Assembly (NCBI GenBank): GCA_003158455.1
Contig: PMJO01000051.1
Coordinates: 5,208 to 64,796 of the forward strand
DNA length: 59,589 bases
Direction of reading: 5' to 3'
DNA from: Myxococcales bacterium
GTDB taxonomy: Bacteria > Myxococcota_A > Polyangia > Fen-1088
In this document: in pieces, positions 1 through 59,589 of the stretch
How positions within the stretch are numbered: position 1 is the first letter of the stretch
How the letters are laid out: the number at the start of each line of letters is the position of its first letter
Notes under the pieces: generated by a model
What the model was told of the DNA's origin: nothing
The model's input: the letters and a program-made list of their open reading frames with translations, nothing else
Databases searched by the model: none
Position numbers and translations under genes: made by a program

Positions 1-1362
1 CACGAGGCCTTCACCGCCATGCGTGCGCGCGGCGCCCAGATGACGGACATCGTGGTCATCGTGGTGGCGGCCGAAGAGGGGCCAATGCCCCAGACCATTG
101 AGGCCATCAAGCACGCTCAGGCCGCCGAGGTGCCCATCCTGGTGGCTATCAACAAGATCGACAAGCCGGGTGCCAACCCAGCCATGGTCCGTACCCGCCT
201 GATGGAGCAGCGCCTGGTAGGGGAGGAGATGGGCGGCGAGACCATCTATGTAGAGGTGTCGGCAAAGACCAAGCAGGGCATCGACCGATTGCTCGAGATG
301 CTGGCCTTGCAGGCCGAGGTGCTGGAACTGAAGGCCAATCCCAAGAAAGCGGCCAAGGGTCACGTGGTGGAGGCGCGCTTGGATCGAGGCCGTGGCGCCA
401 TCGCCACCGTGCTGGTCAAGGAAGGTACTTTGCGGGTGGGCGATCTGGTGGTGGCCGGCGAGGCCTATGGAAAGCTTCGCGCCATGTTGGGCGACAAGGG
501 CCAGAATATCAGCGAGGCCCCGCCTTCCACACCGGTCGAGTTGCTTGGCCTGGATGGGGTTCCCGAGGCGGGAGAGATCTTCAACGTCGTCACCGACGAG
601 AAATCGGCCAAGGCGCTGGTCGAACACCGGCGCGAGCAGCGTAAACGCAAGGAAGCTGGCAGCACCACCCGCGTGTCGCTGGAGAATATTCTCGACAAGA
701 TCAAGGAGGGCGCGGTCAAAGAGGTGCGCATCGTGCTCAAGGCCGATGTGCAGGGCTCGGTGGAAGCCATTTCCAATGCCTTGCGGAACTTGTCCACGCC
801 GACGGTGGGGGTGAACGTGATCGCAGCCGCGGTGGGCGGCATCACCGAGTCGGATGTGACCCTGGCCAAGGCGTCCGCGGCCATCGTGATCGGCTTCAAC
901 GTGCGCCCCGCGGGCAAGTCGCGCGCGTTGGCGGATCAGGAAGGCGTCGAGATCAAGCTCTACCAGATCATCTACGACGCCATCGACGACGTGAAGAAGG
1001 CCATGCTGGGCATGCTCTCGCCGGTGACCAAAGAGAAGGTCTTGGGCCGGGCCGAGGTGCGCCAAGTGTTCCATATCACCAAGGCGGGTACCGTGGCCGG
1101 TTGCACGGTGGTCGAGGGCAAGGTCACGCGCCGGTCGCACGTGCGACTGATTCGCGATTCGGTGGTGGTTCACACCGGCCGGTTGAGTTCGCTACGCCGG
1201 TTCAAGGACGACGCCAGTGAGGTCACCCACGGCTACGAGTGCGGCATCGGCCTCGAGAACTACGGCGATGTCAAAGAGGGCGACGTCATCGAGGCATTCG
1301 AGGTGGAGTCCATCGCGGCGGTGTTGGACCAGCCCACCTCCGCGCCGCCCGTGCGAAAGTAG
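1..1362 (+). CDS. infB: translation initiation factor IF-2 (5' truncated by window edge)
   Basis: C-terminal part of the GTPase that places initiator tRNA on the 30S subunit and promotes subunit joining. The frame is open from base 1 and enters at [11 protein letters not shown], the segment just after the G3 DTPG motif. The G4 motif (AINKID) follows, then [10 protein letters not shown] (G5 region), then domains II to IV with the linker helix and the C-terminal initiator-tRNA-binding domain. The N-terminal domain and G1/G2 lie outside the window. It is the first visible gene of the conserved infB-ylxP-rbfA-truB-rpsO-pnp block. The stop is a TAG 20 bp before the next start. Identity is secure; only the 5' end is missing. 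Confidence 0.97.
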
Positions 1363-1382
1363 CAGAGGTCGCTTTCCACGGC

Positions 1383-1703
1383 ATGACCGTTGGTATCGCC
1401 CGCATTACCCTCTTCGTTCCCGAGAGCCATTCGCTAAAGGAGAAGCGCATGGTTCTGCGGCGAGTGAAGGATCGCGTGCGCAGCAAGTTCAACGCCGCTA
1501 TCGCCGAAGTGGACGAGCAGGATGTGTGGCAACGGGCTGTGCTTGGCTTGGCCCTAGTGGGCAACGACCGTCGCTTCGTGGAATCGGCCCTGGACGAGGT
1601 GGTGCGCTTCGTGCGCTCCTTGGCCGAGGCCACCAACGTGGAGCGTGAGCTGCTGACCTTCAGTCAACCCCTGGCGGAGAATGACCTGGGATGGAAGGGC
1701 TAG
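1383..1703 (+). CDS. ylxP: DUF503 / YlxP family protein
   Basis: A 106-residue protein beginning MTVGIARITLFVPESHSLK, the typical opening of the DUF503 family, with the conserved SLKEKR stretch near the N-terminus. The family is small and usually lies between infB and rbfA. YlxP-like proteins have been linked to ribosome maturation, but the molecular function is not firmly established. The start at 1383 was chosen because the family begins there; longer in-frame starts would read back into infB. It ends at a TAG one base before the rbfA ATG, so it is co-transcribed and probably translationally coupled. Confidence 0.9.
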   Translation: MTVGIARITLFVPESHSLKEKRMVLRRVKDRVRSKFNAAIAEVDEQDVWQRAVLGLALVGNDRRFVESALDEVVRFVRSLAEATNVERELLTFSQPLAENDLGWKG

Positions 1704-1704
1704 C

Positions 1705-2064
1705 ATGAGTCAACGCATGGAAAAGGTGGCGGGCGAGATCCGGGAGATTCTCGGTGAGATGCTGGTGCGCGGGGCGATCAAGGACCCACGCGTGCGCGAC
1801 GCAGGTCTCATCACCATCACGTATGTTCGCATCACCGGAGATCTGCGCCAGGCCCGCGTGTTCTTCACCGTGCACGGCGCTGACGACGCGGGCTTGGACA
1901 AGGTCCGCGTGGGTCTGCAGAGCGCGGCCGGGTTCATGCGCCGGCAGGTGGGCGAGCGCCTGAGGCTCAAAGCGACGCCTGGGCTGACCTTCGAGGCTGA
2001 CCGGGTGTTGGAGCAGGAGGACCGCATCGAGCAGCTTCTGCGCGAGGTGGCCAAGAAAGAGTGA
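1705..2064 (+). CDS. rbfA: 30S ribosome-binding factor A
   Basis: Small KH-like protein (119 residues from this start) that binds the 30S subunit and helps mature the 5' end of 16S rRNA. The sequence MSQRMEKVAGEIREILGEML is the usual RbfA first helix, followed by the conserved strand with ITITYVRITGDLRQARVFF. An in-frame ATG at 1681 would add eight residues, but it lies inside ylxP; the ATG at 1705 is preceded by a GGAAGGG Shine-Dalgarno and matches the family start. Its TGA overlaps the truB GTG. Confidence 0.95.
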   Translation: MSQRMEKVAGEIREILGEMLVRGAIKDPRVRDAGLITITYVRITGDLRQARVFFTVHGADDAGLDKVRVGLQSAAGFMRRQVGERLRLKATPGLTFEADRVLEQEDRIEQLLREVAKKE

Positions 2065-2975
2065 GCGTTCTCGTCGTCGACAAGCCGGTCGGCCCGACAT
2101 CCTTTGCGGTGCTGCGAGAAGTGCGGCGGGCGCTCATGCGCGCCACCGGCGGTGCCGGGCGCCCGCCCAAGCTCGGCCACGGCGGGACGCTCGACCCCAT
2201 GGCGTCGGGTGTGCTGCCGGTTTGCGTGGGCGCGTCCACCAAGATCATTCAATTTCTGCTCGACGCCGACAAGGAATACCTGGCGGTCGTGCGTTTCGGC
2301 GTGGAGACCGACACCCTGGACGCCACCGGGCAGGTGCTGCGCGAGACACCGATTGGCGACCTGGACGCTATTCGTCTGCAGGCGGCGCTGGCTGGCTTTC
2401 GCGGCGAAATCGAGCAGGTGCCCCCGATGTTCTCGGCGCTCAAGCACCACGGCAAACCGCTCTACCGCTACGCGCGCGCTGGGCAGACGGTAGAACGGGC
2501 GCCTCGGCGGGTGAAGGTGCACGAACTTGAGCTCTTGGCATGGGAGTCGCCCGATCGCGCGCGACTGCGCATCCGCTGCTCGAAAGGGACATATATTCGT
2601 TCGCTCGCCGCGGACTTGGGCCGCCAATTGGGCGTGGGCGCGCACCTGACCGAATTGCGTAGGACAGCTTCGGGTCCTTTTGCTCTGGCTCAGGCCATGT
2701 CTCTCGACCAGATCGCCGCTTGCGTCAATGAGGGACGCAACTTGCCCTTCGTCTCGCTGCGTGACTCGCTGGCCCACCTGCCCGCGGTGACCGTCGACGA
2801 TGCGCTGGCTGTGCGCCTGGCGCGCGGTCAGCGCATGGGTTGGGAAGAGATCGCCCCTGCCACCGGCGAGCGGGGTCCCCTGTGCGTCCTGCTTGCGCCG
2901 GATGTCGTGATCGCCGTGGTCGATCGAACCGCGGAGGGGGCTGTGCGCATTCTGCGCGTGTTCAACGCCGGTTGA
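2061..2975 (+). CDS. truB: tRNA pseudouridine(55) synthase
   Basis: Converts U55 of the tRNA T-loop to pseudouridine. A 304-residue protein with the family N-terminus VLVVDKPVGPTSF and the catalytic motif GHGGTLDPMASGVL, in which Asp45 is the expected nucleophile. Further family signatures include QVPPMFSALKHHGKPLYRYAR and RIRCSKGTYIRSLAADLG. The C-terminal part looks like the PUA-type tail seen in many TruB proteins. The start is a GTG overlapping the rbfA stop (GTGA), a classic coupling arrangement. Confidence 0.96.
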   Translation: MSVLVVDKPVGPTSFAVLREVRRALMRATGGAGRPPKLGHGGTLDPMASGVLPVCVGASTKIIQFLLDADKEYLAVVRFGVETDTLDATGQVLRETPIGDLDAIRLQAALAGFRGEIEQVPPMFSALKHHGKPLYRYARAGQTVERAPRRVKVHELELLAWESPDRARLRIRCSKGTYIRSLAADLGRQLGVGAHLTELRRTASGPFALAQAMSLDQIAACVNEGRNLPFVSLRDSLAHLPAVTVDDALAVRLARGQRMGWEEIAPATGERGPLCVLLAPDVVIAVVDRTAEGAVRILRVFNAG

Positions 2976-3045
2976 CTCCCGGCGCGCAATGTAGGAGATT
3001 ACGCAGACACGAAAAAGAGAGAGTCACAGAAAAGAGCGTGATTGC

Positions 3046-3315
3046 ATGGCGCTAGCCGCAGTAAAGAAAGCAGAAGTTGTCAAGAAGTACGCCCGGGGTC
3101 CGGCTGACACCGGATCCCCTGAAGTCCAGATAGCCCTTTTGTCTGAGCGTATCACCTATCTGACCGAGCATTTTCGCGAGCACTCCAAGGACCACCATTC
3201 CCGGCGTGGTCTGCTGATGCTGGTCGGACAGCGGCGCCGGCTTCTCGACTATCTCAAGAAGAAGAACGTCAAGCGTTACCGAGACGTGATCGTTTCACTC
3301 GGTATCCGCAAGTAG
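3046..3315 (+). CDS. rpsO: 30S ribosomal protein S15
   Basis: An 89-residue primary rRNA-binding protein of the 30S platform. The sequence shows [20 protein letters not shown] and HHSRRGLL, the S15 signature, and ends [11 protein letters not shown]. It lies between truB and pnp as in most bacteria. The 70-bp gap from truB holds an A-rich leader. In Escherichia coli S15 represses its own mRNA through a leader structure; I cannot show such a structure here. Confidence 0.97.
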
Positions 3316-3500
3316 GCCCGCTGGTTTTCTATGGAGGAAGACGGGCGGTGCGCGCTGCATCGCCTGTCACGTCAACTGAGGGCCCCGGTGCTTGCGTTCA
3401 TCCTTCTTCCCGCCGGTTCTAGTCGCAGTCGGTGTCGAGTCGATCCGGACCCGCGAGATGAGGGACGAAGCCACAGGGGCCGCTAGAGAGGAGCGAGAAC
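3316..3500. other. rpsO-pnp intergenic leader
   Basis: 185 bp without a gene. It is the leader of pnp if transcription continues from rpsO. In other bacteria this interval holds an RNase III hairpin and a pnp promoter. I see purine-rich and pyrimidine-rich segments (GGAGGAAGACGGGCGG near the start, CCTTCTTCCCGCC near the middle) that might interact, but I could not draw a convincing long stem. Confidence 0.3.
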
Positions 3501-5624
3501 ATGTTTGTACGCGAAGGTGTGGCTCTTGGTGGTAAGGAGCTCAGCATCGAGGTTGGCCGAATGGCCAAGCAAGCCGACGGAGCCGTGGTGGTGCGCTTCG
3601 GCGACTCCATGGTGCTGGTCACGGCGGTGGGTGCCGCCACGGTAAGGCCGGGCATCGATTTCATGCCGCTGACCGTAGACTATTTGGAGAAGACCTCGGC
3701 CGCGGGCAAGATCCCCGGCGGCTACTTCAAGCGCGAGGGACGGCTGACCGAGACCGAGGTGCTGACCTCGCGGATCATCGACCGACCTTGTCGGCCGCTC
3801 TTCCCCAAGGGATGGCGCTTCGACACCCAGGTCATCGCCATGGTCTTGTCGACCGATCGGGAGAATCCCACCGACGTACTGGCCATGACCGGCGCCTCGG
3901 CCGCGCTTCACCTTTCCGATCTTCCCTGGGCTGGCCCCTTCGCCGGCGTGCGGGTGGGACGGATCGGCGGCGAGTTCGTCGTCAATCCGACCTTCGCCCA
4001 GCGCGAGGCCTCGGAGCTTGATCTGACCGTGGCAGCCAGCCGCGACGCCATCGTGATGGTGGAGGGAGGGGCCCAGCATGTGGCGGAAGAGGTGCTGGTC
4101 GACGCCCTCATGTTTGCGCACAAGGCGGCGCAGCCGCTCATCGATCTGCAGGAGAAGCTGCGGGCCGCGGTGGGCAAGCCCAAGCGTGCCTTCTCGGCGC
4201 CGGTGGTGGACCCAGCCCTGGATGCGCGGGTGCGGGAGCTGGCGCAATCCAAGATCGAAGCCGCGATGACCATCCGCGAGAAGCTGGAGCGCTACGCGGC
4301 CCTGGATGCAGCGGGGATCGAAGTTGTGGAAGCAGCCAAGGCTGAATTCCCCGAGCGCGAGGCCGAGATCAAAGAGGTCTTCGAGTCGGCCAAGAAGAAG
4401 CATTTGCGAGAACTGGTGCTGAACACCGGCCGACGCATCGACGGCCGGGCCACCGAGGACATCCGGCAGATCACCTGCGAGGTGAGCCTGCTGCCGCGCA
4501 CGCATGGCTCGGCGCTGTTCACCCGCGGGGAAACCCAGGCTCTGGTCACCACGACTTTGGGAACCAAGCAGGACGCGCAGCACATCGAGGGTCTGGGCGA
4601 CGAGTTCGACAAGACCTTCATGCTGCACTACAATTTTCCGCCTTTCTCCACGGGAGAAACCAAGCCTTTGCGCGGCGCCAGCCGGCGCGAGACGGGCCAC
4701 GGGCATTTGGCCGAGCGGGCCCTGTCAGCCGTGCTGCCCAACGAGGACGACTTCCCCTACACCATCCGCGTGGTGTCCGAGATCCTCGAATCCAACGGCA
4801 GCTCGTCGATGGCCTCGGTTTGCGGCGGCGCGCTGGCCATGATGGACGCGGGCGTGCCCATCAAGACACCAGTGGCCGGAATCGCCATGGGGCTGATCAA
4901 GGAAGGCGAGCGGGTTGCGGTGCTGTCCGACATCCTGGGCGACGAGGATCACCTGGGCGACATGGACTTCAAGGTGTGCGGCTCGCGCAACGGCGTGACC
5001 GCCGTGCAGATGGACATCAAGATCCAAGGGCTGAGCCGCACCATTCTGGAGCAGGCTTTGCAGCAAGCCAAGCGCGGCCGCATGTTCATCCTGGGCAAGA
5101 TGGCGGAAGCGTTGCCGGCGCCGCGTGAGGAGCTGAACAAGTACGCCCCACGCATCTTCACCCTCAAGGTGAAGCCCGACAAGATCCGCGACATCATCGG
5201 TCCGGGGGGCAAGACCATCCGCGGGATCACCGCGCAGACCGGGGTGGCCATCGACGTGGAAGACGACGGCACGGTCCACATTGCCTCGCCCGACGGTTTG
5301 ATGGCCCAGAAGGCGATCGACATCATCAAGGGGCTGACCGCCGAGCCGGAAGTCGGCGAGTTCTACCTGGGCGTGGTGAGAAGGCTGGCCGACTTCGGTT
5401 GTTTTGTCGAGATCCTGCCCGGCACCGACGGCTTGGTGCACATCAGCGAGCTCGACGAGAAGCGGGTGCGGGTGGTGGAGGACATTTGCAAGGAGGGCGA
5501 CGAGATGCTGGTCAAGGTGATCGGCATCGACCGCGCCTCCGGCAAAGTCCGCCTGTCGCGCCGAGAGGCGCTGGGCAAGACCCCGGACGTGGTGCACAAC
5601 CTGAAGGCTGGGTTTTCGACGTAG
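3501..5624 (+). CDS. pnp: polyribonucleotide nucleotidyltransferase (PNPase)
   Basis: Processive 3'-5' phosphorolytic exoribonuclease of the RNA degradosome (707 residues). The first RNase PH-like core carries [17 protein letters not shown] helical linker follows. The second, active core carries [11 protein letters not shown] and [16 protein letters not shown]. Then comes a KH domain ([12 protein letters not shown], about residues 565-580) and an S1 domain (about 620-690, with DGLVHISEL). A GAGAGGAGCGAG ribosome-binding stretch precedes the ATG. A 66-bp piece of the linker region (4249-4314) has been copied to 6670-6735. Confidence 0.97.
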
Positions 5625-5638
5625 CTAGCTAGCTTTTT
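5623..5638 (+). terminator. possible terminator after pnp
   Basis: A self-complementary AGCTAGCTAGCT overlapping the pnp stop runs directly into a T run. The stem is short and AT-balanced, so this would be a weak intrinsic terminator; it sits where one is expected. Confidence 0.35.
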
Positions 5639-5692
5639 CACCACGGAGCGCACAGAGGGCACAGAGGTCGGAAGAGGAAGAAGGGGTTCGGA
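5637..5692 (+). repeat. dispersed CACAGAG-type intergenic repeat, copy 1
   Basis: TTCACCACGGAGCGCACAGAG followed by another ACAGAGG and a purine-rich GGAAG tail. The same arrangement recurs at 7861-7906 and 46109-46160, always in an intergenic region and always on the plus strand. It resembles the CACAGAG-rich dispersed repeats seen in many environmental genomes. No coding capacity is apparent. Confidence 0.55.
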
Positions 5693-5785
5693 TCGGACGT
5701 CGAGCATTGCTTCGGCCAAACCCCATTGACCTCTCTGGTCCGCCTTCGCACACCGGCCCACAAGGCGATCTGCAAACTGGTCAAG

Positions 5786-6178
5786 TTACCTCAAGAGACC
5801 CACTATCAGGCTTCCGCCAGCAAGCACCATCGCAAGAACGAGCGCCACGACCAAGACTGTGCGCCTGAGCCGCCTCTCCGAGGCTAGGTCAGACCGCATC
5901 GACTCAATCTCAGCTGAACGTTTCCTTCGCTCTTCCTCGACGCTTTCCAGAAGCTCCGCCTTTGAACGTTCCAGACTCGCAACCTGTTCCTCCAACCTCC
6001 TAGCCCGAACGCCCAACCGTTCTGAATCCGCGCGAGCGTCGTCCCGTTCGGTGAACAGCTCGTTTCGTAGTCCAAGAATCTCTCCAAGCTCCTCTCGGAC
6101 GGCTCTGACGACCGCCTCATCGGCAACTGGCCCCCCTTCCGCGTCGCGATCCGCAATCGCCCGCCGAATCCAGCGCAC
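5786..6178 (-). CDS. small coiled-coil protein with C-terminal membrane anchor
   Basis: A 130-residue protein read from a GTG. Residues about 20-100 are rich in E, R and L with heptad-like spacing (for example RARRLEEQVASLERSKAELL), indicating a coiled coil. The last 25 residues form a hydrophobic helix (VLVVALVLAMVLAGGSLIVG) ending in LLR, suggesting a tail-anchored protein facing the cytoplasm. Its 5' end overlaps the 3' end of the MazF-like gene by about 60 bp in another frame. I do not recognise a family. It may be a third component of the adjacent toxin-antitoxin operon or an unrelated gene; the compositional bias and terminal helix argue against a chance frame. Confidence 0.5.
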   Translation of the reverse strand: MRWIRRAIADRDAEGGPVADEAVVRAVREELGEILGLRNELFTERDDARADSERLGVRARRLEEQVASLERSKAELLESVEEERRKRSAEIESMRSDLASERRLRRTVLVVALVLAMVLAGGSLIVGLLR

Positions 6179-6365
6179 ATGTCACTGGCATGCCATCGTC
6201 GTGGGTTAGGACCAATTCTGTGGCCAAGCCGCGGACCGTTCTCGTTGCGGGAACCACGATCAATTCATTCAGATTCCCGATGACCTCGTTGCGGGCCAGG
6301 ATCATCACCGGGCGGCGCTTGTCTGGAAGTCGAAATGTGTACCATCGGATCTCGCCGCGCCTCAC
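6117..6365 (-). CDS. MazF/PemK-like endoribonuclease toxin, short C-terminus
   Basis: 82 residues from a GTG start that overlaps the upstream antitoxin stop (GTGA). The N-terminus RRGEIRWYTFRLPDKRRPVM and the following VIGNLNELIVVPATRTVRG match the MazF/PemK fold, whose members cut mRNA. The segment LTHDDGMPVTCAL fits the next conserved strand. After that the frame becomes a low-complexity SRRGRGASCR tail, whereas family members continue for about 25-30 residues with a helix. The C-terminus is therefore probably altered by a frameshift or replaced by overlap with the coiled-coil gene. Activity is uncertain. Confidence 0.65.
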   Translation of the reverse strand: MRRGEIRWYTFRLPDKRRPVMILARNEVIGNLNELIVVPATRTVRGLATELVLTHDDGMPVTCALDSAGDCGSRRGRGASCR

Positions 6366-6568
6366 GCCAGGTTCTCCCAACCTTCGGAGTCCCACGCGAG
6401 CGGTTCTTCATCGCCGGAGAATTCGTCTCGCCCGGGCGGAGTCATTCCGTACACAGAGGCGTCGCGCTCCGATGTTGCCTCGATAAGGTGCACCAGCCGA
6501 TCCCTCTCGCCGGGCGCCAGACGCGCGACCAGCGGCAGCAGATCATTGGCGGTCAGAGGCTGCGGCAT
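6362..6568 (-). CDS. antitoxin-like small protein
   Basis: 68 residues starting MPQPLTANDLLPLVARLAPG and containing an acidic second half (DEFSGDEEPLAWDSEGWENL). A helical, acidic partner placed directly before a MazF-like toxin with a 4-bp overlap is the standard antitoxin arrangement. The N-terminal pattern resembles the LxxLxxLxPxERxxL helix of many short antitoxins. No DNA-binding motif can be named with confidence. The start was chosen at the ATG at 6568 because the upstream frame is Ala/Arg-rich and runs into the pnp-fragment region. Confidence 0.6.
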   Translation of the reverse strand: MPQPLTANDLLPLVARLAPGERDRLVHLIEATSERDASVYGMTPPGRDEFSGDEEPLAWDSEGWENLA

Positions 6569-6768
6569 AAGGTGTAGTCTATCAGGTGACACGCGGTCGA
6601 GCCAGGCACTGTTCGCCGCGCGTGCGGTTCGGCGCGCCGGGCGGCCAGCCGCGAGACCTTCACCCCATCCCAAGATCGAAGCCGCGACGGCCATCCGCGA
6701 GAAACTGGAGCGGTGCGCGGCCCTGGATGCGGCGGCGCGCTGTCAGCCACTTCCCTCGGGGCGCGAAA
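6569..6768. other. intergenic region carrying a pnp-derived fragment
   Basis: 200 bp between the MazF-type pair and the PIN remnant. It holds a 66-bp piece copied from pnp (separate entry). The rest has no gene I can support. Confidence 0.5.
6670..6735 (+). repeat. duplicated internal fragment of pnp
   Basis: Aligns by eye to 4249-4314 inside pnp, with 60 of 66 positions identical and no gaps. It would encode KIEAATAIREKLERCAALDA, matching [20 protein letters not shown] of PNPase. The flanking bases show no similarity, so only this piece was copied. It lies in the same orientation as pnp, about 2.4 kb downstream. Confidence 0.85.
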
Positions 6769-7106
6769 CTACCAGACGATGCGGACTCCCACGGTGGGGG
6801 CGAAGGATGAGATTTTCGGGTCAAGGGTCACGAGCGGAAACCGAGGGCAGCGGCGCTGGCAAGAATATGGCGGTCGCAAGGGTCGCGATGTTCCCATTCG
6901 AAAGCAGCGGCAGCCCAGGCGATAGGCGCAGTGACGGGAAGAACGGTGAAACCGAGAGCGAACCTGTCTAGCCAGTCGGCCGGATCTGCCGCGGTCGTAA
7001 GTCGTCCCTGCCTGAGAAGGCGTGCAGTCTCGCTCAGAGTGATGTCCGATATGTAGAGATCGGCAGGGGCTGCACCGCCAAGCGCAATCCGGACGGACGT
7101 GCTCAA
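6769..7106 (-). pseudogene. PIN-domain (VapC-type) toxin remnant: frameshifted, N-terminus missing
   Basis: The frame from 7106 encodes LYISDITLSETARLLRQGRL and PVTAPIAWAAAAFEWEHRDP, typical of VapC PIN domains, then DRHILASAAALGFRS and a stop. Changing frame by one base at the LGF position continues as FPLVTLDPKISSFAPTVGVR and ends at a TAG at 6769, the normal PIN C-terminus. One base has therefore been lost. The N-terminus with the first catalytic Asp (LLDTH-type) is also absent. The intact PIN gene lies just upstream on the same strand. The gene is dead in two ways. Confidence 0.8.
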
Positions 7107-7133
7107 TCGAGCGGGCTCTATTTCAAGCCAAAT

Positions 7134-7499
7134 CTAAAGGCCAATCACCGATTTCTCGGGGAGTTCGGCGAGAATCACCCGATCGCCGGTCGCGAGGCGC
7201 CAGCCTCGTAGCCGCGCGTGGGCGACGATCAGCCGGTCAAAGGGATCGCGCGTCCAACTCAGGTCGACGGCCGCATCGAACAGATCGAGGGACATGGGGT
7301 TGTCGACGGTCCAGCGCGAATCCTGGCTGAGGGCAGCCCGGGCTCCGGGTGCAAGGCGAACCCGCTTGGCTTCTTCCAGAAAGGCCAATTCGAGAAGGCT
7401 GACGGGCGAAATGTAGAGCCCGCTCGAGCGCGCAAGCGTCCGACCGCGCGCGTGTCCGGTGTACACCCAGATAAGGGCGTTGGTGTCGAGGAGGATCAC
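7134..7499 (-). CDS. PIN-domain ribonuclease toxin (VapC-like)
   Basis: 121 residues with the PIN acidic residues in place: Asp5 in MILLDTNALIW, Glu37 in SLLELAF, Asp85 and Asp88 in TRDPFDRLIVAHA, and Asp106 in LATGDRVI. PIN toxins of this type cut RNA with Mg2+ or Mn2+. It is the second gene of a two-gene operon; its ATG overlaps the antitoxin TGA by 4 bp. It looks intact, unlike the related remnant downstream. Confidence 0.88.
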   Translation of the reverse strand: MILLDTNALIWVYTGHARGRTLARSSGLYISPVSLLELAFLEEAKRVRLAPGARAALSQDSRWTVDNPMSLDLFDAAVDLSWTRDPFDRLIVAHARLRGWRLATGDRVILAELPEKSVIGL

Positions 7500-7744
7500 G
7501 CCTTGGTCCGCTGCTTGAAGGACACCCCAGCCCTCCCGTGGCGCCAGGTCCAGTCCCCATCCGCAACCGCCGGATCCAAAATCTCGATGACGGGCCTGAC
7601 TGTCCGGGGTGCTCGCCGCGCTTCATCCAAGATCAGGCGAAAGCGCAGCTTGCCGCGGTCAATCGTGACCGACTGGCCATTGGCAGCCTGATTCAAGACG
7701 TGCGCGAAGTTCTGCCGCGCCTGCGAGGCGGTGAAACGTGACAT
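7496..7744 (-). CDS. Phd/YefM-type antitoxin
   Basis: 82 residues. MSRFTASQARQNFAHVLNQA and the following NGQSVTIDRGKLRFRLIL match the Phd/YefM DNA-binding fold (xSxTEARxxFxxLLxxVxxG pattern). The C-terminal part (WTWRHGRAGVSF) would wrap the toxin. The ATG at 7744 sits only seven bases after a TACAAT box, so there is no room for a Shine-Dalgarno and the mRNA is likely leaderless. It pairs with the PIN toxin downstream. Confidence 0.85.
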   Translation of the reverse strand: MSRFTASQARQNFAHVLNQAANGQSVTIDRGKLRFRLILDEARRAPRTVRPVIEILDPAVADGDWTWRHGRAGVSFKQRTKA

Positions 7745-7745
7745 G

Positions 7746-7779
7746 TGTACATTGTACAATTCTGTCGTGGGAGGGGCAA
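7746..7779 (-). promoter_or_regulatory. promoter and operator of the Phd/PIN operon, probably leaderless
   Basis: On the minus strand TTGCCC (7774-7779) and TACAAT (7751-7756) are separated by exactly 17 bp, and the antitoxin ATG begins six bases after the TACAAT box. Two self-complementary cores, TTGTACAA and TGTACA, lie side by side at 7746-7759 and cover the -10 box. That is where an autorepressing antitoxin would bind. Confidence 0.6.
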
Positions 7780-7860
7780 GGCTCGAACCCGCCGAAATGC
7801 AGTAGCAGCTGCTCGCGATGAAGCTGGCGGCTGCCGGCGCCGCGCGACACGTGGTTGGCT

Positions 7861-7906
7861 GTTTCACACAGGGGCACAGAGGACGCAAAGGCCGGAAGGG
7901 AAGGGA
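7861..7906 (+). repeat. dispersed CACAGAG-type intergenic repeat, copy 2
   Basis: GTTTCACACAGGGGCACAGAGG followed by a GGAAGGGAAGGG tail; it matches the layout of copies at 5637 and 46109. It lies between the divergent Phd/PIN and MntA/HepT operons. Confidence 0.5.
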
Positions 7907-7941
7907 ATTGGCGGGGGCGTCCCTCGTGCTAGACTGCCCGC

Positions 7942-8352
7942 ATGGATGCAATCGAGTCCCCAGCCGTTGGTCGCCTGCTGGTGCAGGCTGGCGTGGAGCT
8001 GGCGATCCTCTTCGGATCGGCTGCCAAGGGAAAGCTAAGGCCGGACAGCGACATCGACATTGGCATCCTGCCTGCGCCGGACCGGGCTCTCAGCTTCGAT
8101 GAGGAACTGGCGCTGGCGGCAGAGTTGGAGAGAATCCTCGGTCGCGAGGTCGATCTGGTCCGCCTCGACACCGCCTCGACGTTGCTGCGCTTCGAGGCTT
8201 CGCAAGGGCGGCGCCTGTACGAGGCCCGGCTGGGCGCCTTTGCAGACTTCGTGGCGCGCGCCCTGGTCGAGCACGAGGATCTGCGCCCCATTCTGCTTCG
8301 CTGTGCCGCGGGGATGTTTCGCCGCTTGAAGGCTACCTATGACCAGGCTTGA
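7942..8352 (+). CDS. MntA-like minimal nucleotidyltransferase antitoxin
   Basis: 136 residues with the minimal nucleotidyltransferase signature: Gly25-Ser26, then Asp37 and Asp39 (FGSAAKGKLRPDSDIDIGIL), plus EVDLVRLD carrying the third carboxylate. MntA-type proteins neutralise HepT toxins by transferring AMP units to a tyrosine near the HEPN active site. The gene overlaps the HEPN gene downstream by 14 bp, the typical order. The ATG at 7942 follows the CACAGAG repeat. Confidence 0.88.
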   Translation: MDAIESPAVGRLLVQAGVELAILFGSAAKGKLRPDSDIDIGILPAPDRALSFDEELALAAELERILGREVDLVRLDTASTLLRFEASQGRRLYEARLGAFADFVARALVEHEDLRPILLRCAAGMFRRLKATYDQA

Positions 8353-8773
8353 ACTGGTTGCGTTCAAAGCCTCGCGCATTTTGGGTCGCCTGCAGCGAAT
8401 CCGCCTTGGCCTTGCAATCGGCGCCGAGCAGTTTCCGTGCCGTGTCGATTTCGTCGAGCAGGTGGCCTTCAACATGCTTCTTGCTGTGCAGGAATCAGTG
8501 GACTTGGGCAGCCACATCGTGACTGACGAAGGATGGGGCGCGCCCGCCAGCCTGGGCGATACTTTCACATTCTTGCAGCAGCACGGCGTGATCAGCGCGG
8601 AAACCGCGGCGGCAATGCAGCAGGGAACGAAACTGCGCAACCTCATCGCGCATGCCTATGGCGATGTAGATCCGAACAAGCTGTTCGTCGCGGCCACCGC
8701 GGGCATTGCGCAAATCGAACGCTTTTTGGCCGAAACGGGTGCCTGGGCAACGGCGCGTTCCGGCGGCGGCTGA
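8339..8773 (+). CDS. HepT-like HEPN ribonuclease toxin (DUF86)
   Basis: 144 residues, mostly helical. The HEPN catalytic motif RX4HXY is present as RNLIAHAY (Arg100, His105, Tyr107); Tyr107 is the residue MntA would modify. Members act as RNases against tRNA or mRNA. The overlap with the preceding nucleotidyltransferase indicates a single operon. Length and motif look intact, so the pair is probably functional. Confidence 0.88.
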   Translation: MTRLELVAFKASRILGRLQRIRLGLAIGAEQFPCRVDFVEQVAFNMLLAVQESVDLGSHIVTDEGWGAPASLGDTFTFLQQHGVISAETAAAMQQGTKLRNLIAHAYGDVDPNKLFVAATAGIAQIERFLAETGAWATARSGGG

Positions 8774-8940
8774 CAGGGTACCGTCGGGCGCCGTCCGTTC
8801 CTCCGGCGCGGGCGGCTGGGCGTGAGTCATCTGCGAGCCCAGCACGGCGTCGAACCGGTCAAGGTCGCGATCGTTGTGCAGCAACTCGCGCAGACAGATA
8901 CCCCGCCGCCGTAGGGTCGGGCGCTTGGGGCGGAAGAAGC
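8774..8940. other. gap between HepT and the kinase gene
   Basis: 167 bp. On the minus strand one frame reads RGICLRELLHNDRDLDRFDA, which looks like folded-protein composition, but it has no start or family I recognise. It could be the tail of a decayed gene. Nothing else is supported. Confidence 0.25.
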
Positions 8941-10704
8941 CTATCGGTCGCTCACGCAGCGAAATTGGGCCGATCGCTGGAGGCCCGCCTTGGGCGCTGC
9001 CTGGGTCCACTCCGTCGGTGCTGGAGTCGCCATAGGATCGATTGTGGCGCGGACCTCATCTTCGCTGGGTAGCCTGGCTGCGCGGATCCGGCAATAGACA
9101 TCGGCTTGCTTCCAGGAAATGCATTGAATTGGAGCTGCGGTGGCGGTTCTCCCGGTCATGCAGAACTCAGAGTGCGACGTGGGCTTGGTTTTCGCTTTCG
9201 CAATTGGCAGTCTTGGCTGGTCGCACGTGGCGCATGCAGCATAGTCGAGTTCACTGACCGGGTGCTCGTCGACGCAAACGGCCTTGTTCGAGCTGTCTTC
9301 GCCTGGTCTGCCCTGGTTGGCTTTCGGGCTCTGGTCATCGGCGGGCAGAAGGCTCACGCGGCGTGTGCCGGGCGGGCACTCGGATGCCGTTCCGGCTTGG
9401 CCAGCCACGCTGGGCAGGCTGGCTACCGCGCGGTTGATTGCCTCCTGAGCGCTCTTGTGCAGGACGGGGAGCCACCGTCTCGCCGCCTTCTTGACCGCTT
9501 GAACCACTGGGGAGATGAAAGCGCGGGTTTCTTTTGCGCCCTTGAGCTCGGTGACGCTGAATATGGCAGTGGCGCCGGCGAGGAGAACGATGAGCATCAG
9601 CGTAGTCCCGAGTATGCTCGTCTTCGGCGGGTGGTACTCTGGCCTCACCGTCACGGCAGAAGGGGGTTGGGTTTCGGGCGTGACCAGCACCGTGGGTGCG
9701 AGCTGGACGGTCGCAGACGAAACAGGATGCGGTCGGTAGGTGGCGGCCGGCTTGAAATCCTGGGGCGCAAGCTGCCCCGCCGCCGCGAGACTGGCCGCGA
9801 GGAACTCTCCTGCATTGGCGAATCGGTCGGCCGGGCCAACTGCCAGGGCCTTTTCGAAGACGGCTTCCAACTGGTCCGAGACCTGCGCTCCGAGGGAGCG
9901 GGGTGTGGGTCGCTGCGCGGGATTGGCCGAGGAGAATCCAAACTGGACCAGATCCTCTCCCTGCAGCGCGACCTTGCCCGTCAACATCTCGCTAGCCACC
10001 AGGGCCACCGAGTACACGTCGGTCCATGGCCCGGTGGCGCCGTAGCTTCGCGTGAATTGCTCAGGCGCCCCATACCGGGGTGTGAATGAGGTGATGGCCA
10101 CGCCGGTCTTCGCCAGCGCGGCGTTGAACTTGGCGTGGTCAGAAACCATCTTTGCCACGCCGAAGTCGAGCAGCTTGCAGGGCGTTTCAGGCGCGCGCGC
10201 AGCACTGCCCATGACGAAGATGTTTGCCGGCTTGATGTCTCGGTGGGAAATGCCGCGCTGGTGAGCCACATCGAGAATGGGCAGGATTCTCTTCAGGAAC
10301 CCGACCACCTCGTCCTCGGTCCAAGCCAGCCCCTGGCGCTGGTCTTGCTGAAGAATGGCGTCAAGGGGCGAGCCATCGAGCCACTCGAGAACCATGTAGG
10401 GCACCCATTGCCCGGCGGACGTGGTGTGGGCGCCGACGTCTCGCGCTTGCACAATGCCCGCGGATTGACTCGACAGCTCGGTCAAGAGAGCGCCTTCTTG
10501 AATGAACTGATGGAGCAGCTCCTCCCTGTGCTCAGCGGGGGCTTGCGACAGGCCGCTGAAGAACTTCACCGCCACCGGCTGTTTCCAAATGGTGTGCTCG
10601 GCCCGGTACACCACGGCGAAGCCACCCTCGCCCACGAGATGCTCGATGCGATACTTCTCGGCGACAAGCTGTCCGGAAATGTTGAGCGGATCGTTTCCAG
10701 GCAT
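8941..10704 (-). CDS. membrane serine/threonine protein kinase with formylglycine-enzyme-like C-terminal domain
   Basis: 587 residues. The cytoplasmic kinase domain has the Gly-rich loop (GEGGFAVVY, residues 25-33), Lys47 in VAVKFF, the HRD loop (ISHRDIKPANIF, catalytic Asp156), DFG at 180-182 and APE at 213-215, so it should be active. A Pro-rich linker leads to one membrane helix (about 362-384). The outside part, from about residue 430, contains ECPPGTRR, VCVDEHPVSELDYAAC, CISWKQADVYC and RLPSEDE, the pattern of FGE-sulfatase (SUMF1/PvdO-like) domains, but short and missing the middle. It is probably a binding domain rather than an enzyme. The start at 10704 gives a normal kinase N-terminus; the open frame extends further but reads through the upstream lipoprotein. 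It follows that lipoprotein by 5 bp, so they are likely one operon. Confidence 0.9.
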   Translation of the reverse strand: MPGNDPLNISGQLVAEKYRIEHLVGEGGFAVVYRAEHTIWKQPVAVKFFSGLSQAPAEHREELLHQFIQEGALLTELSSQSAGIVQARDVGAHTTSAGQWVPYMVLEWLDGSPLDAILQQDQRQGLAWTEDEVVGFLKRILPILDVAHQRGISHRDIKPANIFVMGSAARAPETPCKLLDFGVAKMVSDHAKFNAALAKTGVAITSFTPRYGAPEQFTRSYGATGPWTDVYSVALVASEMLTGKVALQGEDLVQFGFSSANPAQRPTPRSLGAQVSDQLEAVFEKALAVGPADRFANAGEFLAASLAAAGQLAPQDFKPAATYRPHPVSSATVQLAPTVLVTPETQPPSAVTVRPEYHPPKTSILGTTLMLIVLLAGATAIFSVTELKGAKETRAFISPVVQAVKKAARRWLPVLHKSAQEAINRAVASLPSVAGQAGTASECPPGTRRVSLLPADDQSPKANQGRPGEDSSNKAVCVDEHPVSELDYAACATCDQPRLPIAKAKTKPTSHSEFCMTGRTATAAPIQCISWKQADVYCRIRAARLPSEDEVRATIDPMATPAPTEWTQAAPKAGLQRSAQFRCVSDR

Positions 10705-10709
10705 TTGCG

Positions 10710-12371
10710 TTAGAGCAGCTGCCCGCGCACCCAGTTGAGCAGCGGCAACTCCGTGCTGGCGGAGATGGGCAGCATGCCGCTTGGGAGGTAGCGCAGCAAC
10801 CAGTGCATGGTCCAGACCAAAGTGCCACCGGCCGGGATCGACTGGTACGCCCCCTGTTGCTCGAACTCCACGTAGCTGTTTTGGGCGGCGTAGAGCTCGA
10901 CCTCCTTCTCGGCGGGCGCCGCCGCGGCTGCTGGTATGTCGGTCCACTCTTTGATCAAGATCGGACTCTTCGTGCAAGTGGGGTAGGCCCAGGAGCCCTC
11001 CAGACCGGTGCCGCAGGCGATGTGGGCGGCCCAGTCCTCGAGCCCGTCGGCGCCACCCTTCAGGCTCGAAGTGGTGGTGAAATCCGACGAATCGTACTTG
11101 AACCAGAGCACGCCTTGCGCACTGGTAAAGGGCACGGGGCCGAAAGTAGCGTCGCCGAGCTTCAACGCCGGCTCGCCGTTGGGGAAGAAGGTGAGCCCGC
11201 CGGTATAGACGCGCGTGATCTCCCAAGGCGCCTTTACCACCGCGGCCGAGTCGTTGTTGTGGATGGTGTACTCGAGGGTAACCGCTTGATGTTCGACGTT
11301 GCCCCAGTAGCGCTTGGAAATGGAGAGCTTGTCGTCCCCGACCGGTCCGGTCATCGTCAACACATAGCCGCTCGTGCTCGGGGTGTACGCCGCGCCGTCC
11401 ATCTCGGTCGGCGGCGGCCAGGTTTGTCCGGGGGTTGTGTACCACTCGTCCTGCGGGCTGGTCCAGAACACGGATCCCGTGCTGGCGATGTTCTTGGCGA
11501 CGACATCGGTGCCGTCGAAACTGAAGATCGCCACCTTGCCGGAATTGACAGGGTCCACCTCGAAGATCACGTTGCCGAGGTCGATCTTCCACATGTTCGA
11601 GTCCTTGGTCACGGGCGCTGTGGCGGCGAAATCGTCGGCACACTTGCCCGAGGCACAGTTTCCGTTGCGGCAGTCGTCGTCGCTGTTGCACATCCGGCCG
11701 GACCCACACTTCGCGCAGGTCCCGCCGCCGCAATCCACGTCCGTCTCGGCGCCGTTCTGCACGTAGTCCGTGCAGCTCACCCCAGTCTCGCTTTCACCAG
11801 CGTCGTTCCCGCTGTTCCCAGCCATGTCGCCCCCCAAGTCAGCCTGCGCATCGTCCTGGTCGCCGTCGGTCGCACCGGTCCCGCCGTCGGTGGCCGAGGT
11901 TCCTCCGCCGCCGCCGGTCCCCGCGGACGCGCCCCCGGTCGCGTCCCCATCGGTTCCGCTGGAGCCGCCGGTCGCATCCGACGTGGCACCGCCGGTTCCC
12001 GCGTACGTGCCCCCGGTTGCGTCCCCGCCGGTTCCGCTGGAGCCGCCGGTCGCATCCGACGTGCCGCCGCCACCGGTCTCGGTCGATCCGCCGCCACCGG
12101 TCTCGGTCGATCCACCGCCACCGCCAGTCTGGGTGGACCCGCCGCTGCCACCGCCCGCCGAGGTTGAGCCGCCGCTGGAAATCGAGCCACCGCTGGAGGT
12201 CGAGCCGCCGCTGCCGCCGCCCTTCGAGATCGTGCCTCCTCCTCCCCCGCTCCCGGAGCTGCTACCGCCGTTGCCCCCGCTCCCGGCGGGGCTGGGCGAC
12301 GAAGTACATCCAAGCGGCAGTCCCGCAAAAAGCAAGAACGCGAGGGACAGGCGAACGCTCATCTTGCGCAT
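10710..12371 (-). CDS. lipoprotein with Gly/Thr-rich linker, Cys-rich module and DUF4380-like C-terminal domain
   Basis: 553 residues from the ATG at 12371. A signal peptide ends in a lipobox (LPLGC). A long low-complexity linker of GGS, GGT and TGG units follows (about residues 30-185), then a short Cys-rich segment (VDCGGGTCAKCGSGRMCNSD). The remaining ~300 residues form a beta-rich domain with NVIFEVDPVNSGKVAIFSF and LSISKRYWGNVEHQAVTLEY, resembling DUF4380-type galactose-mutarotase-like proteins. Likely exported and surface-tethered. It is placed immediately before the receptor-like kinase. The function of the C-terminal domain is inferred and could be wrong. Confidence 0.75.
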   Translation of the reverse strand: MRKMSVRLSLAFLLFAGLPLGCTSSPSPAGSGGNGGSSSGSGGGGGTISKGGGSGGSTSSGGSISSGGSTSAGGGSGGSTQTGGGGGSTETGGGGSTETGGGGTSDATGGSSGTGGDATGGTYAGTGGATSDATGGSSGTDGDATGGASAGTGGGGGTSATDGGTGATDGDQDDAQADLGGDMAGNSGNDAGESETGVSCTDYVQNGAETDVDCGGGTCAKCGSGRMCNSDDDCRNGNCASGKCADDFAATAPVTKDSNMWKIDLGNVIFEVDPVNSGKVAIFSFDGTDVVAKNIASTGSVFWTSPQDEWYTTPGQTWPPPTEMDGAAYTPSTSGYVLTMTGPVGDDKLSISKRYWGNVEHQAVTLEYTIHNNDSAAVVKAPWEITRVYTGGLTFFPNGEPALKLGDATFGPVPFTSAQGVLWFKYDSSDFTTTSSLKGGADGLEDWAAHIACGTGLEGSWAYPTCTKSPILIKEWTDIPAAAAAPAEKEVELYAAQNSYVEFEQQGAYQSIPAGGTLVWTMHWLLRYLPSGMLPISASTELPLLNWVRGQLL

Positions 12372-12511
12372 ATCGATCTCCGGCGCTCGTCCACCGCCTG
12401 AGTATACGCCCAACCCCGACCCAGATTGAGCCCCTTTTTTCGATCGCACTCGACTCGCTGTCTACCTCAGCTGGCCGGGGAAAGATCCTGCCGCGCGTTC
12501 AGCTATCACCC
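12372..12511. promoter_or_regulatory. upstream region of the lipoprotein-kinase operon
   Basis: Intergenic 140 bp between two minus-strand genes. On the minus strand a TATACT box lies about 40 bp before the lipoprotein ATG and could be a -10 element; no good -35 is visible. Confidence 0.3.
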
Positions 12512-13276
12512 CTACCGACGGTACCCCTTTGGCGCGAAATACCAGTTACCTGCGCCCTCAAACTGAGTGTAGGCCTCCAGCTTCTGGTAGCCATTCGCTT
12601 CGAAATAGTCCGTGATCTCCTTCGCATAGTAGACCCCCATCTCCGCCTGCACCTCGATGCAAACCAGGGATGGCCGATACTTCTTTATGTCGAATCCCTT
12701 CAGTGCTTTGAGCTCCCCTCCCTCGATATCTATCGAGACAAAGTCGACACGCTTCACCTTCTCCTTCTTCAGCAAATCGTTGAGCGTGATCACGGGAACC
12801 TTGACAACCACAGGTTCGGGGATTCTGTAGACGGCTTCCTTGATTGTGCTCGAGAAGACTTCTGATCCTTCTTTGGTGTAGAGGTCGATGGTTCCTCCAG
12901 AATGGTCCGATACAGCGTAATTCCGGAATCGCGTGCGCGGGCGGTACTTCAAATAGTCGGCCGCATACTGTTTGAGGGCGTCGACCCCTATTCCCTTCCA
13001 GTTTAGGTGCTTTTCCAAGTAGTAGGTTGTGCTGATGGTCTTGTAGTCGGAGCAGCCGACGTCCAGGAAGAACTTGTCTTTGGTGTCATTGAAGAAATGG
13101 CGTATCAGGACCTCTTCCTTGACCTGCGAGTACAGGACCGGCTCATTGCAAATCTTGCTCTTTTTCAGATCCTCCAGCGTCTCTTGGGAATAGCCCTTCG
13201 TTGCTAGCGCTGTGAGCCCAATCATTGTTGTGACCAGCATGCAGCTCAGGTGGATCGTGTGCTGTCTTGTCGGCAT
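12512..13276 (-). CDS. FkbM-family methyltransferase with N-terminal signal or anchor
   Basis: 254 residues. FLDVGCSDYKTISTTYYLE is the SAM-binding motif I region, and VDFVSIDIEGGELKALKGF plus SLVCIEV are FkbM-family hallmarks. Such enzymes O-methylate sugars or polyketides. Unusually, the protein begins with a hydrophobic segment (LSCMLVTTMIGLTALATKGY) ahead of the domain, suggesting export or membrane attachment; a SAM-dependent enzyme outside the cytoplasm would lack cofactor. Lys-rich composition and lower GC than the neighbours suggest recent transfer. It stands alone, with no glycan genes adjacent. Confidence 0.8.
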   Translation of the reverse strand: MPTRQHTIHLSCMLVTTMIGLTALATKGYSQETLEDLKKSKICNEPVLYSQVKEEVLIRHFFNDTKDKFFLDVGCSDYKTISTTYYLEKHLNWKGIGVDALKQYAADYLKYRPRTRFRNYAVSDHSGGTIDLYTKEGSEVFSSTIKEAVYRIPEPVVVKVPVITLNDLLKKEKVKRVDFVSIDIEGGELKALKGFDIKKYRPSLVCIEVQAEMGVYYAKEITDYFEANGYQKLEAYTQFEGAGNWYFAPKGYRR

Positions 13277-13391
13277 GATTCTTCTCCGGTTGGCCCGCTG
13301 AGTTGGAAGGCAGGCTGTTTTGCTACTCTAACAAACTGAATTCGCTTCTGGAGTTGATTCTGGTTCCTTCCGGTTGCGATTCGTGTGTCCA

Positions 13392-14738
13392 TCACTGGTC
13401 ACCCATGCTGGCGACGCGCGCGGGCGGGGTGGCCGCCGAGCGGGCGGCCCAGAGGTAGACCGGGATGCCCAGTGCCACCGCGCCCAGCCCAGCCAGCGAC
13501 GCGACCGGCCGGAAGCGAAGCAGAAAGACCAGCATCCATCCCGTGACCATCAGGAACAGCGCGGGGGTCACCGGGTAGCCCCAGGTCCGGTATGGGCGCG
13601 GCGCCGCCGGCCAGCGCCAGCGAAAGACGAAGAGGCCGAGGACGGTCAAGAAGGCGCACGCGGAAAGCACGAAGCCCAGGAACGTGATGACGCTCTCGAA
13701 TGACGAGGTCACGATGAGCACAACCACTAGTGCGGTCTGCGCCAGCACCGCGCGGTAGGGGACGCGATGCCGGTTGAGCGGGGCGAGCCAGCCGAACACA
13801 CGCATGTCCTGGCCCAGGGCCATGAGGACGCGGGGCCCGGCCCAGACCATCGAACTGATCGCAGACACGAGTCCGAACGAGATGAGGAAGCCCATGACTT
13901 GCCCTCCCCGCGGGCCCAGGATTGCGTCGGCCGCGACGTAGCCGACTTCTACCTGACCGGCGAGAGCCGCCATGGAGGTGGAGTAGAGGAAGACGAAGTT
14001 GAGCAGGAGGTAGAGCGCCGTCACGATGAGGGTTCCGCAGACCAGCGAAAGCGGGATGCTGCGCGCGGGATTTCTCACCTCGCCGGCCACGTAGACCGAG
14101 GCGTTCCAGCCCGAGTAGGCGTAGGTCACGTAGACCAGCGACACCGCGAATGGCGCCGAGAACAGCGTGCGCAGATCACCCGGCTGCGGCCCGAAGTGGA
14201 TGGGCTGGGGCGTGGCCAAAAGCAGCGCCCCAACGATGAAAGCGGCGATGAGCAGGAGCTTGAACGACGTGAAGAAGCCCTGGAACCGGCTGCGCACGCC
14301 GACGCTGTAGAGGTGCACGCAGGTAATCGCCAACACAGCGACGAGGGCGGTGGTGGTCGGGTTGGCCCCGGGGAAAACGCGCGACAGGTACTTTCCCAGC
14401 GCCATCGCGGCGGCCGCGACCGGCGCCGCGAATCCGACCGTGATGGAGATCCAGCCGGCCAAAAACCCGACAGCGGGGTGGTAGATGCGCGACAAATACT
14501 GGTACTCGCCGCCTGAGCGAGGCATGGCGGCGGCCAGCTCGCCGTAAGAGACAGCGCCGCAAAGGGCATACACGCCGCCCACCGCCCACAACATGAGGAG
14601 CGGAAACGCCGAGTGGATCACGGCGACCTGGAAACCGAGGCTGGTGAAAACGCCCGCACCCACCATGTTCGCCATGACGACGAACGTCGCGGTGCGCGCG
14701 CCAATCAGTCCCGGTCCGCGGGATGCCGGCTCGTCCAT
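13392..14738 (-). CDS. APC-family amino acid permease
   Basis: 448 residues with about twelve hydrophobic segments. The first helix contains the unwound motif region (FVVMANMVGAGVFTSLGF), and GAVSYGELAAAMPRSGGEYQYL matches the AE/LAT-like branch of the APC superfamily. Substrate cannot be told from sequence alone. It stands alone; the divergent GH18 gene begins 140 bp away. The C-terminus ends in a short basic tail. Confidence 0.9.
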   Translation of the reverse strand: MDEPASRGPGLIGARTATFVVMANMVGAGVFTSLGFQVAVIHSAFPLLMLWAVGGVYALCGAVSYGELAAAMPRSGGEYQYLSRIYHPAVGFLAGWISITVGFAAPVAAAAMALGKYLSRVFPGANPTTTALVAVLAITCVHLYSVGVRSRFQGFFTSFKLLLIAAFIVGALLLATPQPIHFGPQPGDLRTLFSAPFAVSLVYVTYAYSGWNASVYVAGEVRNPARSIPLSLVCGTLIVTALYLLLNFVFLYSTSMAALAGQVEVGYVAADAILGPRGGQVMGFLISFGLVSAISSMVWAGPRVLMALGQDMRVFGWLAPLNRHRVPYRAVLAQTALVVVLIVTSSFESVITFLGFVLSACAFLTVLGLFVFRWRWPAAPRPYRTWGYPVTPALFLMVTGWMLVFLLRFRPVASLAGLGAVALGIPVYLWAARSAATPPARVASMGDQ

Positions 14739-14877
14739 GGCCGGCTACCCTAGCACGCCGGTTGCCCGATTCCCGACCAAGGTTGCTGTATCACCCACCC
14801 CAGAAAGGCTTGGCAGGCGAGCAAGGGAGGCGGAAGATAGTCGAGGCGGTTGCCGACGACCGCTGAGGAGAAGGACC

Positions 14878-16293
14878 ATGGCGAGAAGCAAGTTTCTCAA
14901 GCTACTGGCGTTCGCTGCGCTGGTCGGCGCGAATCATGGCTGTGGCAAGTCTGGCAGCGGCGGGGCAGGGGGTTCGATGGCGACAGGAGGTACGCTGGCC
15001 AGCGGTGGGGTCACCAGCCCGGCAGGCGAAAGTGGCACCGGAGGCACGGCTGCAAACGGCGGCGCGACTAGCCAGGGGGGGATACCAGAAAGTGGAGGCA
15101 CGACGAGCAAGGGCGGCGTCATTGCATCGGGTGGATCCAAAGGCGGAGCCGACGCCGCTGTCGGTGGCACAAGCGGAATGGGCGGAGTCACTGGCGGAGC
15201 GACCGGAGCGGCCGGTGGTTCGGCCGACGCCAGCAGCGTAGACAGCGGCACTGCCGCGGGAGTTTGGTCGATGGGCTACTACGCCAGTTGGAACCCGGAT
15301 CAATACCCAATTTCGGAAATCGAATGGTCCGGGCTCACCCACATCGCTATGGCGTTCTACTTGCCCAAGCCAGACGGCTCGATGACCCTGTCCGGCGGCA
15401 ATCCGCAACTTGCCACCAATCTCATCGCGGCCGCGCACGCAAACGGCGTGAAGGCTGTCGCCTCCATCGGTGGATCCGACTCGCAGAGCGGGTTCCAGGC
15501 GGCGACTGCGAGCGGCACCGTCGCCACCTTTGCCGCCAACCTGGGTTCGCTGCTGACCAGCACGGGCTACGATGGCATCGACATCGACTGGGAGCCGATG
15601 GACAAGACCGATGAGCCAGCGGTGATCGACATCGCCAATCGCATCCGCAAGGCAAAACCGGGCGCGTTGATAACGATTCCGATTGGCGCCATCAACGTGA
15701 ATCTCGTCGGCGATCTTTCCGGGTTCCCGGCCATCGCCGCCGCGTACGACCAGCTCAATATCATGTCGTATGGCCAGGCGGGTGCGTGGTCGGGATGGAA
15801 GAGCTGGCACTCGAGCGCGCTGTACCAAGCCGATTCGGCCACGCCCACATCCATCGACTCCACGGTGAAGCTCTACCTCGCGGCGGGCGTGCCCGCGGCC
15901 AAGCTGGGCATCGGCATCGGGTTCTACGGCCTGTGCTATTCGTCCCCGGTCACTGGCCCTGACCAAGCGTTGAACGGCTCCACCGTGGTGGCGAGCGACG
16001 GCACGATTTCGTACGCGAACATCATGGCCAAGTACTACAGCGCGAGCGCGCGCCAATGGGACAGCCTCGCCCGCGTGCCCTACCTGTCATTCAGTTCGCC
16101 GCACGTGCCCGATGGATGCACCTATATTTCCTACGACGACGAACAGTCAATTGCAGAAAAGGGCGCCTACCTGAAAACCAAGGGTCTAGGCGGCGTCATC
16201 CAGTGGGAGCTCAATGAGGGGTACTTGTCGTCGGCGGCGGCCGGGCAGCGCAATCCTCTCCTCAAGGCGATTCACGACAGCGTATTGCACTAG
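14878..16293 (+). CDS. GH18 chitinase-like lipoprotein
   Basis: 471 residues from an ATG preceded by GAGGAGAAGG. The signal peptide has a cysteine at the end (ANHGC), then a Gly/Thr/Ser linker (about residues 24-120) and a GH18 TIM barrel. GYYASWNPDQYPISEIEW is the first strand; KAVASIGG is the second conserved strand; DGIDIDWE at residues 232-239 is the catalytic DxxDxDxE motif with Glu239 as acid/base. GVIQWELNEG near the end is the last barrel strand. Chitin or related beta-1,4-GlcNAc polymers are the likely substrate. Probably anchored on the cell surface. Confidence 0.9.
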   Translation: MARSKFLKLLAFAALVGANHGCGKSGSGGAGGSMATGGTLASGGVTSPAGESGTGGTAANGGATSQGGIPESGGTTSKGGVIASGGSKGGADAAVGGTSGMGGVTGGATGAAGGSADASSVDSGTAAGVWSMGYYASWNPDQYPISEIEWSGLTHIAMAFYLPKPDGSMTLSGGNPQLATNLIAAAHANGVKAVASIGGSDSQSGFQAATASGTVATFAANLGSLLTSTGYDGIDIDWEPMDKTDEPAVIDIANRIRKAKPGALITIPIGAINVNLVGDLSGFPAIAAAYDQLNIMSYGQAGAWSGWKSWHSSALYQADSATPTSIDSTVKLYLAAGVPAAKLGIGIGFYGLCYSSPVTGPDQALNGSTVVASDGTISYANIMAKYYSASARQWDSLARVPYLSFSSPHVPDGCTYISYDDEQSIAEKGAYLKTKGLGGVIQWELNEGYLSSAAAGQRNPLLKAIHDSVLH

Positions 16294-16296
16294 ACT

Positions 16297-17217
16297 TCAC
16301 CCGCCGCTGCCGCGCACCTTTACGAAGGTGCCGTTCTGCAATTCCTGGTACGCGAGGCGCAGTTCCTCTTGCGTGTTCATGACGATGGGCCCGTACCAGG
16401 CAATCGGCTCGTTGATGGGTTTTCCCGAAATCAGCAAGAAGCGCACCGGCTCGTCGCCGGCGCGGATGGCGACGCTGTCTCCGTCGGCGAACAGCACCAG
16501 GTGGCCATCTCCCAGCAGGGCGTTGCGTTCCATGTCGAAGTAGTTGCCGCCCTCGGCTTCGTAGCTGTAGGGATCGCTCTGCTGGCAGAACAGTGCCTTG
16601 CCGCCGATCACGAAGGCCAGCACGGTGTGTCCGCGCGGCGTGCCCCGGGTGAAGGTAACGCCCGCGGGAACCGTGACGTCGAGATACTCGGGGGCAGTCA
16701 CCACGTCGCGCACCGGCCCGATGACGCCGTCGACCGCACCGGCGATCACCTTGATGCGCGTCCCGTTGCCCTCCACCGCCTCGGGGATCTGGGAGGCGAG
16801 CAGGCCCCGGTAGCGCGGGTCCATCATCTTCTGGGCCGCGGGCAAGTTGGCCCACAACTGGAAGCCTTCGAGGAAGCCCTGGGGGTCACCCTTGGGCATC
16901 TCCTGGTGAACGATTCCGCTGCCAGCGGTCATCCACTGCACATCGCCGGCCGAGATCACCCCGCTGTTGCCCAGGCTGTCGCCGTGTTCAACATCGCCGC
17001 GCAGGACGTAGGTGATGGTCTCGATCCCGCGATGGGGATGCCAGGGAAAGCCCTTGCGAAAGTGCTCGGGCTTGTCCGAGCGAAAGTCATCGAGCAGAAG
17101 AAACGGATCGCAGAGCTGCGGGTCGCCGAATCCGATCGCCCGCCGTAAATGAACGCCCGCCCCCTCGATCGTCGCGCGGCTCTTGACTACCTTACGAATA
17201 CGCCTGTTTTCAGCCAT
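16297..17217 (-). CDS. pirin family protein
   Basis: 306 residues, two cupin domains. The metal ligands of pirins are all visible: His60 and His62 (WHPHRGIETITYVL), His104 and Glu106 (GSGIVHQEMP). Bacterial pirins include quercetinase-like dioxygenases and redox regulators; which applies here is unknown. The start at 17217 gives the family N-terminus (MAENRRIRKVVKSR). It converges on the GH18 gene with only three bases between stops, so any terminator must lie within the genes. Confidence 0.92.
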   Translation of the reverse strand: MAENRRIRKVVKSRATIEGAGVHLRRAIGFGDPQLCDPFLLLDDFRSDKPEHFRKGFPWHPHRGIETITYVLRGDVEHGDSLGNSGVISAGDVQWMTAGSGIVHQEMPKGDPQGFLEGFQLWANLPAAQKMMDPRYRGLLASQIPEAVEGNGTRIKVIAGAVDGVIGPVRDVVTAPEYLDVTVPAGVTFTRGTPRGHTVLAFVIGGKALFCQQSDPYSYEAEGGNYFDMERNALLGDGHLVLFADGDSVAIRAGDEPVRFLLISGKPINEPIAWYGPIVMNTQEELRLAYQELQNGTFVKVRGSGG

Positions 17218-17345
17218 TGCAGCCCTCCCTTTCCGAATTCTGCGCGGGCCACCGGGCCCGGCGGGAAGCAAGTGTAGCAGCTTCGGAAGGGGAGGCTAGC
17301 CTCGGCAAGCCGGGCGTGCGAGCCGCTGGCCGGCTGGCACATGCT

Positions 17346-19442
17346 CTAGTTAGGTGGGAGGTCGGGGGCTTGTCGCGAATCACCGTTGCCCCCGTCGGTG
17401 TTGCCCGCGCCAGCGTCCGGACACGGCATGCAAAACCCCGCGTCCAGCCAAAGAATGCGACAGATCCAGGTGCCACTTTCGCAGCTACAGTTGAACCCGT
17501 CGAATAGGTCGCCGTTTTCGCAGGCGCAAGGAATGGTTGCGCTTGTGTAGCATGGGGGCGTGCCAGGTGCGCACGCCCCGTACGGAAGCGCAATGTCGAT
17601 CATGTCGCTGTAGTGTGGCCACGCCGAGATACCACACGCTGAGGAGCAGGCTGTGGGCGCCTCTGGCGTACCAGCGGGAACGAGCGGAAAGACTGACGTC
17701 GGCCCATAGTCGGGCGAAGGCGGACGGCAGGTAACCGGCTCTCCGAAACAGGAATAGTGGTATCCAGGAGGCGGAGAATCCGTCGGCCCCAAGGTCAAGG
17801 GGAGAAGGGTGCCAAATCGGCTGGTCAGCAGGCTTGGCGCGGCTGCCACGCCGGTCAAAGACACGGGGAAGCTTGCGACGGCCGCCACGCCGTCGATGGT
17901 GAAGTTGATGGTGGTCGAACCGCCGTCCCTGAGCCGAACAACCTGTCCCACTCGCTCGATCATTTCGTCCGCGGCGCCGAAGAAGACACGGAAATCCTGA
18001 TAGGTCCAGTCATCGAGAGGGCGAACCACCAGCAGAGCGCGCCCGTCGGCAAGAGTCGCGTTGTACTCGATGAAGGTTTGCGCGGGGATATTGGCCACCG
18101 GCAGACCCACGATTTGCGAAGTGGGGACCAGCGTGAGAACGCTGCCCTGTTGGCCAATCGTGAAGGTCTTGACGTCCGTGGTTCCTTTCAACACGCCCAT
18201 GGCGGTGGGACCGGCAGCGTTGGTTTCCAGCTTGAGCATGAAAGGCGGAACGTGATCGCTGATGGAGAAGCTGTAGCTGATGACTCCATTGCCACTGCTC
18301 TCGGTCCCCGAGCCGGCAATGCGTCGGCGCTGCAGGGTGCCGCCTGATGAGACGAATACGCGTTCACCGCCGGGCTGCGGTTGATCGACGACATACAGGG
18401 TGCCGTCCGTGTCGCGGCCCGCGCCGAGCACAGTGGTGAGGGTGACGGGTTTGGTGATCGGCTGGAATGGGTCACAGGAAACCAAGCTGCCGCTCGTCGG
18501 GGGTCCGCCCTCTTGTGCTCCGGCACTCGCCCCGTCTGCGCTTGGTGGACCATCGACGGCTCCGCCATCAATCGATGAATTTCCGAAACAGGAATAGCTG
18601 TATCTAGCAGGCGGGGAACTAATCGGTCCCAAGGTCAAGGGGAACTGAGTGGTGCCAATGGTCAGGGTTGGCGGGGGTGCCACGCCGCTCAAAGACACGG
18701 GGAAGCTCGCGACAGCCGCCACGCCGTCGATGGTGAAGTTGATGGTGGTCGAACCGCCGTCCCTGAGCCGAGTAACCTGGCCCACAGTCCGCTCGATCAT
18801 TCGGTCCGCGGCGCCGAAGAAGACGCGGAAATCTTGAAAGGTCCAGTCATCGAGAGGGCGAACCACCAGCAGGGCGCGTCCGTCGGCGAGAGTCGCGTTG
18901 TACTCGATGAAGGTCTGCGCGGGGATATTGGCCACCGGCAGACCCGCGATTTGCGAAGTGGGAACCAGCGTGAGAACGCTGCCCTGTTGGCCAATCGTGA
19001 AGGTCTTGATGTTCGTGGTATCTCCTTGCAAAACACCCATGGCGGTGGGACCGGCAGCGTTGGTTTCCAGCTTGAGCATGAAAGGTGGAACGTGATCGCT
19101 GATAGAGAAGGTGTAGCTGATGACTCCATTTCCACTGCTCTCGGTGCTCGCGCCGCCGCTGCGCTGGCGTTGCAGGGTGCCGGCTGATGAGACGAATACG
19201 CGTTCGCTGCCGAACTGCGGTTGATCGACGACGTACAGGGTGCCGTCCGTGTCGCGGCCCGCACCCAGCACAGTGGTGAGGGCGATGGGTTTGGTGGTTG
19301 GCTGGAACGGGTCACAGGAAACCAAGCTGCTGCCCATTGGAGGCCCGCCGTCGTCGTAGCTCCCGGCGGGAAAGTCGCTCTTGCAGGCGGCCACCAGAAA
19401 CAGGGCAGTCGCCGTCACCCGAAGCAAGCTATGGTTTGTCAT
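17346..19442 (-). CDS. lipoprotein made of two near-identical ~250-residue repeats
   Basis: 698 residues. A signal peptide with lipobox (LVAAC) is followed by two tandem copies of one domain, each starting SLVSCDPFQP and ending near YSCFG. DNA at 17740-18490 and 18580-19330 is almost the same, offset by 840 bp. Each copy shows TVLGAGRDTDGTLYVVDQPQ, ISDHVPPFMLKLETNAAGPT and RVFFGAADxMIER. The spacer is acidic and Gly-rich. The last ~120 residues are Cys-rich (CACENGDLFDGFNCSCESG) and probably disulfide-bonded. I do not recognise the family. The recent duplication suggests selection for length or avidity on the surface. Confidence 0.75.
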   Translation of the reverse strand: MTNHSLLRVTATALFLVAACKSDFPAGSYDDGGPPMGSSLVSCDPFQPTTKPIALTTVLGAGRDTDGTLYVVDQPQFGSERVFVSSAGTLQRQRSGGASTESSGNGVISYTFSISDHVPPFMLKLETNAAGPTAMGVLQGDTTNIKTFTIGQQGSVLTLVPTSQIAGLPVANIPAQTFIEYNATLADGRALLVVRPLDDWTFQDFRVFFGAADRMIERTVGQVTRLRDGGSTTINFTIDGVAAVASFPVSLSGVAPPPTLTIGTTQFPLTLGPISSPPARYSYSCFGNSSIDGGAVDGPPSADGASAGAQEGGPPTSGSLVSCDPFQPITKPVTLTTVLGAGRDTDGTLYVVDQPQPGGERVFVSSGGTLQRRRIAGSGTESSGNGVISYSFSISDHVPPFMLKLETNAAGPTAMGVLKGTTDVKTFTIGQQGSVLTLVPTSQIVGLPVANIPAQTFIEYNATLADGRALLVVRPLDDWTYQDFRVFFGAADEMIERVGQVVRLRDGGSTTINFTIDGVAAVASFPVSLTGVAAAPSLLTSRFGTLLPLTLGPTDSPPPGYHYSCFGEPVTCRPPSPDYGPTSVFPLVPAGTPEAPTACSSACGISAWPHYSDMIDIALPYGACAPGTPPCYTSATIPCACENGDLFDGFNCSCESGTWICRILWLDAGFCMPCPDAGAGNTDGGNGDSRQAPDLPPN
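17740..19330 (-). repeat. direct internal DNA duplication (about 750 bp, 840-bp period)
   Basis: The two halves at 17740-18490 and 18580-19330 match over nearly their full length within the lipoprotein gene, with scattered substitutions. Both are in the same frame and orientation. Confidence 0.8.
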
Positions 19443-19488
19443 GCTCCTCCAGTAGCCCAGCCGGGCTAGACCTTACAGACCGCGGTGA

Positions 19489-20346
19489 TCAAAGGAAAGA
19501 AACCGAAATTCCAGCCCCACATTGCAGCTCCCAATGGGGCAGCGTCCAGTCGCTTTGCGTTCCCCGGGCCGAATCCGCGACGACGATCCGCTGCGATTGC
19601 GGCCATCCGACGCCGCGCAATTCCAGCCAGGGAGCCAGGCGTCCCAAGGACCAGCTCAGGCGAGCCCCGGCGCTGAGCCCCAAAGAGATGCCGCTCGACT
19701 GCTGGTTCGAGGGGTAGCCCTGTCCCTCGACGAAAAGCAGGCCGAGAACTCCGGCCCCGTCCAGCCGCAAGGGCCCACGTGACCAAGCCAAGCCGACCTC
19801 GCTGGCGAGGCGGCGAAACTGCACCTGGCCGGGGCCCAGAGCCCCACCGTGGGCACCCGTGCCGGCCAAGTCGAGACGAAAGGCAAGCGGCCTGGCCCAA
19901 GGCGCCCACTGCGCCTCCGCGCGCACCCCGGGGGCCGCGCCGCCTGAAATCAGCGATGCAAAGCCACCCACGGCCACACTCACGGTGCGCGCGCGTGCGT
20001 GGCGATCCGCAGGGGCGGCTTCTGCGGGTTCGGAGATGACATCTTTTGCTGCCGGTCTGGTCGGCCACCAGGTGGCGATGGCCACGGCCGCGGCCTTGGC
20101 GCGGTCTTCACATCCGCTCCCAACTGCGATCGACCGCTCATCGGTCTCCCCGGTGCCCTCAGGTCGCAGTTGGATGGCCAGCCCATCTGGGCGGGACACG
20201 ACAAACGCAGTTCCCGGCCGAACCACGCTGGCGGGCAACAAAACCGACAGGTTGTCCTCGATATCGCGAGTCGACGGACAATTGCTGTCAGAGCTGACCA
20301 CAGGCTGCAGGGCCAGCAACAAAGCGACAATAGATGCGGGGGTCAT
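19489..20346 (-). CDS. barrel-like envelope protein of the sigma-factor operon
   Basis: 285 residues. A signal peptide (MTPASIVALLLALQPVVSS) is followed by a short Cys-containing N-terminal domain and, from about residue 120, alternating polar/hydrophobic strands rich in Gly and aromatic residues, ending in a C-terminal hydrophobic residue (GAGISVSFL). This suits an outer-membrane beta barrel. Its start overlaps the stop of the upstream TPR protein (TGATG), so it is the third gene of the sigma operon. Exact function unknown; similar sigma/membrane-protein/barrel trios occur in myxobacteria. Confidence 0.6.
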   Translation of the reverse strand: MTPASIVALLLALQPVVSSDSNCPSTRDIEDNLSVLLPASVVRPGTAFVVSRPDGLAIQLRPEGTGETDERSIAVGSGCEDRAKAAAVAIATWWPTRPAAKDVISEPAEAAPADRHARARTVSVAVGGFASLISGGAAPGVRAEAQWAPWARPLAFRLDLAGTGAHGGALGPGQVQFRRLASEVGLAWSRGPLRLDGAGVLGLLFVEGQGYPSNQQSSGISLGLSAGARLSWSLGRLAPWLELRGVGWPQSQRIVVADSARGTQSDWTLPHWELQCGAGISVSFL

Positions 20347-21599
20347 CAGGGGCCGACCGTCTGCGGCCGGGAAAGGTCCCTGGCTTGGGGAGCAAATGGC
20401 CCAACTGGGAAGCGCCGCAGGTACTCGATCGCGTCGGCGCGCGCTCCCGCACTGTCGCCCAGGCGCTGGCGGGCTTGCGCGCGCCCTCCCAGCGCGCGTT
20501 GAAGCAATTCCTGCTCCCGCGCGTGCGAAAGCACCCCATCGAAATCGGCGACAGCCTCCTGAAGACGCCCGCTGGCCGCGCGCAACTCGCCCCGTTGTAG
20601 CCGGCGCTCAAGCCCGCCCGGCATGCGGTTGAGATCGAGCTCGTCAAGAGCACGCAGAGCCTCGGGCTGTCGGTGCAGGGCGGTCAGCGCATCGACGCGC
20701 AGGACGCTGGCCTCGACGAAAAGGCGGCCTTGCGGATAGCGGGCGCGATAAGCGTCGAGGGCGAGCAACGCCGAACCAGCATCCTGTTTCGCACGCAGCG
20801 CACGTACGGCAGCAGCCAGCAACCGCTCCTCGCTCAGATCTTCCGCGGCGGCCTTCTCCGGTGGGCGGCGCGGTGCGGGTGGTGTGGTCAGGGCAATGGC
20901 TGCCGGGGCAGGGGCGGGAGCCTCCGGCACCACTGCGGGTAGGGCCGCCGGAGCGATCGAGCCAGTTGCGGGCAAAGGCTCCCGGTCAGCCGGGACCGTG
21001 CTTGCGGGGGGCGAGATAGCGGCGCGATCTACGAATGCGACCGACGAGCGAGCCGGAGCGCGCGAGGTCCGTGGTCGCGCGGAAGCTAGCAGCGGCGGCA
21101 ACATGCTCGCGGGCGTGGGCAAGGCGGGTTCGATGGTAGGGGTGGGTATGCTCGCGGACTTCGCGGGCGCGGGCAAGGCGGGTTCGATGGTCGGAGTGGC
21201 GACGCTGGGCGGGTCAGTTGGCTCAGATGGCGCCGCCTGACCATTCGCGACGGTGATTTCTGGCCTGGTTCTAGGCCGACGGGCGTGAGGCTTGTCGGGG
21301 GTGTTGGTCGGTTGCGGCTGCGGCCTGGGCGGGAAGTTGTGCTCGATCACGAAGCGATCGATGGCGATGCCAAACGCGGTTCCCCAAAGCAGCAACGAGC
21401 CCGCAATCACCAGCGGACGCAGCCAGCGCGCTCGTCGGAAGGCGGGGTTACCAAGCCGGGCGCGCAGCCTGCGCTTCACCCGGTCATGCGCGGCGACAGG
21501 CAAGGGCTGCAGCCGCCGGTTGCTCTCCAGCAATGCGTCTGCCAAGGCCAGTCCATGATCGCGCCTGCTGACCGAGACAGTGGGTTCGATGTTGCTCAT
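20346..21599 (-). CDS. single-pass membrane protein with TPR-like periplasmic domain, putative anti-sigma factor
   Basis: 417 residues. A short cytoplasmic region (about 1-60, basic: HDRVKRRLRARLG) precedes one membrane helix (PLVIAGSLLLWGTAFGIAI), then a long Pro/Ala-rich stretch (about 90-260) and a helical C-terminal part with TPR-like repeats (AAAVRALRAKQDAGSALLAL, LQRALGGRAQARQRLG). Its ATG overlaps the sigma-factor stop (ATGA), the usual position for a regulator of the sigma factor. The N-terminus has no zinc-binding anti-sigma motif, so control of the sigma factor is inferred from position. Confidence 0.65.
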   Translation of the reverse strand: MSNIEPTVSVSRRDHGLALADALLESNRRLQPLPVAAHDRVKRRLRARLGNPAFRRARWLRPLVIAGSLLLWGTAFGIAIDRFVIEHNFPPRPQPQPTNTPDKPHARRPRTRPEITVANGQAAPSEPTDPPSVATPTIEPALPAPAKSASIPTPTIEPALPTPASMLPPLLASARPRTSRAPARSSVAFVDRAAISPPASTVPADREPLPATGSIAPAALPAVVPEAPAPAPAAIALTTPPAPRRPPEKAAAEDLSEERLLAAAVRALRAKQDAGSALLALDAYRARYPQGRLFVEASVLRVDALTALHRQPEALRALDELDLNRMPGGLERRLQRGELRAASGRLQEAVADFDGVLSHAREQELLQRALGGRAQARQRLGDSAGARADAIEYLRRFPVGPFAPQARDLSRPQTVGP

Positions 21600-22180
21600 G
21601 GCGAGAGTTCCTCTTGGGTGAGCAGATCAGCCAGCTTGGCGCGAGCGCGATGCAAGCGCACCCAAACGGTATTGGTGTCGATGCCAAGCAGCGTGGCGAT
21701 CTGGTCGCCAGTGGCTTCTTCGAGCGTGAAAAGTATCAACACGGATCGGTACTTTTCCGGCAGGCGATCCAGGGCGGCGTAGAGGCGCATGCCTTCCTCG
21801 CGTCGTTCCAGGTCCTCGACCGGGGTGGAGCCGTTTGCCTCCGCCAACCAATGCCCATGCAGACCCCACAGCCAGCCGCGGAGAGCGGCGTTGCGGCGCC
21901 GCCAACGCACCACCTGGGTCGTGATGCGGAAAAGCCAGGTGGTAATCTTGGCCTCGCCGCGGAATTCGTGGCGCCGGCGCAGCACCACCAAGAAGATGTC
22001 GTGCAGGAGATCCTCGGCGTCGAAACGGGGACCGGCCAGCCGGCGGGCCCAGCGTTCGACCTGCGGCGCATAGCGATCGTACAGCTCGGCAAGAGAATCC
22101 GCGCCACTCAACCCGCTTGCATCTAGGGACTCCCTGGGCGGCGAGGTGGATGGTGGTGGTTTGCGCATGATGGGAGGCAA
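21596..22180 (-). CDS. ECF-family RNA polymerase sigma factor
   Basis: 194 residues with region 2 (LYDRYAPQVERWARRLAGPR, then FDAEDLLHDIFLVVLRRR) and region 4 (LPEKYRSVLILFTLEEATGD and GIDTNTVWVRLHRARAKLAD). It heads an operon with the TPR membrane protein and the barrel-like protein, all with overlapping start/stop codons. It likely responds to an envelope cue sensed through those partners. An ATG 12 bases downstream (22168) is an equally good start. Confidence 0.9.
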   Translation of the reverse strand: MPPIMRKPPPSTSPPRESLDASGLSGADSLAELYDRYAPQVERWARRLAGPRFDAEDLLHDIFLVVLRRRHEFRGEAKITTWLFRITTQVVRWRRRNAALRGWLWGLHGHWLAEANGSTPVEDLERREEGMRLYAALDRLPEKYRSVLILFTLEEATGDQIATLLGIDTNTVWVRLHRARAKLADLLTQEELSP

Positions 22181-22300
22181 CGTGAGCCAGTAGCGCGTCT
22201 ACCCTTCAACCTTACAGAAAACACGCGCGCAGTATAGCGCCAAGCGGGCGCGTGGAATCGGCGCTTTGCGCGCTTTTGGGCAATCGGGCATGCTCTCGCC

Positions 22301-23389
22301 ATGATCGACGCCAGAACTCGCCTGCTACTGGTTGCGACGGCCGCCTGCTTGGGTTGCGGAGACAGCACGGGCGGGTCCTACACCGGGCCGGGAACCACGC
22401 TGAAAGTGATGACCCGCAACGTGTACTTCGGTGCCGAGGTCAATGCGTCGCTGGTGGTTTCGACGCCAGAGCAGATCCCGCCTGCCGTGGCCGGGTTGTG
22501 GGCGGCGGTGCAGCAGAGCGACTTTCCCGGGCGGGCCAAGCTGCTGGTCGACGAGGTCGTGGCCGAGCAGCCCGACATCATCGCTTTTCAGGAAATGGAA
22601 CTGTTCCGCATGCAAAGCCCTAGCGACTTTGTGCCCGGGGCGAGCCCCAATGCCGAGGAGGTGGCCCCGAACGGCGACCTGCTGGCCATCATGCAGGGCG
22701 AGCTGGCAGCGCGCGGCCTCGACTACGGGGATCCGGTGTTGGTGGACGCCCACACCGACATAGAGTTGCCCAGCGTGGACGCCAGCGGCGCGACCTATGA
22801 TCTGCGCATGACCGACCGGAACGTGGTGTTTGTGCGGCCGAGCATCAGCGCCAGCAACCCGCGCGGCCAGGATTTCGCGAACTCGTTCACCGTTCCCTTG
22901 GGCGGGCTATCCAGCGGTATCACCATCACGCTTGCCCGCGGCTTCGGTGCGGTGGACTTGCTGGCGGGCGGCGTGCCTTTCACTTTCGTGAATACCCACC
23001 TGGAGGTGGAAAACTTCGCGAGTATTCAGGAAGGCCAAGCGCAGAATCTGCTCGATGCGCTGGCGCCGGTGGCCGGCCAGGTGGTTCTGGTGGGCGATTT
23101 CAACAGCGCCGCCGACAATTCGACCACCAATACCTATCACTCGGTCACGCAAATATTCAGCGATTCCTGGCCCAAGGTAAATGCAAGCGATCCAGGCTTC
23201 ACCTGCTGCACTGACATCACGGCTGCCGCGCTTTCGCCGACCGAGCGGATTGATCTGGTCCTCTATCGCGGCAAGGTGCGGCCCGAAGCTGCCAACCTGG
23301 CGGGGCTGGACGCCAGCGCGCGCACCGCCGGCGGGCTACTTCCCTCGGACCACGTGGGCGTGGCTACCACGCTTACCGTGGGGCAATAG
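22301..23389 (+). CDS. endonuclease/exonuclease/phosphatase-fold lipoprotein
   Basis: 362 residues. A signal peptide with a cysteine (AACLGCGDS) precedes the fold: VMTRNVYFGAEV (first strand with the metal-site Asn), IIAFQEMELF (catalytic Glu), FVNTHLEVEN, VVLVGDFNSA (metal-binding Asp/Asn) and LPSDHVGVATTL (catalytic Asp-His). This metal-dependent phosphodiesterase family includes nucleases, sphingomyelinases and phosphatases; the exported form suggests an extracellular nucleic acid or phospholipid target. Divergent from the sigma operon. Confidence 0.85.
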   Translation: MIDARTRLLLVATAACLGCGDSTGGSYTGPGTTLKVMTRNVYFGAEVNASLVVSTPEQIPPAVAGLWAAVQQSDFPGRAKLLVDEVVAEQPDIIAFQEMELFRMQSPSDFVPGASPNAEEVAPNGDLLAIMQGELAARGLDYGDPVLVDAHTDIELPSVDASGATYDLRMTDRNVVFVRPSISASNPRGQDFANSFTVPLGGLSSGITITLARGFGAVDLLAGGVPFTFVNTHLEVENFASIQEGQAQNLLDALAPVAGQVVLVGDFNSAADNSTTNTYHSVTQIFSDSWPKVNASDPGFTCCTDITAAALSPTERIDLVLYRGKVRPEAANLAGLDASARTAGGLLPSDHVGVATTLTVGQ

Positions 23390-23656
23390 TGCTAGCCACG
23401 AAATCGCGGGCTGCACCACGGCGAAAGGCGACGTCCGTGTTGGAGTGCCGACGGTGACTGAGTGAAGTCAGCTCGCCGCTAGCGCAGCCCGCGGCACCGC
23501 GCGCACACAGTCCCGGCGGTGCAGCCCGAGGTCGTGGCGGGCGAAGGGTGCTGCAGCTCACGCAGTCGGAAGACAAATGGAGCATCTTGGGCGGAAAGAC
23601 CTTTCCAAGAGGCCCGACCTGATGTTCAATCAGCGGTCAATCAGAAGGTGTGCGCC
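23390..23656. other. intergenic region upstream of the flavoprotein gene
   Basis: 267 bp. No gene supported. GC-rich with CGGGCTGCACC and GCAGCCCG segments that could pair; no promoter can be named. Confidence 0.25.
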
Positions 23657-24952
23657 ATGAACAGTCGGAACAGTGAGGGCTCCCACGCCTCCGTGCCAGA
23701 GGAGAACAGGTCAACGAAGATCAGTCGCACGTCACTGCCGAGGTCCAACGGCGGCCAACCGCACGTCGTTGTCATCGGGGCCGGCATGGCTGGGCTAATG
23801 TCGGCTCATACTGCCCTACGGAGGGCACCCGACAGTCGTGTGACGATTGTCGAGCCGCGCCCGGACCATATGCTTCAAGCCGCGCTGCCATTGTGCGCGG
23901 TGGGTCAATTGTCGGAAACGAAGATCACCCGTCCCACGCAAAGTCTTGTCCCCCGTAAGGCCGTACTATTGAGGAACAGTGTCGTCGAGGTCGATCCGGT
24001 TCGCAAATCCATAATGCTGGCAGGTGGCGAGAAGTTGTCTTACGACATCCTGATCCCAGCCTCAGGCATTCATCCAGATTACACCCAAATCGATGGATTG
24101 GCGGATGCCATGCGTGAGGATAACAGCCTCAGTAGTGTGTACGAACCGAAAACACTGGGAAGAATTCGGGCGATGCTCGATAGGCCGGTATCAGGCAATT
24201 ACGTATTTGTTCGCCCCAACGCCATGTTCAAATGCGCCGGGGCCATCTTCAAGATTGCCAATCTGATCGACAGTATCCTGCGCGCCAAGAAAACAAGGCG
24301 CGACGTCCACATCAAGATCTACCTCGGCAATTCAGTCCTCTTCCCTGTGCCTGACTACCAAGCCAGGCTAGAAGGCATTCTAAAGTCCAACGGAATCGAA
24401 GTGTTCTGCAATAGGGATCTCATCCGAGTCAATCACGCCAGAAGAGCCTTTGTCTTCGCCAACCGGGACACGGGCGGGACGGAAGAGATCGAGTACGCCA
24501 TGGGCCACGTGGTTCCGCCGATGAAGCCCTCACCCTGGCTCGAGGAAAACCCCCTCGCGGCGAAGGAGGGCTTTCGCGGTTTTGTTCCCGCGAATCAGTA
24601 TGGGCAACATCCCCAATATCCAAGCGTATGGCCGAACGGTGATACGATCGCAGAGCCCCCGATATTCAAGACAGGCGCCGCGGTCCATTTCAGGACGCGG
24701 CCATTGATCGACAACGTACTTCGCTACTTGCAGGACAAGGAATTGCGTGAGGAGTATCGAGGAACGACGGGTTGCATGGTCCCTTCGGGGATAGGCAAGG
24801 CGATGTTGGTGCTCTTCGACAAAACCAACAAGCCTCGCTATCCCTGGTTGAGATGGGCAGGGCTATGGAGCGCAAACAAGCCGACGTGGTTGATGTTCAA
24901 ATACGGGCTGCCAGCTTTCTACTGGCGCGCGATCGTCAGAGGAATCGTATAG
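23657..24952 (+). CDS. sulfide:quinone oxidoreductase-like FAD enzyme
   Basis: 431 residues from an ATG shortly after an AGAAGG Shine-Dalgarno. The Rossmann FAD motif HVVVIGAGMAGLMSAHTA lies near the N-terminus. Cys193 in FKCAGAIFKIANLID aligns with the CAGAPQK cysteine of mitochondrial-type SQR, and Cys373 in GTTGCM with the second redox cysteine, so the disulfide site that attacks sulfide is present. The C-terminal aromatic/basic helix (GLPAFYWRAIVRG) matches the membrane/quinone contact of the family. Lower GC than the flanks and no linked sulfur genes point to transfer. Sulfide detoxification is the likely role; other flavin reductases of the same fold remain possible. Confidence 0.75.
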   Translation: MNSRNSEGSHASVPEENRSTKISRTSLPRSNGGQPHVVVIGAGMAGLMSAHTALRRAPDSRVTIVEPRPDHMLQAALPLCAVGQLSETKITRPTQSLVPRKAVLLRNSVVEVDPVRKSIMLAGGEKLSYDILIPASGIHPDYTQIDGLADAMREDNSLSSVYEPKTLGRIRAMLDRPVSGNYVFVRPNAMFKCAGAIFKIANLIDSILRAKKTRRDVHIKIYLGNSVLFPVPDYQARLEGILKSNGIEVFCNRDLIRVNHARRAFVFANRDTGGTEEIEYAMGHVVPPMKPSPWLEENPLAAKEGFRGFVPANQYGQHPQYPSVWPNGDTIAEPPIFKTGAAVHFRTRPLIDNVLRYLQDKELREEYRGTTGCMVPSGIGKAMLVLFDKTNKPRYPWLRWAGLWSANKPTWLMFKYGLPAFYWRAIVRGIV

Positions 24953-25605
24953 GTTGCCGGAAACTATTCTGCAGGTCTGTCTCGTATCGTTCGTGCGTGA
25001 TCCCGTAGTGTCCGAAAATCTGTCGCAAGCAATCCCGGCCTCACCTGCGGCGTTCGCCTACGCCTGGGCCTTGTCCGCAACCGCTATTGCCCCACGGTGA
25101 GGCCCCCGTCTGCCCCGGGACGCGAAAGTGGCAGACAAGAGCCTGGGTTCGGGTAGGGTTCCAGCCGTACTCTCCCCGCCGGCCGTGCTGGCAGACCGCC
25201 GATCGTCAGCTCGCCACCGCACCACATACGCCCAGAGGCCCCGCTATGCCGGCCACGGTCAACGTCCTCGCGCGCAACTGGGGAGTACTCGAGTGTCTCG
25301 CTGCCCAGCCGCCTCGCATCGCACATCGAGCCGGCCGCGTCGCTCGACAACCAAATGCGGGTCTGGTGCGGTTTGAATGACAAAGAACCGGACGATTGGA
25401 CAAGTCTATGTTGAGTCGAGGCGTTCGTGACAAGCCCGATGCGTCAGGATCCCCATGGGGAAAGGCCAAGGACATTGTCTAATCCCAGCACGACGCTCGA
25501 CGTCGACCGCCTTCTCCTGTGTGTATTCGGCGGACATCAATTGCAGGGGCACCGTAACCCACGAAGATCGCCGCAGACCATGATGGCTTTGCCCGGGAGT
25601 TTCAT
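24953..25605. other. 653-bp region without a supported gene
   Basis: Short open frames exist on both strands, but none has a ribosome-binding site, coherent composition or a family I recognise. A minus-strand frame at 25084-25383 ends with LTVGQ, the same five residues that end the phosphodiesterase-like gene at 23389; this is too short to interpret. Confidence 0.4.
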
Positions 25606-26976
25606 ATGAGCGCAAGAAGATCCCATATTGTCATTCTCGCGTTTTTTCTTGGCGTCTTGGGCTGTTCCTCGGGAACGGGAGGCGCGACCGGCCAAGGAGG
25701 AGCCAGCTCCAACGGCGGCACCGAAGGCAGAGGCGGTGCGGCCGGCACTGGCGGTGTGACCGTCTCGGGCGGTGCGACCGTCTCGGGCGGTGCGACCGTC
25801 TCGGGCGGTGCGACTGGCTCGGGCGGCGTGACCGCCTCGGGCGGCCGCGTCTCGGGCGGCACGACCAGCCCGGGTGGCGCAACTGCGGCAGGTGGGCGCA
25901 CTGGATCGGGCGGGGCGGGCGGCGCGTCCGGTGCCGGTGGCACCTCTGGAGTCGGTGGAGCGGCAGGCAACGGTTGTCCAGCCGGAGTTGCCGGGGCTAC
26001 CACAGGCACCATCAACAACACCGGGCCCTGGAACGACACTACGGGCAAGCATATCCAGGCCCATGGGGGCGGGCTCATCAAGGTCTGCGATACGTGGTAC
26101 TGGTTCGGCGAAGACAAGACCCTGAACACGAATGGTACAGGGAACTTCCACGCTATCAGCTGCTACGCCTCCAAGGATCTTGCCACCTGGGAGCATCGCA
26201 ATTCGGTCGTCACGACCAGCACGGACCCTGTGCTGAACAACGTCAATCTGATCATCGAGCGGCCCAAAGTCATCTACAACGCTTCCACGAAGCTGTACGT
26301 GATGTGGGCCCACTGGGATATGGAATCCTGCTCTGGGGCGAGCGGCGGCTATTGTGACTCCGAGGCCGTCGTGTTCACTAGCCCCACCGTGGATGGCAAC
26401 TATACGTACGTAAAGCACTTCCTGCCCGGCGGGAACGCATCGAGAGACTGCAACCTGTGGCAAGAGCCCGACGGGACTGCCTATTTCATTTCTACGGGCG
26501 CGCAGGGCCAAACCTCGTCGGGAACTTTTAGCCAGACGCAGGTCTACCAGCTCTCGAGCGACTATTTGAACGTCACGAACACCACGAAGATTTGGGCAAA
26601 TGATACCCGCGAGGCCTACGCGTTCTGGAAGGTCAATGGCAACTACTACGGTGTCAGCTCGGGCCAGACCGGCTGGGCTCCGAACCAGGCAGCCTACTTG
26701 ACCTCCACGGGCTCGATTACTGGGCCGTGGAACAATAGCTTCACCGGTCTTGGCCCGAACGGCTCCACATGGAGCTCTCAGCCCACCTACGTAATCCCCA
26801 TCGTGGGCAGCCAGACGACCACCTACATCTACGCGTCTGACATATGGAACTCCAGCAACCTGAGCCTTTCGACGTACCTCTGGCTGCCGTTCACCTTTGA
26901 CGGAACGAAGTGGAGCTTGACCAATTCCGCTACATGGTCCATCAACCTTGCGACAGGTGTCGTGACGACCAACTAG
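25606..26976 (+). CDS. GH43-like (exo-beta-1,3-galactanase type) lipoprotein
   Basis: 456 residues. A signal peptide with lipobox (FLGVLGC) leads into a Gly/Thr/Ser linker with 18-bp tandem repeats (GGATVS units), up to about residue 125. The catalytic five-bladed propeller follows: IQAHGGGLIKVCDTWYWFGE, SCYASKDLATWEHRNSVV and IERPKVIYNASTKLYVMWAH are typical of GH43 subfamily 24 galactanases, including INAHGGG-type and ERPKVxYN motifs. Likely trims beta-1,3-galactan side chains of arabinogalactan-type polymers. Surface-tethered. Confidence 0.8.
   Translation: MSARRSHIVILAFFLGVLGCSSGTGGATGQGGASSNGGTEGRGGAAGTGGVTVSGGATVSGGATVSGGATGSGGVTASGGRVSGGTTSPGGATAAGGRTGSGGAGGASGAGGTSGVGGAAGNGCPAGVAGATTGTINNTGPWNDTTGKHIQAHGGGLIKVCDTWYWFGEDKTLNTNGTGNFHAISCYASKDLATWEHRNSVVTTSTDPVLNNVNLIIERPKVIYNASTKLYVMWAHWDMESCSGASGGYCDSEAVVFTSPTVDGNYTYVKHFLPGGNASRDCNLWQEPDGTAYFISTGAQGQTSSGTFSQTQVYQLSSDYLNVTNTTKIWANDTREAYAFWKVNGNYYGVSSGQTGWAPNQAAYLTSTGSITGPWNNSFTGLGPNGSTWSSQPTYVIPIVGSQTTTYIYASDIWNSSNLSLSTYLWLPFTFDGTKWSLTNSATWSINLATGVVTTN
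25755..25860 (+). repeat. 18-bp tandem repeat in the GH43-like linker
   Basis: GTCTCGGGCGGTGCGACC repeats about three times perfectly, flanked by degenerate copies; it encodes VSGGAT units of the linker. Confidence 0.7.
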
Positions 26977-26980
26977 TCGG

Positions 26981-28183
26981 TCACGCGGGTTCGGGATCAC
27001 CTGGCCGGCGCAGACGGGTCAGGGTGGAACCGGCAGCCGGGCGGTAGCGCTTGCGGTAGTAGGTGTCGATGAAGGCCGGGCAGCTTTCGGCCACAAGCAG
27101 GCGGGCCACCTCGTCGGCAGCCAGGATGAACGACTCTTCGATTTCGCACAGGGCCTGGTTGATGTGACCCAACTCGCCGGTGAGCGCCACGTGGCGACAG
27201 CCGCAGTGGCTCTGGCAACGGTCGCGCAGGGCACAGGGCGCGCAAATTTCCTCCACGCGATCCTTGGCCTGTTGCAACTCGGCCAACCGTTTTTCGTCGA
27301 AGCCTGAATCCAGGGTTCCGATGACCAGCTCGTCATCGCGATCCTCGCCGATCATCTGCGCGCAAGGATACAGGCGGCCGGTGGGCGCGACGGCGAAGGC
27401 GCGGCCCGCCAGCGTACAGCGCTCGGGACAGGGGATGCCCTCGTTCAAATGGGTCAGGATCTTGCCGCGCAGGGGTTCCAGCGACAGCACGCGGCCGTTG
27501 CGAAACGCCTCGATCCACACCGCGCCCGCGTCGCGCAGGCCTTGGCGCAGCCCCGCGATGGACGCTTCGGTCCAGGGGGCGCGGAAGTCGGGTCCCAAAG
27601 TGACCTGTGCGGGCTGCAGGTCCATCAGCGTGCGCACCACCTCGCCCAGCCGGGGGGCGGTATCGGGCCGCACCACCGCGACCAGGCGAAAGGCAATGCC
27701 TGCCTGGCGCATGCGTCCCAGGTTGGCCACGATCCCCGCGAAGCTGCCCTGGCCCTTGTCGTCCACGCGGTGGGAATCGTGAACCGCAGCCGGACCATCC
27801 AGCGACACATACAGGGTGAAGTCGCGGGGTGGCGACAGCAAGGCGAGCACCCGATCGTCGGCCAGGGTGCCGTTGGTGTTCATCACGTAGCGCAAGCGCG
27901 GACGCGGCTCGGGTCGTGTTTGCACAGTCGCTTCCACGTAGGCCAGCGTCTCCTCGATGAACCCTGGATGCAACAGCGGCTCGCCGCCGAAGAACGAAAC
28001 GTCCAGTTGTGCCGGCCGGTTCGCCAGCGCCAAGTCCACCGACCGCCGCATCACCTCGGACGGCATTAGCCGGCTGAACTTCCCTCCGTTGTAGCAGTAG
28101 CTACAGCGCAGGTTGCAGTCGTGATCGACGAAAAGGGTCAGTTCCACTGGGCTGGCGTTTTCCGTCGGCCGCCGCGCGATCAA
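26981..28183 (-). CDS. radical SAM/SPASM peptide-modifying enzyme
   Basis: 400 residues. The radical SAM cluster motif CxxxCxxC is CNLRCSYC near residue 22-29, followed by FFGGEPLLHP (the GGE motif that contacts SAM). The C-terminal SPASM region has all expected cysteines: a Gx4C element (GRLYPC), CAPCALRDRCQSHC (Cx2Cx5Cx3C) and a later Cys (ALCEIEE), for two auxiliary 4Fe-4S clusters. SPASM enzymes include anaerobic sulfatase activators and RiPP maturases. Its ATG overlaps the stop of a short lipoprotein-like peptide by 4 bp (ATGA), and a second paralogous peptide lies upstream. No sulfatase is nearby, so modification of those peptides is the favoured role. Confidence 0.9.
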   Translation of the reverse strand: MIARRPTENASPVELTLFVDHDCNLRCSYCYNGGKFSRLMPSEVMRRSVDLALANRPAQLDVSFFGGEPLLHPGFIEETLAYVEATVQTRPEPRPRLRYVMNTNGTLADDRVLALLSPPRDFTLYVSLDGPAAVHDSHRVDDKGQGSFAGIVANLGRMRQAGIAFRLVAVVRPDTAPRLGEVVRTLMDLQPAQVTLGPDFRAPWTEASIAGLRQGLRDAGAVWIEAFRNGRVLSLEPLRGKILTHLNEGIPCPERCTLAGRAFAVAPTGRLYPCAQMIGEDRDDELVIGTLDSGFDEKRLAELQQAKDRVEEICAPCALRDRCQSHCGCRHVALTGELGHINQALCEIEESFILAADEVARLLVAESCPAFIDTYYRKRYRPAAGSTLTRLRRPGDPEPA

Positions 28184-28464
28184 GGAATACCGGCAGGGTC
28201 GGGCGGCGCGAGCTCGATTGGGGCAGGGTCGGCATCGGAGGCATCCGGCGCTGTCTCGGGCGGTGGGCCTGCATCGGGCACGCCGATGTCAGGAACGAGA
28301 AACGCGGGAGGCCCGTCGAACGGCACCGGCGGTGATCCGGCTTCCTTGGGCGTACACCCCGAGGACAGGCACAAACACAGACCCGCAGCCGCCAGGGTCG
28401 GATAGCCAGGGAAGGTGATGCGGGAACGCGGCTGGGGAGCATTGGCGGACAGGCGCTTGTCCAT
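28180..28464 (-). CDS. short lipoprotein-like peptide A, candidate substrate of the radical SAM enzyme
   Basis: 94 residues. N-terminus MDKRLSANAPQPRSR, then FPGYPTLAAAGLCLCLSSGC, a short hydrophobic stretch ending in Gly-Cys like a lipobox. The rest is Pro/Asp/Ala-rich (PPVPFDGPPAF, PDIGVPDAGPPPE). A GGAGG Shine-Dalgarno precedes the ATG. The stop overlaps the radical SAM start. The N-terminal ~35 residues are shared with the upstream peptide B, as expected for a common leader or export signal. No family recognised. Confidence 0.7.
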   Translation of the reverse strand: MDKRLSANAPQPRSRITFPGYPTLAAAGLCLCLSSGCTPKEAGSPPVPFDGPPAFLVPDIGVPDAGPPPETAPDASDADPAPIELAPPDPAGIP

Positions 28465-28491
28465 CTGTGTCCTCCAGTATGACTCCAGAAT

Positions 28492-28932
28492 CTACTGGGG
28501 GATAGGGGCACCGCCTCCGCCGGAAGGATCTGGGAAAGCGGGCGCAAGGTCGGCAGCGTCCTGCGGGGATGGTGGCTCCAGCACATCCGGTGCTGCCGCA
28601 TCCGGGGTCGGTGAAAGGGGTTCCGGTGCGCCGGCATCTTTGGCCGAGGTCGGAGTCTCGTCGAAGGGCGGTCCCACGAAGCCCGCGAGCGCGCCACCGG
28701 TGCCGGTCGTGCCACCGGTGCTGGTCGTGCCACCGGTGCTGGTCGTGCCACCGGTGCTGGTCATGCCACCGGTGTTGGACCCTGTGGTGTTGGCCGGATC
28801 GTTCGGGTTGGCACCGCGGCCGCACCCACCAGAAAGGCACAGGTACAGCCCTGCTGCCGCCACGGTGGGGTAGCCGGGGAACGGGAAGTGAGAGCGCGGC
28901 TTTGGGGCACTGGCAGAGAGACGCTTGGACAT
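28492..28932 (-). CDS. short lipoprotein-like peptide B, paralogue of peptide A
   Basis: 146 residues from the ATG at 28932, preceded by GGAGAACAAGA. N-terminus MSKRLSASAPKPRSH, then FPGYPTVAAAGLYLCLSGGC, almost the same as peptide A. Between the cysteine and the tail lies a (STGGTT)n stretch of five units encoded by a perfect 18-bp repeat. The tail (FVGPPFDETP, AKDAGAPEPLSPTPDAAAPD) parallels the tail of peptide A. It is separated from A by 27 bp, in the same direction and ahead of the radical SAM gene, so one operon is likely. Confidence 0.7.
   Translation of the reverse strand: MSKRLSASAPKPRSHFPFPGYPTVAAAGLYLCLSGGCGRGANPNDPANTTGSNTGGMTSTGGTTSTGGTTSTGGTTGTGGALAGFVGPPFDETPTSAKDAGAPEPLSPTPDAAAPDVLEPPSPQDAADLAPAFPDPSGGGGAPIPQ
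28694..28783 (-). repeat. 18-bp tandem repeat, about five units, in peptide B
   Basis: The plus-strand unit GCCACCGGTGCTGGTCGT is repeated with little change; it encodes the (STGGTT) hexapeptide series. The copy number is probably variable between strains. Confidence 0.75.
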
Positions 28933-29141
28933 TCTTGTTCTCCAATGTATCGAATATGCAAGCACCGTGCCCGCGAAAGGCAGCGCGCGAAGAGGCTGGG
29001 ATTGTTGCCTGGAGTCTTCGCGATTGGCCTGCGGGACGCCGGATGAGGAGAAACTGCGACATTCCTGTCCGGCACAGGGCGCGTTGACCCGCACTTGGGT
29101 TTGCATTCCGTCGTCAGATTTCTCGGTTGCGGAGCCCTGAT

Positions 29142-29159
29142 CTCTCAGTTTTCTGAGAG
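29142..29159. promoter_or_regulatory. perfect stem-loop in the divergent region between peptide B and dut
   Basis: CTCTCAG, a TTTT loop and CTGAGAG form a perfect 7-bp inverted repeat, extended by GATC on both sides with a two-base slip. It lies about 50 bp before dut and 210 bp before peptide B. It could be an operator or a terminator; it cannot be decided from sequence. Confidence 0.45.
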
Positions 29160-29194
29160 GGATCGTGTTGCCTGGCGTGGGCTTTCGTGTCGAG

Positions 29195-29200
29195 TACAAT
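29195..29200 (+). promoter_or_regulatory. candidate -10 box for dut
   Basis: TACAAT ten bases before the GTG at 29211. A -35 at the right distance is not clear. If used, the dut message would be nearly leaderless. Confidence 0.35.
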
Positions 29201-29210
29201 CGGTCCCGCT

Positions 29211-29669
29211 GTGACTTCACCTAGCCCTGCTGGCACGGTCCCGATCCGCTTCCGCCGCCTTCGCCCGAGCGCGGTGCTGCCCCACTACATGACACCTGGC
29301 TCGGCTGGAATGGATTTGGCCTGCGCTGCTGACGCTCCGGTGACCGTACCCGCAGGCGAGCGGGTGGGGATCCCCACTGGGTGGGCCATGGAACTGCCGC
29401 CTGGCTACGAGGCGCAGGTGCGTCCGCGTTCAGGGTTGGCTTGGAAGGCGGGGCTGACCGTGGTGAACGCGCCGGGAACCATCGACAGCGACTACCGGGG
29501 CGAGGTGGTGGTCTTGCTGGTCAATCTGTCCAAGCAACCGGTCGTGGTCCAACCCGGGGATCGGGTGGCCCAGATGGTGATCGCGCCGGTCATCCAGGGT
29601 ACGGTGGAAGAAGTGGCGGAGCTGTCAAGCAGCAAGCGCGGTGAAGGCGGTTTTGGCCACACCGGTTGA
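29211..29669 (+). CDS. dut: dUTP diphosphatase (dUTPase)
   Basis: Hydrolyses dUTP to dUMP and pyrophosphate, keeping uracil out of DNA and feeding thymidylate synthesis. 152 residues with the trimeric dUTPase motifs: AGMDLACAAD (motif 1), RPRSGLAWK (motif 2), NAPGTIDSDYRGEV (motif 3 with the catalytic Asp), GDRVAQMVIAPV (motif 4) and the Gly-rich C-terminal arm RGEGGFGHTG (motif 5). The GTG at 29211 was chosen because a TACAAT box lies just before it; a GTG at 29187 would add eight residues. argC follows 32 bp later. Confidence 0.94.
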   Translation: MTSPSPAGTVPIRFRRLRPSAVLPHYMTPGSAGMDLACAADAPVTVPAGERVGIPTGWAMELPPGYEAQVRPRSGLAWKAGLTVVNAPGTIDSDYRGEVVVLLVNLSKQPVVVQPGDRVAQMVIAPVIQGTVEEVAELSSSKRGEGGFGHTG

Positions 29670-29701
29670 TCTGAGCGCATCGAGTATGATTAGTTGCACC
29701 C

Positions 29702-30787
29702 ATGAGCAACACCCCGGTTGATATTCTCCCCAAGCGGGCCGGCATCGTCGGCGTCTCCGGCTATTCGGGGATGGAGCTGGCGCGCATCCTGGTCAGACAT
29801 CCGCTGTTCGCCATCGCGTTCACGACCAGCGACAAGTGGGCGGGGAAGCGGCTGGGTGACCGCATGGCCGTGGCAGCGCCCGCGGCGGATCTGATCTGCT
29901 TGTCGCACGAACAGGGCCAGGCTCACCTGGGCGAGGTCGACGTGGTCTTCCTGTGCACGCCGGCCGAGGTTTCGGTCGAGCTGGCGCCACGCGCGGTGGC
30001 CGCGGGCGCGCGCGTGGTGGACCTGTCGGGCGGGTTCCGGCTGGCGGCAGAGCAGTTCCCGCAATGGTATGGGTTTACCCATCCCGCGCCGAAGCTGCTC
30101 GCCGAGGCGGTGTATTCCATGCCTGAGGCCACCAACAACGCCGAGAAGCTGCGCACCACGAGACTGATTTCCAATCCGGGCTGCTACGCCACGGCTTCGG
30201 TGCTGGCCGTGTTGCCACTTCTGCGGGCGGGCTTTATGGAATCGGACTCGGCGATCATCGACGCCAAGAGCGGAACCACCGGTGCGGGCCGCAAGGCCAA
30301 CGAGGAGATGTCGTTCTCCGAGGTGGCAGACGACGTGCGCGCCTATCGGATCTTCCGCCACCAACACGCGCCCGAAATCGAAATGGCCCTAGCCTTGGGC
30401 GGCGCGCCCCACGTGCGGGTGACGTTCATGCCCCATCTTCTTCCTGTGCGGCGGGGCATCTTGGCCACCGCGTACGGACGGCTACGCCACGGCACCGGGG
30501 GCAGCGACCCGGCCGGCGGCGTGCGCAAGGCGCTGGATGATTTTGCCGAGGAGCGGCCCTTCATCCGGGTAGTGGCCCCCGACGAGGTTCGGCTGCAGGC
30601 CGCGGTGGGAACCAACCGCGTTGTGCTGGGCGCGTCCGCCGACGTCAGGCTTGGCATGGTGGTGTCCTTTGCCGCGATTGATAATTTGATCAAGGGGGCG
30701 GCCGGACAGGCGGTGCAGAACGCAAATCTGATGTTCGGATTCGCTGAGACGGACGGCCTGCTCGGGCTGTCCGGGGCCATGCCATGA
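29702..30787 (+). CDS. argC: N-acetyl-gamma-glutamyl-phosphate reductase
   Basis: Third step of arginine synthesis: NADPH reduction of N-acetylglutamyl phosphate to the semialdehyde. 361 residues. The dinucleotide-binding loop is GIVGVSGYSGMELARIL. The active-site cysteine lies in SNPGCYATASVLAVLPLL, and HQHAPEIEMAL is the conserved His region. It overlaps argB by 4 bp (ATGA), so the two are coupled. No other arg genes lie in the window. Confidence 0.95.
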   Translation: MSNTPVDILPKRAGIVGVSGYSGMELARILVRHPLFAIAFTTSDKWAGKRLGDRMAVAAPAADLICLSHEQGQAHLGEVDVVFLCTPAEVSVELAPRAVAAGARVVDLSGGFRLAAEQFPQWYGFTHPAPKLLAEAVYSMPEATNNAEKLRTTRLISNPGCYATASVLAVLPLLRAGFMESDSAIIDAKSGTTGAGRKANEEMSFSEVADDVRAYRIFRHQHAPEIEMALALGGAPHVRVTFMPHLLPVRRGILATAYGRLRHGTGGSDPAGGVRKALDDFAEERPFIRVVAPDEVRLQAAVGTNRVVLGASADVRLGMVVSFAAIDNLIKGAAGQAVQNANLMFGFAETDGLLGLSGAMP

Positions 30788-31668
30788 CCGACAGTTACGG
30801 GCCGCAGCCGGAATCTTTGGTCAATCGATGCGAATTGGTGGTCGAGGCGCTCAAGTACATCCAGAAGTTCACCGGCACGCGCGCGGTGGTCAAGTACGGC
30901 GGCGCCGCCATGGTGAAAGATGACTTGAAGCGAAGCTTCGCCCTGGACGTGGTTTTGCTGCAGGCCGCGGGTTTGCGGCCGGTGGTGGTTCACGGCGGCG
31001 GGCACGAAATCACCAAGACCCTGGATCGCCTGGGGCAGAAGAGTGAATTCATCGACGGCCAACGGGTCACCGGCGCGGTGGAGATGGGCGTCGTCGAAAT
31101 GGTTCTGACCGGCAAGGTGAACACCGAGATCGTGGGCCTGATCAACACCTTGGGCGGAACCGCCATGGGCCTGTCGGGCAAGGACGCGCATCTCATCAAG
31201 GCGCACAAGTTGCCGCCCCGGCCGGGCAAGCCTGACCTCGGTTGGGTGGGCGAGGTCGAGAGCATCAACACCGAGATTCTCGATCTCTTGCTCGACAAGA
31301 GCTACATGCCCGTGATCTCGCCGGTGGGATTGGGCACGGACGGGGCCAGTTACAACATCAATGCCGACATGGTGGCTGCGGAAATCGCGGTTGCGGCCAA
31401 GGCGAAGAAGCTGATCTTCCTCACCGACGTGGCCGGAATCTTGGACGAGAACGGCCAACTCTTGAGCGAGCTGCGGGCCGCGGATCTGCGCGGTCGGTTG
31501 CAGGAAGGCCGGGCGGTCAAGGGCGGCATGCAGGTCAAGGCGCAGGCCATCCTGCGCGCCCTGGCGGGCGGGGTCGAGGCAGTACACGTGGTCGATGGCC
31601 GCGAGCCCCACAGCGTGGTGGTCGAGCTATTCACCGAGAAGGGCGTGGGGACGCTGGTAACGGCGTGA
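30784..31668 (+). CDS. argB: acetylglutamate kinase
   Basis: Phosphorylates N-acetylglutamate in arginine synthesis. 294 residues with the amino-acid-kinase signatures VVKYGGAAM (phosphate-binding Lys-Gly-Gly), PVVVHGGGHEI, YNINADMVAAEIA and KLIFLTDVAGI. The N-terminal helix (LVNRCELVVEALKYIQKF) is of the kind found in arginine-sensitive hexameric enzymes, so feedback inhibition by arginine is likely. It ends 13 bp before the convergent membrane TPR gene. Confidence 0.95.
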   Translation: MTDSYGPQPESLVNRCELVVEALKYIQKFTGTRAVVKYGGAAMVKDDLKRSFALDVVLLQAAGLRPVVVHGGGHEITKTLDRLGQKSEFIDGQRVTGAVEMGVVEMVLTGKVNTEIVGLINTLGGTAMGLSGKDAHLIKAHKLPPRPGKPDLGWVGEVESINTEILDLLLDKSYMPVISPVGLGTDGASYNINADMVAAEIAVAAKAKKLIFLTDVAGILDENGQLLSELRAADLRGRLQEGRAVKGGMQVKAQAILRALAGGVEAVHVVDGREPHSVVVELFTEKGVGTLVTA

Positions 31669-31681
31669 GGCGCCGAACGGT

Positions 31682-33832
31682 CTACGGTTGGCCCGCGGGC
31701 GTGGTGCTCCCGGCGCCCATCATCTCCCTCGCTCTCCCAATATTCGTCAGCGCGTTCCGATCGTTCGGGTCGATCTCCAAAGCCTTCTGCCAGTTACCTA
31801 TCGCCAGTTCCAACTGGTTCTTCTGGGCGTAGATGACCCCCAGCTGGTTGTAGGCGTTGCTTGATTCGTGCGGGGCCGCTCGCGTAATCGCCTGGTATTG
31901 CGCTATCGCCTCCTCGATGCGCCCAGTGCTGAGGTAGAGCGACGCCAAGTTGTACCGCGCCGAGGTACCCTCTGGATTCCAATAGATGGCTCTATTGGCC
32001 TCCGCTTCCATCAAATCGTACTTGCCCTGCGTCCCATATATGTAGGCAAGGTTGTTGTGCGCCCCCGAGTGTTCGGGGGCCAATTCGATCACCCGGTTGA
32101 ACTTGGCGACCGCCTCGTCGTACTGCCGGTTGTTGAGGTAGAGAAGACCAAGGTTATGAATACTGACCACGTCCCAGGGATCGATCTCAATCGCGTGGTT
32201 GAACATCTTGACGGCCAGGTCGCGCCGTCCTTGCTTGTCGTAGAGGGTACCCAGGTAAGAATACGCCGGTGCCGACTTGGGATTGACGGCAACCGCCCGG
32301 TCGAAGTTCTCCCGCGCCGCCCCCAGGTTGTCCGATATCATATTGACGTTGCCGAGTCGGGCGTATAGCTCGGACTCGGTCTCGCCATCGGGCGGCTCCG
32401 TCTTCCTGACAAGATTCAGCGCCGTCGAATACTCCTCCAGCGCGCGGCCGTATTTCGCCTGGGTCTCATAGATGAAGCCGAGATTGAGGTGGGGCCGGTA
32501 CTCGGGGTTCTTCACCACGAAACGATTCAAGTTGGAAACGATCGCGAGGCAGACCGCGCAGGCAAACGCCGCGATGCCGGCCGGCCAGGCTTTGTCTTTG
32601 ATGGCGGTTGCCATGGACGTGACGAAGAAACCCGAAAAGGCCGCCCAGACGCACATGGAAGGCAATCGATATCTGTCCGTAACGAAGAAAACGAGGCAAG
32701 GCAATGCCTGGAGAACGCAGAAGACGATCAGACTTGAATCCTTCTTCTTGCGGATCGCCAAAAGCAATCCGACCAGGCCCATGGCAAGTATCAATGACGA
32801 CGGGATAAACGGGACACTCTTGTAAATCGAGTGGTCTTTCGTGTAGTAGACATCCGTGTTTCGGTATATCTCATAATTCGCGAAATACAGAGCGAGCTTC
32901 TTCAAGACCAATAGAGCTTCTTTGTCCGGATGTGCCCGGATGAAGCCGAACGCCTTCTTGTACCAGTAATGATCCCGGTCGGAAAAGGAGTCCACCCCTC
33001 CGACCCTTCTCGGTTCGTCGTAGAATTCCTCGAACGCGTAGCCGGGCTGTAGGTAGACGGTATCGTCGTACCTTTCATTATTGCCGATGTAGAAGTTGAT
33101 TCCCCCATTCGCCGAAATCAGAGCTAGATGGTGCCCGGCAATCAGGTTGCGCAGGGTGCAGGGGAAGATCGTCGCGAGGGTGATTGCGAGAAATAGCGCG
33201 GCGTTGCCGATTCGCTGCTTTGTTGCTCCCGGTCTTCTGAACAGCATGAAGACATACAGCAGCAAGAGCAGGATATTCGTGGGCAAAGCCAACAGCGAAA
33301 GGCCGAAAACTGCCGCTGAAGTAGCCAGGGAAAGGGTTCCCTTGTGGATAATGAGAAGGTAGAAGGAAAGCAGGGTCAGGAAGATGGCGATGGCGGGAAT
33401 CTCCATTTCCGCGCTGAAATAGACCGACGGGAAATAGAAGCAGTAGAGCAGGGCGCCGACAAACCCGGCCGGAACGCTGAAATATCGCTTGCCGATCAGG
33501 AAGAGCAACAGGCAACTGAAAGCGGTCATTATGACCTGGAGGAAGATCAGAAAGAAGTTGCTGTTGCCCGAGAGGAGGTAGGTCAGCGCGATGAAATACG
33601 GATAGAGAGGCGCCTTGTATAGGACCCCTTGCATTTTGAGGCTGAGGATGTCCCCGCCTAGGATTCTCCTTGCCCATTGTTCGTGATATAGCGCGTCTGC
33701 GATATGCACCTGAAAGAACGGTGAGCGTGAATAGGCAAGCAAATAGAAGAATCTGATGAGAAAGGCGACGGAGAAGACGATGATGGGAAGCCTATTCCTG
33801 CGGGAGAAGGCAAGTAGCCGTTGAACGTTCAT
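31682..33832 (-). CDS. polytopic membrane protein with C-terminal TPR repeats
   Basis: 716 residues from the ATG at 33832. The N-terminal ~430 residues hold about ten or more membrane helices with the layout of glycosyltransferase-39-like (PMT/ArnT-type) proteins: an early acidic/His element (HIADALYHEQWARRIL), then YKAPLYPYFIALTYLL. The rest is a TPR solenoid (APAYSYLGTLYDKQGRRDLA, SAHNNLAYIYGTQGKYDLM). This GT/TPR combination suggests protein or lipid glycosylation, but the donor and target are unknown. Lower GC than the arg genes suggests transfer. Confidence 0.75.
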   Translation of the reverse strand: MNVQRLLAFSRRNRLPIIVFSVAFLIRFFYLLAYSRSPFFQVHIADALYHEQWARRILGGDILSLKMQGVLYKAPLYPYFIALTYLLSGNSNFFLIFLQVIMTAFSCLLLFLIGKRYFSVPAGFVGALLYCFYFPSVYFSAEMEIPAIAIFLTLLSFYLLIIHKGTLSLATSAAVFGLSLLALPTNILLLLLYVFMLFRRPGATKQRIGNAALFLAITLATIFPCTLRNLIAGHHLALISANGGINFYIGNNERYDDTVYLQPGYAFEEFYDEPRRVGGVDSFSDRDHYWYKKAFGFIRAHPDKEALLVLKKLALYFANYEIYRNTDVYYTKDHSIYKSVPFIPSSLILAMGLVGLLLAIRKKKDSSLIVFCVLQALPCLVFFVTDRYRLPSMCVWAAFSGFFVTSMATAIKDKAWPAGIAAFACAVCLAIVSNLNRFVVKNPEYRPHLNLGFIYETQAKYGRALEEYSTALNLVRKTEPPDGETESELYARLGNVNMISDNLGAARENFDRAVAVNPKSAPAYSYLGTLYDKQGRRDLAVKMFNHAIEIDPWDVVSIHNLGLLYLNNRQYDEAVAKFNRVIELAPEHSGAHNNLAYIYGTQGKYDLMEAEANRAIYWNPEGTSARYNLASLYLSTGRIEEAIAQYQAITRAAPHESSNAYNQLGVIYAQKNQLELAIGNWQKALEIDPNDRNALTNIGRAREMMGAGSTTPAGQP

Positions 33833-34171
33833 TGCTTTATCCCGCGACGCTGCTTCTTGCGCCCACAGTCGGCATCTTCCGGGGGCCATTCAGCTGTGAT
33901 GGGAATTCTAACACCTGGAGCCGGAGTGTCGGGCGGAAAGGCGCGGATGCCGCGAGGCGCCGAGGCGGCGAGCTGCGGGCCGCGTATATGGGCGGTCGGT
34001 TGACGGGCGAGTAGAATTGTGGCCAGAAACCGGCTCGTCGAGAAGCCCCCCTCGGATACATTACGCACCGGATGACGCTTTCGCGAATACTTTCTGAGCC
34101 ACGAGGGATGGGATCCGTCCGGTGCCAAGAAAATCGCCAACACTTTTCACCGCGGTGACGTTGTTTAGGTC
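33833..34171. other. divergent intergenic region between the TPR membrane protein and the sigma cassette
   Basis: 339 bp with no gene I can support. It carries the palindrome at 34147-34158. GCGAGGCGCCGAGGCGGCG is locally repetitive. Confidence 0.4.
34147..34158. promoter_or_regulatory. perfect palindrome TCACCGCGGTGA upstream of the sigma cassette
   Basis: A 12-bp perfect palindrome ending 13 bases before the ATG of the fused sigma factor. It suits binding of a dimeric regulator or an overlapping operator; the element also leaves little space for a ribosome-binding site. Confidence 0.45.
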
Positions 34172-35353
34172 ATGAAGGCTAGCGGCGCAGCAAGCGCGGA
34201 AGACCTCCTGCTTCATGCGGGATGGCTGCGACGCTTTGCCGTGGCGCTGGTGCAGGACCAGGACATGGCCGAGGACATCGTTCAGGAAACCCTGGTCGCG
34301 GCCTGGCGGCGCCCGGCCGCGAACACGGGGCGCCCGTGGTTGGCCCGGGTAGCGCGCAATTTGGCGATCGACGGTTGGCGCAGCTCGGGCCGGCGAGAAC
34401 GGCGGGAGTTGGCCGCGGCGGCTACCGACATCGGCAGGGTCGCAAGTCCTGAGGAGCTGGTTGGCGACGCCCAGATCCATCGCGCCGTGGCCGAGGCAGT
34501 GGTGGGACTCGAAGAGCCTTTTCGCCAGACCCTCGTGCTTCGCTTCTTCGATGGCGTCTCATCGGCGGATATCGCGCGGCGCTTGCGCATACCCGAGGGG
34601 ACGGTACGGTGGCGGCTCAAGGAGGGGATCGATCGCGTGCGCCGACAACTGGACGCCCGCTACGGTCAAGTCCGCAAGAATTGGGTGGCCGCCCTGTTGC
34701 CGCTGCTCCCACCACCGGCACCCCTGGCGTTTCGCAAGCAACCCGCTGGTCATCAGTCCCGCCCCGCGACGAAGAGGTTTCCTCACCTTCGCCCAGTCAC
34801 CATCGCCACTGCAGTTGCTTCCATGGTCGGGATATTCGTGATGGTGGTAGCCGTGGTGTCTCACCATCGTGGATCATCGGTCCCAGTGGGCCATGCAGCC
34901 GCGGATCCCGTGGCCGAGCCAGCGGCATTGGGCGCGGAGAGAGCGATTCATTTCAATCTTCATGCCCTCGCCCAAGCGCCACGCGAACCCGAGGCGCCCG
35001 CCAATGCAGGACCTGGAGAAGCCGACGCACGTTCACTGTTTGCGGAATTGCTGCAGGCCATCCAAACCAACGCCTACGACGACTTCGTGGCCAAGGGGGC
35101 GGCTTCTTTCAAGGCCGCGGTCGGAACGGGCTTGTTCCACACCATCAGCGCCGACCTGGGGGTGCGCCTGGCCGCTGGCTATCAGACGACGAGCCTCGGT
35201 GGTCTGCGCCGAGGCAAGGCCATGCTGTGGCTTTTTCAACTCGAATTTGCCGACGGCGGTGATGATGCCCTTCTCAGCATGGCGACGGATGCTTGGCAGC
35301 TTGTTGGCTTCTTCCGCATCGACTCTCCTCAAACCAGCGAAAAGGAAAAATGA
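34172..35353 (+). CDS. ECF sigma factor fused to a membrane helix and an extracytoplasmic domain
   Basis: 393 residues. Region 2 (LRRFAVALVQDQDMAEDIVQ) and region 4 (LEEPFRQTLVLRFFDGVSSA and IPEGTVRWRLKEGIDRVRRQ) form a normal ECF sigma (1-165). Then comes a linker, a membrane helix (about 209-231) and an outside domain (about 285-385: LLQAIQTNAYDDFVAKGAAS and AMLWLFQLEFADGGDDALLS). That domain resembles the secreted protein of the next gene. The fusion puts a sigma factor and a sensor in one chain; release by proteolysis or local action at the membrane are both possible. Three bases separate it from the next gene. Confidence 0.85.
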   Translation: MKASGAASAEDLLLHAGWLRRFAVALVQDQDMAEDIVQETLVAAWRRPAANTGRPWLARVARNLAIDGWRSSGRRERRELAAAATDIGRVASPEELVGDAQIHRAVAEAVVGLEEPFRQTLVLRFFDGVSSADIARRLRIPEGTVRWRLKEGIDRVRRQLDARYGQVRKNWVAALLPLLPPPAPLAFRKQPAGHQSRPATKRFPHLRPVTIATAVASMVGIFVMVVAVVSHHRGSSVPVGHAAADPVAEPAALGAERAIHFNLHALAQAPREPEAPANAGPGEADARSLFAELLQAIQTNAYDDFVAKGAASFKAAVGTGLFHTISADLGVRLAAGYQTTSLGGLRRGKAMLWLFQLEFADGGDDALLSMATDAWQLVGFFRIDSPQTSEKEK

Positions 35354-35356
35354 ACC

Positions 35357-35755
35357 ATGTCCACACACAATCTACGCACAGTTCTTGCGGCCGGCGCGCT
35401 TTGCCTTGTTTTCGCAGCAGAGAACCCCGCCCTGGCGGCGCCCGCCGCGCCCGCGGCGGTGGAACGCGTACTCGTCAAAATGATCGAGGCAGTCAAGGCT
35501 CAGTCGTACGACGACTTCTTGACAGATGCGGATGCCAGGTTCAAATCACAATTCAGTCGACAACAATTCGAGGGGATTTGCGGCCTGTACACCGCGCCCC
35601 TGCGCAAGGGCTATCGACTCGAGTACCTGGGCCAGCTTCGCCAGAGGGGCGCCTTCGTGTACCTTTGGAAGGTCTCGGTCGTCGACGGACAAGACGAAAG
35701 CCTAGTCAGGTTGGCGATGAAAGACGGCAAAGTGAGCGGCGTCTGGGTTCAGTAA
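35357..35755 (+). CDS. secreted small domain protein, relative of the sigma factor's outside domain
   Basis: 132 residues. A signal peptide (TVLAAGALCLVFAAENPALAA) precedes a ~100-residue domain with MIEAVKAQSYDDFLTDADAR and GAFVYLWKVSVVDGQDESLV. The pattern (helix, YDDF, then LxxLRxxGxxxxLWxxxxxDGxDxxLxxLAMxDGxxxGxW) is shared with the C-terminus of the upstream fused sigma factor. The fold may be NTF2/DUF3887-like. It probably competes with or complements the anchored copy, for example as a soluble ligand or partner. Function is inferred from context. Confidence 0.7.
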   Translation: MSTHNLRTVLAAGALCLVFAAENPALAAPAAPAAVERVLVKMIEAVKAQSYDDFLTDADARFKSQFSRQQFEGICGLYTAPLRKGYRLEYLGQLRQRGAFVYLWKVSVVDGQDESLVRLAMKDGKVSGVWVQ

Positions 35756-35806
35756 GCGTGCCGAGCGGAAGGGAGTACGCGTTGGTGCATGAACGGACGC
35801 CTGACC

Positions 35807-36340
35807 ATGGCTCTCGACATTCAAGCCCTATACCAGTCACACGGCCCCATGGTGCTGCGCCGGTGCCGCCGCCTCCTGAGCGACGAAGCCTCGGCCCGGG
35901 ACGCCATGCACGATGTCTTCGTCGAGCTGTTGCGACGAAAGAGTTCGCTGCACGACCGCGGGCCCGCGTCGTTGTTGCTCACCATGTCGACCAACATCTG
36001 CTTGAACCGGCTGCGCAGCCAACGACGCCGTCCCGAGCAACCGGATTCCGAGTTGTTGCATGAGATCGCCGGCCACGAAGTCGGTTGCGATGCCGAGCAG
36101 CAGTCCCTGGCGAGGCGGGTACTCGATCGCATTTTCGGGGCGCAGCCTGAAACCACTCGCCTCATCGCTGTGCTTCGCCACGTTGACGATCTTACCCTGC
36201 ACGAGGTGGCCGCGGAGGTGGGTCTGTCTGTGTCAGGAGTGCGCAGGCGACTGCGCACCATGAGGATCGCACCTCGGCACGATGCCACCGCGGTGGCCAG
36301 GCAGCCCTTGTCATCGACTTCACCAAGAGGAACCATATGA
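35807..36340 (+). CDS. second ECF-type sigma factor of the cassette
   Basis: 177 residues from MALDIQALYQSHGPMVLRRC; an ATG at 35789 would add six residues. Region 2 is LLSDEASARDAMHDVFVELL with LTMSTNICLNRLRSQRRRPE; region 4 is LIAVLRHVDDLTLHEVAAEV with VGLSVSGVRRRLRTM. Its stop overlaps the ATG of the beta-lactamase-like gene (ATGA), so the two are translationally coupled. Two sigma factors in one operon suggest a cascade or cross-control. Confidence 0.85.
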   Translation: MALDIQALYQSHGPMVLRRCRRLLSDEASARDAMHDVFVELLRRKSSLHDRGPASLLLTMSTNICLNRLRSQRRRPEQPDSELLHEIAGHEVGCDAEQQSLARRVLDRIFGAQPETTRLIAVLRHVDDLTLHEVAAEVGLSVSGVRRRLRTMRIAPRHDATAVARQPLSSTSPRGTI

Positions 36341-37821
36341 TAGCATCCCGATTGCTCGCGCCCCTGGTCGTTTTTTTCTGCCTCTCACCTCTCGCATGCG
36401 GCGACTCGAAACCAGACGACCCGATTCCCCAGCGCTTCCAGGCATTCGCAACAGCCGTGGAACAAGAGCGGGCGGCGATGGGAAGTCCGGGCATCGCTGT
36501 CGCGGTCGTTGAAAAGGGCGCGGTGACTTTTGCGCATGGATTCGGACAGAAGGACCCTAGTCGACCCGATCCGGTCCTGCCGACCACGCTGTTTCGCATC
36601 GGCTCGTGTACTAAGATGTTGACCGCGATCGCGCTGCTGCAGAATGTGCAAGCAGGCAAGGTCAGTCTCGATGATTCGATCACAAGTGAAGTCCCAGCAT
36701 TCCACCTCACCAAGACCCCGACGGCCGTGGCCGGCATCAAGGTTCGCCATCTGTTGTCCCATTCTGGCGGCCTCTCCGATTATGGCGAAACCAATGCTCC
36801 AGCCAACGAACAGACCGACGCGGCGTTGGAGCAGTTTCTCACTGGGCGCTTTGCCGACATAGGCTATGTTGCCTCGCCCCCCGGAGCTCTGTGGGCATAC
36901 GCGAATCCGGACTACATGCTGGCCGGGCTGATCGCGGAGAAGACCTCGGGCGTATCCTATCGGTCGCTCATGCACGACAAGGTTTTCGTGCCCCTCGGCA
37001 TGAATCGCACGTTCTTCTTGCCCTCTGAAGTCCTGGCCGATGGAGACTACGCGGTCGGCACGGATTGCAAGACGCCTGACGAAGAGCATTGCCTGGCGCC
37101 GGAGGTCGGCTCTGTCATACAACCCGACACCTACGACAATCCCTGGGGCCGACCGGCCGGCTTCGCCTGGTCATCCGTGCTGGATTTGGCCGAAGTCGCG
37201 CGCTTTCTGGTCCACGGTCAGGATGAGGTCCTTAGCAGCGACCTCTGGGCCGAAATGACCTCGGCCCAGATCTCGACCAAACTGGTTGCGGACCTGGAAT
37301 CGTATGGCTTCGGCGTCATGGTCTCCGACGGCTTCGGTGTCGGTGGCTACCGCGCGCTGAAGATGCTCGGTCATGGTGGAGACATTGCTGGCTTCGCCGC
37401 AGATATCTACTGCGTGCCGACGCTGGACCTCTGTCTGGTCGCTTTGGCCAACAGTACCGGCGCCCACCTAGTAAACAGCCTCGTCGTGGGCCTCGAAACT
37501 CTGACCACGCTCCCAGCCCCGAGCACGATGCCGGACGTCCTGCCCAAGCCCGATCGCTATCCTCTCTATGCAGGCGCATACAACGACCCGTTCGTGGTGG
37601 GCCAGGTCAATGTCACTACCGACGGCACCAACCTGTTTATCCAAATCCCATCGCTCGATGCAAGCAATACCCCCTACACGCAGCAGCTGCAGCCCAACAC
37701 GGTCGACAATTTCATCGTGACCGTACAAGGTACGCCGATGCCTCTGACCTTCATCGCAGACAGCAACGGCGTCTACACCTACATTCGTTGCCGTCCCTAC
37801 CTCGCAATTCGCACCGGCTGA
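36337..37821 (+). CDS. serine beta-lactamase-like lipoprotein (DD-peptidase/esterase fold)
   Basis: 494 residues. The signal peptide carries a lipobox (LSPLAC). The penicillin-binding/class C fold follows: SCTK at residues 90-93 is the SxxK nucleophile motif, YAN at 188-190 the YxN motif, and GHGGDIAGFAADI supplies the HGG-type third motif. A ~90-residue beta-rich C-terminal domain (YAGAYNDPFVVGQVNVTTDG) follows, as in many esterase/peptidase members. Likely a periplasmic peptidase or esterase rather than a true beta-lactamase. Coupled to the second sigma factor, it may be part of its response. Confidence 0.88.
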   Translation: MIASRLLAPLVVFFCLSPLACGDSKPDDPIPQRFQAFATAVEQERAAMGSPGIAVAVVEKGAVTFAHGFGQKDPSRPDPVLPTTLFRIGSCTKMLTAIALLQNVQAGKVSLDDSITSEVPAFHLTKTPTAVAGIKVRHLLSHSGGLSDYGETNAPANEQTDAALEQFLTGRFADIGYVASPPGALWAYANPDYMLAGLIAEKTSGVSYRSLMHDKVFVPLGMNRTFFLPSEVLADGDYAVGTDCKTPDEEHCLAPEVGSVIQPDTYDNPWGRPAGFAWSSVLDLAEVARFLVHGQDEVLSSDLWAEMTSAQISTKLVADLESYGFGVMVSDGFGVGGYRALKMLGHGGDIAGFAADIYCVPTLDLCLVALANSTGAHLVNSLVVGLETLTTLPAPSTMPDVLPKPDRYPLYAGAYNDPFVVGQVNVTTDGTNLFIQIPSLDASNTPYTQQLQPNTVDNFIVTVQGTPMPLTFIADSNGVYTYIRCRPYLAIRTG

Positions 37822-37954
37822 GTCCCGTGCTTGGCCAAGCTGTCATCTAGCGGGGTCCTGGGCTTGGCACTTCGAATCCCATGATTCTCGCGATCTCGTC
37901 GACGCTTTTGTCTCGCCCCTCGTGTATCATGGCAGGGGATAGTCGAGGTCTTTC

Positions 37955-39145
37955 ATGTTTGCCCGCTTCGCACGTGCACAGGACGCAGCCTCTCGGGTGG
38001 TAGTGGTGGCCATCCTGGGCGGGGTGCTGCTGGCGGCGTGGTCGGCCTGGTTTTTCCTGGCGCGGGTGGGACTCTACGAGGTCAGTCGCTCGGCCCGCCT
38101 GGAAGTGGCAACCGCCCCATATGACGTCGACTCGCCGGTAGCGGCCCGTTTGCTGCACAGTGCTTTGGTGCTGGACCGGCAGGTGCAGCAAGGCGAGATT
38201 CTGGTCGAACTGGATGCGGAAGCATTCCGTCTGGAACGAGCGGGCGAGGAGAGCCGACTGGCGACGCTGGGTCCGCAGATCGAAGCCTTGCGCGAGGAAC
38301 TGACCTCGGAGGAACAGGCTATGCGCGGCGAGGGGCGCGCCAGTGCGGCGCAGGTGAATGAGGCGCGCGCCCGCCTCCGCGCCTCGAATGCGGTGGCCGA
38401 ACAGAAAGAAGCAGAGCGGGCCAAGATCCAATCGCTGCACGAAAAGCGGCTGGTGGCAACCCTGGACCGCGACCGCCTGCAGGCCGAGGTGCAACGCCAG
38501 AACGCCGAGACCGAAGCGGCGCGCGTGCAGGTCGGCCGAGTGGGCAACGAAGGCGCGGTCAAGGTGAGCGAGCGCAAGGCGCTGATCGCGGGTTTACAGG
38601 CGGACGTGGCTCGCCTGCAGAGCGAGCGCGCGGATGCCGAGAGCAAGGTGCGCATCCTCGATCAGAAGATCGAATTGCACCTGATTCGGGCGCCGATTGC
38701 CGGCCGCATCGGGAACATGGTCAACCTGCGTGCCGGCGCCATGCTGGCCGAACGCACCCGCCTGTGCACCATCGTTCCCACCGGCGGGCTGCGCGCGGTG
38801 GCCTTCTTCGACCCGGCGACCGCCGCCGGGCGGGTGCGCACCGGGCAGAGTGCGCGCCTGCGCATGTTCGGTTTCCCCTGGACCAAGTACGGCATGCTGC
38901 TCGCCGATGTCGATCGCGTGGGCAACGAGCCGAAGGATGGCTTGATTCGGGTGGAGTTGGTCTTGCGCTCGCCCCAGCGGACGAACATTCCTTTGCAACA
39001 TGGCCTGCCGGGCAGCGCCGAGGTCGAGGTGGAACGGGTTTCGCCGTTTGCCCTGGTACTAGATGCGGCCGGCCGGTTTCTCATGAGCGTTCCGGGAAAT
39101 GCCGGGTCCGTCCCGCCCACCCCTGCAGCCATATCAGACAAATGA
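37955..39145 (+). CDS. HlyD-family membrane fusion protein of a peptide exporter
   Basis: 396 residues. One membrane helix near the N-terminus (VVVVAILGGVLLAAWSAWFF) is followed by a lipoyl/beta-barrel half, a long coiled-coil hairpin (about 85-225; EREREK-type heptads), the second lipoyl half (IRAPIAGRIGNMVNLRAGAM) and a barrel domain. These adaptors bridge ABC exporters to the outer membrane. Its stop overlaps the start of the C39-ABC gene (ATGA). No TolC-type protein lies nearby. Confidence 0.88.
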   Translation: MFARFARAQDAASRVVVVAILGGVLLAAWSAWFFLARVGLYEVSRSARLEVATAPYDVDSPVAARLLHSALVLDRQVQQGEILVELDAEAFRLERAGEESRLATLGPQIEALREELTSEEQAMRGEGRASAAQVNEARARLRASNAVAEQKEAERAKIQSLHEKRLVATLDRDRLQAEVQRQNAETEAARVQVGRVGNEGAVKVSERKALIAGLQADVARLQSERADAESKVRILDQKIELHLIRAPIAGRIGNMVNLRAGAMLAERTRLCTIVPTGGLRAVAFFDPATAAGRVRTGQSARLRMFGFPWTKYGMLLADVDRVGNEPKDGLIRVELVLRSPQRTNIPLQHGLPGSAEVEVERVSPFALVLDAAGRFLMSVPGNAGSVPPTPAAISDK

Positions 39146-41841
39146 GCATGGCTGTTTCCGAGGACGAGGACGAGTCTGAAAGCGCGCGCGAGAGGCGGCA
39201 TTTTTTCGCCCACGAGGTGGTGCAGACCTCGGGCATGGACTGCGGCCCCGCCGCCCTGAAATCCCTGCTGGAAGGTTTCGGCATTAGTGCCCACTACGGC
39301 CGGTTGCGCGAGGCCTGTCACACCTCGGTGGACGGATCGTCCATCGACACGCTGGAGGAGTTGGCGGGAAAGCTGGGCCTGGACGTCACCCAGATGATGA
39401 TGCCGGTGGAGCACGTTCTTCTGCGCGAAGCCGAGACGTTGCCCGCCCTGGTCGTGGTCAGGCTGCCGTCGGGCCTGACCCACTTCGTGGTCGTGTGGCG
39501 GATGCTGGGGCCGTGGGTCCAGGTCATGGACCCGGCCCGCGGCCGGCGCTGGATGAGCAAGCTGGACTTCGTCCGCGACCTGTATGTGCACGAGATGCCG
39601 GTCCCCGCGGCGGATCTTGGGGCGTGGACGCGCGAGCCGGGCTTCCTGGATCCGTTGCGGCGCCGCCTTCACAGGCTGGGCGTCTCCGATGCAGGTCGGC
39701 GCATTGCAACCGCCGCAGCCGGCGAAGACTGGCGTCCCTTGCTTGCACTGGAGGCCTGCGCCCGGGCGACCGAGCGCCTGCAAGGCGGCAAGGTGATTTC
39801 CCGCGGGCGTGGCGCGCGAGCTTTTGCCTATCTTCTGGCAGACGCGACCGAGCGGGGGGCGGCGGGGCTGGTCCCGGATGCTTTGTGGACCGCGCGCCCC
39901 GCTGCGCAGCCCGAGGGGCAATCCACGCTGCTTCTGCGCGGGGCCCTTGCCCTGCGGGTGTCCGGCTTGGCCGCGGCCAAGCCAGCGCAAGCGCTGCCAC
40001 CCGAGCTTGCGGCGGTGCTGGCCGATGACCAGTCGGGCCCGGCGCGCAAGCTGGTCGAGTTGCTACGTGCCGACGGAGTTCTGCGCTTCTTGCCCATCCT
40101 GGCCGGGTTGGCGCTGGCCGGGGTCGGGACCGTGGCTGAGTCGCTGCTTTTCCGCGGCGCCATGGAGATTGGCCAACGCCTGGCGCTTTTCGAGCAGCGC
40201 CTGGCGGCGGCGGGTGCGCTGCTGGTGTTTTTGGCCGCGCTCTTCTTCGTCGAATGGCCCCTGGCCCGTGCCATGTGGAGCGCCGGCAGCAGGCTGGAGA
40301 TGCGCCTGCGCCAGGCTTTTCTGCGCAAGCTGCCCCTGCTTGGGGATCGCTATTTTCAGAGCCGGCCCATCTCCGACATGGCCGAGCGGGCGCATCTTCT
40401 GCACTGGCTGCGCCTTCTGCCGGGGCAGGGCGGTCAGCTCGTGCGCACGATCTGCGAGATGATCACCACCACCGCCGCCGTGATCTGGCTGTATCCGCCG
40501 GGCGCGCCCTTGCTTCTGACCATGGTAGGGCTGATGCTGGTTCTGCCGCTTTCTTGCCAGCCGGCACTGGTAGAACGGGATCTGCGCATGCGCGGCCACG
40601 CCGGCGGGCTGGCACGTTTCTATCTGGACGCGCTCTTGGGCTTGTCGGCTATCCGCGCGCACACGGCGGAGCCGGCCCTGCGCGCCGAGCATGGCGGCCG
40701 CCTGCGCGAGTGGGCGCGCGCGGCCCGGGACGCCACCCGCCTGGCGGTTCTGATCGATACCGCACAGGGCTTGCTGGGATTCGGTCTGGCGGCGGTCGTG
40801 GTTTTTCGCTACTTGGTGTCAGCCTCGGGTTCGGGCTGGGCGATCTTGATCGTGTATTGGGTCTTCATGCTGCCGTCCCTGGGTCAGGAGATCGCATTTC
40901 TGATTCAGCAATACCCACAACATCGCAACGTGACCTTGCGCGTGTTGGAGCCATTGAGCGCGCCGGAGAGCGCAGTCGAAGCCCACGACAATTCTCTTCC
41001 TCAGTCGGCTGCCGCCGGGGCTGCGGTGGACCTGCGCGACGTGCGCGTGATAGCCGCGGGCACCGAGATCCTGGCGGTCGACAAGCTCACTTTCGCCGCG
41101 GGCGAGCATGTGGCGATCGTGGGCGCTTCGGGCGCGGGCAAGTCCAGCCTGGTCGGCCTGCTGCTCGGCTGGTACCGGCCCGACGCCGGCGTGGTGCGGG
41201 TTGACGGCCAGGAGCTGCGCGGTCGTTGGCTGGAGGAGCTGCGGCGCCAGACCCTGTGGGTGGATCCCGCGGTGCAGTTGTGGAACCGGTCGCTGCTGGA
41301 GAATCTTCGTTTCGGCAGCGATGGCGAGCATCGGGCGGTGGGCGACGCGGTGGATGCCGCGCAGCTCGACGAGGTGCTGGCCCGTCTGCCCATGGGTCTG
41401 CAGACGCCCCTGGGCGCGGGCGGGGCCCTGCTTTCGGGCGGCGAGGGCCAGCGGGTGCGGCTGGGGCGCGCCATCTGCCGGGGCGCCGCCCGCCTGGTGA
41501 TCTTCGACGAGCCCTTCTGCGGGCTGGAGCGTTCGCGCCGCGAAGCCTTCCTGCAGGCCGCGCGCTTGCGCTGGGCACCGGCTACCTTTCTGTGTATCAC
41601 CCACGACATCAGCCAGACCCGGGATTTTCCGCGCGTGCTGGTGGTGGACAAGGGACGTGTGGTCGAGGACGGCGCGCCCAAGCAACTGGCCGTCCAGTCG
41701 GGCTCGCGCTACGCGCGTTTGCTCATGGCCGAGGTGCGCGCGCGGGCACGTCTGGACGGGCCCGAGTGGCGGCATTTGCTGCTCGACAAGGGACAGATTG
41801 TGGAGCGCGCGCCGTCGCGTGCGCGGGGAGAAAGCACGTGA
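39142..41841 (+). CDS. peptidase C39-containing ABC exporter
   Basis: 899 residues. The N-terminal C39 cysteine protease has Gln28 and Cys34 (VVQTSGMDCGPAALKSLL), His114 (GLTHFVVVW) and Asp130 (VQVMDPARGR), a complete catalytic set that cleaves after double-glycine-type leaders. An additional ~150-residue segment separates it from the membrane domain (about 300-600). The nucleotide-binding domain has Walker A GASGAGKSS (about 659), signature LSGGEGQRV (about 763), Walker B LVIFDEP and the H-loop THD. It should both process and export a peptide. It is coupled on both sides by 4-bp overlaps. Confidence 0.92.
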   Translation: MSMAVSEDEDESESARERRHFFAHEVVQTSGMDCGPAALKSLLEGFGISAHYGRLREACHTSVDGSSIDTLEELAGKLGLDVTQMMMPVEHVLLREAETLPALVVVRLPSGLTHFVVVWRMLGPWVQVMDPARGRRWMSKLDFVRDLYVHEMPVPAADLGAWTREPGFLDPLRRRLHRLGVSDAGRRIATAAAGEDWRPLLALEACARATERLQGGKVISRGRGARAFAYLLADATERGAAGLVPDALWTARPAAQPEGQSTLLLRGALALRVSGLAAAKPAQALPPELAAVLADDQSGPARKLVELLRADGVLRFLPILAGLALAGVGTVAESLLFRGAMEIGQRLALFEQRLAAAGALLVFLAALFFVEWPLARAMWSAGSRLEMRLRQAFLRKLPLLGDRYFQSRPISDMAERAHLLHWLRLLPGQGGQLVRTICEMITTTAAVIWLYPPGAPLLLTMVGLMLVLPLSCQPALVERDLRMRGHAGGLARFYLDALLGLSAIRAHTAEPALRAEHGGRLREWARAARDATRLAVLIDTAQGLLGFGLAAVVVFRYLVSASGSGWAILIVYWVFMLPSLGQEIAFLIQQYPQHRNVTLRVLEPLSAPESAVEAHDNSLPQSAAAGAAVDLRDVRVIAAGTEILAVDKLTFAAGEHVAIVGASGAGKSSLVGLLLGWYRPDAGVVRVDGQELRGRWLEELRRQTLWVDPAVQLWNRSLLENLRFGSDGEHRAVGDAVDAAQLDEVLARLPMGLQTPLGAGGALLSGGEGQRVRLGRAICRGAARLVIFDEPFCGLERSRREAFLQAARLRWAPATFLCITHDISQTRDFPRVLVVDKGRVVEDGAPKQLAVQSGSRYARLLMAEVRARARLDGPEWRHLLLDKGQIVERAPSRARGEST

Positions 41842-43988
41842 GCCGCCCGGGCCAGCCCACAGGCCCCGCGGCTGCGGCTTGGCCGGCGGGCAGGCTGGGC
41901 GACGCTCTGGTCGCCGTCGCTGAGCGCCTCTTCCCCCAGCGTCGGGCGCCCGTGCTTCGCGATCCCCCGGCCGGCATTGCCGACACCGTCGCGCTCGCGG
42001 GTTTCGTGGAGGACGCCGCCTATCAGCTCGGGCTGGAGGTCGCGGCGGTGGATGCACGCGTGGCGACCGTGCGCGGGCTTTTGGGCGAAGGCGGCCCGGT
42101 GCTGGTGGCCCGTCAGGGTTCGGGGCCGTCGCAGTTTCTGGTCCTGCTGGCCTGCGACCGGCGGGGCCGCGTGGCCGAAGTCTTGGGCTCTGACCGGCGC
42201 GTTTATCGTCTGGCCGCGGCCGAAATCGACGTATGGCTCGACGATGAACAGCGCGGTCCGGCCGGGGAGGGGTTTGCTGGTTTTGCTTCGGCGGTTGGGC
42301 TCGCGGCGCGCGATCAAGAAGCGACCCGCCGGATTCTGGCCGGCGCGGCCGGGCCCAGCCGACCGGCGGTGGGCTGGGCGCTTAACCCCGCCGCCAGTCG
42401 GCTTGGCGAAGGCCTGCAGCAAGCGGGCGCCCGGCGTGTGGTTGCCACCGCGCTGGTTTCGTATCTGGTCGGCTTCGCGCTCATGGTGGGCTCGTGGTGG
42501 TTGCTTGGGGCGGCGGCGCTGCAGGGCCACTTGGAACGGGGCTGGCTTTGGGCGTGGGCGATGTTGCTGCTGACTTTCGTGGCGTGTCGGGGCGGCGGGG
42601 TGTGGGCAGCCGGCCGTTTGGCGGTGCAGGTGGGCGGAGTGGTGCGCGAACGCTTGCTGGAAGGCATTTTGCGCCTGCCCGCCGACAAGGTGCGGGTCAA
42701 GGGCGTCGGTCACCTGCTCGGCACGGTGCTGGAGGCGGACGCCCTGGATGCTTTCGCGCGCACTGGCGGGCCGGTGTTGCTCGCCGATGTCTTCCAGTTC
42801 TTGTTTGGCGCTGCGGTGTTGGCCCTGGGTGCGGCGCCCATCCTGCACCTCGCGCTGTTGCTTGGCTGGCTGGTGCTGGCCGCCGGACTGGTGCGCCGTC
42901 TCTACCGGCGGTTGCTCGACTGGTCCGACGCTCGCCTGGGGCTCACCGACGAGCTGGTGGAAACCATGGTGGGTTATCGAACCCTGGTGGCGCAACAGCC
43001 GGCGGCGCAGCAACAGGAAGGCGAGGACCGGGGCCTAGCCGTATACGGCCGCAAGCAGGGCGCCCTCGATCGCGAGATGGCGCGGCTGTCGGTGCTCTTG
43101 CCACGAGGTTGGCTGGTGTTCGGTGTGGCGGCGCTGGTTCCCGGGTTTGCCACCGGCGCGGCGCAAAGCACTGCGCTGGCGGTGAGCCTGGGCGGCGTCT
43201 TGATGGTGTACCTGGCCTTTCGCCGCGTGGCCTTGGAGACGGGGCCGGGCATGGCAGCAGCCTTTCTTGGCTGGAAGCGCACGCGGACTCTGTTGGAGGC
43301 CGCGTCGGAGAAACGCGAAAACGCGGAGAGCGTGGCGGTGTTGCCCAGCGAAGTGGACGAAGCGAGCGCAGGCCGGCGCGGGCTGCTGGTGGGCCGCGAC
43401 GTCAGCTTCAGCTACCCGGGTCGGCTGGACCCGGTGCTGCGCGGATGCAACATCGAGATTCGACGCCGGCAGCGCATTCTAATCGAAGGACGATCGGGCT
43501 CGGGCAAGTCGACTTTGGGCGCGCTCCTGTGCGGTCTGCGCCAGCCTTCGGGTGGTCTGCTGCTGCTGGGAGGATTCGACCATCACAGCCTGCGGCCGGA
43601 GCGCTGGCGTCAGCGCGCCGCCGGTGTGCCGCAGAGCCACGAGAACCACATCTTGTCTGCGCCGCTGTTGTTCAATATAGCGATGGCGCGGCGCTGGCCG
43701 CCGCGCCAAGAAGACGAGCAGGAGATCGAAGCTATCTGTCGCGAGCTGGGGCTTTCGGACTTGATAGCGCGCATGCCGGGAGGGCTGCAGCAAATGGTGG
43801 GGGATAGTGGCTGGCAGCTTTCGCAGGGCGAGCGCAGCCGCGTTTACGTGGCCCGGGCGCTTCTGCAGCAAGCGGACTTGCGCGTGCTCGACGAAAGTTT
43901 TGCCGCGCTTGACCCGGAAACCATGGACCGAGTGCTCGAGTGCGTGGTGAGACGCTCGGAGACCCTGGTGGTGGTTTCGCACGCCTAG
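41838..43988 (+). CDS. second ABC exporter, degenerate N-terminal domain, ends directly after the H-loop
   Basis: 716 residues from a GTG overlapping the previous stop. The first ~190 residues resemble a C39-like domain in layout (GGPVLVARQGSGPSQFLVLL, VAEVLGSDRRVYRL) but lack the catalytic Cys motif. A membrane domain follows (about 200-500), then an ATPase with Walker A IEGRSGSGKST, signature LSQGERSRV, Walker B LRVLDES and the H-loop VVVSHA. The chain stops right after the H-loop; related ATPases continue 30-60 residues. HlyD, C39-ABC and a second ABC together match the layout of NHLM/NHLP-type peptide export clusters. An 89% copy of the last 61 bp is found at 46227-46287. Confidence 0.88.
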   Translation: MSRPGQPTGPAAAAWPAGRLGDALVAVAERLFPQRRAPVLRDPPAGIADTVALAGFVEDAAYQLGLEVAAVDARVATVRGLLGEGGPVLVARQGSGPSQFLVLLACDRRGRVAEVLGSDRRVYRLAAAEIDVWLDDEQRGPAGEGFAGFASAVGLAARDQEATRRILAGAAGPSRPAVGWALNPAASRLGEGLQQAGARRVVATALVSYLVGFALMVGSWWLLGAAALQGHLERGWLWAWAMLLLTFVACRGGGVWAAGRLAVQVGGVVRERLLEGILRLPADKVRVKGVGHLLGTVLEADALDAFARTGGPVLLADVFQFLFGAAVLALGAAPILHLALLLGWLVLAAGLVRRLYRRLLDWSDARLGLTDELVETMVGYRTLVAQQPAAQQQEGEDRGLAVYGRKQGALDREMARLSVLLPRGWLVFGVAALVPGFATGAAQSTALAVSLGGVLMVYLAFRRVALETGPGMAAAFLGWKRTRTLLEAASEKRENAESVAVLPSEVDEASAGRRGLLVGRDVSFSYPGRLDPVLRGCNIEIRRRQRILIEGRSGSGKSTLGALLCGLRQPSGGLLLLGGFDHHSLRPERWRQRAAGVPQSHENHILSAPLLFNIAMARRWPPRQEDEQEIEAICRELGLSDLIARMPGGLQQMVGDSGWQLSQGERSRVYVARALLQQADLRVLDESFAALDPETMDRVLECVVRRSETLVVVSHA

Positions 43989-44034
43989 CTCATATCTTCC
44001 ACACGCCGAAGCCAAGGCTGGTACAGTCGGGAAC

Positions 44035-46089
44035 ATGTCGAAGCGCAGGGCGAGGCGCGAATGCGCGGATCGCCAAATATCCAAGTCCAGCACATCGATC
44101 GCGGCCAGCCAGTGGCTGCCGGTGGTGCTGCCGACCCTGGTCGGCGGCGCGATATTCGCGTGTATCGCGGCCACGGTAGCTTGGCTGGCGCCCTCGTCGA
44201 GGCCGACAAGCCAACTGGCAGCCGAGCTGTGGGTCGATCCGGGGCTGCTCAACCCGGAACCAGTCGAACGTGGTTTGTACTTGGCTGCGATGATCTTCTT
44301 CCCGGCCTTCTTCCTAGTGTGGTTCATCGCAGCCAGGCGGGGGCGATTCGCAAGATTCAGTTGGCCGCGCTGGGCTGGCTATGCTGGGTGCATCGCCGTT
44401 GTACTGCTAGTTCTTGCGGCCAGCACTGGCGATGACTTCATCGGTTGGAAGCTCAACGCTTGCTTGCACAGCAAAGCCTATCTGTTGGCGCTGCTTGTGC
44501 TCGGGTTGGCGGCGGCGCTAGTCGGCAAGAAGGAATGGATCGCGCACGTTCGGACGGCACTGGGCATTCTCGTTCCCGTGGTTTTCTGCGCGGGGATTTG
44601 TGCCGCCGGGATATTCGGTCGCTCCGACGACTATGTGTGGAATCCGGACGGCCATTTTGAAGTGCCGTTCTTCGCGGTCGTGCGGTCCTATTTTGGCGAT
44701 CCCCTTATCGCCAACTGCGGCAATCAATACGGGCTCTATCCCCTATTTTTGCTGCCGCTTTTTCGGTTGGTCGGCCTCACTGTCACCAGCTACTCCGCAA
44801 TCATGTCGCTATTGGTTGTGGCCTACCTAGTCTGTCTGTGGGTAGTGTGCCGCCATGCAATCGGAAACCGCTGGGTTTCGCTTGGGATCTGGGCGAGCGC
44901 GGTCTCGTTCAGTCTTCTCGCCGTCAGGCCTCTCATCCACGAGCTAATGGTGCACTCGCTGGGAAGATTCTTCATCGATCCGTACTTTCAGTTTGCCCCA
45001 ATTCGGACCATTTTTCCGGGGTTGGCGATGCTGTTCACCGTGCTCCGGCTGCGCTATCGTCACTCGGCTTGGACTTGGATAGGACATGCCGTGCTTGCCA
45101 TCGGTATCCTGTGGAACGTCGAAACCGGAGCGGTGGCTTGGTTCGCTTGGATGCTCTTTCTCTCCTATCGGGAGCTGATTGGGCCGGCGAGTCCCCGGCA
45201 GCGGGCGTGGATGGTGGGACAGCGCTGGCTTTCCGGCGTCGGCGTTTTGGCCGCCTTCATGGTGGTGTTCAGCGCCATCTACCACGCCCAGTTCCACGTC
45301 TGGCCGCAATGGCATCTGCTTCTCGACTACCAACAGATATTCTATTTGAGCGGTCTCGCCATGCTTCCGATGCCGCTGCTGCACCCGTGGAACGTGGTCG
45401 CGCTGGTCTATTTGCTCGGCCTGGCGTACGCGATAGCGGCCCTGTTTCGCGCGCAGACCGATGCCGGTGCGGCCTCGCTAGTCCTTTTTCTCTCCGTGCT
45501 CGGCATTGGCATCTTCTCTTACTACCAAGGGAGAAGCCACCCCTGGGTGTTTCCCGCGGTAACCGCCCCGGCGTGGATACTGTTCGGCATTTTCATCGAC
45601 CGGCATTTGCCATTGGGGCGGAACCGGACCGCGACAGTGCTCCTGGTCGCTTTGCTCGGCTCCTGGACCTTGACGGGTGTGTATGCCGGCCAGTACTTCT
45701 GGCCTGAAATCAAGAAGCGCTGGACAATCATGAGGCACGAGGTCGCCACGGTGTCACAGGACATTTCATTCTTTCTCGCCAAGACAGGCGCAGCAAGGCC
45801 CTTTGTCCTCTCTTGCGCCTCGTCGGTGTACTACCTTGCGGCAGGCAAGGCTCCGGAATTCTGCCCCAGCGTGAGCGAGCTGTTCCTGCGCAGGGACCAC
45901 TTGCGGCTCATGAATGCGCTCAAGACAACCACCGATCCTGTCTTCATCGACGGGGCATTCGTCCGGGCAATTCAGCGCGATCCGTGGCTGAAGCCATTGA
46001 AGGAATTTCTGGAAAGCAGTTTTTTCGGTGCGGAGGTCAGCCCATCGCGAGGACTCTTGCTGCTGGCTCGCAAGCCGCAATCGCAGTAG
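44035..46089 (+). CDS. large polytopic membrane protein of unknown function
   Basis: 684 residues with roughly eleven to thirteen hydrophobic helices; the N-terminal 25 residues are basic (SKRRARRECADRQISK). A large loop after the fifth helix contains SDDYVWNPDGHFEVPF and GDPLIANCGNQYGLYPLFLL, similar in layout to glycosyltransferase family 39/87-type transferases, where an early acidic loop binds the lipid donor. No motif decides it. It lies between the ABC gene and a duplicated copy of the ABC gene's end, so this gene may have been inserted together with the duplication. Confidence 0.75.
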   Translation: MSKRRARRECADRQISKSSTSIAASQWLPVVLPTLVGGAIFACIAATVAWLAPSSRPTSQLAAELWVDPGLLNPEPVERGLYLAAMIFFPAFFLVWFIAARRGRFARFSWPRWAGYAGCIAVVLLVLAASTGDDFIGWKLNACLHSKAYLLALLVLGLAAALVGKKEWIAHVRTALGILVPVVFCAGICAAGIFGRSDDYVWNPDGHFEVPFFAVVRSYFGDPLIANCGNQYGLYPLFLLPLFRLVGLTVTSYSAIMSLLVVAYLVCLWVVCRHAIGNRWVSLGIWASAVSFSLLAVRPLIHELMVHSLGRFFIDPYFQFAPIRTIFPGLAMLFTVLRLRYRHSAWTWIGHAVLAIGILWNVETGAVAWFAWMLFLSYRELIGPASPRQRAWMVGQRWLSGVGVLAAFMVVFSAIYHAQFHVWPQWHLLLDYQQIFYLSGLAMLPMPLLHPWNVVALVYLLGLAYAIAALFRAQTDAGAASLVLFLSVLGIGIFSYYQGRSHPWVFPAVTAPAWILFGIFIDRHLPLGRNRTATVLLVALLGSWTLTGVYAGQYFWPEIKKRWTIMRHEVATVSQDISFFLAKTGAARPFVLSCASSVYYLAAGKAPEFCPSVSELFLRRDHLRLMNALKTTTDPVFIDGAFVRAIQRDPWLKPLKEFLESSFFGAEVSPSRGLLLLARKPQSQ

Positions 46090-46108
46090 CGACGTGCTCA
46101 GCCCCGGA

Positions 46109-46160
46109 TTTCACCACAGAGACCACAGAGATCACAGAGACGGATTGGAAGGAAGGAAGG
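46109..46160 (+). repeat. dispersed CACAGAG-type intergenic repeat, copy 3
   Basis: TTTCACCACAGAGACCACAG, then ATCACAGAGA and a GGAAGGAAGG tail; same layout as copies at 5637 and 7861. Confidence 0.6.
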
Positions 46161-46226
46161 GCTCGGACTCGGATCCGGAACTCTTCTAGACCACGGCACC
46201 GGCGCGGAAGCGCTTGCCGACTTGGG

Positions 46227-46287
46227 CCAAGTGCTCGTGTGCGTGGGGAGACGCTCGGAAACCCTGACGGTGGTTTCGCACGCATAG
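46227..46287 (+). repeat. duplicated 3' end of the second ABC exporter gene
   Basis: Aligns by eye with 43928-43988 at about 54 of 61 positions without gaps, ending at the same TAG. It would encode RRSETLTVVSHA against RRSETLVVVSHA. Upstream similarity drops quickly. Confidence 0.8.
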
Positions 46288-46288
46288 C

Positions 46289-46347
46289 GGGACGGCTGAG
46301 CAATTTGCTCGGACCAATTTGCCGATAATCTGACGGGCATGATCTGC
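46289..46347 (+). repeat. copy of the upstream/start element of the Kelch-type gene
   Basis: GGGACGGCT, a gap of 26 bp, then GATAATCTGACGGGCATGATCTGC. The Kelch-type gene at 52588 has GGGACGGCT, a gap of 19 bp, then GATAATCTGGCAGTCATGATCTGC. Here the ATG opens a frame of five codons only. Confidence 0.6.
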
Positions 46348-46371
46348 TGTGGCTAGCTTGTCGAGCTGAGC

Positions 46372-46748
46372 CTATCGTCCTGCGGCCGCGCTGACCCGCT
46401 TGCGCAGGCCACGGGCGCGCGCGTCGGCCGCGCCCAGGCCGCGTCGGATCTTCTTCATTACCGTCGGGCCCAAGGATTCGAGGGCAGTCCAAGCGAGTGC
46501 AATGTCACCAGGGCGCTCCTCAACGAGTACCTCCAGGAGTTGCACGGCCTGCAGGAGATCCTTGTCGGCCTTTGCCGCGAACGCGGCTGGGCGAAGCTGG
46601 GCGACCAGTAGCTTGTGCAGCGCAAAGCGCGCTGGGGTTGGGACGTTCACCAGGATCGCGGTGTTTGCAGGAGGGCTTCGAGGCCCAGCAGGTGCTCTAG
46701 CAGCTCGGCATATAGGGTCTGTGTCTCAAGCGGCAGACGCTGGTTCAT
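46372..46748 (-). pseudogene. remnant of a GSU2403-type nucleotidyltransferase-fold gene with the middle deleted
   Basis: From the ATG at 46748 the frame reads MNQRLPLETQTLYAELLEHL, the usual N-terminus of this family, then stops after about 32 codons. In another frame the C-terminal end follows: VPTPARFALHKLLVAQLRPA and DKDLLQAVQLLEVLVEERPG, ending at 46372. The ~150 residues with the nucleotidyltransferase active site are missing. The family is named from memory of homologue sequences; the deletion itself is clear from the two matching ends in different frames. Confidence 0.65.
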
Positions 46749-46910
46749 GGCGAGTTATACGTAGATTACCATGAAGCTGCGTATAACACGATTCTCGGCC
46801 ATGGCCGCGGCCAGCGCCCCCTGGATATTTCGCCTGATCATGGCGAGAAATTCACCACGAAGTGGTGGATTTGCAAGACAAGGCTTGCGGCAGATGGTGG
46901 AAACCGCGTT
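46749..46910. other. short gap with an inverted repeat and a small hairpin
   Basis: 162 bp between two minus-strand genes. Besides the GTTATACG arms it contains TTCACCACGAAGTGGTGGA (46852-46870), a small hairpin that could terminate one of the neighbours. No gene. Confidence 0.35.
46754..46787. promoter_or_regulatory. inverted repeat GTTATACG...CGTATAAC
   Basis: Two perfect 8-bp arms separated by 18 bp, just upstream of the nucleotidyltransferase remnant. Such GTATAAC arms are typical operators of small regulators; it may be what is left of the regulatory region of the decayed gene. Confidence 0.45.
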
Positions 46911-47639
46911 TCATGATCCGCGTCCTCCCGAGGGTGGGCTTATCAGGATGCGGTTGTCGTTCCGGCTGACCAGTTGGCACCCGGGAAAGACGCCAGCAAT
47001 AGCTGCGCGGACTTCCGCCCATTTGTCCCTGTCGCCTTCGATGTAGTTGAAGACCAGTATTCCGCCGGGCGCGAGGCTGTCCCGGCACTGCTTCAGGAAA
47101 AGCGGAGTAGTGGCGAAGTCAGGCACTACTCTGCCCTTGAATACGTCAACAAACACCAAGTCGTACTTGCGTTGGCTCTCTGCCATGAAAGCCTCGGCGT
47201 CACGACACATAGGCTCTAGCTTGGGTGAGTTCCCTTCGCCCAGGGTCTCGATCGCCCAACCGAGCACTGTCTTGTCCTTCTCTACCAGGGTGTAGTTTGG
47301 GTCGTAGCCTCGTGCACGCATAACCTGGACGACGCTGCCGAGGCCGGCTCCGAGCACCAGCACGGTTCTTGCGGTTGGCAGAAACTCTCGCAAATGTTTT
47401 GCCAGCGCCACCGCGGGAAGATAGCGATTGCCATCGGAGTACATGGCGCCAGCAGTGAGGAGTTGGAATTGATTGCGGAAAAGCAGCAGCTCGATGTACC
47501 CACTGATGTCGCTCAGCGACCGCTGCAGCGACACCGGTTGAAAGTAGCTCAGCAACTTCTGATGAAATGGGATGTGAATGGTCGACCTGTGCAAATGTCG
47601 TTGCTGGGAGCAGCGGCGCCGCCCGTGACGAAATATCAT
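46911..47639 (-). CDS. spermidine-synthase-like SAM-dependent protein
   Basis: 242 residues. SAM/dcSAM-binding loop RTVLVLGAGLGSVVQVM, then YTLVEKDKTVLGWA (acidic residue that binds the ribose) and YDLVFVDVFKGRVVPDF (catalytic-region Asp). The N-terminal beta-hairpin (ELLLFRNQFQLLTAGAMYSD) resembles the spermidine-synthase substrate-binding part. Many distant members are not polyamine synthases. The first ~20 residues are His/Arg-rich, so the true start could be an internal codon. No polyamine genes adjacent. Confidence 0.75.
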   Translation of the reverse strand: MIFRHGRRRCSQQRHLHRSTIHIPFHQKLLSYFQPVSLQRSLSDISGYIELLLFRNQFQLLTAGAMYSDGNRYLPAVALAKHLREFLPTARTVLVLGAGLGSVVQVMRARGYDPNYTLVEKDKTVLGWAIETLGEGNSPKLEPMCRDAEAFMAESQRKYDLVFVDVFKGRVVPDFATTPLFLKQCRDSLAPGGILVFNYIEGDRDKWAEVRAAIAGVFPGCQLVSRNDNRILISPPSGGRGS

Positions 47640-47685
47640 ACTGCGCGCGCAAGCACGTCAACCTCCGGCCGCCCCCCGACGACTA

Positions 47686-47714
47686 TTGCGCCCGCTGCTG
47701 AACGAATGTATAGT
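47686..47714 (+). promoter_or_regulatory. promoter of the DUF763 gene
   Basis: TTGCGC (47686-47691) and TATAGT (47709-47714) with exactly 17 bp between them; transcription would begin near 47720, about 20 bases before the ATG. Confidence 0.5.
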
Positions 47715-47738
47715 ACACGCAGAAACTGAGAAAGTGCG

Positions 47739-48968
47739 ATGAAAACCGGCACGGCTGACTTGCCCCTCCATCACGGCCACGTCCCGTCGTGGTTGGCGGG
47801 TCGCATGGCGCGGCTGGGCCGCGTGGTGGTGGAAGCGCTGGTGCTGGAGTACGGGCGCGACGAGGTGCTGCGACGGCTGGCCAACCCATTCTGGTTCCAG
47901 GCGCTCGGTTGCGTGATGGGCATGGACTGGCATTCATCGGGCATCACCACCAGCGTGCTGGGTGCGCTCAAACGGGGATTGGCCCCGGTGGAATGGGAAC
48001 TGGGCCTGCATGTCTGCGGGGGACGCGGTCGCCACTCGCGCCGCACACCGGCGGAACTGCTTGCGTTGGGCGAACGCGTGTCGCTCGATGCGCCGGCCTT
48101 GGTGCGCGCCAGCCGCTTGGTCGCAAAGGTCGACAGCGCCGCGGTGCAGGACGGGTTCGCGCTGTACCTGCACGGTTTCGTGGTGACAGACGACGGCAAG
48201 TGGACTGTGGTGCAACAGGGGATGAACCCGGACCGACGCCAGGCGCGGCGCTATCACTGGCTGTGGGAGCGGGCAGGCTCATTTGTCGTGGCGCCCCACA
48301 CTGCCATTGAGGGCATTCCACAGGGAAGCATCGTAAACCTCACCGATCGCCAGGCTGCGGCGGCGCGGGACGCGACAGTGGCATTGGCCAACCGTCCACC
48401 CGAAGCCGTGGTGGTCGAGGTGGAGCGCGCACAAAGTCTGGTGCTGCCGGACCATCACGACGTGCGCGAAAAGGACGTGGACCTGCGCCGACTGGCCGCT
48501 GCCTTGACTGTGGCGGCGGAGCGCGGGCCGGCGGATTTTCCCGAGCTGTTGCTCACGCCAGGCATCGGCGGGCGCACGCTCTTCGCCTTGTCCCTGGTGG
48601 CCGAGGTTGTGTATGGGGCGCCCAGCCGATTTTCGGATCCGGCGCGCTTTTCCTTTGCCCACGGGGGCAAGGACGGCCACCCATTTCCGGTTCCGCTGAC
48701 CATCTACGATGAAACGCTGAATGTGCTTCGGCGTGCGCTGGACCAGGCCAAGTTGGGACAGGACGAAAAACTGGCGGCCCTGCGCCGATTGGACGACCAA
48801 CGCCGCATGCTCGAGGCGGCAGCGGCCGGGCTTCCCCCGCGTGCGTCGGCACTGTCACTCCCTGCCACAATCAGCGACCAGCGCAGGCGCGCCCCGGCTT
48901 GGGGCGGCCGAACCTGCTTCGACTCAGCAGCGCGACGTCCCCGCCAACTATGTCTCCCACTTGGCTAG
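47739..48968 (+). CDS. DUF763 family protein
   Basis: 409 residues. Opening MKTGTADLPLHHGHVPSWL and RMARLGRVVVEALVLEYG, followed by NPFWFQALGCVMGMDWHSSG, are typical of DUF763. A helix-hairpin-helix-like segment TPGIGGRTLFALSLVAEV lies in the second half, hinting at nucleic-acid contact. Also conserved: DPARFSFAHGGKDGHPFPVP. The biochemical function is not established. The last ~45 residues are Arg/Ala-rich and extend past the conserved domain. A 17-bp-spaced promoter lies upstream. Confidence 0.88.
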   Translation: MKTGTADLPLHHGHVPSWLAGRMARLGRVVVEALVLEYGRDEVLRRLANPFWFQALGCVMGMDWHSSGITTSVLGALKRGLAPVEWELGLHVCGGRGRHSRRTPAELLALGERVSLDAPALVRASRLVAKVDSAAVQDGFALYLHGFVVTDDGKWTVVQQGMNPDRRQARRYHWLWERAGSFVVAPHTAIEGIPQGSIVNLTDRQAAAARDATVALANRPPEAVVVEVERAQSLVLPDHHDVREKDVDLRRLAAALTVAAERGPADFPELLLTPGIGGRTLFALSLVAEVVYGAPSRFSDPARFSFAHGGKDGHPFPVPLTIYDETLNVLRRALDQAKLGQDEKLAALRRLDDQRRMLEAAAAGLPPRASALSLPATISDQRRRAPAWGGRTCFDSAARRPRQLCLPLG

Positions 48969-49137
48969 CCCTCAGAAATCTGAGACCTGGCTGTCATGCG
49001 GGTCATGGAAAGCGCCAACTATCGCTTCGGCAAGCTCGACATGGCTAGGACTTGGCGCCGCTGCGAGGGTAGGAATAGCGAGGCATGAGAGTTGCTGTCA
49101 TTGTTGGCGCTGAGCCGCAGACAGAAGAGAGGCACAA

Positions 49138-49920
49138 GTGTCGAAGAACAATATTCGCGAGCGCATCCTCATTTTTCTGGCAGCCAGAATGCGTATCCTG
49201 GTTTCAGGCCTGCTGGTGGCGGGTTCGTGCGGCGGGAACGGACTGCGGACGATGAAACACGACGCCGGGGCTACAGGCGGCAGTGGCGGTGTCATCGCGG
49301 CTGGGGGCAGCGGCCCAGATGCGGGGATTGGCGGCTCAGGCGGGGCTACCAGCGCGGGTGGAATGATTGGCAGCGGTGGCGCGCCGGGAGGAACCAGCAG
49401 TAGTGGTGGAGCTTCGAGTACCCAGGGTTCGACCGGGGGCCACACCCTTGGCACCAATCAGTGCCGCGGAAATGGAGACTGCGACATCCGACAAGGCGCC
49501 ACCTGCGTCCAGCCCGGTGGCACCGGCCCGTGTGGCGTCTGCCGCACGGTCACGTCACCGTGTACCTCAGACAGCGAATGCCAGGCGGACGCGGCGTCCT
49601 TGATCTGTGACGTGCCGGTAGGGTGCTTCTGCCCACCGGGTGCCAAGACCTGCCTTCCAGGATGCATGGATGCGTCTGGCTGCAAAGCCGGTGAAGTCTG
49701 CACGGCCCACCGCTGCGTTCCGGCCTCCTGTCAAAGCGACGCGGATTGCCCGACCGACTTCGGGTGCACGGGCGGAAGTTGCGGCCGCAGAACCTGCACG
49801 ACGGATGCGGATTGCAGCGGCTACTGTGTGAACGGGAGGTGCTATTCCGCGCCCGGCACCTGCTATGGAGCTGTCGCCTTTGGCCAGCCTGTCATCGGCC
49901 GACCCTGGGCCGAAGGTTAG
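49138..49920 (+). CDS. Cys-rich lipoprotein with Gly-rich linker
   Basis: 260 residues. The GTG at 49138 follows an AGAGAGG Shine-Dalgarno at ideal distance. A signal peptide ends near VAGSC, a Gly/Ser linker spans about residues 40-100, and the rest has dense cysteine pairs (QCRGNGDCDIRQGATC, CTSDSECQADAASLICD, CTTDADCSGYCVNGRC), reminiscent of the CxxDxDC-type disulfide modules of myxobacterial surface proteins. Probably an extracellular binding protein. No enzyme signature. Confidence 0.7.
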   Translation: MSKNNIRERILIFLAARMRILVSGLLVAGSCGGNGLRTMKHDAGATGGSGGVIAAGGSGPDAGIGGSGGATSAGGMIGSGGAPGGTSSSGGASSTQGSTGGHTLGTNQCRGNGDCDIRQGATCVQPGGTGPCGVCRTVTSPCTSDSECQADAASLICDVPVGCFCPPGAKTCLPGCMDASGCKAGEVCTAHRCVPASCQSDADCPTDFGCTGGSCGRRTCTTDADCSGYCVNGRCYSAPGTCYGAVAFGQPVIGRPWAEG

Positions 49921-49942
49921 GTCGACAGCGGAACTCCGGTAC

Positions 49943-51895
49943 TCACGGGTAGCAGCTAGCGGCGTTGAACGTCAGCACCGCGCCACTGCCATCCGCCGGC
50001 CCACCCATTGCGGTGAAACAGTCCTTCGCGGGATTGGTGTACACGTGCCCCGCAAGGCCCGTCACATTGCCACCCGTGACATCGGGTCCAATCGGTGGCC
50101 ACGGCTTGGTTGCCGGCCAAAAGCCCGGCTTGCTGGCAAGATAGAACGAAAACGGCAGGGCCTGGCTCGCCGGAACCGCATTGCCATAGGGCGAGACGCC
50201 GCTCGGGACCTCGGAAGCGGTGAAGTGAACCGCATTGGTCGCGACGTCAAAGTTGCCCCATCGAAAGAGCGTGGTGGCGACCATCGGATCGTCCGGGATG
50301 GTCACTGCGCCCTCGCTGTTGCCGCCGCCAATATTGAACACCGTCGCTGATTGCCCGGGGCCGCTGTGCGCCTCATAGGTCGTGGTGTAGCCAGGCGTGC
50401 CGAGTACGTTGCCAACGATGTTGTGATAGCGATTGTAGGACGCCAAGTTTACGGCATCCGTCGAATCAATGCGGCCTGGGTCGGAGCCGAGCAAGTAATT
50501 GCGGAAAAGCGTGTTTGCGAGCTGGTTGCCGTGGATCACGTCGCAGCCGATACCAGGTCCGATGTTGCCCTCGTACAGATTGTATTCCACCCCGGCATTG
50601 TGCTGGTCAGCCATGCCGATCATCCAGTGCAGCGGGTTCGAGGTGTAGCCGCTGTCGTAGTAGGTGTCGTTGATGGCAAAGTTGTAGGCGTACACCGAGC
50701 CGAGCGCCGGTTGCACCATCATCGGCGCGACGACGTGCTGCAGGATGTTGTTGTCAATCAAGTTGTCGGACGCCACGTAGGACTCTATGCCGTAGTTCAC
50801 CGACTGCCCCTGCGTGCCATAGAGATAGTTGCTCTCGATTGTGCAATGAGCGGCGTCCATCAGCTGGACCAAATCGCGCTGACACTGGCAGGTGCGAATC
50901 AAACGCACGCCCCTGACCCAATCGTTGGCAGCGTTGACCATCGAAACGTTGGTCATGCCGTTGGAATTGGTCGCATCGATCGAAAGATCTTCGACACCAG
51001 CGTTCTGGAGAAGCGTCGACTCCCACCACACGGCAGGCGATTGGCTTGCGCGCCAGTTGGGCGAATAGAGGGGAGGGTCGATGGTGTAGGTGCTGCCATT
51101 GACCGCAGTGACCCTGACGATCTGCACTTGGCTGCGCAGGATATTGTTGATCGTGCGGCCGCCGTTGCCGCCTTCAAGCGAGCAAGGTGCGGTGGTGTTG
51201 TCGCAGACGAAGAAGTTCGGGCCGACGGTCGCGTCGTTGGCTTGATCGAGGTGGATATATTGGCCGACAGCGATTCCCGCACTGCCCACTTTGGCAAGTG
51301 TGATTTGGTTGGACCATTGCGCGTAGCCGCCCGTCCAGTCGGCGTAGTTCGAGCCGCCGGGGAGGGCGCGGGTGTCGCCGCCCCACTCGTTGGAGCCCGC
51401 GAAGCAGATGCAGGCGTTCTGGTTGTTGCAGTAGGTAGTGGCGGTGAAAATCAGCAGGGTTTGCTCGGCACCCGCGCCGCGCAGGGTGACGCCGGTCTTC
51501 ATCACGATGCCAGTGTCTGAAATGTTGTACGTGCCCGCATTGAGCATGACAACTTGGCCGGTGGGGCAGGATTGGATCGCAGAATTGATTTGCGCCGCGG
51601 TGGCACCGGGGTTGAATGTCTTGCAGACGGTGGTGCGGGCCGGGATGCCACCGACGACCCCGGCATGCGTCCAGTCGATCGCGCGGCTTGGGTCGAGGAT
51701 GCCAGCCCAAAGTTGGCCGGTGGGCGCGCTGACATCGGTGGTCAAGTTTGTATCCGTGGCGGGCGCGGTGTCAGACGCACTGGCGGGCTGCGAATCGGGG
51801 GTCGTAGAACCCGTGTCGGCGTCCGGCGATTTGCTAGAGCCTTTTGAACCGCAGGCAGGGATGCAGAATGCAAGTACGGGCAATATCCAGCGCAT
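49943..51895 (-). CDS. parallel beta-helix (pectate-lyase-like) lipoprotein
   Basis: 650 residues. A lipobox (CIPAC) and Ser/Thr/Asp linker precede a right-handed beta-helix: TAAQINSAIQSCPTGQVVML and GTYNISDTGIVMKTGVTLRG are the first coils, followed by many Asn/Val-rich turns (NDWVRGVRLIRTCQC, TIESNYLYG, NLIDNNILQHVV, YNLYEGNIG). The fold is typical of pectate lyases and other polysaccharide-degrading enzymes. No confident catalytic residue can be pointed to, so a binding role cannot be excluded. Cysteines in the early coils suggest disulfides. Confidence 0.75.
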   Translation of the reverse strand: MRWILPVLAFCIPACGSKGSSKSPDADTGSTTPDSQPASASDTAPATDTNLTTDVSAPTGQLWAGILDPSRAIDWTHAGVVGGIPARTTVCKTFNPGATAAQINSAIQSCPTGQVVMLNAGTYNISDTGIVMKTGVTLRGAGAEQTLLIFTATTYCNNQNACICFAGSNEWGGDTRALPGGSNYADWTGGYAQWSNQITLAKVGSAGIAVGQYIHLDQANDATVGPNFFVCDNTTAPCSLEGGNGGRTINNILRSQVQIVRVTAVNGSTYTIDPPLYSPNWRASQSPAVWWESTLLQNAGVEDLSIDATNSNGMTNVSMVNAANDWVRGVRLIRTCQCQRDLVQLMDAAHCTIESNYLYGTQGQSVNYGIESYVASDNLIDNNILQHVVAPMMVQPALGSVYAYNFAINDTYYDSGYTSNPLHWMIGMADQHNAGVEYNLYEGNIGPGIGCDVIHGNQLANTLFRNYLLGSDPGRIDSTDAVNLASYNRYHNIVGNVLGTPGYTTTYEAHSGPGQSATVFNIGGGNSEGAVTIPDDPMVATTLFRWGNFDVATNAVHFTASEVPSGVSPYGNAVPASQALPFSFYLASKPGFWPATKPWPPIGPDVTGGNVTGLAGHVYTNPAKDCFTAMGGPADGSGAVLTFNAASCYP

Positions 51896-52186
51896 GGCGG
51901 TTTTCCTATGGTACCTCGGAAAGGCGAGCGGGGCAGGGGGCCAGGTGAAGATTGGCTCGGACCTTCGCCTACAACCGACGCTTCAAAGAGGAGCAGCTGG
52001 GCGGCGTCTGTCGCGTCTGTCGCTTTCGTGACGCGTGTCGCGGCGGCTGTTGCTGGACCACCTATGTTCAGGGTGGCGGGGGAAACGAGAATTGTTTCTA
52101 GCACCAGGCGGTCAAGCACCGTCGTTTCGATCTGCTTGCCGAGGAGCCGACTGCGCAAGAGACTAGCTACTTCGAGGACACAAGAA
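51896..52186. other. intergenic region upstream of the beta-helix gene
   Basis: 291 bp. A minus-strand frame here contains VLDRLVLETILVSPATLNIGG followed by a polar stretch, which resembles a double-glycine leader, but there is no convincing start or ribosome-binding site. No gene is called. Confidence 0.3.
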
Positions 52187-52408
52187 TCAGGCCGCGTCTC
52201 TGGATTCCGAAAGCTCCGCAGTAAGGCTTTGGATAAGGAGCTGGATCTCATCCCTGGATTCAAAGAGGAAATCGACTGTTCCAAGGGAACATTCGAGAGG
52301 ATAGTCTCTCGTCATCTGCGCCAGCATCTCCAGACGCAGATGGATTGCCCTGAGATCAAAGTCGCAAGACGTGACATTCTCGCTGGCTGGTTTGGTACGC
52401 GAACCCAT
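52187..52408 (-). CDS. small hypothetical helical protein
   Basis: 73 residues; ATG at 52408 with a GGAG seven bases before it. The sequence has mixed composition with amphipathic helices ([36 protein letters not shown]). No family recognised. It could regulate the divergent Kelch-type gene, or be a chance frame. Confidence 0.4.
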
Positions 52409-52572
52409 TGTGTTGCTCCGTTCCTGGTATCGGCACGTTTTCGTTCAGCATGAGCCCTGTCGTTCACCAGGCGGCCATCCGCCATCCCGCTCGGCGGGCC
52501 GATGCCCGCACGGTCGGCTCCCGAACGATGCTGCGGGAGGCCATGGGACGGCTTATAGCCGCGCGTTTTTCT

Positions 52573-52578
52573 GATAAT
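52573..52578 (+). promoter_or_regulatory. candidate -10 box GATAAT directly before the Kelch-type gene
   Basis: GATAAT ends nine bases before the ATG; the surrounding sequence is also found at 46324-46347 (see repeat entry). No matching -35 seen. Confidence 0.35.
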
Positions 52579-52587
52579 CTGGCAGTC

Positions 52588-53937
52588 ATGATCTGCGAGT
52601 GCCGCTGGTTGGCAATCGTTGTTGCGTTGTCATTCAACGGGCTTGCTTGCTTCCGGACACCCATGGACGCACAGCAGGTGGTGACGATGGACACCACCGG
52701 AGGCATTGGTGGGGGAGCCACGGAGGCCACCAGCGGAGGGACCACCGGCACGATCGGAGGCAGTAGCAGCGGAGGAGGAACAGCGGGGGCCACAGGAAGG
52801 AACTCGGGCACCATCGGAGGCACAGCTCGAGGAGGCACGACGAGTTCCACTGGGGGCGTGGGCGAAGGAGGCACCACGGGAGGGACGACCAGCTCCGCGG
52901 GGACGACCGGCACCACGGTGCTGCAGAGAGTTTTCGTACCGACGGGCAGCATGGCCGCGGCGAGGAGGTTCCACACGGCGACCTTGTTGCCAAGTGGGAA
53001 AGTCCTAATTGTTGGCGGAGACAGGGCCGGCACGCTTCTCGCGAGCGCGGAGCTATATGACCCAGCGGCCGGGACATTCACGGCCACCGGCAGCATGGCC
53101 GTGGCGCGGCCCGAGCACACAGCGACTTTGTTGCCGAGCGGAAAAGTTCTTCTTGCCGGCGATTGGAGTCTCGGGAGCTCGGAGTTGTACGACCCCGACG
53201 CCGGGACGTTCACCGGCACCGGCGACATGAAAACTGCAAGGTACGGCCACACGGCGACCTTGTTGCCAAACGGGAAGGTTCTCGTCGCCGGTGGAGACAA
53301 TTTCGGTGGCCACGCGGATCCTGCGAGTGCTGAGCTATACGACCCAGCGGCTGGGACATTTACAGCCACCGGCAGCATGACCACGAAGAGGTACGACCAC
53401 ACGGCGACCTTGTTGCCGAACGGCAAGGTGCTGATTACCGGCGGGGATGGCGGAGACGATGGCTACACCATTCTCGCAAGCGCGGAACTGTACGATCCCA
53501 TCGCTGGAACATTCACGGCGACGGGCAGCATGGCCGTGGCAAGATGCGAGCACCGGGCGACCTTGCTGCCAAGCGGGAAGGTCCTCATCGCCGGCGGAGC
53601 ACTTGCTGGCACAACGCCTCTCACGAGCGCGGAGCTATATGACCCAGCGGCCGGGACGTTTGCCGCTACCGGCAGAATGACCGTGGCAAGGGAGTACCAC
53701 ACGGCGACCCTGTTGCCGAGCGGGATGGTGCTGGTCGCCGGCGGAGATGATAGCAGCGGCGATATCCTCGCGAGCGCCGAGCTATACGACCCAGGAGCGG
53801 GGACATTCACAGCGACGGGCAGCATGACTGCGGGAAGGATAGACTTCACGGCGACATTGTTGCCGAGCGGGATGGTGCTGGTCGCCGGCGGGGCAGGCGA
53901 AAACGGGACACTCGCGAGCGCCGAATTGTACCAATAG
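52588..53937 (+). CDS. seven-repeat Kelch-like beta-propeller lipoprotein
   Basis: 449 residues from [21 protein letters not shown] (signal peptide ending in a lipobox-like LAC). A Gly/Thr/Ser linker (about 30-110) leads to seven copies of a ~45-residue motif, [16 protein letters not shown] then [19 protein letters not shown], one propeller blade each. The strand before blade 1 (FVPTGSM) completes the last blade, a Velcro closure. Such propellers bind carbohydrates or proteins, or form galactose-oxidase-type folds; no oxidase residues are seen. A GATAAT box lies ten bases before the ATG, so the message may be leaderless. Confidence 0.85.
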
Positions 53938-54174
53938 CCCCGACGGCCGGTGGCGAGACGAATCAGACCATTGTGGGTCTATTGGTGCGCATTTGCAACC
54001 TGCTGGAAATCGTGGAGGAATCCGGAATAGCGGGCTGCGACATAGGGGTCGCGGGTGCATTGTGGCGGATCATTTCCGCTTCGTTGCGTCAGCCCGCGCC
54101 AGATTCGTTGGACCAAGGCCGCCCGAAACAGGCACGCTAGCCTGAGCCTGAGCTTCGGAGTAGGCTAACTAGCT
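53938..54174. other. gap between the Kelch-type gene and the MYXO-CTERM protein
   Basis: 237 bp, no gene supported, no clear terminator. Confidence 0.3.
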
Positions 54175-55995
54175 ATGTGCTACCCTCAAGGCCGCCTTGC
54201 TCTCCGAAGATCCCGACCAACCAGCGCCCGCGCTCGCTTCAGCGTCGGCGTCGCAGCTTTGCTTGCGAGCGTCAGCCTAGCTGGAACCGCAAGCGCCAAG
54301 CCGTTCGAGGAGTATATCAAACCGGCGACCCCAGTCGCGCCGCTCAGCTCCGCCACCTGGGGCGTGGCGGGCGTCATTCCGCGCGACATCTCCAACGGCA
54401 TCGAGAGCGCCAAAGGCGCGGGCGTTCACCCGGACTGGTACTACTGGGACGGCGAGATCATCAAGGCCACGGACGGCAAGTACCACATGTTCATGAGCAC
54501 GTTCTCGGCAAATACGAGTTTCAACCCGGGCTGGGAGAACTCGGACGCCTACCATGCCATCAGCGATACCAACGTGCTCGGGCCCTACGTGAGACAAGAC
54601 TACGTGTACAGCTCGCACAAGGGGCACAACGTCTCCGCAGCCCAGCTGTCGGACGGCAGCTACGTGGTCGTCGTCAGCGAGATCGTTCCCTTCCAGCTCT
54701 ACAAGTCGACCTCGCTCGATGGTCCATGGACGGGTTGCTCACCCGCACCGCAGAGCGACGTCGGTGGGTCCAACATCAGCTTTATCGAGCGCCACGACGG
54801 CAAATTCGAAATCACGGAGCGCAACGGGACCATCGCGATCGCGGACACCCTGTGTGGCCACTACGTGAAGCAGAAGCCGACGTGCGCGTATACCCAGAAC
54901 CCTACCGACGCACAGGGTAATCCGGTTGTCGGCAGCATCTACCCGAAGCGGACCTCGATACCGGGCGTATCCAATCCGACCAATATCTGGCAAGAAGATC
55001 CCCACATTTGGCGCAGCGGCGGGACCTACCACGTCATCTATTCGGGTTCCGGAGATCGAGTCGGCTGGCACGTGTATTCGCCTGACGGCCTCACTTGGAA
55101 GGATAACGGGTACGCCTGGTCTCCCCGGGACTACCAGAAGATCTTCTGTTACGAGGGAAGCACCCACTGCGACGCGTGGTACAAGATGGAGCGTCCGGGC
55201 GTGGTGCTGGAAGACGGCCACCCCACCCATATCACTTGGGCCGTAGCCGATGTCGACAAGGACAATTCGGTCACGGCCGGTTCCAATCACGGCACCAAGG
55301 TCGTCGTGGTGCCCTTCGACGGGGTGGCATTCGATAACGACTTTGGCACCGGCGGTGGCGATGCGGGAACGGTCGGGACTGGCGGAAGCAGTGGAACTGG
55401 CGGCGCTAGCGGAAGCGGCGGTCGCGGGGGAGCCGGTGGTGGCATGGGTGGAACTCCATCGGGCGGGGTGGGTGGAAGCGCATCGGGCGCAGGGGGCCGC
55501 ACTGGAGCGGGTGGCGGCGTGAGCAGTGGCGGGCGAGGGGGCGGCGGTGCGGGCGGAGTGACTTCTGGCTCAGCAGGTGACGGCGGTGCAACGGGTGCCG
55601 GCGGTGCGACTCGCGCCGGCGGCGCGATTGGCGCTGGCGGGACAAGCTCAGGGAGTTCAGGTGGCATGTCGAGCTCGGGCGGGAGTGCCAGCGGTGGGAC
55701 GATGGGCAATTCTGGCGGCTCAGGCTCGGGGACGACCTCAGGAAACTCAGGTGGCATGTCGAGCTCGGGTGGGCGTGCTAGCGGCGGGGCGCCAGGCAAC
55801 TCTGGCGGCTCGGGCGCGGGCGGCCAGGAAGGCGGCAATTCCGGTTCGGCCGGAGTCTCGCCCACGCCGGCATCCTCCGGTTGCTCGTGTACGATACAAG
55901 GACGCGAGCAAGCGAGCGGCAGCGGAGCGTTGCTGTTGCTCGGATTCGTCCTCCTCTCTCTAGTTCGCCGGCGGCGCTCCGCGAAGACGATGTAA
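54175..55995 (+). CDS. GH43-like propeller protein with MYXO-CTERM sorting tail
   Basis: 606 residues. Signal peptide without lipobox (SVGVAALLASVSLAGTASA), then a GH43-like five-bladed propeller (about 35-395): PDWYYWDGEIIKATDGKYHM, GHNVSAAQLSDGSYVVVVSE, QEDPHIWRSGGTYHVIYSG and MERPGVVLEDGHPTHITWAV give the usual acidic-residue and blade pattern. A ~170-residue Gly/Ser linker follows, ending in a MYXO-CTERM signal: GCSC, a hydrophobic helix (GALLLLGFVLLSLV) and RRRRS. That tail is processed by myxosortase and leaves the protein on the outer surface. Substrate unknown. Confidence 0.85.
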   Translation: MCYPQGRLALRRSRPTSARARFSVGVAALLASVSLAGTASAKPFEEYIKPATPVAPLSSATWGVAGVIPRDISNGIESAKGAGVHPDWYYWDGEIIKATDGKYHMFMSTFSANTSFNPGWENSDAYHAISDTNVLGPYVRQDYVYSSHKGHNVSAAQLSDGSYVVVVSEIVPFQLYKSTSLDGPWTGCSPAPQSDVGGSNISFIERHDGKFEITERNGTIAIADTLCGHYVKQKPTCAYTQNPTDAQGNPVVGSIYPKRTSIPGVSNPTNIWQEDPHIWRSGGTYHVIYSGSGDRVGWHVYSPDGLTWKDNGYAWSPRDYQKIFCYEGSTHCDAWYKMERPGVVLEDGHPTHITWAVADVDKDNSVTAGSNHGTKVVVVPFDGVAFDNDFGTGGGDAGTVGTGGSSGTGGASGSGGRGGAGGGMGGTPSGGVGGSASGAGGRTGAGGGVSSGGRGGGGAGGVTSGSAGDGGATGAGGATRAGGAIGAGGTSSGSSGGMSSSGGSASGGTMGNSGGSGSGTTSGNSGGMSSSGGRASGGAPGNSGGSGAGGQEGGNSGSAGVSPTPASSGCSCTIQGREQASGSGALLLLGFVLLSLVRRRRSAKTM

Positions 55996-56101
55996 CGCCT
56001 GTTGATCCCATCCCGATCACCAGCGCCTCGTCCACCAAAGCAACGTCGGCGCGGCGCTATCGGGCAGCGGCGCTTAACTTTTTCGCCAAGGTGCCGACAA
56101 G

Positions 56102-57049
56102 TTGCACGTGGACGGCACCGTTCTGACATCGGCGAGACTTCGGGGAATAGCCGAGCTTTGGCTCGATGGGGACGCACCCAGCGAGTCTGACTTGCGCGCG
56201 GCCAGGAGCCTCGCGGCGAAAATGGCAGCATTCGAGGGCATTCGGCCCTTTCCCGCAGTCGTGCAAGAACTGGTTGATTGTGTTTCCCAGCCCGACTTCA
56301 AACTCGACAGGGTCAGAGAACTGATCGAGGCGGATCCGGCCCTGGCAGCTCGGATCATGCGGGCAGCGAATTCCGCAGCCTACCGGCCCTACGAGCCCTG
56401 CAACTCGGTGAGCAAGGCCATCATGCGTATCGGTGCGACCAATATTTGTGACCTGGCCATGGCCATGTCCGCCATCAACTTCTTCAAGGATCTGGGCGGA
56501 GTAGGACAGAAAATTCGCGACCACTCGGCGGGTACCGCGGCGGTGGCGCGCGAGCTGGCGTTCCGCCTCGGTCGCGGCACGGCTTCCGCCAAGGTGTTTC
56601 TGGCGAGCCTCCTGCACGACATTGGCAAGCTGCTCCTCATCCAGACGGGCGACGCAGCCTATGCTGCCCTGGCCGGGGAAAACCTCGCGCCCAACACCGT
56701 TCACCTCAAGGAACAAGCGCAATGGGGCTACGACCACGCCATTCTAGGCGGCCAAGTGTTGTTATCGTGGAAGCTGCCCGAGCCCATCCCACAGATCGTC
56801 GCCCTTCACCACCAGTCCAAAGTTGCCCAGAGAAAGTCCGTGCTGGTCGGCCTGTCCGTCGATCTGCTGCGCGTCGCTGACCACGTTGACTGGCTGCTGG
56901 AGCAACATCACGACACAGATTCCCCACACCTGCGAAAGTTGGCGGAATCCCCGGACGGAACCCGGGCAGGCCTCAGTGATGCAACCCTGAAGGAGTTTTG
57001 GGACGACCTTCGCACTGTGCGGCAGGAGGCCCTGTCGGTATTTAGGTAG
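56102..57049 (+). CDS. HDOD-domain signalling protein
   Basis: 315 residues. The HDOD domain (about 40-240) is recognised from FEGIRPFPAVVQELVDCV, LIEADPALAARIMRAANSAA and AIMRIGATNICDLAMAMSAI, with VFLASLLHDIGKLLLIQ (HD pair) and VALHHQSKV. Such proteins act in regulation of signalling, motility or stress; many HDOD domains have lost phosphohydrolase activity. The start is a TTG; a GTG at 56108 is an alternative. A 65-residue C-terminal extension has no known domain. Separate from the surface-protein genes around it. Confidence 0.85.
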   Translation: MHVDGTVLTSARLRGIAELWLDGDAPSESDLRAARSLAAKMAAFEGIRPFPAVVQELVDCVSQPDFKLDRVRELIEADPALAARIMRAANSAAYRPYEPCNSVSKAIMRIGATNICDLAMAMSAINFFKDLGGVGQKIRDHSAGTAAVARELAFRLGRGTASAKVFLASLLHDIGKLLLIQTGDAAYAALAGENLAPNTVHLKEQAQWGYDHAILGGQVLLSWKLPEPIPQIVALHHQSKVAQRKSVLVGLSVDLLRVADHVDWLLEQHHDTDSPHLRKLAESPDGTRAGLSDATLKEFWDDLRTVRQEALSVFR

Positions 57050-57114
57050 ACAATGATAATGTCTTCCCTGGCTGGTTGTGTGGTCCCAGACGCGTCACCC
57101 AGCCGGAGAGAGAC

Positions 57115-58455
57115 ATGAACGTACCTTCCTTCCCTCGCACGCTTCCTTTTGCGTGGTTCGTTCCGGCGGCGGTGGTGGGCCTTTTCGGGTGTGGAGGAAC
57201 CACGACCAGCAACCCACCTGGCACCGTGGTCGACGCTGCGGCTCTTTCCACTGGTGGAAGTGGCGGCACGGGCGGAAACACGCCCGGCACCGGCGCCAGC
57301 GGGACGAGCACGGGCGGCATAACTCTTGCGTCGGGTGGCGTCACTGCCACCGGCACCAGCAGATCCGGCGGCGTGACCACTGGATCGGGCGGCCGAACCA
57401 TCGCGACGGGAGGGTCGACCGGTGGCGCGGGCGGCAACACGACCGGCAGCGGCGGCAGCACGGCAACCGCGGGCCGCAGTGGCGGCGGCGGCGTGGGCGC
57501 AAGCGGTGGCACAGTTGAAAGCGGAGGGTCGGTGGGGAGTGGTGGGAATGCGGGGAAGGGTGACTTCGACGCTGGAAACGCGGGCTTGGGAGGAAACGCC
57601 GGAAGCGCTGGCTTTTCGCGTGACGGATCGGTCGATGCTGCCACCAGGGGCGCGGGCGGGACCATCGACGCGGGCAGCGCGGGGCCAGAGCAGTGCGCGA
57701 ACCGAGCCGCCATCGATAGCACGAAGTGGAAGCTGGTATGGTCGGACGAGTTTGACAAGGATGGCGCCCCGGATTCTTCGAATTGGGGCTACGAAGAGGG
57801 ATTCGTCCGCAATTCTGAGCTGCAGTGGTACCAGCCGGACAATGCAACAGTGTCGGGCGGACTGCTCACCATCGCCGCGCAGAAGCAACAAGTATTGAAC
57901 CCCAATTACAAGGCGAGCAGCACCGATTGGAAGCAGAATCGCCAATACGCCCAGTACACGTCGACATCAATGACGACCTCGGGAAAGAAGAGGTTCCTAT
58001 ATGGCCGGTTCGAGCTTTGTGGCCAGATCGATACACGTCAAGGCAGCTGGCCGGCCTTCTGGATCTTGGGCAACGGGCTCAGCTGGCCGGCCTCCGGCGA
58101 GGTCGACATCATGGAGTACTACGCCAATGGCGTGCGCTCCAATATCTGCAAGCCCTCGGGGAGCAATTGCGACTGGTCTGGGAGCGTGAGCCAGTCGCTG
58201 AGCTCACTTGGCGGCACGGCCTGGTCGAGCAAGTTTCACCTGTGGGCGATGGAGTGGGATTCGCAGAAGATCAATCTCTACTTGGACGACAAGCTCGTGT
58301 ACGGCTACACAATCACGAGCACGAACCCGTACACAGGGAATCCCTTCTACATCCTCGTCAATCTCGCCATCGGCGCGAACGGCGGCGACCCATCGAGTAC
58401 AACGTTCCCGATCACCTACCTGGTGGACTACGTACGTGTCTACCAGAAGCTTTGA
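57115..58455 (+). CDS. GH16 endo-glucanase/galactanase-type lipoprotein
   Basis: 446 residues. ATG after GAGAGAG; signal peptide with LFGCGG cysteine; Gly/Thr linker (about 30-180); then a GH16 jelly-roll. WKLVWSDEFDKDGAPDSSNW is the family opening; the catalytic ExDxxE motif is GEVDIMEYY; FHLWAMEWDSQKINLYLDDK and YLVDYVRVYQKL are the later conserved strands. The shape (LWxDEF, GSWPAFWILG) fits laminarinase-type beta-1,3-glucanases. Probably tethered to the surface, working with GH18, GH43 and GH30 proteins. Confidence 0.92.
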   Translation: MNVPSFPRTLPFAWFVPAAVVGLFGCGGTTTSNPPGTVVDAAALSTGGSGGTGGNTPGTGASGTSTGGITLASGGVTATGTSRSGGVTTGSGGRTIATGGSTGGAGGNTTGSGGSTATAGRSGGGGVGASGGTVESGGSVGSGGNAGKGDFDAGNAGLGGNAGSAGFSRDGSVDAATRGAGGTIDAGSAGPEQCANRAAIDSTKWKLVWSDEFDKDGAPDSSNWGYEEGFVRNSELQWYQPDNATVSGGLLTIAAQKQQVLNPNYKASSTDWKQNRQYAQYTSTSMTTSGKKRFLYGRFELCGQIDTRQGSWPAFWILGNGLSWPASGEVDIMEYYANGVRSNICKPSGSNCDWSGSVSQSLSSLGGTAWSSKFHLWAMEWDSQKINLYLDDKLVYGYTITSTNPYTGNPFYILVNLAIGANGGDPSSTTFPITYLVDYVRVYQKL

Positions 58456-58525
58456 CTTCACCCCGCGCATGGCGGTCCCGTAGACCTTGGCCATGGTCGA
58501 TTCACCCGAACAGAAGGTGTTTTCA

Positions 58526-59589
58526 ATGGCGACGAACAGCAGGCGTGCATTGCTCCTTAGGACCGGCCAGGACCTGTCTCGGGGGCGACTCCCATGGCCC
58601 GTCCTCACGGCGGCCGTCGCCGTCGCGTCTGTACTCGGATGCCGCTCCGACGGGGGGGCATCATCGAGTAACGGCGCGGGCGGAACCCTCGACGCAGGCG
58701 GAGCGACGCATCCGGTTTCGACGAGTGGGACGACCGCGTCGGGCAGTGGCGGGATGACCGCAGCCGGCGGGGTGACGGGGCTCGGTGGCCGCGTCGGTAC
58801 CGGAGGCACGAGCGGCGCGGGCGGTACAACCGGGAGCGGGGGTGCAACGGGCACGGGCGGCGCAACCGGCAGAGGGGGAGCGACTGGTGCGGGCGGCGCA
58901 ACGGGTATGGGAGGAGCTACCGGCCGAGGCGGCGCAACCGGGAACGGCGGCGCAATGGGCACGGGAGGTGCAACGAGCGCGGGCGGCGCAACGGGCACGG
59001 GAGGTGCAGCGAGCACGGGCGGCGCAACGGGCACGGGCGGCAGCACCGGCGGGGTCGGGGCAACGGGCATGGGTGGAACTGTCGGCCGAGGCGGCGCAAC
59101 TGGGAACGGCGGCGCAACGGGCATGGGCGGCGCCGCCGGCAAAGGGGGCGCGAGCGCCGCGGGCGGGAGCACGGTGGCTTGCCCGTCCTCGTCTGCCTGC
59201 CTCGATTTCGCGAACCTGCAGCAAGAAATCGACGGGTTCGGCGCCGCTTCGGTCGGGCACGGGGCGCTCACCACGACGGAGCTCGACACGGCTTTCAAGA
59301 ACGACACTACTAACCAGCTAGGATTGTCGATCATTCGTGTCGAGGTCAGGGTGGAGGGGCAGAGCGCTTGGGGGACGGAGAAAGCCAACGCTTCGGGCGC
59401 CAAGGCGCGTGGGGCCAAGTACGCGATGGCGAGCCCCTGGACTCCTCCGGCATCGATGAAGACCAACAACAACACGGTCAGTGGCTCGCTGAACGCGGGC
59501 TCCTATGCGGACTATGCCGCGTATCTTAAGTCCTTCGCTGACTACATGGGCAGCGATGTGGACATCATCTCCTTGCAGAACGAGCCCAA
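58526..59589 (+). CDS. GH30-like glycoside hydrolase lipoprotein (3' end cut by window edge)
   Basis: At least 354 residues from the ATG at 58526 (AGAAGG eight bases before). Signal peptide with lipobox-like VLGC; Gly/Thr/Ala linker of about 170 residues made of GGATGxG units; then QEIDGFGAASVGHG, LSIIRVEVRVEG, KYAMASPWTPPASMKTNNNT and, at the very end, DIISLQNEPN. The order of these elements and the NEP acid/base Glu fit GH30 (glucuronoxylanase or beta-1,6-glucanase group). The nucleophile and the rest of the barrel lie outside the window. Confidence 0.85.
   Translation, partial: MATNSRRALLLRTGQDLSRGRLPWPVLTAAVAVASVLGCRSDGGASSSNGAGGTLDAGGATHPVSTSGTTASGSGGMTAAGGVTGLGGRVGTGGTSGAGGTTGSGGATGTGGATGRGGATGAGGATGMGGATGRGGATGNGGAMGTGGATSAGGATGTGGAASTGGATGTGGSTGGVGATGMGGTVGRGGATGNGGATGMGGAAGKGGASAAGGSTVACPSSSACLDFANLQQEIDGFGAASVGHGALTTTELDTAFKNDTTNQLGLSIIRVEVRVEGQSAWGTEKANASGAKARGAKYAMASPWTPPASMKTNNNTVSGSLNAGSYADYAAYLKSFADYMGSDVDIISLQNEP

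Follow-up and report, generated by a model that had tools for sequence, protein, structure and literature searches.

A putative radical SAM/SPASM maturation system for tagged, exported lipoproteins in Myxococcota

The window analyzed here, a stretch of 59,589 nucleotides of contig PMJO01000051.1 from a soil Myxococcales bacterium (assembly GCA_003158455.1), contains an operon that is likely to be the home locus of a radical SAM/SPASM system by which exported lipoproteins are matured. The operon consists only of the genes for two short lipoproteins, A and B, and for the enzyme. Judged from the sequences, the tag in the leaders of the lipoproteins, the short core motif in their mature parts and the enzyme belong together, and the enzyme probably modifies tagged surface lipoproteins chemically. 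A bolder reading, to which we give moderate confidence, goes further: a SPASM enzyme without a fused RRE would read a tag on a Sec or Tat signal peptide and install a new modification on G-x5-aromatic sites of many lipoproteins scattered over the genome, the whole being a regulon for protein maturation and not a natural-product cluster, and the dialect of the tag would differ between Myxococcota lineages. A preliminary description of the locus had proposed a RiPP-like system with an export or lipidation signal, and this proposal is supported by the co-occurrence of leader and enzyme described below, while the modification itself is what we infer. The three genes are as follows.

26981..28147, minus strand: radical SAM/SPASM enzyme, 388 aa, GTG start; its ORF runs on to TTG 28183
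28180..28464, minus strand: protein B, 94 aa, tagged lipoprotein and predicted substrate; leader shared with A, orthologue intact in G011, leader profile E 9.5e-15
28492..28932, minus strand: protein A, 146 aa, tagged lipoprotein and predicted substrate; leader shared with B, orthologue intact in G011, leader profile E 9.7e-15

All three ORFs (enzyme 26981-28183, B 28180-28464 and A 28492-28932) are on the minus strand. The arrangement is conserved, since the same A-B-enzyme order is intact in the congener G011 (PMLB01000070.1), the enzyme of which shows 87% identity to that of the window. GTG 28147, which lies about 32 bp beyond the end of B, is the most likely start of the enzyme, because the 'MELTL' codon is the start in 19 close-clade loci (ATG in 15 and GTG in 4) and no in-frame start precedes it in the G011 enzyme. 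The overlap of 4 bp between B and the enzyme, to which the preliminary description had drawn attention, needs TTG 28183 as the start; this codon is probably unused, and the overlap is probably not real. The operon, as had been pointed out earlier, is devoid of a dedicated leader protease or exporter, and a signal peptide is present instead. An HlyD adaptor, a C39-peptidase ABC transporter and a second ABC protein are encoded about 9 kb from the operon (37955-43988, plus strand). A link between this peptide-export-like cluster and the operon was considered and rejected, as several unrelated genes lie between them and the scores are far below the NHLP cut-offs.

The enzyme belongs to the radical SAM/SPASM superfamily according to its CX3CX2C motif, its SPASM cysteine pattern and its fold. 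The cysteine set is complete, and the catalytic cysteines (C11, C15 and C18) and most of those of the SPASM domain (C244, C262, C302, C305, C311, C317 and C334) are invariant among 52 homologues. Pfam PF04055 matches the enzyme with an E-value of 3.1e-16, and the AlphaFold model (pLDDT 92.9) comprises a radical SAM barrel and a SPASM domain. The neighbours found by Foldseek in the PDB are peptide-modifying SPASM enzymes; the closest solved folds are CteB (5wgg, the best match), anSME (4k37) and ChlB with a bound precursor leader (9gm3), with TM scores of about 0.75-0.78 at an identity of about 20%. The match to CteB begins at residue 99 of its chain, the preceding N-terminal part being missing from the window enzyme. 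Neither an extra N-terminal domain nor a fused RRE is found in the window enzyme, which starts directly at the radical SAM domain according to the start codon, the AlphaFold model and the CteB alignment; an RRE is not present in every RiPP enzyme. The best NCBIfam profile is PapB (NF047865), which is aligned over most of the enzyme with 171.7 bits against a cut-off of 340, and every maturase model among the matches listed falls below its cut-off, including that of the QhpD family (TIGR03906, 123.8 against 453) and those of the triceptide/cyclophane maturases (58-70 bits against 310-445). These fold neighbours, the profile scores below the cut-offs and the lack of an N-terminal extra domain place the enzyme, on sequence and model, among the peptide-modifying SPASM enzymes, in no named family and with no RRE fused to it.

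The two short proteins with a shared N-terminus next to a complete SPASM enzyme, the starting point of the preliminary description, have turned out to be real: residues 1-38 of A and B are 74% identical (E 1.1e-11), and this type of N-terminus has no other copy in this genome. The following elements are distinguished within it on the basis of A1, an alignment of 15 leaders from the clade of the window.

28864..28905, minus strand: leader tag of A, PKPRSHFPFPGYPT, residues 10-23 (A1)
28396..28437, minus strand: leader tag of B, PQPRSRITFPGYPT, residues 10-23 (A1)
28822..28863, minus strand: signal h-region and lipobox of A, VAAAGLYLCLSGGC, with Cys37, invariant in A1
28354..28395, minus strand: signal h-region and lipobox of B, LAAAGLCLCLSSGC, with Cys37, invariant in A1

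P12, P19, Y21, P22 and the lipobox Cys are invariant in A1, and a Sec or lipoprotein signal is predicted in the precursors, the h-region and the lipobox Cys being conserved in the 15 leaders. The part shared by A and B (PKPRS..FPGYPT, the h-region and C37) has the character of a tag joined to a signal peptide. A leader profile was searched against 318 genomes of the class, which bears directly on the proposed check of whether leader and enzyme co-occur. Matches with E<1e-4 are found in 16 genomes, each of which has a close-clade enzyme; conversely, the leader is found in 16 of the 17 genomes having an intact close-clade enzyme, and the remaining genomes of the class give no match at this threshold. 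The peptides are thus not widespread without the enzyme among these 318 genomes, a distribution that the preliminary description had named as one that would speak against the system. Part of this co-occurrence comes about by construction, as A1 was partly trained on leaders beside the enzyme, and its independent part consists of the unlinked matches and the absence from other genomes. Roughly one match in two lies away from the enzyme, and more than 20 unlinked tagged genes outside the training set are confined to genomes with the enzyme. As far as the profile reaches, tag and enzyme are restricted to one set of genomes.

The notion of two substrates, which holds for the window, is incomplete for its relatives, which have up to about seven, many of them unlinked: about seven tagged genes are found in G519 and six in G542. 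The profile finds no match in G515. At L102 (G535:C50), an intact close-clade enzyme has no adjoining tagged gene, and tagged genes are present elsewhere in G535, an arrangement that supports action of the enzyme in trans. Decayed enzyme copies are seen in congeners, where L030 (G010) is without the 3' part, L033 (G008) has an internal deletion and L034 (G007) is without the 5' part; the leader profile finds no tag in these three genomes with a truncated or deleted enzyme. On this sequence record the enzyme/tag system is being lost within the genus, and assembly breaks may account for the decayed copies.

Homologues of the enzyme are found in 33 of 379 genomes of the phylum (E<=1e-35) and in 67 of 318 genomes of the class (E<=1e-45), about a fifth; the scan of genome contigs found three loci only. 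At 100 enzyme loci, ORFs bearing a signal were called by one rule both near and far from the enzyme. The dipeptide YP is present in the n-region of 29 of 51 exported ORFs beside the enzyme and of 3 of 100 controls (P 4e-14), and among predicted lipoproteins in 25 of 35 against 0 of 23 controls (P 1e-8); these P values are optimistic, the genomes being related. Under strict ORF criteria a YP partner is found at 28 of the 100 loci, and so not every homologous locus has one. The n-region element reads P-x-Y-P (motif EM score 92.7 against a shuffle maximum of 68.3). One list of partners was filtered on YP and is biased, as is part of the set behind the n-region motif, whereas the comparison of 29/51 with 3/100 is unbiased. 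Two or three partners occur in tandem at L071, L072, L076, L085 and L088, and Tat-like signals are carried by some partners (L069, L070, L072 and L085). The mature parts of the partners are mostly unrelated to one another, and the exported proteins adjoining more distant enzymes differ while bearing the same YP element. At two loci YP is replaced by FP. In the enzyme clades of L149 and L158 the tag has PEFP in place of PxYP, and Phe may stand in for Tyr. When A, B and ten partner proteins were compared with NCBIfam and Pfam, no genuine family match emerged, the matches being limited to weak Tat-signal and chance ones; a few further relatives yielded only the repeat NF033662 and a weak match to NF033768.

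Downstream of the lipobox, the parallel Pro/Asp-rich tails that had been noticed in A and B are not conserved as tails; what is conserved is a single short motif, which reads AGFVGPPFDE in A and AGSPPVPFDG in B. The relevant elements of the mature parts are listed here.

28657..28686, minus strand: predicted core site of A, AGFVGPPFDE (Gly84, Phe90), from the EM motif (LL 104-124 against shuffle maxima of 76-92)
28312..28341, minus strand: predicted core site of B, AGSPPVPFDG (Gly43, Phe49), from the EM motif
28495..28515, minus strand: C-terminal core remnant of A, GGAPIPQ, with the aromatic lost; GGAPIPY in the G011 orthologue
28693..28761, minus strand: Thr/Gly repeat of A, which the G011 orthologue does not retain as such

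The Thr/Gly repeat, formerly regarded as the distinctive core of A, looks like a linker. A motif search in 14 tagged substrates near the enzyme gives the core as [AP]-G-[DG]-[IA]-[AP]-x-P-[YFW]-[DE], with EM scores for widths 8 and 10 of 104 and 124, against maxima of 76 and 92 in 200 shuffles; further examples are GDIAYPYDAG, GGAPMPYDSG and GFAPNPYDAG. A test is provided by 27 unlinked tagged proteins, picked by the tag alone. In these, the regular expression that had been set in advance matches at 15 sites, where shuffles give 0.38 (maximum 4), and a looser form, G-x5-[YFW]-[DEQG], chosen after viewing the same proteins, finds 54 sites in 25 of the 27 against a shuffle mean of 11.3 and a maximum of 22. 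Gly stands at position -6 for 69 of the 111 aromatics in the unlinked tagged proteins, and for 10-30 at other spacings. Some sequences are from close relatives and inflate these counts, although the effect is large nonetheless. In 23 control lipoproteins from the same loci, the strict core has no site within 7,248 aa and Gly shows no preference for the -6 spacing. Over distant subfamilies, with one protein per locus, the core is weakly above chance (reached by 4 of 200 shuffles), and the claim of a core is therefore confined to the clade of the window. The substrates of L107 and L108 possess the tag and the lipobox and show no clear aromatic core.

This genome abounds in Gly/Pro/Thr-rich lipoproteins, and A and B might accordingly be ordinary paralogous lipoproteins lying by chance beside a SPASM enzyme that acts on something else. 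We regard this as very improbable and already largely refuted: adjacency and co-occurrence statistics speak against it, as do the control lipoproteins of the same loci, which are without the tag and the strict core, and the conservation of the operon in G011.

The precursor genes beside the enzyme, with their shared leader, and the short recurring core distinct from that leader are traits of the RiPP type. In the maturation pathway that we propose, the enzyme would bind the tag directly in the cytoplasm and apply radical chemistry to the core sites, where the aromatic residue or its neighbour is the most likely target. The modified protein would then be exported via Sec, or via Tat in some relatives, and would receive its lipid on the Cys of the lipobox; signal peptidase II would remove the tag, in this way taking the role of a leader protease. 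The mature lipoprotein would stay anchored in the membrane, with a flexible Gly/Thr/Pro linker presenting the modified motif. A single enzyme is probably responsible, in relatives, for several lipoproteins whose genes lie at other places in the genome. Tyr and Pro of the tag are more invariant across enzyme subfamilies than anything in the core, and it may be asked if the Tyr-Pro itself is the target, the signal peptide being modified, for example, to time or route export, with G-x5-aromatic an unrelated display or binding element. We consider this improbable, as such a modification would be lost with the cleaved signal peptide, and as the core tracks the tag even in unlinked genes, just as expected if the tag serves for recognition and the core is the target.

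The fate of the mature protein distinguishes the proposed maturation of surface lipoproteins from the production of a secreted RiPP (a signal, toxin or bacteriocin) that is cut from the lipoprotein and released, the lipoprotein being a carrier only. The cores are short, several per precursor and in some cases C-terminal (GGAPIPY, GDTATPY), as in multi-core RiPPs. Release is nevertheless unlikely in our judgement: the operon is without a protease or dedicated exporter, the substrates are many and dispersed in each genome, and the cores are embedded in proteins that are structural in their other parts, for instance acidic disulfide-repeat lipoproteins (L213, NF033662). The placement of cores in linkers and in such lipoproteins (L015 and L213) favours, as far as their sequences tell, surface display over a released product. 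In L213 and L015, tagged lipoproteins both, cores alternate with acidic double-disulfide repeats (NF033662 in L213), which are possibly calcium-binding. Larger tagged proteins are found at L193, L215 and L217; those of L193 and L217 end in a domain with weak AgmX/PglI-like similarity (NF033768), and a G-D-C-P-S-P-[FY]-E site is common to L215 and L217.

With regard to the chemistry, thioether formation of the sacti- or ranthipeptide type is unlikely in A and B, because their mature parts contain no Cys besides that of the lipobox. PapB, a ranthipeptide maturase, requires both Cys and Asp/Glu (CX3D) and is believed to rely on an RRE (PMC9413430), whereas the window system has neither a Cys-Asp/Glu pairing in the core nor a fused RRE. 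QhpD, which acts on QhpC, the gamma subunit of quinohemoprotein amine dehydrogenase, is alike in being a SPASM enzyme that modifies a leader-bearing protein in the cytoplasm before its export to the periplasm, but that system forms Cys-Asp/Glu thioethers and has a dedicated protease, QhpE, and an ABC exporter, QhpF (PMC7876137). The cores of the window clade contain a conserved aromatic residue within a short motif, and in this they are similar to the substrates of triceptide/cyclophane maturases; the residue at +2 after the aromatic is often Gly in the tagged proteins. In the SPASM enzymes of the GrrM, FxsB, YhhB and AmcB families, aromatic residues of short, repeated cores are involved, and the usual Omega-X-X cyclophane links the C-beta of the third residue, which Gly does not have. 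The frequent Gly at +2 may hence speak against a standard three-residue cyclophane. Triceptide/cyclophane precursors are not known to be lipoproteins.

Precursors with a Sec signal are described as rare among bacterial RiPPs and are best known for bufferins modified by MNIO, the only ones for which experiments have demonstrated that the natural host employs Sec (PMC12452194). The Sec signal peptide of bufferin-type precursors is itself the leader, and about 16% of Buf2 have lipoprotein signals (PMC12452194). Bufferins resemble A and B in their signal-peptide leader, in modification by a metalloenzyme before export and in diverse, sometimes long protein substrates; their enzyme, however, is a multinuclear non-haem iron oxidase (DUF692) that acts mostly on Cys together with a partner protein (PMC12452194). 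In the window, by contrast, the enzyme is of the radical SAM/SPASM type, no partner gene is seen, the cores are without Cys and a separate tag lies upstream of the h-region. A search of open-licence papers gave no account of this enzyme/tagged-lipoprotein system, and nothing relevant was found on the lipobox or twin-arginine together with radical SAM RiPPs. RiPP-like radical SAM maturation is a known kind of system, and its pairing with tagged, exported lipoproteins was not found described. If the proposed maturation is true, it would be a radical SAM counterpart of the MNIO-modified bufferins and their Sec route, acting on cell-surface lipoproteins and often in trans, and it would provide the logic of substrate choice for a SPASM group that 67 of 318 genomes of the class contain. 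It would also raise the question of how the tagged signal peptide is kept from the Sec machinery until modification is complete. The tag and target residues are given exactly and are hence testable.

In a distant clade of the enzyme (L095 and L096), long lipoproteins made of Cys-rich repeats serve as partners; DG[DG][MIV]xxC sites recur in them, their tag is of another dialect, RPV..Y....YP, and from their sequences they may represent a related system with other chemistry.
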